This document shows, piece by piece, positions 1-33,477 of a stretch of 33,477 nt of DNA. Under the pieces are notes generated by a model. That model made no database searches. It was not told the DNA's origin and worked only from the letters and a program-made list of their open reading frames with translations. The position numbers and the translations under genes were made by a program. Origin of the DNA: a bacterium (lineage in GTDB: Bacteria; Actinomycetota; Acidimicrobiia; Acidimicrobiales; CATQHL01); the NCBI GenBank assembly GCA_026708055.1, contig JAPOVS010000085.1:1-33477 (forward strand), written 5' to 3'. Numbering within the stretch: the stretch's first letter is position 1; every line of letters starts with the position of its first letter.

Positions 1-515
1 GTGTAGTAGCCGACGAGCGTGACGAGTTCCATGATGCCGTCGAGTCCGAGGGCCTCACGGGCGGTCTCGAAGGTGGCGTCGTCGGGCCGCCCTCCGGCGA
101 TCAGAGCCGTGCTGAACGCGTGTGCTGCGGTCGCCGCGCCGTCGTCGAAGGCGGGCGCCTCCCCGGCTCGCAGGGCGGTGATCTGGGCATCCGTCAGCCC
201 GGCCCGGCGGGCGACGGGCTCGTGCGCCCACCACTCGAAAGCGGATCGGTGCTCGGCGGCGACCGCAAGGATCGCCACCTCGCGCACCGCCGGGTCGAGG
301 GTGCCGCCGAAGCGGATGGCCGCCCCCACCTTCTGCAGGGCGTCACCCAGGGAGGGGTTCAGCAGCAGGGCGCCGAAGGGCCCCACCAGCGAGCCGTCGG
401 CCTCGGTGAGGCGGAACGAGGCATCCCTGGCCCGATCGCCGCCCGCGACGGCGTCATACAGGCGGCGCTGCTCGTCGCTGAGGCCGTCGGGGCGCAGGTC
501 GGGCAGGCGGCTCAC
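1..515 (-). CDS. Carboxymuconolactone decarboxylase-like protein (partial)
   Basis: The minus strand reads open from a GTG at 515 to the left edge, so the C-terminus is missing. The visible 171 residues fit the carboxymuconolactone decarboxylase/AhpD-like all-helical fold: an N-terminal stretch with LSDEQRRLYDAV, then VREVAILAVAAEHRSAFEWW, then GLTDAQITALRAG, then a helix ending in IMELVTLVGYYT. The EHRSAFEWWAHE segment is typical of the family; the CxxC pair of true AhpD peroxidases is not seen. The GTG start is chosen because the frame upstream has no good start and a GGAG lies about 9 bases before it. It lies 175 bases downstream of the barbiturase-like gene on the same strand and is likely co-transcribed. 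Its substrate is unknown; related proteins are often recruited to ring-cleavage pathways. The family call is firm, the role is inference. Confidence 0.8.
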   Translation of the reverse strand, partial: MSRLPDLRPDGLSDEQRRLYDAVAGGDRARDASFRLTEADGSLVGPFGALLLNPSLGDALQKVGAAIRFGGTLDPAVREVAILAVAAEHRSAFEWWAHEPVARRAGLTDAQITALRAGEAPAFDDGAATAAHAFSTALIAGGRPDDATFETAREALGLDGIMELVTLVGYY

Positions 516-690
516 GGCACCGTCTCCGCGGGGCAGGAGACCGGGGCCGACCGAGCGCGCCGATCCGGCGGGAAGCGGCGGCTCCCAACGGGCAGGCAGG
601 CGATGCCGCGCCAGATGGCCGCGTCCCACGACGCGCACGCCGGCGCGCAGCGGCTCCAAGCAGGCACGCAGGCGGTACCGCGCGACCTTC

Positions 691-1791
691 TCACGATCCG
701 AGGTCCACGATGGCGGCCACCGAGCCGCCGCCCGCGGGACCCTGCTGCAGGCCCGCCACCGAGACGAACACGGCCGGGTCGCCGATGGCGGCCGCCGCCA
801 CGCCGCCGACCGCGCCCTTGGTGTGGTGCGTGTGGTGCACGTCGGAGTCGTTGAGCGCCACCTGGCGCCGGTCCCGCAGCCGGCCCGACGGGTCCGCCTC
901 GCACTTGATGAAGCAGTTGACGACGCGGCCGTCGAGGTCCTCGGCGCGGGGACGCTCGGGCAGGTCCAGTCCTGCCGAGCGGATGGCGTCGTAGATACCG
1001 TCGAAGTCCAGGGCGTCGCGCATCACCGAGTGGCCGATGCGGTAGCGCCCGCCCACGCCGAGCCGGTTGCCGACCACGACGATCTGGGCCTCGGGCTGCT
1101 CGACGCCCGACGAGCACGAGGCGACCGACGAGTACACCGAGAGATCCTTGGCGATCTGCTCGGGCCGGGGCCGGGGGATCTCGCCGAGCGCGGTGGCGAT
1201 GCCCAGGGCCGAGGTGGCGTTGGAGACCGCCATCGACTCCATCGTGTCGGTCAGGGCGACGGTCTTGCCGCGCGAGTGGGCGTCGGCGATGCGCTCCGCG
1301 GTCAGCAGCGGCGTCTTGGTCTGCACGAAATGCACGTCGGAACTGTCGCTGATGCCCGCGGCCTCCATGGCCTTGCGCACACCGGCCGCCACCTTGTCCA
1401 CCATCTCCAGGCGGCCGATCTCCTCGGGCAGGATCGGCTCGGAGGTGGCGAAGCCCACGGCGAGGCGCTGCTCGTCGGCTGGCTCGGCGGGGCCGTCCAC
1501 CTTGGCGAACACCGTCATGTGCGGGGAGATGACGCCGTCGCAGCCGCCCGACCAGGCGATCGGCACACCAAGGGCCTCGGCGCGGGTCTTGCGGGCGTGC
1601 TCGACGAGGAAGTCCCGCAGCACCCGGTCGGCCAGCACGCGGGAGAAGTCGTTGACGCCGCCGTTGCCCTCCACCTTGCCGATGAGGGCCACGATCTCAT
1701 CGGCGGCGAAGTCGCCGGCGGCGATGGCCGCCTCCAGCCCGGAGGTGTCCTGGACGTTCTCGAAGGGAATCTTGCGTACGACGTAGGGCAT
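691..1791 (-). CDS. Ring-opening amidohydrolase (barbiturase / cyanuric acid hydrolase family)
   Basis: A 366-residue protein, close to the usual length (about 360) of the AtzD/barbiturase family, which hydrolyses the amide bond of barbiturate or cyanurate rings using three Lys-Ser pairs from three repeated domains. Lysines are visible at K39 ([10 protein letters not shown]), K159 ([10 protein letters not shown]) and K296 ([12 protein letters not shown]). Serines are visible at S81 (SGGCDG), S227/S228 (SCSSGVE) and S357 in the C-terminal GPAGGGS motif. I chose the ATG at 1791 over the upstream ATG at 1815 because AAGGAGG lies 7 bases before it. With Mo hydroxylases, amidohydrolases and RidA proteins in the same window, barbiturase is more likely than cyanuric acid hydrolase, but the sequence alone does not separate them. 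It is divergent from the triple-RidA gene and probably co-transcribed with the downstream CMD-like gene. Confidence 0.88.
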
Positions 1792-1987
1792 GTCTGGCCT
1801 CCTTGGGTTGGACACGGCCGGCGGGGTCGGTGCCGGCCGGGAGTCGAGAGCGGTTGTGCGGGCGGTCGGCGGCAGCGGCGACCGTCCCGAGATCGGACAT
1901 CCCGAGACCGCACCGTCCGGGACGAGACCGGCGGCGCGGTCCCCACCCGGCCGGCGGCCCGGAATGCCCCATGATAAGCACTGTTGA

Positions 1988-1999
1988 ATCGTCTACGAT
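1988..1999. promoter_or_regulatory. Short inverted repeat in divergent promoter region
   Basis: The 276-base region between the barbiturase-like gene and the divergent triple-RidA gene contains ATCGTCTACGAT, a 5-base inverted repeat with a 2-base centre, in a local AT-richer stretch. It could be an operator shared by both genes and resembles GntR-type half-sites (TNGT...ACNA). No convincing -35/-10 pair was fixed. The rest of the region shows no gene. Confidence 0.25.
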
Positions 2000-2067
2000 C
2001 CTGCTGACATTTTCCGACCCGGGGGCCGGGAGGGCTGGCGCCGGGACCGACACGAGGAGACCACCCT

Positions 2068-3381
2068 ATGTCCGCTCCAAAGCACCTGTTGCCCGGCCAG
2101 ACGACGCGCCGAGCCGGCGACCTGCTGTACGTCTCGACAATCTTCCCCGTGGACGGCGACGGACGCGCCGTGCAGTCCGCGTCGCACTCTCCCCACATGG
2201 GGGACTCCGACGTCTACACCCAGTCGAGCGTCATCCTCGGCGAGTTGGCGCGGCGCGTCGAAGCCGACGGCAGCTCCGTGGACCGGGTGCTGCGGGTGGA
2301 AGTGCAGTTGGCGGCGACAGCCGACTTCGGTGAGTTCAAGCTGGCGTGGATCGACGCCTTCGGTGACGAGCCCCCGGCGCGCACCACCATCGTCGTCGGT
2401 GACGACCAGGTCGTGCCCGGCACCCTCGTGACGCTCAACGCCGTGGCTCTCAACGGCGGCTCGTCGGCGCAGCGTGAGACCATTCACACCGACGAAGCCC
2501 CCGACCCGATGCCGTACGAGCACGTCCCGCAGGCCATCAGGGGAGGCCACTGGGTGTATCCCTCGGCTTTGCCGGCCTGCGACTACGAGACCGGTATCCC
2601 GCTGGGCGTGGGCAAGAACCTGCCCGCCTTCCCCTACTACGCCAACGACGCCACCGACCAGGCCGAGTACGTGTTCGCCAACCTCCAGAAGGTGATGCAG
2701 GCCGCCGGGACCGAGGTGGCCAACATCATCAAGGCGCACCTCTACGAGCCCAGCCTGTCGACGTTCCCCGACGTGGACGCCGTCTGGGCACGCTACATGC
2801 CCCGCCCGCCGACCCGGGCCTCGATGGCTGCCCGCGACCTGCTCGTGGAGCGGGCCGTGTTCGTGGCCAACCTGCTGGGCGTCATGCCCGACGAGTCCAT
2901 GGAGATCGTCGAGACCCGCAAGGGCATCCACTGGCACCCGGTGCTGGTGCGCAAGGTGAACTTCACGCCCGGCATCGCCGTCGGCGACGACTGGCTGTTC
3001 CTGGCCGGCCAGGTGCCGGTGCCCGACTTCCTGACGGGCGTCGTCGGCACCGGCCCGTCCAAGCTGCGGCACTACTTCAGTGACATCGAGATGCAGACCG
3101 AGACCACGATGCGCCTCATCCAGGACCAGATCGACTCCAACGGATTCGAACTGCGCGACGTGGTGGACGCCCACATCTTCCTGGTGCATGCCCAGCGCGA
3201 CTACCGGGGCTTCGAGCGGGCCTGGAACCGGCTCATGGCTGATGCCGGCATCGACGACCCGCCGCCGATCACCCTGATCCCGTCACGCCAGCGCGACGGC
3301 GGCACGGGAATCATGTTCCTCGGCCCCGACGAGCACCTCCGCCCCGACATAGAGATCGACTTCATCCTCCACCGCAGCTGA
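2068..3381 (+). CDS. Triple-domain RidA (YjgF/YER057c/UK114) protein
   Basis: A 437-residue protein that is about three times the length of ordinary RidA (about 130). Three RidA-like units can be read: residues about 1-140 (ending PARTTIVVGDD...LNAVAL), 150-275 (PPTRASMAARDLL...FVANLLG) and 285-435 (PPPITLIPSRQ...IEIDFIL). RidA proteins hydrolyse reactive enamines and imines; the catalytic arginine follows a PxR-type motif. A matching arginine is visible in unit 1 (PPAR) and possibly unit 2 (PPTR), not in unit 3, so activity may be limited to some units. An AGGAG lies 9 bases before the ATG. The gene is divergent from the barbiturase-like gene, and a second triple-RidA gene lies at 20.8-22.2 kb. 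A role in removing an unstable nitrogenous intermediate of heterocycle breakdown is inference. Confidence 0.85.
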   Translation: MSAPKHLLPGQTTRRAGDLLYVSTIFPVDGDGRAVQSASHSPHMGDSDVYTQSSVILGELARRVEADGSSVDRVLRVEVQLAATADFGEFKLAWIDAFGDEPPARTTIVVGDDQVVPGTLVTLNAVALNGGSSAQRETIHTDEAPDPMPYEHVPQAIRGGHWVYPSALPACDYETGIPLGVGKNLPAFPYYANDATDQAEYVFANLQKVMQAAGTEVANIIKAHLYEPSLSTFPDVDAVWARYMPRPPTRASMAARDLLVERAVFVANLLGVMPDESMEIVETRKGIHWHPVLVRKVNFTPGIAVGDDWLFLAGQVPVPDFLTGVVGTGPSKLRHYFSDIEMQTETTMRLIQDQIDSNGFELRDVVDAHIFLVHAQRDYRGFERAWNRLMADAGIDDPPPITLIPSRQRDGGTGIMFLGPDEHLRPDIEIDFILHRS

Positions 3382-3397
3382 CCCCGCCGCTTCGGGG
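3382..3397 (+). terminator. Small hairpin after the triple-RidA gene
   Basis: CCCCG and CGGGG pair around a 6-base loop immediately after the stop codon. There is no T-run, so this is a weak terminator candidate only. Confidence 0.25.
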
Positions 3398-3480
3398 GGC
3401 GCAAAGGGGGCGCGTCGGGCGGGTGCGTGCCGACTCGAGCACCGACCTGTCGCCGCGGGCGCTGCCCGGCCCCGCGATCA

Positions 3481-4836
3481 TCACCATGGCTTCAACAGCC
3501 GCCGATCACCCTCATCACCCCCGTCGGCGCGGCGGGACCGGCGTCGTGTTCTTGGGGTAGCCTCAGGAACGCGTCGCAGGTTCGGGTTCGCGGTGTGTTC
3601 GTAGAGGGCGTAGGGGTTGAGGAACTGGCGGCCCCAGAGTCGTTGGCGTTGGTGGTCGGTGAGTTCGGCGCGGTCGCACGCGGCGTGCCACTCGTTGCGG
3701 ATGGCGTCGATCTGGTGGTCCACGATGGCGGTGGCCTCGGCGGTGTTGAGCCGGTAGGTGGGGGCGTGGGCGATGCAGCGGGTGACCTGGCTGAGGCGGT
3801 CACCGTTGGGGCCGTAGGCCATCGCTTGGGCCGCTTCCCCGCCTAGGCGGGGTTGGGGGCAGATGTCGTAGGCGGGCGTGATGGTCAGGGCTGTGCCGTC
3901 CCAGAACGCTGCGTGGTTGCGCGGGTGGTCGTCGGTGTTGCCGACGAGGATGTTGAAGGTGATCCGGGCGAAGAGTTCCCGGAGCGTGGCGGTGGGGTTC
4001 GCGAAGCGGGAGCGGATCTCGGTGGCGAGGTCCGGGTAGGTGCCGTAGCGGCCGGCGATTCCGTCGGCGTCGTGCAGGCCGAGCAGAGTGAGCGCCGAGT
4101 GCATCAGGCGCCGGTGGCCCTCGGGAGTGCGGTCGAAGCGTTCGACGAGCAGCACATGCGTGCGGGCGACCCGGGTGATCGCCACCGGTGCCGCAGAGAC
4201 GCCCGCCAGCCGGGCCAAGTCCATGGCCACGTACTCCGCTTGGACGATCGGGTCGGCGTCGGCGAGCGAGGGGAACTTGGCGATGTACCGGGACTCGCCG
4301 GCGGTTACCAGCACCTTGGGACGCGCCCCGCCGGCGGAGGAGCCGTGAACGAGCGCCCGGTGGAGTTCGTCGCTGAGCGGCAGCCCCTCCTCCACCCGAC
4401 GGGTGGCCTCGGCGAGTTCCTCGAGCGGCGCCGCGCCGCCGATGCGCGGCACGTAGCCGTCAGCGGCGGGTTGGATGTCGAGTGCGCCGATGCGGTCCGA
4501 GCCGGACTCTAGGAGGTACCCGAGCGTGGAGAGACCGCCCGGCTCGATCATCCGGCGATGCTCTATGACGCGGCGGCCCCAGGCGTCGGGGCCCGCGTCG
4601 GCGACGCAGCCTGCGATGTCGCCCGAATGCGGGGAGAGTTCGCCCCGGCCCAGAGGCAGTTCGGGGAGGCTCAGCGCAATGGCGTTGGGGCGCGCCAGGT
4701 AGCTCTGGCCGTAGGTGAAGGTCACCTCGGGGCCGCGGTCGGTCAGCCGGCCTGCGACGACCGGGTCGTCGGCACCGGGCAGCCAGATCCAAACGTATGC
4801 GTGCGACGGTCGGCGTCGAACATCAGAAGTCGTCAT
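3481..4836 (-). CDS. hipA: HipA-like serine/threonine kinase toxin
   Basis: A 451-residue HipA-family protein, near the usual 440. HipA toxins phosphorylate a translation component (GltX in E. coli) and induce dormancy, and are held by HipB. An N-terminal subdomain 1 (about residues 15-125) precedes the kinase core. SSAGGARPK at 166-174 is the P-loop-like region, K187 in YIAKF is the likely ATP-binding lysine, D302/D303 and N307 lie in the catalytic loop NTDDHPRN, and D324 in ITPAYDICP is the Mg-binding aspartate. All key residues are present, so it looks active. It overlaps hipB by 14 bases, implying translational coupling. The last roughly 25 residues are Arg/Asp-rich and antisense to a RidA remnant, so the native C-terminus may have been replaced on integration. 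Confidence 0.88.
   Translation of the reverse strand: MTTSDVRRRPSHAYVWIWLPGADDPVVAGRLTDRGPEVTFTYGQSYLARPNAIALSLPELPLGRGELSPHSGDIAGCVADAGPDAWGRRVIEHRRMIEPGGLSTLGYLLESGSDRIGALDIQPAADGYVPRIGGAAPLEELAEATRRVEEGLPLSDELHRALVHGSSAGGARPKVLVTAGESRYIAKFPSLADADPIVQAEYVAMDLARLAGVSAAPVAITRVARTHVLLVERFDRTPEGHRRLMHSALTLLGLHDADGIAGRYGTYPDLATEIRSRFANPTATLRELFARITFNILVGNTDDHPRNHAAFWDGTALTITPAYDICPQPRLGGEAAQAMAYGPNGDRLSQVTRCIAHAPTYRLNTAEATAIVDHQIDAIRNEWHAACDRAELTDHQRQRLWGRQFLNPYALYEHTANPNLRRVPEATPRTRRRSRRADGGDEGDRRLLKPW
3498..3558 (+). pseudogene. Remnant of a RidA-domain C-terminus
   Basis: On the plus strand this stretch encodes PPITLITP and, after a frame shift, RRGGTGVVFLG followed by a stop. This matches the end of domain 3 of the neighbouring triple-RidA protein (PPITLIPSRQ...GGTGIMFLG). 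The first 15 bases are identical to those at 3261-3275, and similarity continues with substitutions and a small deletion, so it is a diverged fragment rather than a fresh copy. It lies antisense to the last codons of hipA. This suggests that a second RidA gene was disrupted when the toxin-antitoxin island arrived. Confidence 0.45.
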
Positions 4837-5149
4837 CGACCGGCTCGCGGCGGACGGCGGCGGGCAGCACGGCGAGCCTTGCGGCTACGTACTCGGCTTC
4901 GAGGGCGCGGCGCGACCGCTCCGGGTGGAACAGCGGCACGCCCACGAGCGTGGCAGCCTCGAAGGCGGTCCCGAGCGCCACTGTGGGGTCGCCGTGCTCC
5001 ACCTTGCGGATCGTGGTGGGCGAGACTCCGACGCGTTCGGCGAGATCGGTCGCCTTCCAGCCGCGCTCCCGGCGCGCCAGCCGCACGCGCGCTCCCAGCA
5101 TCGCCAGTGCCTCCACAGTCACCGGCGACAACCCGGTCGTATAATCCAT
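4823..5149 (-). CDS. hipB: HipB-like XRE-family antitoxin
   Basis: A 108-residue XRE-type helix-turn-helix protein. The HTH spans about residues 18-70 (GARVRLARRERGW, ERVGVSPTTIRKVEHGD). Such antitoxins bind HipA and repress the hipBA promoter. The C-terminal tail ends in an acidic REPVDDDF, comparable to the flexible tails by which HipB-type proteins are turned over. The ATG at 5149 is placed 6 bases after a perfect TATAAT box, so the mRNA is probably leaderless, and it abuts a palindrome likely to be its own operator. Its 3' end overlaps hipA. Confidence 0.87.
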   Translation of the reverse strand: MDYTTGLSPVTVEALAMLGARVRLARRERGWKATDLAERVGVSPTTIRKVEHGDPTVALGTAFEAATLVGVPLFHPERSRRALEAEYVAARLAVLPAAVRREPVDDDF

Positions 5150-5169
5150 ATCGTCATTATAATGTCGAT
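5150..5169 (-). promoter_or_regulatory. hipBA promoter -10 box inside a palindromic operator
   Basis: ATCGTCATTATAATGTCGAT is a 20-base inverted repeat with a single mismatched pair. It contains TATAAT on the minus strand (5161-5156), which ends 6 bases before the hipB ATG. A weak -35 (CTGTTA) lies 18 bases further upstream. HipB binding here would cover the -10 box, giving direct autorepression. Confidence 0.65.
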
Positions 5170-5440
5170 TGCTGGCGAATAACAGCAGTATTACAGGAGT
5201 CGATTACTAGCTCCTCGGAGTTGAGCGGAGACTGGTCCGCGCAGGGCCGGGCCCGAGCGTTCCACCGGCTCTGAGCGCAACCCTTACCGCGCGTCGCGGC
5301 TGTGCCCCGCGCAGTGTCATTCCGGCGGAGGCCGGAATCCAGAGCCCGTCGCGACGCTCGGGTCTCGTGCCGCGGCCTGCCCGGGGATGCCTCTCATCTT
5401 CGGTGTTTCACCGCCCTCGGAGGTCGGGATTCCGGCGGGA
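5170..5440. other. Intergenic region between hipB and the DUF6036 pair
   Basis: This divergent spacer holds an AT-richer segment next to the hipB promoter and a REP-like palindrome at 5316-5341. I see no gene or RNA in it. Confidence 0.4.
5316..5341. repeat. Dispersed REP-like palindrome, copy 1
   Basis: A 26-base element starting GTCATTCCGGCG and ending GGCCGGAATCCA, with ATTCCGGC/GCCGGAAT as inverted arms. It differs by one base from the copy at 31454-31479. The form is similar to short dispersed palindromes found in many bacterial genomes. Confidence 0.7.
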
Positions 5441-5446
5441 TAGGCT
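5441..5446 (+). promoter_or_regulatory. -10 box for a leaderless transcript
   Basis: TAGGCT fits the actinobacterial TANNNT pattern and ends 6 bases before the GTG start at 5453. No ribosome binding site is seen, which fits a leaderless mRNA. Confidence 0.4.
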
Positions 5447-5452
5447 GAATGC

Positions 5453-5914
5453 GTGGGCATCGATCTCGATATGCACCGGCCTGCGGCACGTTTCGGCGCG
5501 GGCAGGACCACCACGAGGCCGGTGGATCCTTTGCGGCGGGCCAAGTTCTACCGTGTGAGCGAGATGCCGGGCCGGATGGCGAGGCCGAGGGTTCGGGGCC
5601 GGTACCGGCCGCTGATCCAGTTCGTGATGTGCTGGAACGGCTGGCCCGAGCACCGCGCCGAGATGCTCGACGGTCCGCCGCCCGAAGGCGGTGACCCGTT
5701 CCATCTGGCCGCCATCGCCTCGGTCGTCCACGCGCTCTGCGCACGCGACGGCGCAGCCGTTCCCGAGTGGGTGCATCGGCACCGGGCCGGCATCGAGGCG
5801 ACGATCGCGGGCGTGCCCGTGACCACCGGGTTCGGCCGAATCGTCGCCGCCGGGGCACCCCCCACCTGCGCGCAGCACGGTGTCTACTTCGACCCCGGAC
5901 TGCTCGACAAGTGA
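5453..5914 (+). CDS. Putative antitoxin partner of a DUF6036 nucleotidyltransferase
   Basis: A 153-residue protein that I recognise only by context. It has a basic N-terminus, a predicted helical middle (FHLAAIASVVHALCARDG, WVHRHRAG) and a C-terminal HGVYFDPGLLDK, an ending I associate with small proteins encoded just upstream of DUF6036-type nucleotidyltransferases. The start is the GTG 6 bases after a TANNNT box. Its stop overlaps the GTG start of the next gene (GTGA), indicating tight coupling. Such two-gene units behave like toxin-antitoxin modules by analogy; which member would be the toxin is not evident from sequence. Confidence 0.6.
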   Translation: MGIDLDMHRPAARFGAGRTTTRPVDPLRRAKFYRVSEMPGRMARPRVRGRYRPLIQFVMCWNGWPEHRAEMLDGPPPEGGDPFHLAAIASVVHALCARDGAAVPEWVHRHRAGIEATIAGVPVTTGFGRIVAAGAPPTCAQHGVYFDPGLLDK

Positions 5915-6483
5915 GCCGCTTACCAGGGAACGACTCACGGCAAGCAGAGTTCGACGGCGAGGAGCTTCTCGGGCTGTTGGCGGAGGTGGACGCGGAGCTT
6001 CCCGCGGAGGCGCAGGTGGAGATCGCCGCCATCGGCGGGGGAGTCCTGGCCCTCCGCTGGGCGGACCGCGCGACCGCAGACCTTGATGTGGTGTCGGAAT
6101 CCATGCCGCTGGCACTGCGCTCCGCCGCGGCCAGGGTGGCCGGCCGTCACAATCTGAGGCCGGACTGGATCAACGACGCCGCAAAGATCAAGACGCCCGA
6201 CCTCGACCCGCAGCTCGAGCTCCTCTTCGCCGGTGACCGTCTGACCGTCTACGGCGCCGGGCCCCGTTACCTCCTGGCCACCAAGCTCTTCGCGGCCCGC
6301 GCCCACGACTTCGACGACGCTCTCCGGCTCGCCGCTGAGACCGGCATCACCGACGCGGACGACATGCTTGACCTGCTCGCTGACGCATACCCGCACCGGC
6401 TGCTGACCCCCAGAATCGAGTACCACGCCCGGCAAGTGGCAGAGGCCGCCCAAGCCGGCACCCAGCCGGGACAGGGCGAATAG
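5911..6483 (+). CDS. DUF6036-like nucleotidyltransferase
   Basis: A 190-residue protein starting at GTG 5911, overlapping the previous stop in GTGA. The segment IAAIGGGVLALRWADR followed by ATADLDVV matches the nucleotidyltransferase pattern (GG...ADxDxV) of the DUF6036/AbiEii-like group, with D-L-D as likely metal-binding acidic residues. The middle (ATKLFAARAHDFDDALRL) is the typical helical region with K...R...D. Related enzymes act as toxins of two-gene abortive-infection or toxin-antitoxin systems or modify tRNA, but the substrate here is unknown. The longer frame starting at 5767 is rejected because it would overlap the coupled upstream gene entirely. Confidence 0.68.
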   Translation: MSRLPGNDSRQAEFDGEELLGLLAEVDAELPAEAQVEIAAIGGGVLALRWADRATADLDVVSESMPLALRSAAARVAGRHNLRPDWINDAAKIKTPDLDPQLELLFAGDRLTVYGAGPRYLLATKLFAARAHDFDDALRLAAETGITDADDMLDLLADAYPHRLLTPRIEYHARQVAEAAQAGTQPGQGE

Positions 6484-6560
6484 GACAGAGCCGCCCGAGC
6501 CCCCTCTCAGTCCCGGTCCACGCAGTGGACGAGCTGCGGCAGGTCCCGGATCAAGGCACC

Positions 6561-7643
6561 TCAGTCGTAGAGAACCTTGAGGTCGTCGGGGCTGTAGCCG
6601 AAGTGCTCGAGTAGTCTGCGCGCTCTTCTGTCGATGTCGCCGGCACTGAGGTGGTTATCGAAGAAGTAGCCCGAATGGGCTGGCTCGTAGTAGTGCCCTT
6701 CTCCTCCATACTTGACTTGCCGCGGATCGCGGGCCGCGTACGGAAACTTGCGCCCCCTGAGCTCGAGGACGAGATCGAAGTCGTCGCGATGTCGCTCGTA
6801 GAGAAGGTCAATGAAACTTTCGAAAGCACCTTTGTGGGACTTGACCGGGCGACGTTGGCCCCATAGCTCAATTGCTGTGGGCTTCACGCTTGGACGGGGG
6901 GTCTTTCGTTTCGCTCCCTTCTCCTGCTGGGTCGGCGGGGAGAGCGTTTCCGGAGGCTCGGCCGGGACGGCCGCGGATGGGATGGGTGAGCCGGTGAGAG
7001 CGGCGCGGACCTGTTCGGGGGTGGGCCGCAGGTTCAACTCGTCGTAGACCCGCTTGCCGAGGAGTTCGACCAGCTCGTCGTCAGGCTCCGTCAGCATGCC
7101 CTTCCAGATGCTCGGGATCTCCTTGTTCAACTGGGCTGCCTCGAGACCGGCCTTTCGGACTGCCTTCGCTCGTCTCTCCGCTTGCCCGCTGACCAGCATC
7201 TCCCTGCTCAGGAACGCGTTGAAGTCCTCCAGGAGTTGCTCGACGGGGTCCTTGGTGACGTTCAGAACCGCGAATCGACGTTCAGACGGCGGGCCCGATT
7301 CCCGCGGGAGATAGAGCCACCATTCCAACCCGGTCGTGAGCACGCAGATGTCCACTCCCTCGTGGAATGCATAGCCGAGGACTTGGCCAACGTGGCTGCC
7401 GAGATCAGATCCTGGGGCCTTGGCCTCGATCAGCGCAACGACGCGGCCCGAACTCCGCAGCGCCATGTCCGCTCGACCACCGCTGCCCTTGCCGCCCACC
7501 GGGTGTTCGTAGAGAACCTCCGGTCCAGACGGCTCCCAACCGAGGCCCTGCAGGATCGGCGCGATAATTTGAAACTTGGCCGACTCCTCGTTCTGAGGTG
7601 GTGACGCGAAGCGAATCGTCTCAAGACGTTGTTGTAGTGACAT
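6561..7643 (-). CDS. HsdR N-terminal-like PD-(D/E)XK protein
   Basis: A 360-residue protein resembling the nuclease region of type I restriction subunit HsdR without its helicase. The N-terminal domain has E31-S-A-K-F region helices, then GGRADMAL followed by VALIEAKAPG, the D...ExK active site of PD-(D/E)XK nucleases. The remainder (about residues 150-360) includes a Pro/Lys-rich linker and a C-terminal domain with many aromatic residues (HYYEPAHSGYFF) that may recognise a modified or nucleic acid ligand. No hsdM or hsdS is nearby. The ATG at 7643 is preferred to the GTG at 7679; neither has a strong ribosome site. Base composition is visibly more AT-rich than the flanking catabolic genes, consistent with transfer. 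A solitary defence nuclease is a plausible role. Confidence 0.7.
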   Translation of the reverse strand: MSLQQRLETIRFASPPQNEESAKFQIIAPILQGLGWEPSGPEVLYEHPVGGKGSGGRADMALRSSGRVVALIEAKAPGSDLGSHVGQVLGYAFHEGVDICVLTTGLEWWLYLPRESGPPSERRFAVLNVTKDPVEQLLEDFNAFLSREMLVSGQAERRAKAVRKAGLEAAQLNKEIPSIWKGMLTEPDDELVELLGKRVYDELNLRPTPEQVRAALTGSPIPSAAVPAEPPETLSPPTQQEKGAKRKTPRPSVKPTAIELWGQRRPVKSHKGAFESFIDLLYERHRDDFDLVLELRGRKFPYAARDPRQVKYGGEGHYYEPAHSGYFFDNHLSAGDIDRRARRLLEHFGYSPDDLKVLYD

Positions 7644-7701
7644 GACTTCTTGCAGTCCGAGGTGGCGTTGGGCGGCCACTCAGCGTAGTGCGGTCCGTTG
7701 A

Positions 7702-7725
7702 GGGCCGACGACGGCTGATCGGCCC
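7702..7725 (-). terminator. Hairpin after vapC
   Basis: GGGCCGA and TCGGCCC form a 7-base stem around a 10-base loop, 22 bases beyond the vapC stop. No T-run follows on the minus strand, so termination is uncertain. Confidence 0.3.
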
Positions 7726-7746
7726 CGCGCGCTGAGGTCGCCTCAG

Positions 7747-8160
7747 TCACGGTGTGTCGAAGAACTCTCCGAGTGCTTCCGCCGGCGTGATGGCGCGGAT
7801 CGGCGAATTCCTGTAGTCCTTGACATTCCTCGTGACGATGCGCTGAGCCCCGCATGCGCGTGCCGCTGCGACCTGCATCGCGTCCTCGAAGTCGGCCATC
7901 GGGAGCCCCACGGCGTAGCGGAGCGATTCTGTGTCGGTGACGGCGACCTGCACGAAGTCGCTGAGTTCTGCGATGAAGTCGCGAGCGTCGGCGCCGCCGG
8001 CCGATGGCGCCACGATGTAGTAGAAGTTCGAGATGCTGTGCCAGGCGATGAACGCTCGCTGTCGTCCTTGCTCGAGCCGGTCGAGGAGTTCCGAGGAGGA
8101 GTCCGCGTGCGGATGCCTGTCGAGGGCCACATCGATGAGCACGTCGGTGTCGAGAAGCAT
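7747..8160 (-). CDS. vapC: PIN-domain ribonuclease toxin (VapC-like)
   Basis: A 137-residue PIN-domain protein. MLLDTDVLIDVAL supplies the first acidic residues, MADFEDAMQVAAARACG the central acidic pair and helix, and IVTRNVKDY the last conserved segment of the PIN_3 group. VapC toxins cut tRNA or rRNA and are inhibited by a DNA-binding partner. The ATG overlaps the stop of the upstream antitoxin gene by one base (TGATG), typical of vapBC coupling. All catalytic acidic positions seem present, so it should be active. Confidence 0.85.
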   Translation of the reverse strand: MLLDTDVLIDVALDRHPHADSSSELLDRLEQGRQRAFIAWHSISNFYYIVAPSAGGADARDFIAELSDFVQVAVTDTESLRYAVGLPMADFEDAMQVAAARACGAQRIVTRNVKDYRNSPIRAITPAEALGEFFDTP

Positions 8161-8381
8161 CAGAGATACTTCCGAGCCAGCGCCTCGAAGCGCGGGTCAT
8201 CGCGCGGCACCGCCCGCAGTCGGCCCCGCCATCGAGCGGAGAACGAGGCCCCGTGCGCTCCTGCTTTCTCTCTGAGGGATTGTTCGATCAGCGACGAGAG
8301 CGACAGGCCGCGAGAACGGGCGTATCGCTTGGCCACCGGGATCAGCTCGGCATCCACTGTGATGGTCAACTTTCTCTTCAT
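8160..8381 (-). CDS. vapB: Ribbon-helix-helix antitoxin of a vapBC-type pair
   Basis: A 73-residue protein. The N-terminus KLTITVDAELIPVAKRYA and GLSLSSLIEQSLRE form a ribbon-helix-helix of the DUF6364/CopG type, and the C-terminal 35 residues would bind and inhibit the toxin. AGGAGG lies 8 bases before the ATG. Two TATACGTATA boxes flank its promoter and probably bind this protein as an autoregulator. It is coupled to the PIN toxin by a one-base overlap. Confidence 0.82.
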   Translation of the reverse strand: MKRKLTITVDAELIPVAKRYARSRGLSLSSLIEQSLREKAGAHGASFSARWRGRLRAVPRDDPRFEALARKYL

Positions 8382-8407
8382 CGGGTCGCCTCCTGCCGCC
8401 CGCTCCC

Positions 8408-8444
8408 TATACGTATACGTACTAAGTCTATCATTATACGTATA
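8408..8444 (-). promoter_or_regulatory. vapBC promoter with paired TATACGTATA operators
   Basis: Perfect 10-base palindromes TATACGTATA occur at 8408-8417 and 8435-8444, 27 bases apart. The minus-strand -10 box TATAAT (8438-8433) overlaps the upstream box, and the downstream box lies just after the expected transcription start. This arrangement is what an autorepressing ribbon-helix-helix antitoxin would use. ACGTATACGT at 8411-8420 is a further overlapping palindrome. Confidence 0.65.
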
Positions 8445-8605
8445 TCATCCACCGCCGACCGCGGTCGGTCGTCCCTGAGCGCTGAGTTCTGGCGATCCGG
8501 GACTGCGAGGCGCGCCCCGGCTCAGCGGTCACCGACCTCCGCGACACCGCCGAGTTCGGCGACGGCGAGGACCTCTGGCCCGACGGGACGCGTCTGTACG
8601 CCGTC

Positions 8606-8929
8606 ATGAGTGTTCGACCTGCTGGACGCCTATTCGCCGTCGCGGCGCTCGTTCTCGCGCTTGCTACCGCATGCGGGTCAGCAGATGAACCGTCGCCACC
8701 GCCGACGACGGCCGAGCCGGTCCTCCCGAGCACCGAAGCGGACAGTGCGCCAATGGATGAGCCGTTGGAATCCGGAACCAGGCGGGGGACCCGCACGCCG
8801 CCCCTACAATTGGCGCGTGGACAGTCTGGACCGGGGCCGCGTCATCGAGATTCTCCGGGAGCACAGGGAGACGCTCGCCGAGCGATTCGGTGTGACGAGG
8901 CTTGCCCTGTTCGGCTCTTTCGCCCGTGA
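8606..8929 (+). pseudogene. Possible truncated lipoprotein gene
   Basis: An ATG opens a frame with a convincing lipoprotein signal: basic MSVRPAGR, a hydrophobic core FAVAALVLALA and the lipobox LATAC at residues 19-23, followed by a Pro/Thr/Glu-rich stretch. After about residue 52 the sequence becomes non-descript, arginine-rich and runs into the MNT gene in another frame. It looks like the 5' end of a lipoprotein gene cut off by the MNT/HEPN module. The same frame is open back to 8486 without a start. The rest of the gene-poor stretch 8445-8816 shows nothing else. Confidence 0.3.
8805..8810 (+). promoter_or_regulatory. -10 box for the MNT/HEPN pair
   Basis: TACAAT ends 6 bases before the GTG at 8817, with no ribosome site, pointing to a leaderless transcript like those of hipB and the DUF6036 pair. 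Confidence 0.5.
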
Positions 8930-9116
8930 TCAGGCCACCGAGGCGAGCGATGTCGACCTCCTCGTCGGCTTCGACGGGCCCGCCACGTCGAGGTCGTACT
9001 TCGGCGTGCAGTTCTACCTCGAGGACCTGCTCGGCCGACGTGTCGACCTCGTGACCACCAAAGCGCTCCGTCCCCGGTTCCGCCCGTACGTGGAGCGCGA
9101 GGCCGTGCATGTCTGA
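8817..9116 (+). CDS. MNT-type nucleotidyltransferase antitoxin
   Basis: A 99-residue minimal nucleotidyltransferase. The motif GSFARDQATEASDVDLLVGF carries the GSF...DxD signature (catalytic aspartates in DVD). In MntA/HepT pairs this enzyme adds nucleotides to a tyrosine of the HEPN toxin and silences it. The GTG at 8817 is chosen from the TACAAT box 6 bases upstream and because the family begins close to this point; the longer frame back to 8610 has no family similarity. It overlaps the HEPN gene by 8 bases. Confidence 0.82.
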   Translation: MDSLDRGRVIEILREHRETLAERFGVTRLALFGSFARDQATEASDVDLLVGFDGPATSRSYFGVQFYLEDLLGRRVDLVTTKALRPRFRPYVEREAVHV

Positions 9117-9468
9117 ACCCGACAGAGACCGTGACTGGCGGTTCTACGTCCAGGACATGGTCGAGTTCGGCGAGCGGGTGGCCGCCTACGTGGAGGGGTT
9201 GGATCAGCAGGCGTTCAAGGCCGACCAGCGAACCTACGACGCAGCGCTGCGCAATATCGAACTCCTAGGCGAGGCGGCGACGCATGTCCCCGAGAGCGTG
9301 CGTGCCGAACACCCGGAGATTGCTTGGCGCCAGATCGTCGGAACCAGGAATCGCCTGGCTCACGGTTACCTCGGCATCGACGACGACGTCATCTGGGACA
9401 TCATCCAGACCGACATTCCCGGTTTGCTCGACGCACTCCGGCGTCTCGCGGACGACGAGCGGGCGTGA
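9109..9468 (+). CDS. HEPN-domain toxin (HepT/DUF86-like)
   Basis: A 119-residue all-helical protein with the HEPN ribonuclease signature RNRLAHGY (R-x4-H-x-Y), the tyrosine being the residue modified by the partner MNT enzyme in characterised pairs. Helices before it (YDAALRNIELLGEAATHVP) match the DUF86/HepT family. HEPN toxins cleave RNA such as tRNA. The ATG overlaps the upstream stop, indicating coupling. The key residues are intact. Confidence 0.85.
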   Translation: MSEPDRDRDWRFYVQDMVEFGERVAAYVEGLDQQAFKADQRTYDAALRNIELLGEAATHVPESVRAEHPEIAWRQIVGTRNRLAHGYLGIDDDVIWDIIQTDIPGLLDALRRLADDERA

Positions 9469-9593
9469 TCCGGCTCCCCGGAATCCACGCAGGAAGACCG
9501 GGGAACGTTGAGTTGTCACCTGACGTATCTTGAGCAGCGCTTCGGCGAAGCGGTACGTTGAGCGGCTGGGCCGTGAAGGGAAGGAGTGACAGC

Positions 9594-10136
9594 GTGGACC
9601 GGGTGGTTCTCTACAGTCTGAACACGGAGGCGCGGACGCCGACTTGACAGGAGTGCTGCCGCGTTCGGGACTTCCTGAACGAGCACTCCGTCGAGTTCGA
9701 CGATCGCAACATCCGCCAGAGCAGCCACGCCCGCGACGAGTTGCTGGCGCTGACCGGGGACCTCGTCGTGCCGACGTTGATCGCCGGTGACCGCCAAGTG
9801 GTGGGGTTCGACGCCGCAGCACTCGCGGAGATCGCGGGCCTCCGGGCGCCGGACGTGCCGGCCGGGAGCGCGGCGACCGCCGCCGGCCCTCCGGGGAACT
9901 CCCTCGAGGCCGATCAGGGCCAGCGGGTCATCGCCTCCGGCGAGACCCTGGCCGACGACCTGCAGAACCTGCTGGGACGCATCAACGCGGAACTCGACTA
10001 CAACGTCGCCAAAGGCAGCACGCCGTTCCGCCAGGGGATGCACGACGGCCTGCGATTCGCCCAGGACGCCGTGGCGGACCTCTTGACGCGCCACGGCCAC
10101 ACCGCCGAGGTCGAGCCCCGGGACTGGGACTTCTGA
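9594..10136 (+). CDS. Candidate selenocysteine glutaredoxin-like protein
   Basis: Reading from GTG 9594 gives 180 residues if the in-frame TGA at 9645-9647 (codon 18) is read as selenocysteine. Before it lies strand 1 (VVLYSL). The TGA with the next codons gives U-Q-E-C, exactly where glutaredoxin and NrdH proteins have CxxC. Then come helix 1 (CRVRDFLNEH), strand 2 (VEFDDRNI) and the cis-proline region VVPTLIAGDRQVVGF. The C-terminal half (about 95-180) is an extension I do not recognise. AAGGAG lies 8 bases before the GTG, so the 5' part is a real translated start. A two-part stem-loop begins 2 bases after TGA. Without readthrough the thioredoxin fold would lose its active site. Alternatives are a nonsense mutation or a sequencing error of a Cys codon. 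It has no operon partner; the next gene is convergent. Confidence 0.68.
9650..9689 (+). promoter_or_regulatory. SECIS-like stem-loop after the UGA codon
   Basis: GGAGTGCT (9650-9657) pairs perfectly with AGCACTCC (9682-9689). Inside, GTTCGGG (9663-9669) pairs with CCTGAAC (9674-9680) over a 4-base loop, with one G-U pair. The hairpin starts 2 bases after the UGA. If the inner G-U and G-C pairs open, the loop begins with GG, the guanines favoured in bacterial SECIS loops bound by SelB. The spacing of about 22 bases from UGA to the apical loop is within the bacterial range. Confidence 0.6.
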
Positions 10137-10161
10137 GTAACTCGCCCGTGCGCAGCCCGCG

Positions 10162-10617
10162 TCAGGCTCCGGACCGGCGGACGAGGCGTGCGATGGCCTC
10201 GGCCGCGGCGGGGTAGCGGGATGCCAGGTCCGCCTCCACGCCCAACTCGAACCCGCTCTGATTGAACGGCGGCGCCATGGTGGTGCCGACGAGCGACCAC
10301 TCGCCGGTGGTGGCGGCTCCCATCCAGGTGCCGGCCGGGACGGCGACACAGGGTCGCTGGCCTCGCCCGAGGTCGTTGCCCAGGGTCGGTGCGGCGATGC
10401 TGCCGTCGGACGCCAGCAGGAGCATCTCCACCGCCGCGCCGGCGTAGTGGTGCCACAGCTCGGGCCCATCCTGGCGGTGCATGGCCGAGAAGTTGCCGGA
10501 TCGCATGACGTAGTAGATGGCCGAACTGTGCTCGTCGCGCCACGTCTCGGTGAAGTACCCCTCGTTGTCCGGCAGCAGCTCCAGACCGAGCAGGCCGATG
10601 ATGTCGGAGGCTCGCAT
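10162..10617 (-). CDS. Cupin_5 (DUF985) family protein
   Basis: A 151-residue protein with the DUF985/cupin_5 pattern: LLPDNEGYFTETWRDE, then SAIYYVM, then ELWHHYAGAAVEMLLL, VPAGTWMGA and a final SGFELGVEADL. The family folds as a single cupin barrel; its substrate is not established. The ATG at 10617 follows TAGGCT (10629-10624) by 6 bases, so the transcript is probably leaderless. It converges on the glutaredoxin-like gene with 25 bases between. No operon partner is seen. Confidence 0.82.
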   Translation of the reverse strand: MRASDIIGLLGLELLPDNEGYFTETWRDEHSSAIYYVMRSGNFSAMHRQDGPELWHHYAGAAVEMLLLASDGSIAAPTLGNDLGRGQRPCVAVPAGTWMGAATTGEWSLVGTTMAPPFNQSGFELGVEADLASRYPAAAEAIARLVRRSGA

Positions 10618-10623
10618 CTGCGC

Positions 10624-10629
10624 AGCCTA
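10624..10629 (-). promoter_or_regulatory. -10 box for the cupin_5 gene
   Basis: TAGGCT on the minus strand is identical to the box before the DUF6036 pair and ends 6 bases before the ATG. Confidence 0.4.
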
Positions 10630-10687
10630 CGGTTCGCAATACGTTCAACACATCGATCCGGTAGTCCGGGGTGGTCGTGCTACCCCG

Positions 10688-10802
10688 TGATTGTGCTACC
10701 CCGCAAGGAGTCCTCCAGCGTCGCCCGGAACCGCTCCGCCAGGCGAATGCCGCCCCCCGAGCGCGGCGAACGTGCCGGTGAACAGCACGAAGCGGTCGGG
10801 GC
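10688..10802 (-). pseudogene. Possible frameshifted gene remnant downstream of the Rieske gene
   Basis: On the minus strand this spacer encodes DRFVLFTGTFAAL and, after a frame change, IRLAERFRATLEDSLRG. The combination is reminiscent of the C-terminal strand and turn of fumarylacetoacetate hydrolase-type enzymes (FTGTxA...). It is too short to be sure. Two GTGCTACCCCG repeats 16 bases apart follow at 10677-10703. It may be all that is left of an operon gene after the Rieske oxygenase. Confidence 0.2.
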
Positions 10803-11813
10803 TCAGATGCCGCCGATGGGTCCGAGGGCTCGGCGGTAGGCGAGGGCGGCGGCGTCGGGGCCGCGGAGGTGGAGTTCCTCGGTGAGGCGGACTGGTAGCG
10901 GCACGGGGCGCTGGCTCTCCACGACGCGGCGGTCGCCCTCCATGATCACGTGGGTGAACTCGTGGAATCCGGTTCGATCGACGCCCAGGTCGTAGTTCCG
11001 GGACAGCCAGAGGAACAGCTCGTTGGAGTCGTCGTTGGTGGGGCGGCACGCCAGCGACACCACAGTGCTATGGCCGTCGGGGGTGCCCTTGCGCAGGTGC
11101 ACGCTGAACGGCAGCCACAGGAAGTACTCCCAGTGCACCTCGGTCCCGCTGGGGGAGTGCACCCCGCCCGGCTCGAGCGCCTTGTAGCTGACGTAGAAGC
11201 CGTAGTCGGTTTCGGACACGTCGTAGGGGCCGGTCACCGTTTGGTCGCGGCTGCCCAGCAGCCCGTCGTGGAGGAACGGGAAGTGCGAGACGTCGAGGAA
11301 GTTCTCGACGGTCCGAGCCGCTGAGGCGTGCCACGAGTAGCGGTGGCTGTACCAGATCTCGACGTTGGGGTCGTCCCACTCGCCGCCGGGCCACTCGGTT
11401 ATTGGCCCCGCCGGGTCGGCCAGGGCAACCCAGACGAGCCCGTAGCGCTCGGCGGTGGGGAAGCTGTTGACCCTGGCACCCGACGGGATCACCGAGCCGG
11501 GCTCCAGCGCGGGGATATTCACGCAGCGTCCGTCGCCGTTGTACTCCCAGCCGTGATAAGGGCAGACGATGCAGCCCTCCGGGGTGGTCCAGCCCAGCGA
11601 TAGGGCGGTTCCCCGGTGGATGCAGAGGTCCTCCATGACGCGGGCCTGCCCGCTGTCGCGGTAGGCCACCAGTCGCCGCCCCAGCAACTCGAATCCGATC
11701 GGCGCGTCGGGGGTCACTTCGGCCGATTCCAGCACCGGATGCCAGTAGTTCGTGAGGTCGGGAGCGCTGGGCTCGATGTCGTCGAGGGTCGCAGCAGTGG
11801 CTGTCGTGGTCAT
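10803..11813 (-). CDS. Rieske non-heme iron oxygenase, alpha subunit
   Basis: A 336-residue ring-hydroxylating or N/O-demethylating oxygenase. The Rieske centre is C64-x-H66 and C84-x2-H87 (CIHRG, CPYHGW). The mononuclear iron ligands are H177 and H182 with D174 in the signature NFLDVSHFPFLH. Size and layout fit the single-component VanA/PobA/caffeine-demethylase-like class. It is the last gene of the livKHMGF operon, 24 bases after livF, with AAGGGGG before its ATG. The transporter and the oxygenase therefore probably act on the same compound, such as an N- or O-methylated or hydroxylatable aromatic or heterocycle. No reductase partner is in the window. Confidence 0.88.
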   Translation of the reverse strand: MTTTATAATLDDIEPSAPDLTNYWHPVLESAEVTPDAPIGFELLGRRLVAYRDSGQARVMEDLCIHRGTALSLGWTTPEGCIVCPYHGWEYNGDGRCVNIPALEPGSVIPSGARVNSFPTAERYGLVWVALADPAGPITEWPGGEWDDPNVEIWYSHRYSWHASAARTVENFLDVSHFPFLHDGLLGSRDQTVTGPYDVSETDYGFYVSYKALEPGGVHSPSGTEVHWEYFLWLPFSVHLRKGTPDGHSTVVSLACRPTNDDSNELFLWLSRNYDLGVDRTGFHEFTHVIMEGDRRVVESQRPVPLPVRLTEELHLRGPDAAALAYRRALGPIGGI

Positions 11814-11837
11814 GATTCCCCCTTGATGCGAGTCTGG

Positions 11838-12608
11838 CTACTCCCGATGGTGGTCGATCCCGAAGAACGTGGCCTGCAGCAGCTCCTCGTCCAGCATGTC
11901 CTCAGCCGGCTGTGACGATCCCAGCACGCCGGAGTTCATGACATAGACCCTGTCCACGTGCGGCAGGCACAGCATGGGGCTCTCCTCGATGACCCACAGC
12001 ACCGATGTGCCCTGCTCGCGGACGGCCACGATGTCGGCGATGCGCGCCTGCACGATGGATGGGGCCAGACCGGTGGTGGGCTCGTCGAGCGCCAGGAAGC
12101 GGGGCTCGGAGATCATCGCCGAGGCGATGGCCAGCATCTGGCGCTCGCCGCCTGACAGCGTGCCGGCGCGGGCTCGGCGCAACTCCTGCAGCGCCGGGAA
12201 GGATTCCAGCATCTCACCGATGCGGCGGTGCTGGGTGCGCGCGTGCTCGTGCAGCAGGCTGACGGCGAGATTGTCGTAGACCGTGAGTTCCGGGAACGTG
12301 CTGCCCTCCTGGGGGACGTAGGCCATCCCGAGCTTGGCGCGGGCTCCCGGGGTGGTCGGGCCGAGGTCCTCGTCGCCGAAGGTCATCGTGCCGCCGCGCA
12401 ACGCCAGCAGCCCGAACAGCGTCTTCAACAGGGTCGACTTGCCGGCGCCGTTCGGCCCGATCACCGCCACGATCTCCGCCGGGGCCACCGCCAGGCTCAC
12501 GCCGTGCAGGATGGGCAGGTCGCCGTAGCCGGAGTCCACGTCGCGGAGCACCAGGCTCGGTGCCGGGGACCGGTCCACGGAGGTGCCGGCGGCCGACTCG
12601 TCGCTCAC
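11838..12608 (-). CDS. livF: HAAT-type ABC transporter ATP-binding protein LivF
   Basis: A 256-residue ABC ATPase of the branched-chain amino acid type. Walker A is GPNGAGKST, the signature is LSGGERQMLAIA and Walker B is FLALDEPTTGLAP. The GTG start overlaps the livG stop as GTGA. Family members drive uptake of branched-chain amino acids, urea, amides or aromatic acids; the linked Rieske oxygenase argues for the latter kind of substrate here. Confidence 0.9.
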   Translation of the reverse strand: MSDESAAGTSVDRSPAPSLVLRDVDSGYGDLPILHGVSLAVAPAEIVAVIGPNGAGKSTLLKTLFGLLALRGGTMTFGDEDLGPTTPGARAKLGMAYVPQEGSTFPELTVYDNLAVSLLHEHARTQHRRIGEMLESFPALQELRRARAGTLSGGERQMLAIASAMISEPRFLALDEPTTGLAPSIVQARIADIVAVREQGTSVLWVIEESPMLCLPHVDRVYVMNSGVLGSSQPAEDMLDEELLQATFFGIDHHRE

Positions 12609-13381
12609 GTGTCCGCTCCCATGTACACCTGGCGCACCAGTGGGTTGGCGGCGATCTCCTCGGGGGTCCCCTCGGCGATGATCCGCCCGTTGGCCATGGT
12701 GTGCACGTAGTCGGCCACGTCGAGCACGAAGGAGAGGTTGTGGTCGATGATCATGAGGGCGATGCCACTGCGATGCACGTCACGGATCAGTTCGGAGAGC
12801 CGCGAGATCGCACCGGGGTTGACTCCGGCCGCGGGTTCGTCCAGAAGCAGCAGCCGGGGCTGGGCCATGAGTTGCCGGGCCAACTCGGCGAGCTTGCGGT
12901 CGCCGGCGGCCAACTCGTCCACCGGCGTGTCGATCAGTTCGTTCAGCCCCAGGTGCTGCAGGATGCCGTCGGCTCTCTCAGAGAGTTCGGCGGTCTCGCG
13001 CCGGCCCCGCCACGTCAGCATGTTGGACAGCACCGAATGCGAGGCGCCCGCCACCTGCAGGCTCTCCCAGACGGTCATGGTGGGGAAACCCACCGGCGTC
13101 TGGAAGGTGCGCACGACGCCGCGCCGGGACATGTCCCAGGGGGCCAGGCCGGTCACCGGGCGGCTGTCGAACGTGATGTTGCCGGCGTCGGCGCGCTCGT
13201 AGCCGGTGAAGATGTTGAACAGTGTCGTCTTGCCGGCGCCGTTGGGTCCGATGAGGGCGGTGATGCGATCCGGGTACAGATCCAGGGACACGTCGTGCAC
13301 GGCCACGTTGCCCCCGAAGGCCTTGTGCAGGCCGTGCGTGCTCAGCAGGGCGCTGCCGGCGTTGTGCTCCGGGGCGTTCAC
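12605..13381 (-). CDS. livG: HAAT-type ABC transporter ATP-binding protein LivG
   Basis: A 258-residue ABC ATPase. Walker A is GPNGAGKTT, Walker B is LLLLDEPAAGVNP, and the signature region reads LAAGDRKLAELA, an alternative typical of LivG. The C-terminus (NPLVRQVYMG) is the standard LivG tail. I use the GTG at 13381, which overlaps the livM stop as GTGA; a longer frame reaching 14350 merely reads through livM in the wrong frame. It pairs with LivF as a heterodimer. Confidence 0.9.
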   Translation of the reverse strand: MNAPEHNAGSALLSTHGLHKAFGGNVAVHDVSLDLYPDRITALIGPNGAGKTTLFNIFTGYERADAGNITFDSRPVTGLAPWDMSRRGVVRTFQTPVGFPTMTVWESLQVAGASHSVLSNMLTWRGRRETAELSERADGILQHLGLNELIDTPVDELAAGDRKLAELARQLMAQPRLLLLDEPAAGVNPGAISRLSELIRDVHRSGIALMIIDHNLSFVLDVADYVHTMANGRIIAEGTPEEIAANPLVRQVYMGADT

Positions 13382-14463
13382 GGCGCCACCCCCTGCGGGG
13401 CGTCGGGGCTTCCGCGCAGGCGCCGCATTCGCGACGCAACGGCGGCCCCGACGGTTCCGGCGAGGTCGAAGGCGGAGTCGACGGCTCCGTCGAGGAGGGT
13501 CGGCCGGCGGGCCCTCTCCCCGAACGTCTTGCGCTCCGAGAGCAGGCCCTCTGGGCGGAAGCGCAGCACCAGCACCAGCAGCAGGCCGATGGCCAGGGGA
13601 TGCACGGCCACCAGCACGTTGCGGAACTCCAGCGGCACCTCGATCAACTCCACCAACTCGGTGAAGAGCAGCAGGACTGCCACGCCCAGCACGGCGCCGA
13701 AGCGGCTGGCGATGCCGCCGAGTACCAGCGCGGTCCATGCGGTGAACGTGAACTGCGGCTCGAAGACGCTGGGATTGGCGTAACTCAGCCACCACAGGTA
13801 CAGCGGGGCGACGCCGCCCACGGCGATGCCCACCAGCACGAAGGTCTGCAGGCGCAGCCAGCTGACGCGGATTCCCAGCGACAGCGCCGCCGGCTCGTTG
13901 TCGCGCATGGCCCGCAGCGCCCGCCCGTAGCCCGAGCGGCTGACCCGCCGGGTCAGCCCGTAGACGAGCAGCGCAGCCCCCCAGGTCACGGCGAGCAGGA
14001 CGGCTCGCAGGGGGTTGCGTTCGAAAAAGCTCTCGAACGGCCGGGCCACGCTGTAGAAGCCCACCGTCCCGTGGGTGACGCCGCGCAGGTTGATCGCCAG
14101 CTGGCGGAACACCTCCGCGAAGGCGAATGTGATGATCAGGAAATACTCGCGCCGTGCTCGCAGCGCAGGCAGCCCCACGAGGAATGCCACGATGCCGGTC
14201 ATCGCCATGGCTGCTAGGATTCCGGCCCAGACGGGCCAACCGGGGGCGTAGGTCACGTCGAATTCGCCGGGGGGGTTGGTGGTGATGGTGTAGGTGTAGG
14301 AGCCGATGGCGAGCAGCCCCACGATGCCCAGGTCCCACATGCCGCCCCATCCCGCCTCCACGTTCAGCAGCATGGTGACCGCGGCGTAGATGCCGATGAG
14401 AGTGAAGAGGCTCAGCCAGAACGTGGGCGACCCCAGGGCGCTGAGGGCGGCGAACGTGCTCAT
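13378..14463 (-). CDS. livM: HAAT-type ABC transporter permease LivM
   Basis: A 361-residue membrane protein with about nine hydrophobic segments. Family landmarks include YFLIITFAFAEVFRQLA, the EAA-like loop RAMRDNEPAALSLGI and FRPEGLLSERKTFGE near the end. The C-terminal roughly 50 residues after that are basic and soluble, longer than usual. The ATG at 14463 overlaps the livH stop as ATGA. The 557-codon frame extending to 15051 is wrong because it overlaps livH. Confidence 0.88.
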   Translation of the reverse strand: MSTFAALSALGSPTFWLSLFTLIGIYAAVTMLLNVEAGWGGMWDLGIVGLLAIGSYTYTITTNPPGEFDVTYAPGWPVWAGILAAMAMTGIVAFLVGLPALRARREYFLIITFAFAEVFRQLAINLRGVTHGTVGFYSVARPFESFFERNPLRAVLLAVTWGAALLVYGLTRRVSRSGYGRALRAMRDNEPAALSLGIRVSWLRLQTFVLVGIAVGGVAPLYLWWLSYANPSVFEPQFTFTAWTALVLGGIASRFGAVLGVAVLLLFTELVELIEVPLEFRNVLVAVHPLAIGLLLVLVLRFRPEGLLSERKTFGERARRPTLLDGAVDSAFDLAGTVGAAVASRMRRLRGSPDAPQGVAP

Positions 14464-15557
14464 GCGGCCTGCTCCGCCCGGCGGCGCGTGCTGAACAAGC
14501 CCTCTGGGCGCACGAGCAGTACCAGGATCAGCGCGCCGAACGCCACGACCAGGCGGTACGCGGTCGGGATCCACAGGGCGCTCACCTCCATCGCAAGCCC
14601 CAGGAGCACGGCCGCGGCCATGACCCCCATGATGCTGCCGGTGCCGCCCAGCACGGCCGCGGACAGGATCACGAGGATGTTCTCCCATCCCAGCGGGCTG
14701 GTGACGCCGCCGCGGCGCACCGCGATCATCAACCCGGCCATGGCGGCCAGCGCCGAGCCGATGAACCACACGACACTGGAGACCACCCGCACCGGGATGC
14801 CGCGCACCGCCGCCAGGGCGGGATTCGAGGCCGCGGCGCGCAGCCAGCGACCCATGCGCGTCAGAGACAGGAAGAACTGCAGACTCAGCACCGCGCCCAG
14901 CGACAGCAGGATCATGCCCAACTCGCCGGTGGCGATGACGAGGGCGTCGTGCTGGGCGCCGAAGCCGTCGCTCCGGGTCGACAGCCCGAGGACGACGGCG
15001 GCCGCCACGGCGGCGAGAGCCAGCGTCACCCCAGTCCCGCGAGCCGCCCACAACTCGCCCCAGGTGCCGGCGACCTCGCGGTGCTCGGCGCGGCGGGAGC
15101 GGTTGGCCAAGAGCCAGCCCACCAGCGCCGACAGCACGGCGGCCAGCACCAGAACCAGCACGAACTCGGGCACCGAGAACTCGATGCGGCTGCCGAAGCC
15201 CACCGGCACCTTGCGCAGAATGGTGCCGAAGATGGCGATGATCGCCCCGTAGATGACGAAGGCGAGTCCGATGGACGTGAAGAGCAACACGTTCCCGCCC
15301 TTGTCCATCACCGGCTTGAAGACCACGATCCCCAGGGCAACGCCCAGGACGCCCACGAGCAGCATGGATACAACCCCGGCCACGAAGACGTTCAGTCCGG
15401 CGTCGGTGATGAGGATGATGGACAGGAATGCGCCGAGAGCCAGCATCTGCCCGTGGGCGATGTGCAGGATGTTCTCGGTCTGGCGGATGAGGGCGAACCC
15501 GACCGTGGCGGCGGCCAGCACCCCCCCGGTGGTCAGTCCGAAGATGACGTGTTGCAC
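14460..15557 (-). CDS. livH: HAAT-type ABC transporter permease LivH
   Basis: A 365-residue permease, longer than typical LivH (about 300). It opens with the family motif FGLTTGGVLAAATVGFALI and ENILHIAHGQMLALGAFL, and ends in RPEGLFSTRRRA. The extra length is a region around residues 145-215 with a charged loop (RSRRAEHREVAGTWGELW) and an added hydrophobic helix. The GTG at 15557 is the first codon of the family N-terminus. A strong hairpin separates it from livK. Confidence 0.87.
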   Translation of the reverse strand: MQHVIFGLTTGGVLAAATVGFALIRQTENILHIAHGQMLALGAFLSIILITDAGLNVFVAGVVSMLLVGVLGVALGIVVFKPVMDKGGNVLLFTSIGLAFVIYGAIIAIFGTILRKVPVGFGSRIEFSVPEFVLVLVLAAVLSALVGWLLANRSRRAEHREVAGTWGELWAARGTGVTLALAAVAAAVVLGLSTRSDGFGAQHDALVIATGELGMILLSLGAVLSLQFFLSLTRMGRWLRAAASNPALAAVRGIPVRVVSSVVWFIGSALAAMAGLMIAVRRGGVTSPLGWENILVILSAAVLGGTGSIMGVMAAAVLLGLAMEVSALWIPTAYRLVVAFGALILVLLVRPEGLFSTRRRAEQAA

Positions 15558-15575
15558 GCGAAAAGAATCGGATCT

Positions 15576-15609
15576 CGGGGCGACCCCGCCGTCGCGCGGG
15601 GTCGCCCCG
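15576..15609 (-). terminator. Strong hairpin between livK and livH
   Basis: Perfect 14-base arms CGGGGCGACCCCGC and GCGGGGTCGCCCCG flank a 6-base loop, 24 bases after the livK stop. A weak T-rich run (TTCTTTT) follows on the minus strand. It probably acts as a partial terminator or 3' mRNA stabiliser that raises binding-protein output over the permeases. Confidence 0.65.
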
Positions 15610-15632
15610 GAGTGATCCTGGGTCTGGGTAGC

Positions 15633-16856
15633 CTAGCGGCCGAGGCTTGCGTCGAGTTCGACGACCTCGCGCTCGGTGTAGCTGCCACCGACGATGTGCT
15701 GCACGGCGACCTTGGGCGAGACCAGGTTGCCGGTCGTGGTGTGCAACTCGATCGAGCCCGAGGGGCCGTCGTAATCGATCTGCTCGCCGCGCTCGAGCGC
15801 TGCGACGCCGTCGGCGTACGTGTACACCTTGGTGCCCGGCGCGTTCACGATGTTGTAGATCTGAGCGGCGACGGCGGGACCGTCGGTGGACTCGGCGGCC
15901 GTCATCGCCAACGCCAGCACGATGTACTGGTCGAACTGGTTGGTCTCGTAGAAGCCCGTTGGAGGCGCCTTGCCGGCGTACTCCTGGTGCGCCGCGGCGA
16001 AGGCCGTGTACGCCGGGGAGCCGAAGTCATCGGTGACCTGGGCGGCCAGGATCCGGCCGGTCGGCAACTCTGCGGCTGTCTCGGCGATGTCGGGCACCTG
16101 CAGGTCAGGGGAGACCAGGATCTGTGCGTCGTAGCCCCTGGCGATGTATTCACGGATGATCGGGATCCCGGCCTGGGGGCCGGCACCGATGTAGACGGCG
16201 TCGGGATCGCCCGCGAACGCCTGCTCGACCTCGGCCTGGTAGCTGTCGCTGCCGGGAGCGAATCGCACGTCGGCGATGATCTCACCGCCGACCTTGTTCT
16301 CCCAGACGTCCTTGAACACGTTGGCCGGGCTCTCGGTGCCCTCGGTCTGCTGCACCAGCATGGCCACCCGGGTGAAGCCCAGGTCGCGGGCCAACTGCGC
16401 GGAGATGATCCCGTAGGTGGTGTCCGATGCGGTGATGCGCCAGATGTAGTTGCCGCCCTCGGTGTCCAGCACCGTCGTGCCGCAGGCCGGGCACATGGTC
16501 GGCATCTCGTCCTCCGCCACGGTGTTCAGCAGGGCCACGGCGCCGTCAGACTCGACGCCGCCGAGTGCGTCGATCTCCTCACGGATCCGGTTGTAACCCG
16601 TGACCGCGCCCTCCGGCGTGGACAGGTTGTCCTGCACCACGAGTTCGGCGTCGCGGCCCAGGATGCCGCCGCTCTCGTTGATCACGCCGATAGCGGCTTC
16701 CGCGCCGTCCTGGCTGGGCGGACCCCACTCGGCGTAGTCCCCAGAGAGTCCGGCGAGGAAGCCGAGCTTGACCGGCCCCTCGTCGTCGTCGCCGCAGCTG
16801 AGGACGACACCGCCCAAGACCACGATCGTGAGCAATGACAGGAAAATGCGTCGCAC
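15633..16856 (-). CDS. livK: HAAT-type substrate-binding lipoprotein LivK
   Basis: A 407-residue periplasmic-binding-fold protein (Peripla_BP_6). The signal peptide MRRIFLSLLTIVVLGGVV ends in lipobox LSC at residue 21, so it is a lipoprotein anchored to the outer face of the membrane. The mature protein starts GDDDEGPVKLGFLAGLSGDY, the usual first strand of the fold, and includes the GGILGRDAEL motif. A disulphide pair C-x-x-C in MCPACGT is unusual. The GTG start has GGAGGGG upstream. The operon starts here; the ligand is unknown. Confidence 0.9.
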   Translation of the reverse strand: MRRIFLSLLTIVVLGGVVLSCGDDDEGPVKLGFLAGLSGDYAEWGPPSQDGAEAAIGVINESGGILGRDAELVVQDNLSTPEGAVTGYNRIREEIDALGGVESDGAVALLNTVAEDEMPTMCPACGTTVLDTEGGNYIWRITASDTTYGIISAQLARDLGFTRVAMLVQQTEGTESPANVFKDVWENKVGGEIIADVRFAPGSDSYQAEVEQAFAGDPDAVYIGAGPQAGIPIIREYIARGYDAQILVSPDLQVPDIAETAAELPTGRILAAQVTDDFGSPAYTAFAAAHQEYAGKAPPTGFYETNQFDQYIVLALAMTAAESTDGPAVAAQIYNIVNAPGTKVYTYADGVAALERGEQIDYDGPSGSIELHTTTGNLVSPKVAVQHIVGGSYTEREVVELDASLGR

Positions 16857-16928
16857 GTTTCCCCTCCCAGTTGTCTTTCAACCCGTCAGATTCGAGACCT
16901 CAGTCCGCGGGCACCAAGGCACGCAGCG

Positions 16929-16945
16929 CTTCAATCCCATTGAAG
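16929..16945. promoter_or_regulatory. Palindromic operator candidate upstream of livK
   Basis: CTTCAATCCCATTGAAG is a perfect inverted repeat with 7-base arms and a 3-base centre. It lies immediately downstream of the candidate -10 box, over the expected transcription start, where a repressor would block initiation. A TTCAAT half-site also occurs upstream of the BMP-transporter operon (26833-26838). Confidence 0.5.
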
Positions 16946-16947
16946 AG

Positions 16948-16977
16948 ACAGTAGCAGGGCTGCCGTGACGGTGTGAA
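16948..16977 (-). promoter_or_regulatory. Candidate livK operon promoter
   Basis: On the minus strand TTCACA (16977-16972) and TACTGT (16953-16948) are separated by 18 bases, fitting a sigma-70-like promoter about 90 bases before livK. Confidence 0.35.
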
Positions 16978-16999
16978 ACCAGCGGCAGGCGGCGTCGCA

Positions 17000-18535
17000 C
17001 TAGGCAGGGGTTGCCGCGGTCCTTCCGGCCATGGCGAGAGCCAGCTCGTCCATGTCGAGATCGCTCACGGAGCATTCCAGCATGATGCGGCCCCGGAACA
17101 GCACGATGAGGCGGTCGCTCAGCTTCAGCAACTCCTCGAGATCCATCGAGAGCAGCAGCACGGCGGCGTCGCTCCCCTTGACGTCGAGCAGCCGCCGGTG
17201 CACGTATTCGATGGCACCCACGTCCAGGCCCCACGTAGGGTTGTCCGCCACGAGCACGCGTGGCTCCCGCGACAGCTCCCGGGCGAGGACCACCTTCTGC
17301 TGGTTGCCGCCGGAGAGGCTCGAGGCCAGCAGGTCGGGGTCGGGCGGCCGGACGTCGTACTCCTCGAGCAGTTCCCGGGAACGGCGTCGGACGCGCCGCC
17401 AATCCAGGAGGCCGCGCCGGTTGTAGGCACCGGCGGGGATGTCGGACATGGCGATGTTCTCCGCCACGGTCATGTCGAGGATCAGGCCCCAGGCGTGGCG
17501 GTCCTCGGGGATCACCGCCAGGCCGGCGCTGCGCAGGGCGCTCGTGCCGGCTCCGGTCACGTCCTCGCCGGCGACGTGGACGGTGCCGGATTCCGCCTCG
17601 TCGAGCCCGCAGATGCAGTTGACCAGGGTGCGCTGCCCGTTGCCCTCGACACCCGCCACGCCGAGGATCTCGCCGGGTCGCACGATGAAGGACATGTCGT
17701 CGAGATGGTCGGCGCCCTCGCCGGGAGCGTTCAGTTGGCGGACCTCCAGCAGTGGGACGTCGTCGGTCCAGGGGGCGTGGTCGCTCTCGACGGCGGTGAT
17801 CTCATGGCCGGTCATGGCCCGCGTGAGGCTGCGCTCGTCGAATTCGCCGCGTTCGGTCGTGCCGACCTTGTGGCCGCCGCGCAGCACGGTGACCCGGTCG
17901 GCCACCTCCATGACCTCACCAAGCTTGTGGGTCACGAGCACGATCGAGCAGCCGCGGTCGCGCAGGTCGCGCAGGATCTCCAGCAGGTTCTCGATCTGGC
18001 GGGGGCCCAGCAGGGAGGTGGGCTCGTCCAGGATCAGGATGGTGGCGCCGCGGTAGAGCACCTTGAGGATCTCGACCCGCTGCTGGAGATCGACGGGAAG
18101 GTTCTGCACCTGCACGTGGGGATCCAGCGGCATGCCGAAGCGCTCGGCCAAGTCGGTTGTCTCGGTGCCGATGGCGCCGCGCCTGAACCGGAGATCGGTG
18201 GCGGGCCGCGATCCCAGCACGATGTTCTCGGCGACACTGAAGGTGGGGACCAGCGAGAAGTGCTGGTGCACCATGCCGATACCCAGTTCGAGAGCGTCGT
18301 GCGGGGAGTGGATGTCGGCCTGGGAACCGCGCACCCGAACCGTCCCGGCATCGGGGAGGACGTGGCCGAACATCACGTTCATCAGCGTCGTCTTGCCGGC
18401 GCCGTTCTCGCCCAGCAGCACGTGGATCTCACCGGCGCGCAGGTCGAAGTCGATGTCCACGTTCGCTCGCGTCTCGCCGTAGCTCTTGGAGATGCCGTGC
18501 AGTTCGACGACGCTGCCGTTGGTTGATGCGCTCAC
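17000..18535 (-). CDS. Nucleoside-type (BMP) ABC transporter ATPase
   Basis: A 511-residue protein with two ABC domains, like the single ATPase of BMP-type nucleoside importers (RnsB/YufO). Domain 1 has Walker A GENGAGKTTL and Walker B ILILDEPTS, but its signature reads LPVDLQQR rather than the family's LPVG/LSVG pattern, so this site may be weak. Domain 2 has a normal LSGGNQQK signature with the family's usual degenerate Walker B (VLVADNPTWGLD). The GTG at 18535 follows GAGGAG by 9 bases; the longer frame to 18862 overlaps the Mo hydroxylase gene. It is the last gene of the operon begun by the permeases, 14 bases after the Mo hydroxylase stop. Confidence 0.9.
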   Translation of the reverse strand: MSASTNGSVVELHGISKSYGETRANVDIDFDLRAGEIHVLLGENGAGKTTLMNVMFGHVLPDAGTVRVRGSQADIHSPHDALELGIGMVHQHFSLVPTFSVAENIVLGSRPATDLRFRRGAIGTETTDLAERFGMPLDPHVQVQNLPVDLQQRVEILKVLYRGATILILDEPTSLLGPRQIENLLEILRDLRDRGCSIVLVTHKLGEVMEVADRVTVLRGGHKVGTTERGEFDERSLTRAMTGHEITAVESDHAPWTDDVPLLEVRQLNAPGEGADHLDDMSFIVRPGEILGVAGVEGNGQRTLVNCICGLDEAESGTVHVAGEDVTGAGTSALRSAGLAVIPEDRHAWGLILDMTVAENIAMSDIPAGAYNRRGLLDWRRVRRRSRELLEEYDVRPPDPDLLASSLSGGNQQKVVLARELSREPRVLVADNPTWGLDVGAIEYVHRRLLDVKGSDAAVLLLSMDLEELLKLSDRLIVLFRGRIMLECSVSDLDMDELALAMAGRTAATPA

Positions 18536-18549
18536 GGCGGGCTGCTCCT

Positions 18550-20784
18550 CTAGTCCGCGGACACGTTGCCGCCGTCGCCGCCGGCGGTCATGGCGCGCCA
18601 CACCTTCTCGGGTGTCATCGGCATGTCCAGGTGGCGAACGCCGAACGGCGCCAACGCGTCGATCACCGCGCTCTGCACCGCGGGTGTGGCGCCGACCGTG
18701 CCGGCCTCGCCGATGCCCTTGGCGCCGAGCGGGTTGAGCGGCGTGGGTGTGTTGTTCCGGTGGGTCTCGAAGTCGCAGAACTCCGCCGCCGAGGGGATGA
18801 GGTAGTCCCCGAAGTTGGTGGTTCGCGGGCCGGCGCCGGCGTCGTAGACCATCTCCTCCCACAGCGCCTGCGCGATGCCCTGGGCGATGCCGCCGTGCTG
18901 CTGCCCCTCGGCCAGGAGCGGGTTGATGACGTTGCCGCAGTCGTCCACGCAGAGGTGGCGCAGCTGGCGGACGCCCCCGGTCTCGGTGTCCACTTCCACG
19001 ACGGCCACGTGCGTGCCGAAGGGGAAGGTCCGGGCACCCTGGTCGAAGTCACACTCGGCGGCGAGCGGCTCGGGGGAGAGTTCGGCCAGCCTGCTCCACG
19101 AGAGCACCGTGTCGGGCGATCCGGCCACGCCGAGGCCCTCCCCGTGATAGACCGCGATGTCGTCCACGTTGGCCTCGAGATGCTCGGCGGCCAACTGGCG
19201 GGCCTGGTCCACCACGGCCGCCGCGGCGCGGTCGATCGCCGATCCGCCCAGTTGCAGGGAGCGGGAGCCGTAGGTGCCGTTGCCGCGAGGAACAAGGTCG
19301 GTGTCGGACTGGACGACGGTGATGTGCTCCCAACCGATGCCCAGTTGCTCCGAAGCGATCTGGGCGTAGGTGGTCTGGTGGCCCTGCCCATGGGACGACA
19401 CACCCGACAGGACGGTGACCGCGCCGTCGTCGTGGACCTCCACCGAGCCGAAGTCGTTGCTGGGACCGTTGCCGGTCACCTCGATGTAGTTGGCCACGCC
19501 GATGCCGAGCTGGTGGCGGTCGCCACGGCCGCGCCGCTCGGCCTGCTCGGCGCGCAAATCCTCGTAGCCGACGAGCTCGACGGCGCGTTCCATCGCCGCC
19601 AGGTAGTCACCGGCGTCGTAGACGGCCCCGGTGGGGGTCTCGACGGGGTCGCTGTGGGTCTCGATCAGGTTCCGGTGCCGCACCTCGACCGGGTCCATGC
19701 CCAGCTCGGCCGCCAGGAGGTCCATGGCCCGCTCCACCGTCGCGGCCGCCTCGGGCCGCCCGGCCCCTCGCAGGGCGCCGGTGGGTGCGGTGTTGGTCAC
19801 AACGCTTCTTGCCCTGAAGTCGATCCGCGGGATCCGGTAGGTGCCCGAGGCCATCATCTTGGTGTAGAAGGTGAGCCAGGCACCGATGTCGGGGTAGGCC
19901 CCGGCGTCCTGGGTGACGCTCCACTTCATGCCCACGACGGTGCCGTCGGACCTCGCTCCGATCTCCACGTCCTGGACTTGGCCACGGGCGTGGCCCATGT
20001 GGAGCATGTTCTCGGTGCGGGACTCGATCCAGAGAAGCGGCTCGCCGAGCCGCACAGCCAAGGCTGTGGTCACCACCTGCTCCACGTAGGCGTGGCCCTT
20101 GGCTCCGAACCCGCCGCCGGTTGCCGGAACCACGACATGGATCCGGTCGATGTCGAGTTCCAGGCAGTCGGCGATGGTCCGCTGGACCGAGAACGGGCAC
20201 TGGGTGGGGACCCAGAGCCGCAGGCGCCCCTGACCGTTGTCGCTGTCGACGTTCGGAATCGCCAGGATCCCGTTGGTCTCCATTGGCGCCGGCGCGATCT
20301 TCTGGTTCACGTATCTGAACGACACCACCACGTCGGCGTCGTCGAGGGCTCCCGGGTCCTCGGTCGGATCGACTTCGAAGACGACCTCGGTGGCCGCCAT
20401 CGGGTCTGAGACGCCCGGCAGCTCCTCGATCTCGACGGTGACTTCCTCGGCCCGGTCACGAGCCTCCGCAAGCGAGTCGGCCACGACGACGGCGACGGGA
20501 TCGCCGACGTAGCCCACCGTCCCGATCGCCAGGGCGGGACGCCCGAAATGGGAGGGTGCCGGTGGACCGGCGAGCATGTCCGGGATGTGCAGATCCTCGG
20601 CGGTGTAGACGCCCTCGCCGTCGGAGATGCTGATGATCCGCCCGTGCGGCACGTCGGAGCGCACGAAGACGACGCGGCGCGCCTCGATTTCCAGGTCGTC
20701 TACGTACGGCCGGCCGCCGACCAGCAGTGCCGCATCCTCGCGGCGCAGCACGCTGTGGCCGAGGATCGAGCCTGCTGTCGCCAT
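18550..20784 (-). CDS. Molybdenum hydroxylase large subunit (CoxL/XdhA-like)
   Basis: A 744-residue molybdopterin-cytosine-dinucleotide-type subunit of the xanthine oxidase family. The N-terminal ald_Xan_dh_C domain (about 20-130) has VGYVGDPVAVVVADS; the Mo-binding part contains GGGFGAKG, ALRGAGRPEA and the catalytic glutamate in GAKGIGEAGT near the C-terminus. ALRGAGR places it with form II CoxL-like hydroxylases (AYRGAGR), not true CO dehydrogenase (AYRCSFR). It hydroxylates a heterocycle or aldehyde using water. GGGAG precedes the ATG. It lies between a triple-RidA gene and the transporter ATPase, so the transported compound is a likely substrate. No FAD or 2Fe-2S subunit adjoins it. Confidence 0.9.
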   Translation of the reverse strand: MATAGSILGHSVLRREDAALLVGGRPYVDDLEIEARRVVFVRSDVPHGRIISISDGEGVYTAEDLHIPDMLAGPPAPSHFGRPALAIGTVGYVGDPVAVVVADSLAEARDRAEEVTVEIEELPGVSDPMAATEVVFEVDPTEDPGALDDADVVVSFRYVNQKIAPAPMETNGILAIPNVDSDNGQGRLRLWVPTQCPFSVQRTIADCLELDIDRIHVVVPATGGGFGAKGHAYVEQVVTTALAVRLGEPLLWIESRTENMLHMGHARGQVQDVEIGARSDGTVVGMKWSVTQDAGAYPDIGAWLTFYTKMMASGTYRIPRIDFRARSVVTNTAPTGALRGAGRPEAAATVERAMDLLAAELGMDPVEVRHRNLIETHSDPVETPTGAVYDAGDYLAAMERAVELVGYEDLRAEQAERRGRGDRHQLGIGVANYIEVTGNGPSNDFGSVEVHDDGAVTVLSGVSSHGQGHQTTYAQIASEQLGIGWEHITVVQSDTDLVPRGNGTYGSRSLQLGGSAIDRAAAAVVDQARQLAAEHLEANVDDIAVYHGEGLGVAGSPDTVLSWSRLAELSPEPLAAECDFDQGARTFPFGTHVAVVEVDTETGGVRQLRHLCVDDCGNVINPLLAEGQQHGGIAQGIAQALWEEMVYDAGAGPRTTNFGDYLIPSAAEFCDFETHRNNTPTPLNPLGAKGIGEAGTVGATPAVQSAVIDALAPFGVRHLDMPMTPEKVWRAMTAGGDGGNVSAD

Positions 20785-20818
20785 GGGCTGCTCCCGTCGC
20801 CTGTCCCGAACCCCGCCG

Positions 20819-22183
20819 TCAGGCCGACGGGGCGTAGCCGATCAGGTCCAGGATGACGTGCGCGCCGGGCACCTGCAGCGGCCCGCCGATGCGCATCGTC
20901 GTGGAGGCCGGCTTGGAGCCCGGGAAGTGGCGCGCCCACTCGTTGATGGAGATCTGGAAGTCGGCGAAGTCGGCGTGGTAGCACTGCCGCTTGCAGATGT
21001 TCTCCAGCGAGGTGCCGGCGGCCTCGCAGATGGCCGAGATGTTGCCCAGCAGGTGCTCCATCTCCATCTGCGGTGGCAGCCCGTAGTGCGGGAAGCCCGG
21101 GTTGCGCTGCACGCCGGCGGGCAGGCTGCCCCGCTCGTCGGTGGGGATCATGGTGCTGAAGAAGAGGTAGTCGCCCGCCTTGACGGCCTGCGGCTCGTGC
21201 CACGGCGGCTCCACCGCATCGGAGGTCTCGATGGTCTGCTTGGAGATGGAGGCGTCGTCGGCCAGCAGCTTCATGGCGATCTCGACGCGCGAGCCCATGC
21301 CGCCGAGGCCCATGTAGGGAACCACGACGCGCGCCGGCGGGTTCTCCGGGAACCACTGCCGCCACACCCGGTCCATGCCGGCGAAGTCGTTGGGGCTCGA
21401 GAGGTAGACGGTGGCCTTCACGCAGTTGTCCTGCAGCGACGAGGCGCCGGCGGCGGCGGCGATCTTCTCGAGCTTCTGGAGCGTGTAGTCGGTCTGGCGC
21501 TCGATCGGCGAGTCGTACCAGAGGTACGGGTTGACTCGGGCCTCCGGCGCCAGGCCGCTGAGCGGGCCCATGTGGCGCTCGGACATCCAGTCGCCCATCC
21601 AGTCCACGGGGATCTCCCCGGCCAGGAAGATCCAGTCGCCGCGCCGGACGGCCGGTGAGTAGCCGGCCAGCGGCGACGGGACGCCCTCGGGAGTCTCGAA
21701 GCCCACGCTGGGGCCGCCGGGGATGGCCAGCAGATCCACCTCGATGAGCGAGTCCGCTACCAGCAGTTCCTTGATGCCCATGCCGGTGGAGGCGGGGCGC
21801 GGCGGCTTGATGTAGATGTCGCGGGTGCGCAGGTACGGCGTGATGGTGAGGCGCGGCCAGGTGTTGCCCTCGGCGAACTCCTCCATCGTGGGGTACTCCG
21901 AGGTGAACCACTGGTAGATGCGCACCACGTCGGTGGCGATGTCGCACCCGGCGGCGGCCAGAGTGGAGGTGAGGTTGTCCAGGATGACCTTGGACTGCAA
22001 CTCCAGGTGGTTGTCCAGGTAGGGGTTGCGGCCGTCGCCGCCGCCCTCGGCGGTGATGCCGGTCTCGAAGTCGGTGGCGAGCTGGCCCGACAGGAACACC
22101 CAGTCGCCGGCCTTGACGCACGGCGTGTAGGGCATGAGCGGCATGGGCTCGCCGCCCCAGATGTGTTGGATGTCGCTGGACAT
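20819..22183 (-). CDS. Second triple-domain RidA protein
   Basis: A 454-residue protein with three RidA-like units: about 1-165 (AGDWVFLSGQLATDFETG...SLIEVDLLAI, with an inserted segment), 175-310 (RGDWIFLAGEIPVDW...PPARVVVPYM...EIAMKLL) and 320-450 (AGDYLFFSTMIPTD...PASTTMRIGG...VILDLIGY). Only unit 2 clearly keeps a PPAR arginine like active RidA. GGAGG lies 5 bases before the ATG. It is encoded between the isochorismatase-fold amidohydrolase and the Mo hydroxylase, so it may take an unstable enamine or imine or fold as a trimer-like single chain. It is homologous in layout, not close in sequence, to the protein at 2.1-3.4 kb. Confidence 0.85.
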   Translation of the reverse strand: MSSDIQHIWGGEPMPLMPYTPCVKAGDWVFLSGQLATDFETGITAEGGGDGRNPYLDNHLELQSKVILDNLTSTLAAAGCDIATDVVRIYQWFTSEYPTMEEFAEGNTWPRLTITPYLRTRDIYIKPPRPASTGMGIKELLVADSLIEVDLLAIPGGPSVGFETPEGVPSPLAGYSPAVRRGDWIFLAGEIPVDWMGDWMSERHMGPLSGLAPEARVNPYLWYDSPIERQTDYTLQKLEKIAAAAGASSLQDNCVKATVYLSSPNDFAGMDRVWRQWFPENPPARVVVPYMGLGGMGSRVEIAMKLLADDASISKQTIETSDAVEPPWHEPQAVKAGDYLFFSTMIPTDERGSLPAGVQRNPGFPHYGLPPQMEMEHLLGNISAICEAAGTSLENICKRQCYHADFADFQISINEWARHFPGSKPASTTMRIGGPLQVPGAHVILDLIGYAPSA

Positions 22184-22221
22184 TGTTTCCTCCGGTTGGG
22201 TTTGCGGTTCTGTCGGGGCGT

Positions 22222-22267
22222 CGACGGTGGACGGCCCCAGGCGCGCGCCCGCTGCCGTCCACCGTTG
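22222..22267 (-). terminator. Hairpin between the amidohydrolase and triple-RidA genes
   Basis: A 14-base stem (12 perfect pairs, one G-U, one more pair) brings ACGGTGGACGGC and GCCGTCCACCGT together around an 18-base loop that contains the self-complementary GGCGCGCGCC. It starts 22 bases after the amidohydrolase stop. No T-run follows, so RNA processing or stability control is more likely than termination. Confidence 0.5.
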
Positions 22268-22288
22268 TTCAGTTGTTCGGCCCGGCCT

Positions 22289-23110
22289 TCAGGCGGCTTC
22301 CTGGCTCTCGGCGTCCCGGTCCAGGAGCAGTCCGCAGCTCTCGGTGATCTCGGTGATCCCCTCGAACCCCGCGGGCAGGTCCATGCCCTTGCGGGCGTAC
22401 CACTCGCGCACCAGGGCGGGGCCGTCGGTGACGAGCCCGAGGTGCAGCGAGATGATCGCCAGCGCCGAGTCCTCGACCTCGGCGCTGTAGCCCGCCACGA
22501 TGTCGCGGGGCACGATCACCCGGAAGTCGCGGTTGGCGGCATCGAACGCGGAGGAGAGCACGCAGGCGTCGGTGTAGGTGCCGGTCAGCACCAGGTTCGG
22601 GATGTTCATCTGGTGGAGCAGGAACTCCAGATCGGTGGGATAGAAGGCCGACAGGCGCTTCTTGGTGCGCACGTAGAGGTCACCCTCTTCCTCCTCGATC
22701 AGGATGTCGAGCCACTCGGTGCCCTCCCAGGAGTGCTGGTCCATCAGCGGGTTGGGCGGCAGGTACAACTCGTACATCGCACGCCAGTTGGCCATGCGGT
22801 TGTGGTGCCGCGAGTGCAGGTCGTCGATCCCGCCGTAGCGCTGCCAATGCTGGACGTGGATGATGGGAATGCCGATGGCGCGGCAGGCGGCGTGGAACAT
22901 GTTGTGCGCCGGGATGCGCCAGCGGGCACGCGGCGCGGGGCACGTCAACTCGGCCTCGGGCCCCACGTGACCGCGGTGCATGTCGATGCAGGCGACTGCG
23001 GTCTTGTCGGGGTCCAGCCACTTGTCGAACACGTCGGCGGAGTTGCTGGTACCCGAGGGGAGCACGCGCCGCTCCTTGTTCTCCAGGTAGCAGTACATCT
23101 CGGTTTCCAT
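22289..23110 (-). CDS. Isochorismatase-fold cysteine amidohydrolase
   Basis: A 273-residue cysteine hydrolase. The triad is visible: D43 in VACIDMHRG, K150/K151 in VRTKKRLSAF and C183 in LTGTYTDACVLSSAFDA, with the cis-peptide region before it. Relatives include RutB (ureidoacrylate amidohydrolase), N-carbamoylsarcosine amidase and maleamate amidohydrolase, all of which release ammonia or carbamate from breakdown products of heterocycles. A long N-terminus (about 30 residues) and the H-rich loop RYGGIDDLHSRHH are specific to this protein. AAAGGAGG lies 5 bases before the ATG. The gene sits after the binding lipoprotein gene in the BMP operon. The precise substrate is not evident. Confidence 0.87.
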   Translation of the reverse strand: METEMYCYLENKERRVLPSGTSNSADVFDKWLDPDKTAVACIDMHRGHVGPEAELTCPAPRARWRIPAHNMFHAACRAIGIPIIHVQHWQRYGGIDDLHSRHHNRMANWRAMYELYLPPNPLMDQHSWEGTEWLDILIEEEEGDLYVRTKKRLSAFYPTDLEFLLHQMNIPNLVLTGTYTDACVLSSAFDAANRDFRVIVPRDIVAGYSAEVEDSALAIISLHLGLVTDGPALVREWYARKGMDLPAGFEGITEITESCGLLLDRDAESQEAA

Positions 23111-23197
23111 GGTTGCCTCCTTTGTTGTCGATTGGGTGTGGGTTGGTGGTTGGTCTATCGGGTCCGGGTGACGCGTGTCGTACGGTCGCCCAACCGC

Positions 23198-23235
23198 CCG
23201 GGGAGCGACCGGACGACAGCCTGGTTGCTCCCCGG
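23198..23235 (-). terminator. Strong hairpin after the BMP lipoprotein gene
   Basis: CCGGGGAGCGACC and GGTTGCTCCCCGG form a 13-base stem with one G-U pair and a 12-base loop, about 40 bases beyond the lipoprotein stop. Flanking bases can extend it partly. It mirrors the hairpin after livK. Confidence 0.55.
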
Positions 23236-23273
23236 TGGTCGGGTGTTGGTTCGGTTGTGCGGGGGTCCGTGCC

Positions 23274-24533
23274 TCAGCAGCCGATGTCGGCGAGGTCGAT
23301 CTGGCCGCCGATGCCGACCTCGAGGCCGACGGGGTTGTCGCCCTTGGTCTCGTCGGGGATCTGGATCTCGCCGCTGCGGACCCTGGCCTCGAAGTCCTCG
23401 TAGACGGCGAGGTCGTCGGCGCTGAGGGCCGAGAGCGCGGGGTCGCGCAGTTCGGCGGCCTTGATGCCCTCGGTGTTGTAGGCGGTGAAGTCGTTGAACT
23501 TCTCGACTGCGCCGTTGACGCCGCGGCTGATCATGTTGTAGGCCACGTCGGCGAGGCCGTGGACCGAGGACGTGAGGATCACGTCGGGGGCGAGGTGGTG
23601 GCTGTCGTAGTAGGCCGGGATGACCCAGACCTGGCTGTCGGCCTCCTGCGCCGCGTCGATGATGCCGAGCACGGCCTGGTCGGTGGCGGACTGGATGACG
23701 TCCACGCCGCCGGCGATGAGCGCCTGCGCGGCGGTCTTGGCGAGGCCGGTGTCGTCCCAGGTCTGGATGTACTCCTGGGTGAACTCGATGTCGGGGTTCA
23801 CGCAGCGGGCGCCGAGGTGGAACGTCTCGGGCTGGCGGGTCAGCGCCGGGAACGCGAAGCCGCCGAGGGCGCCCACGTGGCCCGTCTCGGTGATGAGCGC
23901 CGCCAGCACGCCGGTGAAGAAGTTGGCGTGGTGCTGGGCCATGTCGATGAAGCAGAGGTTGTCCGGGCTGCCCTCCAGCAGATCCGGCGGGGGATCCACC
24001 GGCGCCACGCACACCTGGACGTCGGGGTAGGCCTCGGCCACCTGCGCGGCCGGGTCGGCCATGGCGCCGTGGGCCATGAGGACCAGGTCGAAGCCCTCGC
24101 TGGCGTAGGCGAGGCCCTGCTGCAGGTAGTCGTCCACCTCGTAGGCGTACTCGGTCGGCTCGACGTGCACGTTCCCCAGATCGGCCTGGGCCGCCAGGGC
24201 GCCGTCCCACCAGGCGTTCGCCCAGCTCTCGTCGTTGGAGAAGCCCGGGAACAGGATCACGACCCGGTAGGGCTCGGCGTCCGCTGCCGCCGCGGGGGCG
24301 GGCTCGGGCGGCGGCGGGGGCGGCTCGGGCTCGGCTGCCGGCGGCGGAGCGGGCTCGTCCGCCGCTGCGGGGGCGGGCTCGGGCGGCGGCGGGGGCGGCT
24401 CCGGCTCGGCCGCGGGTTCGGGCGGCGGCGGTGGCGGTGCCGCGGTGTCGCCGTCATCGCCGCCGCAGGCAGCGGCGATCAACGCGACACTCAGTAGCAG
24501 GCCGAAGAGCTTGGCCACGGTGCGACGGTTCAT
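23274..24533 (-). CDS. BMP-family substrate-binding lipoprotein
   Basis: A 419-residue basic-membrane-protein-type binding lipoprotein of a nucleoside-type importer. Signal MNRRTVAKLFGLLLSVALIA leads to lipobox AAAC (C23), then an acidic GGDDGD and a Pro/Glu/Ala-rich linker (residues 31-88) that sets the binding domain off the membrane. The domain starts YRVVILFPGFSNDESWANAWWDG and includes DLVLMAHGAM and GGVDVIQSATDQAVLG, typical BMP strands. AAGGAG lies 7 bases before the ATG at 24533; the frame open to 24665 is longer but lacks a site. BMP proteins bind purine or pyrimidine nucleosides or bases. It is followed by a hairpin and the amidohydrolase gene. Confidence 0.9.
   Translation of the reverse strand: MNRRTVAKLFGLLLSVALIAAACGGDDGDTAAPPPPPPEPAAEPEPPPPPPEPAPAAADEPAPPPAAEPEPPPPPPEPAPAAAADAEPYRVVILFPGFSNDESWANAWWDGALAAQADLGNVHVEPTEYAYEVDDYLQQGLAYASEGFDLVLMAHGAMADPAAQVAEAYPDVQVCVAPVDPPPDLLEGSPDNLCFIDMAQHHANFFTGVLAALITETGHVGALGGFAFPALTRQPETFHLGARCVNPDIEFTQEYIQTWDDTGLAKTAAQALIAGGVDVIQSATDQAVLGIIDAAQEADSQVWVIPAYYDSHHLAPDVILTSSVHGLADVAYNMISRGVNGAVEKFNDFTAYNTEGIKAAELRDPALSALSADDLAVYEDFEARVRSGEIQIPDETKGDNPVGLEVGIGGQIDLADIGC
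24270..24443 (-). repeat. Low-complexity Pro/Glu/Ala linker coding region
   Basis: Within the BMP lipoprotein gene, the segment AAEPEPPPPPPEPAPAAA appears twice, about 72 bases apart at the DNA level, inside a GGC/GGG-rich stretch. It looks like a recently duplicated linker and is prone to length changes. Confidence 0.6.
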
Positions 24534-24678
24534 CTTTCTCTCCTTGGTTGGTTGGTGGATTGGGTCGGGGCCTCGAGCCGCGCGCTCAGGCCGGGTTGTC
24601 GAGAGTGTGTGCGGTGACACACGGCGCTTGGCGCATCGTAATTCGACGCCACGGTGCCGCTCCAAGTCACAGGCGTCA

Positions 24679-25608
24679 CTATCGCGCCTCGGCGGCGGGC
24701 TCCCGCCAGGGAATTCCCACCGCAGCCGGATAGCGCGTGCCTCGCGACACCGCCACGGCTGCCACGGTGACGAGGTAGGGGAGGGCCAGCCAGAACTGGT
24801 CGGGCACGGGATCGAAGAAGTCGATGAGTCCCGCCACGAACTGCAGCGCCTGGCTGAGCCCGAAGAGTCCGGCGATGGCCACCACCCACAGGGGGTTCCA
24901 GCGTGCCACGACGACGACGCCGAGGGCTATGAACCCCCGTCCCGACGTGAATCCGGGAATGAACCGACCCGAGGTGGACATCACGAGAGCCGCACCACCA
25001 AGTCCGGCCAGGGCGTTGCCGGCGATGACCGCCGTGTACCGCAGCCGCCACACGTCCAGGCCGGCGGACGAGGAGGCGTGGGGACGCTCCCCCGCGGCGC
25101 GCACGTAAAGCCCCCACCAGGTGCGTCGCAGCAGGTAGAAGATCACGATGGCCAGAATTATCGAGATCCAGAACAGGAAGTTCTGCTCGTTGAGGATGTC
25201 GCGCAGCTTCGGAATCCGCCCCAGCAGGGGGACCGTCCAGGGGGACAGGGTGGGCGAGGTGTTCCCGATGATGACCTGCGCGGTGAGGATCCCCGTGACG
25301 CCGAGGGCGAAGATGTTGAACAGCAACCCGGTCACGATCTGGTCGGTGCCGCGCCGTACGTAGAGGGCCGACAGGACGACTCCTGCCGCCATGCCCGTCG
25401 CCGTGCCGGCGAGCAGGGCCAGCGGGACGTTGCCCGTGTTGACGCCGACGAGCGCGCAGATCGCCGCGCCGAACAGCATGGTGCCCTCGATGCCCACGTT
25501 GAGAACGCCGGCCTGCTCGCTGATGGCCTCACCGAGTGCCGCCAGCAGGACGGGCACCATGAGTGCCAGCCCCGAGGCGAACAGCGTGATGAGGACGACT
25601 TCTGTCAC
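24679..25608 (-). CDS. Nucleoside-type ABC transporter permease (YufQ/RnsD-like)
   Basis: A 309-residue integral membrane permease of the BPD_transp_2 family with about eight to nine hydrophobic segments. LAALGEAISEQAGVLNVGIEGTMLFGA is the family hallmark near the N-terminus (motif split here: EQAGVLNVGIEG at about 31-42), followed by RRGTDQIVTGLLFNIFALG. The GTG at 25608 has AGGAG 5 bases before it and starts 7 bases after the previous permease stop. It forms the channel with the other permease; the lipoprotein gene follows after 145 bases containing a small GTGTGT/ACACAC hairpin. Confidence 0.89.
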   Translation of the reverse strand: MTEVVLITLFASGLALMVPVLLAALGEAISEQAGVLNVGIEGTMLFGAAICALVGVNTGNVPLALLAGTATGMAAGVVLSALYVRRGTDQIVTGLLFNIFALGVTGILTAQVIIGNTSPTLSPWTVPLLGRIPKLRDILNEQNFLFWISIILAIVIFYLLRRTWWGLYVRAAGERPHASSSAGLDVWRLRYTAVIAGNALAGLGGAALVMSTSGRFIPGFTSGRGFIALGVVVVARWNPLWVVAIAGLFGLSQALQFVAGLIDFFDPVPDQFWLALPYLVTVAAVAVSRGTRYPAAVGIPWREPAAEAR

Positions 25609-25615
25609 GGCGCTC

Positions 25616-26737
25616 CTAGTGCTGCGCGTAGCGGAACCTGATGGCCCCGGTGACCATCAGCATGATGACGAACGTGGCGATGAGCACCTCGCCGAAGGAG
25701 GAGGAGATGCCCGCGGCCGCCTGGAGGCTGTTGCTCCCCACGCGCAGTGTCGAGAAGATGAACGCCGCCGGCAGCACGGCTATCGGGTTCAACCGGGCGA
25801 GCAGGGCCACGGCGATGCCGACGTACCCGTAGTTGGAGATCCAAAGGTCCAGAGCCAGGTCGTGGTGGATGCCTCCCACCGTGACGGCGCCGGCCAGACC
25901 GCCGGCGGCGCCCGCGGTCACGAAGGAGGACACCGTGACCAGACGGGTGCGCACGCCTGCCAGGCGAGCGGCCCTCGGGTTGGCCCCGACGGAGCGGATG
26001 GAGAAGCCGAGTGAGGTGCGTGTCATGAGGACCCATGCCGCCACGGCGGCGGCAAGGGCGATGAAGACGCTGATGTCGACCTTCGCCGAGGCCCAGAAGT
26101 CGCGGAAGTGGGCGTTGTCGTGGATCTCCTGGCTCTGGAGCTGCGCGTAGATCTCGGGCCAGGCAACAGTGACGACGTAGTTGGCCGCGAAGAACGCCAG
26201 GAAGTTCAACATCAGTGAGGTGACGATCTCGTTGATCCCGAAGTACGCCTTGAGCACGCCCGGGACGGATCCCCAGACCGCTCCACCGGCGGCTGCGCCG
26301 ACGATGAGGATGAGCACGAACAGTCCGTGCGCGGTGCCTTCGGGGAGCATGATCCCGAGCGTCACCGACACGATCGCGCCGGCGAACATCTGGCCCTCGC
26401 CGCCGATGTTCCACAGCCGCGCCGTGAAGGGGATGGCCGCCGCCAGGCCCGTGAGAATCAGGATGGCGGCGGTCATGATGGTCTGGCCAAGGAAGATCTC
26501 CTCGGCCAGCGAGTTGTTGACGATGGTCTTGGCGACAGTCCAGGGGTTGCCGCCGAAGGCGACGACGATGATCGCCATCACGGCGATGGTGAGCAGGATC
26601 GAGCCGACGATGTCGCCGTGGCGGATGGCCGAGAAGATGTTGAGGCGCGCCAGACCGCCCGGTGCCGTCCGGTCTGTGGCGGCTTCGCCGTTCAGTCTCG
26701 TGCCGGCGGCGCCACGGGCGCCGTTCCCCTCGCTCAG
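25616..26737 (-). CDS. Nucleoside-type ABC transporter permease (YufP/RnsC-like)
   Basis: A BPD_transp_2 permease, 373 residues in this model. Landmarks are AAAIPFTARLWNIGGEGQMFAG, VLKAYFGINEIVTSLMLNF and the cytoplasmic loop SIRSVGANPRAARLAGV. The first ATG/GTG at 26581 would cut through the first membrane helix, which in the same open frame begins GDIVGSILLTIAV further upstream. The only likely start above it is a CTG at 26735-26737, directly preceded by AGGGAGGAAGA. I therefore extend to 26737, with an N-terminal hydrophilic tail of about 35 residues. If CTG is not used, the safe minimum is 25616-26581. It is the first gene of the operon and is divergent from the XRE-cupin regulator. Confidence 0.85.
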   Translation of the reverse strand: MSEGNGARGAAGTRLNGEAATDRTAPGGLARLNIFSAIRHGDIVGSILLTIAVMAIIVVAFGGNPWTVAKTIVNNSLAEEIFLGQTIMTAAILILTGLAAAIPFTARLWNIGGEGQMFAGAIVSVTLGIMLPEGTAHGLFVLILIVGAAAGGAVWGSVPGVLKAYFGINEIVTSLMLNFLAFFAANYVVTVAWPEIYAQLQSQEIHDNAHFRDFWASAKVDISVFIALAAAVAAWVLMTRTSLGFSIRSVGANPRAARLAGVRTRLVTVSSFVTAGAAGGLAGAVTVGGIHHDLALDLWISNYGYVGIAVALLARLNPIAVLPAAFIFSTLRVGSNSLQAAAGISSSFGEVLIATFVIMLMVTGAIRFRYAQH

Positions 26738-26835
26738 TCTTCCTCCCTCGGCCCGCGGTACCGGTGCCGGTCGGCTGCACCCACCGGCCGGTAGTCCGGG
26801 ACGTGACGTTACTCCCTTTTCGTAATCGCGTTTTC

Positions 26836-26855
26836 AATCACGTGCATCCGTGTTT
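26836..26855. promoter_or_regulatory. Inverted repeat in the divergent promoter region
   Basis: AATCACG and CGTGTTT (6 of 7 pairs) flank TGCATC inside an AT-rich stretch (about 26815-26875) that stands out from the GC-rich surroundings. It lies between the permease operon and the regulator gene and could be the regulator's operator. I could not fix -35/-10 boxes for the permease operon. Confidence 0.4.
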
Positions 26856-26944
26856 CAGCAATATCGAAATCCCGGACCGGTGCGCGCAGTGGGGCCCTTC
26901 GAGGCGGTGGCCGCGCTCCTGCGGACGCTCGCGCCGGGGCGCGG

Positions 26945-26950
26945 TACCAT
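26945..26950 (+). promoter_or_regulatory. -10 box for the XRE-cupin regulator
   Basis: TACCAT fits TANNNT and ends 7 bases before the GTG at 26958, suggesting another leaderless message. Confidence 0.4.
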
Positions 26951-26957
26951 CGAGAAC

Positions 26958-27638
26958 GTGACCCCTTCTTCGGCAGATCGTGCAATTTCCGCCGCGGACG
27001 AGTTGGATCCGGACGCCGCGTCGCGGCCGAAAGTCGTCGCCACCGAGGAGCACCTTGCCGAGTTGGGGGGCCGGATCCGTGCCCTGCGAGTCGAGCAGGG
27101 GCTCACGCTGCAGATGATCGCTGAGCGCACGGGGCTCAGTTCGTCCATGGTGTCGATGGTGGAGCGAGGGCGGACCTCCCCGTCGATCGGCACGCTGATT
27201 GCGATCTCCTCGGCACTCGGTGTTCACATGGCCGACCTGTTCGAGTTGGACGTGGACGGGCCGCGTGACGTGGTGCACCGCGCCATCGATCATCAGGTCG
27301 TGGAGACGGCCAACGGGGTGCTGCGGCGGCTGGTGCAGGTGGATCCCCGACGTGGGCTCGAGTTGGTGGTCAACGAGTACGCCCCCGGTACCGCCAGCGC
27401 CGTACAGGTCACACACCACAGCGGTTACGAGTACGGCTATGTGCTGGAGGGCACCCTGACGGTCCAACTCCAGAACACCGCGCACCGGCTGCAGCCGGGC
27501 GACTCGATCGCGTTCGAGTCCACGCGGCCGCACCGGATCATGAACGAGGGGCGCGGGCGGGCGCGTGCCGTCTGGGTCAACCTGTCGCCGCGGCTCCAGC
27601 AGGTCGATGCCGGGGGAGATGGCAACCGGAACGACTGA
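26958..27638 (+). CDS. XRE-family regulator with C-terminal cupin domain
   Basis: A 226-residue transcription factor. An XRE helix-turn-helix (about 34-90: ELGGRIRALRVEQGLTLQMI, GLSSSMVSMVERGRTSPSI) is followed by a small-ligand-binding cupin barrel (about 120-215: HHSGYEYGYVLEGTLTVQL, HRLQPGDSIAFESTRPHRIMN). Such regulators (PuuR-like) sense metabolites or a metal-bound small molecule and control adjacent catabolic genes. It stands between the divergent BMP-transport operon and the SDR/cupin/hydrolase genes, the best candidate for the local regulator. Start GTG 26958 is chosen from the -10 spacing; the frame is open further to 26850. Confidence 0.87.
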   Translation: MTPSSADRAISAADELDPDAASRPKVVATEEHLAELGGRIRALRVEQGLTLQMIAERTGLSSSMVSMVERGRTSPSIGTLIAISSALGVHMADLFELDVDGPRDVVHRAIDHQVVETANGVLRRLVQVDPRRGLELVVNEYAPGTASAVQVTHHSGYEYGYVLEGTLTVQLQNTAHRLQPGDSIAFESTRPHRIMNEGRGRARAVWVNLSPRLQQVDAGGDGNRND

Positions 27639-27723
27639 AGGCCGGGGTCGGCACTCGGCCGGCCGTCAGCGGCCGTGGCAACCGAGACGGCACCGAGAAC
27701 AACCCACGAATCGGGAGGGCGCT

Positions 27724-28476
27724 ATGAGCGAGACGCTTGGGGGCAGGACGGCTCTGGTGACGGGAGGCAATCGCGGCCTGGGACGGGCCATGGCCCTGGC
27801 GATGGCGGAGGCCGGCGCCGACGTCGTCATCTGGGGTCGGGATGTCGGCGCCCTCGAGCGCACCGCGGAGGAGGTGCGCGCCACCGGGCGCGATTGTCTG
27901 ACCCAGGCGGTCGAGGTGACCGACTCGGAGCAGGTGAACGCCGCCGCCGCCGAGGCCTGGGGGCAGGCGGGCGGTGTGGACGCCGCGTTCACGTCGGCGG
28001 GGGTCCTGCTGCTGCAGGCGGCCATCGAGACCAGCGATGCCGACTGGGAGGTGGTCATGGGCGCCAACCTCACCGGCATGTTCTATTGCTGCCGGGCCTT
28101 CGGCGAACGCATGCTGGCGCAGGGCCACGGCAAGCTCGTCAACATCGCCTCCAACTTCGGTCTCCACGGCGGCGCCAACTGGGCGGCGTATTCGGCCAGC
28201 AAGGCCGGCGTCATCGGCCTCTCCAAGAGCCTCGCCTGGGAATGGGCGCCGTCGGTGACGGTCAACGTGATCGCGCCGGGGGCGTTCTACACCGACATGA
28301 ACAGCCACCTGCTGGACGTACCGGAGATCATGGCGGCCGTGGAGGGGAACACGCCGCTGGGACGGGTCGGCGACCCGCCCGAACTGGGGCCTCTGGCGGT
28401 GATGCTGGCCGGACCGGGGTCGGACTTCATGACCGGGGCCGTCATCAGCGTCGACGGCGGTGTGATCAAGCCCTGA
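27724..28476 (+). CDS. Short-chain dehydrogenase/reductase
   Basis: A 250-residue classical SDR. The NAD(P)-binding TGGNRGLG (13-20) and SAG (91-93) are followed by the catalytic S143 (NIASNFG), Y156 and K160 (YSASK), and the C-terminal ISVDGG. GGGAGG precedes the ATG. It probably reduces a keto group or oxidises an alcohol within the pathway, with NADP or NAD unresolved (R39 after the second strand, WGRD, hints at NADP). It follows the regulator by 85 bases. Confidence 0.9.
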   Translation: MSETLGGRTALVTGGNRGLGRAMALAMAEAGADVVIWGRDVGALERTAEEVRATGRDCLTQAVEVTDSEQVNAAAAEAWGQAGGVDAAFTSAGVLLLQAAIETSDADWEVVMGANLTGMFYCCRAFGERMLAQGHGKLVNIASNFGLHGGANWAAYSASKAGVIGLSKSLAWEWAPSVTVNVIAPGAFYTDMNSHLLDVPEIMAAVEGNTPLGRVGDPPELGPLAVMLAGPGSDFMTGAVISVDGGVIKP

Positions 28477-28557
28477 CCTGTCCTCGTGCGGTTGCGGGGC
28501 CGTCTGTCTCTCCCGCCGCGCCGCCGGCCTTGAGCCCCAGCCTGCGACGGTTCCACG

Positions 28558-28585
28558 TTTACAGTACGGTTCAAGCGGTTACACA
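28558..28585 (+). promoter_or_regulatory. Candidate promoter before the tandem cupin genes
   Basis: TTTACA and TACACA are separated by 16 bases in the spacer after the SDR gene. Two ACGGTTC repeats 19 bases apart (28547 and 28566) overlap it and could be activator sites. Confidence 0.35.
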
Positions 28586-28618
28586 GTTCTTGAAGTCATG
28601 GCAACAGGAGAAGTCCGG

Positions 28619-28999
28619 ATGGGTGAGGACCGGGTACAGGTCGTGAAGGGCAGCGGGGATACCGTCTCGCTGCCGCTGATCGCATCCGGTGGCGAGGCCG
28701 TGGCGGTCGTCTGGCCGGGCGTGGGGTCCCAGCATCGTTCTCTCCATCGGCTCCTGCTGGATCCCGGCGGGCGGACCATCGATCTGCAGCACCCGTCGGA
28801 GGCCGTGTACTACGTGCGCACGGGGTCCGCCACGGTCACCGACGGCGACAGCGGCACGCGGCACGACCTCGTGGAGGGGTCGATGGTGCACGTCGACCCG
28901 TCCACGGCGCACCGGTTCGAGGCGGGAGAGGGAGGCGCGGAGATCGTGGGCGGCCCGTGCCCGCCCGACCCCTCCATCTACGAGTCAAGGGAGGTCTGA
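28619..28999 (+). CDS. Small single-domain cupin, tandem copy 1
   Basis: A 126-residue cupin. Motif 1 is degenerate (LDPGGRTIDLQHPSEAVYYVRTG), keeping H and E but not the HxH pair; motif 2 reads VEGSMVHVDPSTAHRFE. The ATG at 28619 has AGGAG 9 bases before it, so I prefer it to the ATG at 28598, which the promoter would leave with almost no leader. It shares VVWPGVG and GGPCPPD with the next gene, so the two are paralogues. It might bind no metal; function is unknown. Confidence 0.78.
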   Translation: MGEDRVQVVKGSGDTVSLPLIASGGEAVAVVWPGVGSQHRSLHRLLLDPGGRTIDLQHPSEAVYYVRTGSATVTDGDSGTRHDLVEGSMVHVDPSTAHRFEAGEGGAEIVGGPCPPDPSIYESREV

Positions 29000-29001
29000 C
29001 C

Positions 29002-29376
29002 ATGGCAGTGCGCGTATTCCACCGCGACGAGCCCGATCTGATGATGCCGATCATCTCATCCGACGCCCGGTTGATCGTCTGGCCCGGCGTGGGCGCCGAG
29101 GTGGCGAACATGAACTACGTCGTGCTCGAGCCGGGCGAGCAGAACGTGCCGCACATCCACTCGGAGTCCGAGGACACGATCTTCATCATCGAGGGGAAGG
29201 GGTCGGTGCAGGATCTCAGCAACGGCATGCGTCTCGAGTTCGAGGCCGGGGACGCCGTGCACGTGCCCGCCGGCGTGGAGCACGCGGTCTGTGCCGACCG
29301 TGACAGCCGCATCGTCAGCGTGGGTGGCCCGTGTCCGCCGGACCGCCACCTGCTGCGGCTGCTCGGCGTGGAGTGA
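29002..29376 (+). CDS. Small single-domain cupin, tandem copy 2
   Basis: A 124-residue cupin with an intact motif 1, VPHIHSESEDTIFIIEGKG (two His and a Glu), and motif 2, GDAVHVPAGVEHAVCAD (His). It likely binds a divalent metal, unlike its upstream paralogue. It starts 2 bases after the previous stop, with GGGAGG before the ATG, so both cupins are translated together and may form a mixed complex. Family members include dioxygenases, isomerases and ureidoglycine aminohydrolase-like enzymes; I cannot assign a reaction. Confidence 0.82.
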   Translation: MAVRVFHRDEPDLMMPIISSDARLIVWPGVGAEVANMNYVVLEPGEQNVPHIHSESEDTIFIIEGKGSVQDLSNGMRLEFEAGDAVHVPAGVEHAVCADRDSRIVSVGGPCPPDRHLLRLLGVE

Positions 29377-29380
29377 GCCG
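29343..29380 (+). repeat. 38-base direct repeat, copy 1
   Basis: Covers the last codons and stop of the second cupin gene. It starts CCGCCACCTGCTGCGG and matches the copy at 29417-29454 at 37 of 38 bases, 74 bases away. Confidence 0.75.
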
Positions 29381-29416
29381 AGGAGATCTGTCACGGTGTC
29401 GACGAGCGAGCGGAAG

Positions 29417-29454
29417 CCGCCACCTGCTGCGGCTGCTCGGCCTGGAGTGAGCCG
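29417..29454 (+). repeat. 38-base direct repeat, copy 2
   Basis: A non-coding second copy of the end of the cupin gene, in the spacer before the nitrilase-superfamily gene. The near identity implies a recent local duplication. Confidence 0.75.
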
Positions 29455-29475
29455 GCGCCCTCCCGAACCGGAGCA

Positions 29476-30330
29476 GTGAACTTCGTCGGGGTGGGCCTTG
29501 CGCAGTTGAGCGCCCCGCCGGGCGATCCCGCAGGCAACCGCCGGCGCAGCGTGGACGCAGCCACCGCCCTGTTCGACCGGGGTGCCGACATCGTGGTGCT
29601 CCCGGAATTGTGCGTCCCCTGGTATACGGACGACCGCTCCCGACTGCTGGGTCAGGCCGAGCCGCTGGACGGGCCGACCGTCGAGGCATGGCGCGCGGCC
29701 GCGGCGGCCCACGACGGTGTCGTGGTGGGCGGATTCTGCGAGCGCGGCCCCGACGACGCCATCTACAACAGTGCGGTCGCCGTCACCGGGCACGAGATCG
29801 TCGGCCACTACCGCAAGCTGCACCTCTTCGACACCGAGAAGCTGTGCTTCGCGCCCGGAGATCTGGGTCTCCCGACGTTCGAGACCCCCTTCGGACGCCT
29901 GGGGATGTGCGTCTGCTACGACCTGCGGTTCGTGGAGGTCGTGCGCGCCCTGGCCCTGTCGGGCGCCGATCTGATCTGCGTGCCGACGGCTTGGATCCGG
30001 GGGTTCGACCGTACCGGTGTCGATGACGGCGGGCTGATCCCGCACGCCCAGGGCGCCCTGCTGCAGGCGAATCTCTCGCAGGTGTTCATCGCCTGTGCCT
30101 CGCAGGCCGGCCACTGCGGCGACCTGCAGTTCCTGGGGTCGTCGATCCTGGCCGGACCGTACGGGCAGGTGGTCGCTGGGCCGCTTCCCCGCGACCGCGA
30201 CGAGCTGGACGTGGCGCGGGTGGATCTGGCCGACGCGGCTCGGGCGCAGGTCCGCAGCGAGCTGATACGTCCCCGCGCCGATCGTCGGACCGACGTCTAC
30301 GGTGTGACTCTCGGCCCGCAGCAGTTGTAG
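29476..30330 (+). CDS. Nitrilase-superfamily carbon-nitrogen hydrolase
   Basis: A 284-residue C-N hydrolase with all catalytic residues: E44 (VLPELCVP), K114 (HYRKLHLF) and C147 (CVCYDLRF). The family includes N-carbamoyl amidases, beta-ureidopropionase and omega-amidases, enzymes that cleave ureido or amide groups. In this setting, hydrolysis of a ureido acid made by the ring-opening amidohydrolase is an attractive guess, not shown. The GTG at 29476 is preceded by GGAG with short spacing. It follows the cupin pair and precedes the FAD subunit gene by 76 bases. Confidence 0.87.
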   Translation: MNFVGVGLAQLSAPPGDPAGNRRRSVDAATALFDRGADIVVLPELCVPWYTDDRSRLLGQAEPLDGPTVEAWRAAAAAHDGVVVGGFCERGPDDAIYNSAVAVTGHEIVGHYRKLHLFDTEKLCFAPGDLGLPTFETPFGRLGMCVCYDLRFVEVVRALALSGADLICVPTAWIRGFDRTGVDDGGLIPHAQGALLQANLSQVFIACASQAGHCGDLQFLGSSILAGPYGQVVAGPLPRDRDELDVARVDLADAARAQVRSELIRPRADRRTDVYGVTLGPQQL

Positions 30331-30406
30331 ACGTCCGGGGAGCAGAACCGATGGTGACCGCAGTAAGGCTCGGGATTCGGGAGCGATCCGCCCCGGTGCA
30401 CCGGCC

Positions 30407-31306
30407 ATGAAGCCAGCCCGTTTCGCGTACACCGCACCGGAGACCGTCGACGGGGTCCTCGACGCCCTCGAGCAGTTCGGCGACGAGGCCAAGGTGCTCG
30501 CCGGGGGGCAGAGCCTGGTGCCGATGATGAACTTCCGCCTCGCCCGTCCCGAAGTGATCGTGGACATCGGGAAGGTCGGCGGCCTGGACGACATGTCGCT
30601 GGCGAACGGCACGCTCACGGTCGGGGCGCGGGTGGTCCACGCCCGGCTGGAGGCGCCAGGGGTCAGCACGCCTGCAGGGCAAAGCGAACCCCTCGGAGGT
30701 GTTCTCGGGTCGCTGCTGCCGGCGGTCGCTCGCTTCGTGGGCCACCTGCCGATCAGAGTTCGGGGGACGTTCGGGGGGTCCATCGCACACGCTGACCCTG
30801 CCGCCGAATGGTGCATCCTGGCGCGCACACTCGACGCCAAGATGGTGGCGCTGCGCAAGGGCGGCCGGCGGACCATCGGTGCCGGGGAGTTCTTCGAGAC
30901 GGTCTTCACCACCGCCCTGGAGCCGGAGGAACTGCTCGTGGCCGTGCACCTGCCGGCCCTCGGCGACGACTGGCGCACCGGGTTCTGCGAGTTCAGCCGG
31001 CGCGCCGGCGACTTCGCTGTCGTGGCCGCCATGTCGGCACTCCGTCTGGATCCTGTGACGGGTCAGGTGGCCGAGGCCCGCATCGGTGTCGGCGGGGTGG
31101 CCGGCGTGCCGGTGCGCCTGCCCGCTGCCGAGTCGACCCTCGTGGGCGAGACGCCGAGCGGGGACCTGTTCGCCGCCGCCGCCGCGGTCGCCGCCGGTGA
31201 GGTGGACCCGGTGGGGGATCTGCACGGTTCCGCCGCCTACCGGCGGGACCTGGTGCGCGCCATGGTGGCCCGGGCGCTGGCGCAGGGCGCCGGCTCGCTC
31301 CGCTAG
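30407..31306 (+). CDS. Molybdenum hydroxylase FAD-binding subunit (CoxM-like)
   Basis: A 299-residue medium subunit. FAD-binding motifs AGGQSLVPMM (33-42) and GTFGGSIAHADPAAEW (about 123-138) are both present, as is the CO_deh_flav_C region at the end (GVGGVAGVPVRLPAAE). It passes electrons from the 2Fe-2S subunit to an acceptor. It is followed by a large subunit gene, so the two form part of one enzyme. The 2Fe-2S (CoxS-type) gene is not between them and may lie beyond the right edge. No clear ribosome site precedes the ATG. Confidence 0.9.
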   Translation: MKPARFAYTAPETVDGVLDALEQFGDEAKVLAGGQSLVPMMNFRLARPEVIVDIGKVGGLDDMSLANGTLTVGARVVHARLEAPGVSTPAGQSEPLGGVLGSLLPAVARFVGHLPIRVRGTFGGSIAHADPAAEWCILARTLDAKMVALRKGGRRTIGAGEFFETVFTTALEPEELLVAVHLPALGDDWRTGFCEFSRRAGDFAVVAAMSALRLDPVTGQVAEARIGVGGVAGVPVRLPAAESTLVGETPSGDLFAAAAAVAAGEVDPVGDLHGSAAYRRDLVRAMVARALAQGAGSLR

Positions 31307-31340
31307 CAGACTGCTGAGCAGTGCGGCGCCTCCCCGAACG

Positions 31341-31410
31341 TCGTTGCGGCGATTGTCGGGTTGCCGGTCGCCGTTCCGGCGATGGCCGGGTTGCCAGTCG
31401 TCATTTCGGC
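31341..31410. repeat. Degenerate 30-base tandem repeat
   Basis: Units at 31341-31370 and 31371-31400, with a partial third at 31401-31410, follow a 30-base period and share a CGGCGAT-G-CGGGTTGCC core. Their sequence resembles half of the REP-like palindrome just downstream (31454), so this spacer may be a decayed cluster of it. Confidence 0.6.
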
Positions 31411-31453
31411 GGGTCAGACCCACCACCCGCCGGGGACACCGCACAGTATGAAC

Positions 31454-31479
31454 GTCATTCCGGCGAAGGCCGGAATCCA
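31454..31479. repeat. Dispersed REP-like palindrome, copy 2
   Basis: One base different from the element at 5316-5341, 26 kb away, with the same ATTCCGGC/GCCGGAAT arms. It sits in the 244-base spacer between the FAD subunit and large subunit genes. Confidence 0.7.
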
Positions 31480-31550
31480 TCGTGCAGCGCCCAACTCTGC
31501 GTCAGCGGCGGCTTGCTTCGCACACGCCCGGTCGTCCGAGGGGTCGCGCC

Positions 31551-33477
31551 GTGAGCTGGGTCGGCCGCTCCATCCGCAGGGTCGAGGATCCGACCCTGCT
31601 GCGCGGCGCGGGCATGTTCGTCGGCGACATCGGTGGTGCCGCCGCGGTGCGTTTCGTACGGAGCCCGGTGGCGAGCGGTCTCGTCCGGGCGGTTCGCGGC
31701 CCGGCGTACACGATCGCAGACCTCGATGCGGACGGCGTCGGGGACATCGAAGCCGTCCTGCACCGGCCCGACTACGTGCGGCTCGCCCAACCGCTGCTCG
31801 CCCGGGAGCGGGTGCGGTACGTGGGTGAACCGGTTGCGGTGGTCGTCGGCGCCACCGCTGCGGAGGCCGAGGATCTGGCCGAGCAGGTGGAACTGGACAT
31901 CGAACCGCTCCCGGCGGCGGTGGGCCTCGAGGCCGCCCTGGCTCCCGGTGCCCCGCTGGTTCATCCCGACGAATCGGAATCCAACGTGATGGTGGCCGGC
32001 GAGATGGCCACGCCCGAACTGGCCGAGGCCCTGGAGCGCGCCCACGCCATCGTCGAGTTGGAGATCACCTCCGGGCGCCAGGCGGCGCTGCCCCTGGAGG
32101 CGCGCGGCTCGCACGCCGTCACCGAGAGGTTCGGTGGCCGCACAACGCTGCACGCCTCGATCCAGGCGCCGCACATGATTCGGACCGTCATCTGCGACCT
32201 GCTGGGCATGCCCGAGGCCGACCTCCGGGTCGTGGCGCCGGACGTGGGCGGTGCCTTCGGCCAGAAGCTGCCGCTCGCCCGGGAGGACGCCATCGTGGTC
32301 TGGCTCTCACGACGCTTGGGGCGCCCAGTGGCCTGGATCGAGGACCGCAGCGAGAACCTCATGGCCTCGTGGCACAGCCGCGAGCAGCGCTACCGGCTGC
32401 GGGCCGGGTTCGACGAGACGGCCCACCTCGAGGCGCTGCAGGCCGACGTGGCGGCCAACGTGGGCGCGTGGCCGTGCTACCCCATCACCTGGGGAGTCGA
32501 GCCGCTCATGGCGCTGGCGGAGCTACCGGGTCCCTACACGCCGGAGCACTACGGCGCGCGCTCACGAGGCGTGGCCTCGCACACCTGCCCCATGTCCCCC
32601 TACCGGGGCGTGTCGCGACCCGTGATCACCCTGGCGCTGGAGCGGCTCATGGACGTCGCCGCGGCGCGTTTCGGCATCGACCCGGTGGAGATCCGCCGAC
32701 GTAACCTGCAGAGCGACTTCCCGCACATCTCGCCGACCGGCCTGCGCCACGACGAGGGCACTTATCGCGAGGCCATGGAGCTGGCGGTCGGCCGCGTCGA
32801 CCTGGGAGCGTTCCGCGCCCGCCAGCACGCCGCCCGCGCCGCCGGGGGACCCCAGCCGGGGATCGGGATCTGCACCTTCAGCGAGCGCACCGGGTACGGA
32901 ACGCCGGCGTTCGCGGCCCGCGCGATGGGGGTGACGCCGGGCTTCGAGAACGTGGAGATGTCCATGGACCCGTCGGGCTACGTGACGCTGGGCATCGGCG
33001 CCTCGCCGCACGGCCAGGGCCTGGAGACCGCACTGTCGCAGATCGTGGCCGACGAGTTGGGCACCGATCCGGGGCGCGTGCGGGTTGTGGCCAGCGACAC
33101 CGACCGCACGCCGTACGGGTGGGGGTCCTTCGCCAGCCGCGCCATGGTGCTGGCCGGCGGGGCGACGTATCTGGCGGCACAGAAGCTGGCCGCGCAACTC
33201 GGCTCGCTTGCCGCGGAGGTGCTCGAGGCGGCGGCCGACGACATCGTCCTGGCCGACGGGCGCGCCACGGTCGCCGGCACCTCGGTGGGCGTGGAGATCG
33301 CCGAGTTGGCGAGGATCGCCCACCATCACACGCAGCGACTGCCGGCCGGCGCGACGGGAGGCCTCTCGGCACAGGCGGGGTACGACCCGGCGGGCACGTT
33401 CTCCAACGCCTGCCACGTGGCGGAGGTGGAGGTGGATCCGGAGACCGGCGGCGTGTCGATGCGGCGCTTCGTCGTGG
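31551..33477 (+). CDS. Molybdenum hydroxylase large subunit, second copy (partial)
   Basis: The frame from GTG 31551 is open to the right edge (642 codons so far), so the C-terminus with the catalytic GxGE glutamate is missing. Visible landmarks are VGRSIRRVEDPTLLRGAGMF at the start, RYVGEPVAVVVGAT, VAPDVGGAFGQK, the Mo-site loop SPYRGVSRPV, EIRRRNL and GASPHGQGLETALSQI. It differs clearly from the other large subunit (SPYRGVSRP versus ALRGAGRPE), so the two enzymes probably have different substrates. It pairs with the FAD subunit just upstream. A weak GAGGGG precedes the GTG. Confidence 0.87.
   Translation, partial: MSWVGRSIRRVEDPTLLRGAGMFVGDIGGAAAVRFVRSPVASGLVRAVRGPAYTIADLDADGVGDIEAVLHRPDYVRLAQPLLARERVRYVGEPVAVVVGATAAEAEDLAEQVELDIEPLPAAVGLEAALAPGAPLVHPDESESNVMVAGEMATPELAEALERAHAIVELEITSGRQAALPLEARGSHAVTERFGGRTTLHASIQAPHMIRTVICDLLGMPEADLRVVAPDVGGAFGQKLPLAREDAIVVWLSRRLGRPVAWIEDRSENLMASWHSREQRYRLRAGFDETAHLEALQADVAANVGAWPCYPITWGVEPLMALAELPGPYTPEHYGARSRGVASHTCPMSPYRGVSRPVITLALERLMDVAAARFGIDPVEIRRRNLQSDFPHISPTGLRHDEGTYREAMELAVGRVDLGAFRARQHAARAAGGPQPGIGICTFSERTGYGTPAFAARAMGVTPGFENVEMSMDPSGYVTLGIGASPHGQGLETALSQIVADELGTDPGRVRVVASDTDRTPYGWGSFASRAMVLAGGATYLAAQKLAAQLGSLAAEVLEAAADDIVLADGRATVAGTSVGVEIAELARIAHHHTQRLPAGATGGLSAQAGYDPAGTFSNACHVAEVEVDPETGGVSMRRFVV

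Follow-up and report, generated by a model that had tools for sequence, protein, structure and literature searches.

The gene at positions 9594-10136 of the forward strand of the window very probably encodes a selenoprotein glutaredoxin with a fused partner domain. The window is the whole stretch of DNA analysed, 33,477 nucleotides in length, and represents contig C85 of a 3.9-Mb genome. The frame extends from GTG 9594 to the terminal TGA at 10134-10136, with an in-frame TGA at 9645-9647 (codon 18), and comprises 180 residues when read through the UGA. The family is an unnamed subfamily of Sec-glutaredoxins, and the decisive evidence for a selenoprotein is conservation together with the selenocysteine machinery. 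No Cys version was found among the members of the subfamily, a dedicated partner domain has become fused to the glutaredoxin in one lineage, and nearly always one importer accompanies the gene; through the combination of these three properties it can be tested directly what purpose Sec serves in a glutaredoxin. As the partner is in other genomes a separate neighbouring gene beside an amino-acid-type ABC importer, the whole looks like an undescribed selenium-dependent redox and transport system. The gene is also an example of truncation past the active site by standard annotation.

Gene structure and glutaredoxin domain

A Shine-Dalgarno-like AAGGAG, read directly from the sequence, is located at 9581-9586, 7 nt 5' of the GTG, where an earlier note on this DNA had placed a ribosome site; GGAG-like purine-rich stretches occur at the equivalent position in many relatives. 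The first in-frame start codon 3' of the UGA is TTG 9741, from which an ORF of 131 amino acids is obtained. Because of the position of this start codon a standard gene caller would lose the active site, and the truncation foreseen in the earlier note is what the ORF caller delivered.

The glutaredoxin domain (residues 1-84, 9594-9845) contains the strand VVLYSL, the active site U-Q-E-C-C, the cis-proline in VVP60 and the motif VVGFD. Sec18 (9645-9647) occupies the first active-site position, followed by Cys21, the resolving Cys of U-x-x-C, and Cys22 (9654-9659), both of which are invariant. With the UGA read as Cys, residues 4-67 match the Pfam family Glutaredoxin (PF00462) with an E-value of 1.6e-11 and 44.7 bits, against a gathering cut-off of 22.9. 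This agrees with one continuous glutaredoxin/NrdH-type fold across the TGA, as had been proposed from the sequence. The proposal that the stop falls on the catalytic Cys position is likewise upheld: the family profile places position 18 on the N-terminal catalytic Cys of glutaredoxins of known structure ('NTC' in 7c10), a correspondence which rests on more distant glutaredoxins, since the subfamily has no Cys homologue. In Foldseek searches with the AlphaFold2 model the glutaredoxin domain matches NrdH and cGrx1, with NrdH of M. tuberculosis as top match. The full-length model is of moderate quality (pLDDT 74, pTM 0.44) and uninformative on domain packing. The two domains are connected by a low-confidence linker (9846-9887; pLDDT below 50 at residues 85-102), the length of which is variable among the fused homologues.

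The nearest solved sequence is cGrx1 (PDB 7c10 and 7c12), which we take to be a native selenoprotein (profile E-value 7.7e-13, approximately 35% identity in the structural alignment). The best general family matches are the YruB-family and NrdH (TIGR02196 and TIGR02194), both of which are known as Cys proteins. Membership was rejected for the YruB-family (46-57 bits, cut-off 88.55), for NrdH (26-30 bits, cut-off 85.75) and for the mycoredoxins of NCBIfam (16.2 bits, cut-off 89.5). The NCBIfam UXX-star families NF041212, NF041211, NF041114 and NF047338 were rejected as well, with all scores far under the curated cut-offs (32.1 vs 66 for NF041212, further scores being 24.4 vs 100 and 13.9 vs 72).

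Conservation of the UGA codon and selenocysteine machinery

Members were found in 22 genomes. Seven belong to the window's family, namely the window genome itself, five out of seven congeners sampled and one representative of a different genus; another 14 come from the same class, and one, G695, belongs to another class of the same phylum. Fused homologues from the six other genomes of the window's family are 64-93% identical. Codon 18 is UGA in all 22 genomes and Cys in none, within the motif ARTPT-U-QECCRVRD/E (NRTPT in G695). As the same UGA recurs in 22 independent genomes, a sequencing error for TGC or TGT at 9645 is excluded. The comparison of homologues that the earlier note had called for thus gave a divided answer: the residue at codon 18 is not random, being always UGA, and the Cys that had been looked for at this codon is absent from the members of the subfamily in the 22 genomes. 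A Cys orthologue at the Sec position was treated as a supportive, not an obligatory, criterion for a bacterial selenoprotein.

An independent scan of 84,980 species delivered 18 loci, and those for which a group is named originate from Acidimicrobiia or Acidimicrobiales MAGs. Weak matches in other orders (including L065-L075), with approximately 30-60 bits and mostly restricted to the glutaredoxin region, were taken as ordinary glutaredoxins. Two weak matches that were inspected (L028 and L029) have Cys at the active site, and the stop counted in them is the terminal one. Searches of phage records for the family found nothing, and plasmid records yielded only matches to the glutaredoxin region, in Paenibacillus.

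Over the 14 codons 5' of the UGA, all pairs of the 20 distinct sequences differ by 0.41 synonymous and 0.13 nonsynonymous changes per codon pair, from which it follows that the stretch before the UGA is selected as protein. The window genome contains a tRNA-Sec (64.3 bits, cut-off 47), also reported by ARAGORN as SeC with anticodon tca, and selA, selB and selD, all above their cut-offs, so that the search for selenocysteine machinery suggested earlier had a positive outcome. A tRNA-Sec is present in 22 of the 22 carrier genomes. The selD gene of the window genome (G000:C40:60240; L018, L141) also contains an in-frame UGA, in the motif HGAGUAGK. In the class overall, tRNA-Sec was detected in 261 of the 395 sampled genomes; Sec use is widespread, and about one third of the genomes are without this tRNA.

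It is very improbable that the UGA is read through by suppression as Trp, Cys or another residue instead of selenocysteine, given the tRNA-Sec of every carrier genome, the selA, selB and selD genes of the window genome, and a codon 18 that is the catalytic chalcogen site and fixed as UGA, never TGC. Still less credible is a genuine stop, with a 17-residue leader peptide and the unrelated downstream ORF (TTG 9741, 131 amino acids) as the gene: this is exactly what a standard ORF caller gives, but one frame is conserved on both sides of the UGA in 22 genomes with no indels nearby, the codons before the UGA are under strong protein-level purifying selection, the first in-frame start after it varies from +6 to +41 codons among the members, and the ORF from 9741 is without the active site. 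As a selenoprotein, the gene would have its UGA at 9645 decoded by SelB and tRNA-Sec, probably aided by the hairpin that overlaps and follows it, a role to which the conservation points.

This SECIS-like hairpin covers 9640-9698, its lower pairs taking in the UGA itself. In the outer stem, GGAGUGCU (9650-9657) pairs with AGCACUCC (9682-9689), and in the inner stem 9662-9669 pairs with 9674-9681, so that the two-part hairpin with an 8-base outer stem just after the UGA, described from the letters alone in the earlier note, is confirmed. Its minimum free energy (MFE) is -36.8 kcal/mol, with a z-score of -5.2 against dinucleotide shuffles. When 162 windows along the gene were compared with synonymous-codon resampling, the lowest values were found around the UGA (z about -4.1 to -4.7). 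A hairpin begins at or beside the UGA in every member, and in 17 of 20 sequences its energy is at or below the 4% tail of synonymous-codon resampling from the gene's own codon pool.

The bSECIS model, as given in PMC13188914, has a loop of 3-9 nt with G in the first two positions, an upper stem of 4-16 bp, a spacing of 16-37 nt and an MFE at or below -7.5. All 21 distinct sequences (20 from the class and one from the other class) conform to these constraints, some of them only once one or two apical pairs are opened, which costs up to 3.1 kcal/mol. The window sequence follows the G rule only with one closing pair opened (3.1 kcal/mol), because the apical loop of its MFE structure is ACUU. Hardly any variation is seen in the outer stem, and the register of the inner stem differs among subclades. 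A test for covariation in the hairpin gave no significant signal (a single compensatory change, inside the range of shuffles), because the flanking amino acids are invariant. Synonymous differences per codon pair 3' of the UGA amount to 0.24 in the first 14 codons, 0.16 in the next 14 and 0.32 beyond, a dip that points to constraint on the RNA. Synonymous conservation is strongest at +15 to +28 codons after the UGA (9690-9730 in the window, and in relatives), past the end of the hairpin. The window is GC-rich, and an equally strong fit to the SECIS model is obtained for 3.4% of all its TGA triplets, so that the hairpin by itself proves little and was rejected as stand-alone evidence.

The partner domain and the associated importer

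The C-terminal partner domain (residues 99-180, 9888-10133) carries the motifs PPGNSLxxDQ, ELxYNxAKG and GMHDGLRFAxDA, with 26 invariant columns in 17 sequences. It is predicted as a helical hairpin with a pLDDT of 82. Searches of Pfam and NCBIfam with the domain gave no significant match, and Foldseek found nothing at E ≤ 0.001. A known fold among the structures listed was also rejected on the basis of structural alignment with VIA-align, in which Z-scores of 5-7 to common helical hairpins (ferritin-like EncB, ribosomal proteins) represent background. In relatives outside the window's family the domain is a separate ORF, which is the case in 15 of the 22 genomes; it adjoins the glutaredoxin ORF in 14, and in G337 it opens the gene run that also contains the glutaredoxin, at a distance of approximately 3 kb. 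The fusion of glutaredoxin and partner was found in seven of seven genomes of the window's family, and only there. At locus L038 the two ORFs are kept apart by no more than a UGA and a brief in-frame sequence, which suggests that the fusion arose by stop loss. The extension of about 85 residues described earlier as unfamiliar indeed matches no Pfam or NCBIfam family; it is, though, not an odd tail of the protein but a gene of its own in relatives.

At all 12 unfused loci with long flanks (L038 and L040-L050) the glutaredoxin and the partner share a tight run of genes on one strand with a GlnQ-type ATPase; a permease of the HEQRo type and a binding protein of the SBP_bac_3 family also belong to it wherever the contig is long enough. 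The order at L040 is partner, ATPase, permease, binding protein and glutaredoxin, and at L043 the gap from the partner gene to the ATPase gene is 6 nt. The components score as a PAAT ABC importer, with SBP_bac_3 at 96.5, BPD_transp_1 at 81.0 and ABC_tran at 124.2 bits, all over the gathering cut-offs. Among the curated models, systems for cystine and glutamine match best, though far under the cut-off; assignment as a cystine ABC transporter by the NCBIfam equivalogs was rejected (permease 159 vs 300, binding protein 76 vs 312). At L043 (9174-9713) and six other loci the binding-protein gene is followed by a gene of the VOC/glyoxalase family (epimerase-like).

The binding protein (L040 5013-5855 and orthologues) keeps the ligand Arg, with Glu in place of the usual Asp and Arg in place of a Thr, at positions which we take to have the canonical pocket roles. 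Given the Glu and Arg replacements, a ligand other than the standard amino acids is conceivable. The nearest solved sequences of the binding protein are cyclohexadienyl dehydratase ancestors.

Among the 395 sampled genomes of the class, 15 carry the glutaredoxin, and the importer is present in all 15, with an orthologous binding protein in 14; in G171 the ATPase, directly downstream, is the only visible part of the importer, the rest being masked by N. Outside this sample the importer was found in G003, G004, G007 and G695, and as a fragment at a contig end in G002, and no orthologue was detected in G005 and G008. The window genome has an intact copy on another contig (C33), the binding protein of which is 75% identical. 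Among the non-carriers in the 395 genomes the importer occurs only in G319. This genome (96% complete; contig C69, L117) has the importer and is without the glutaredoxin, the partner domain and tRNA-Sec, a pattern that would fit a joint loss with Sec use.

It is rather likely that glutaredoxin, partner and importer are functionally linked. A substantial though smaller chance is given to a Sec-glutaredoxin of general redox housekeeping, for which the vicinity of the importer is incidental and the C-terminal domain serves only for stabilization or dimerization. Such a role would suit the window's own fused gene, which is not beside the importer, as well as G008 (93% complete) and G005, in which the fusion is present and an orthologous binding protein of the transporter was not detected. 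Against it stands the distribution within the 395 genomes, where the importer accompanies every carrier and a single non-carrier, and the retention of the importer even when it is on a separate contig from the glutaredoxin, as in the window genome (G000), G003, G004, G007 and G695.

Proposed mechanism and comparison with known systems

The protein would combine a dithiol-type glutaredoxin active site, Sec18-Gln-Glu-Cys21(-Cys22), with a fused helical-hairpin domain of about 80 residues. By analogy with the glutaredoxin family, the selenolate of Sec18 would attack a substrate disulfide, Cys21 would resolve the resulting mixed selenenylsulfide, and the enzyme would be recycled by a thiol or thioredoxin-reductase system. 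The strict association of the helical domain with the glutaredoxin, and their fusion, suggest that it probably holds or presents a redox partner or substrate. Judging from co-occurrence and from its place in the operon, the pair most likely works for the dedicated PAAT ABC importer, and in what is the weakest step of the scheme it would reduce or handle an imported, cystine-like solute containing sulfur or selenium; that the solute is of this nature is doubtful. Tentative, too, is the view that Sec-glutaredoxin, helical-hairpin protein and PAAT importer may form a previously undescribed selenium-dependent uptake and processing system in Acidimicrobiia and at least one further class of their phylum. 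In such a system a solute of disulfide, diselenide or metal-thiolate type would be imported and then handled by a Sec enzyme never replaced by a Cys form, and the two cytosolic parts would have been fused in one lineage.

It is unlikely that Sec and Cys together serve as ligands of a metal or metalloid brought in by the importer instead of acting as a disulfide reductase. The adjacent second Cys of U-x-x-C-C is unusual, the replacement of the canonical pocket Asp and Thr of the binding protein by Glu and Arg would be compatible with such a ligand, and metal-ligand roles of Sec are suggested for SAO and UXX-star selenoproteins in PMC13188914; but in its glutaredoxin fold, its cis-Pro and the spacing of its dithiol the protein corresponds to an ordinary oxidoreductase, and among the neighbouring genes searched none for mercury or arsenic resistance was identified.

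The known Sec-glutaredoxins come from a limited set of bacteria, and a description of this subfamily, of the partner domain or of the importer link was not found in the open-licence literature. A 2026 review (PMC13188914) lists U-x-x-C Sec-glutaredoxins as experimentally known, and gives Grx1 of Clostridium (Alkaliphilus) oremlandii as an example, citing Kim et al. 2011. The selenoprotein glutaredoxin of the window has in common with cGrx1 the glutaredoxin fold, the first-position Sec, the U-x-x-C motif and a VVGFD-type motif. It differs from the clostridial Sec-glutaredoxin in that its family has an invariant RTPT-U-QECC with the second Cys, the helical partner domain and the association with the importer, and is distributed over Acidimicrobiia and a second class of this phylum. 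The UXX-star families are glutaredoxin-like selenoproteins with Sec at the same position as in the window protein, whereas their motifs are UxxT or GxGU, according to the entries available in PMC13188914, in place of UxxCC.

The Sec-assisted organometallic (SAO) system also combines an ABC transporter with a thioredoxin-fold selenoprotein, SaoT being thioredoxin-like (PMC13188914). In SAO, as described there, the transporter subunits carry Sec, whereas here the importer is of the PAAT type and Sec is found only in the glutaredoxin among the parts examined. SAO membership was rejected, as the binding protein is without an in-frame stop in all orthologues.

The fused gene has neighbours of other kinds in the window. 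Directly upstream (8610-9468) is a pair consisting of an MntA-like nucleotidyltransferase and a HepT-like RNase (type VII toxin-antitoxin), with matches that are clear, yet under the NCBIfam equivalog cut-offs. Downstream, a Cupin_5 (DUF985) gene on the reverse strand (10162-10617) is oriented convergently to the selenoprotein gene; the congener G002 (L140) also has a cupin neighbour, with two cupin-like genes located side by side.
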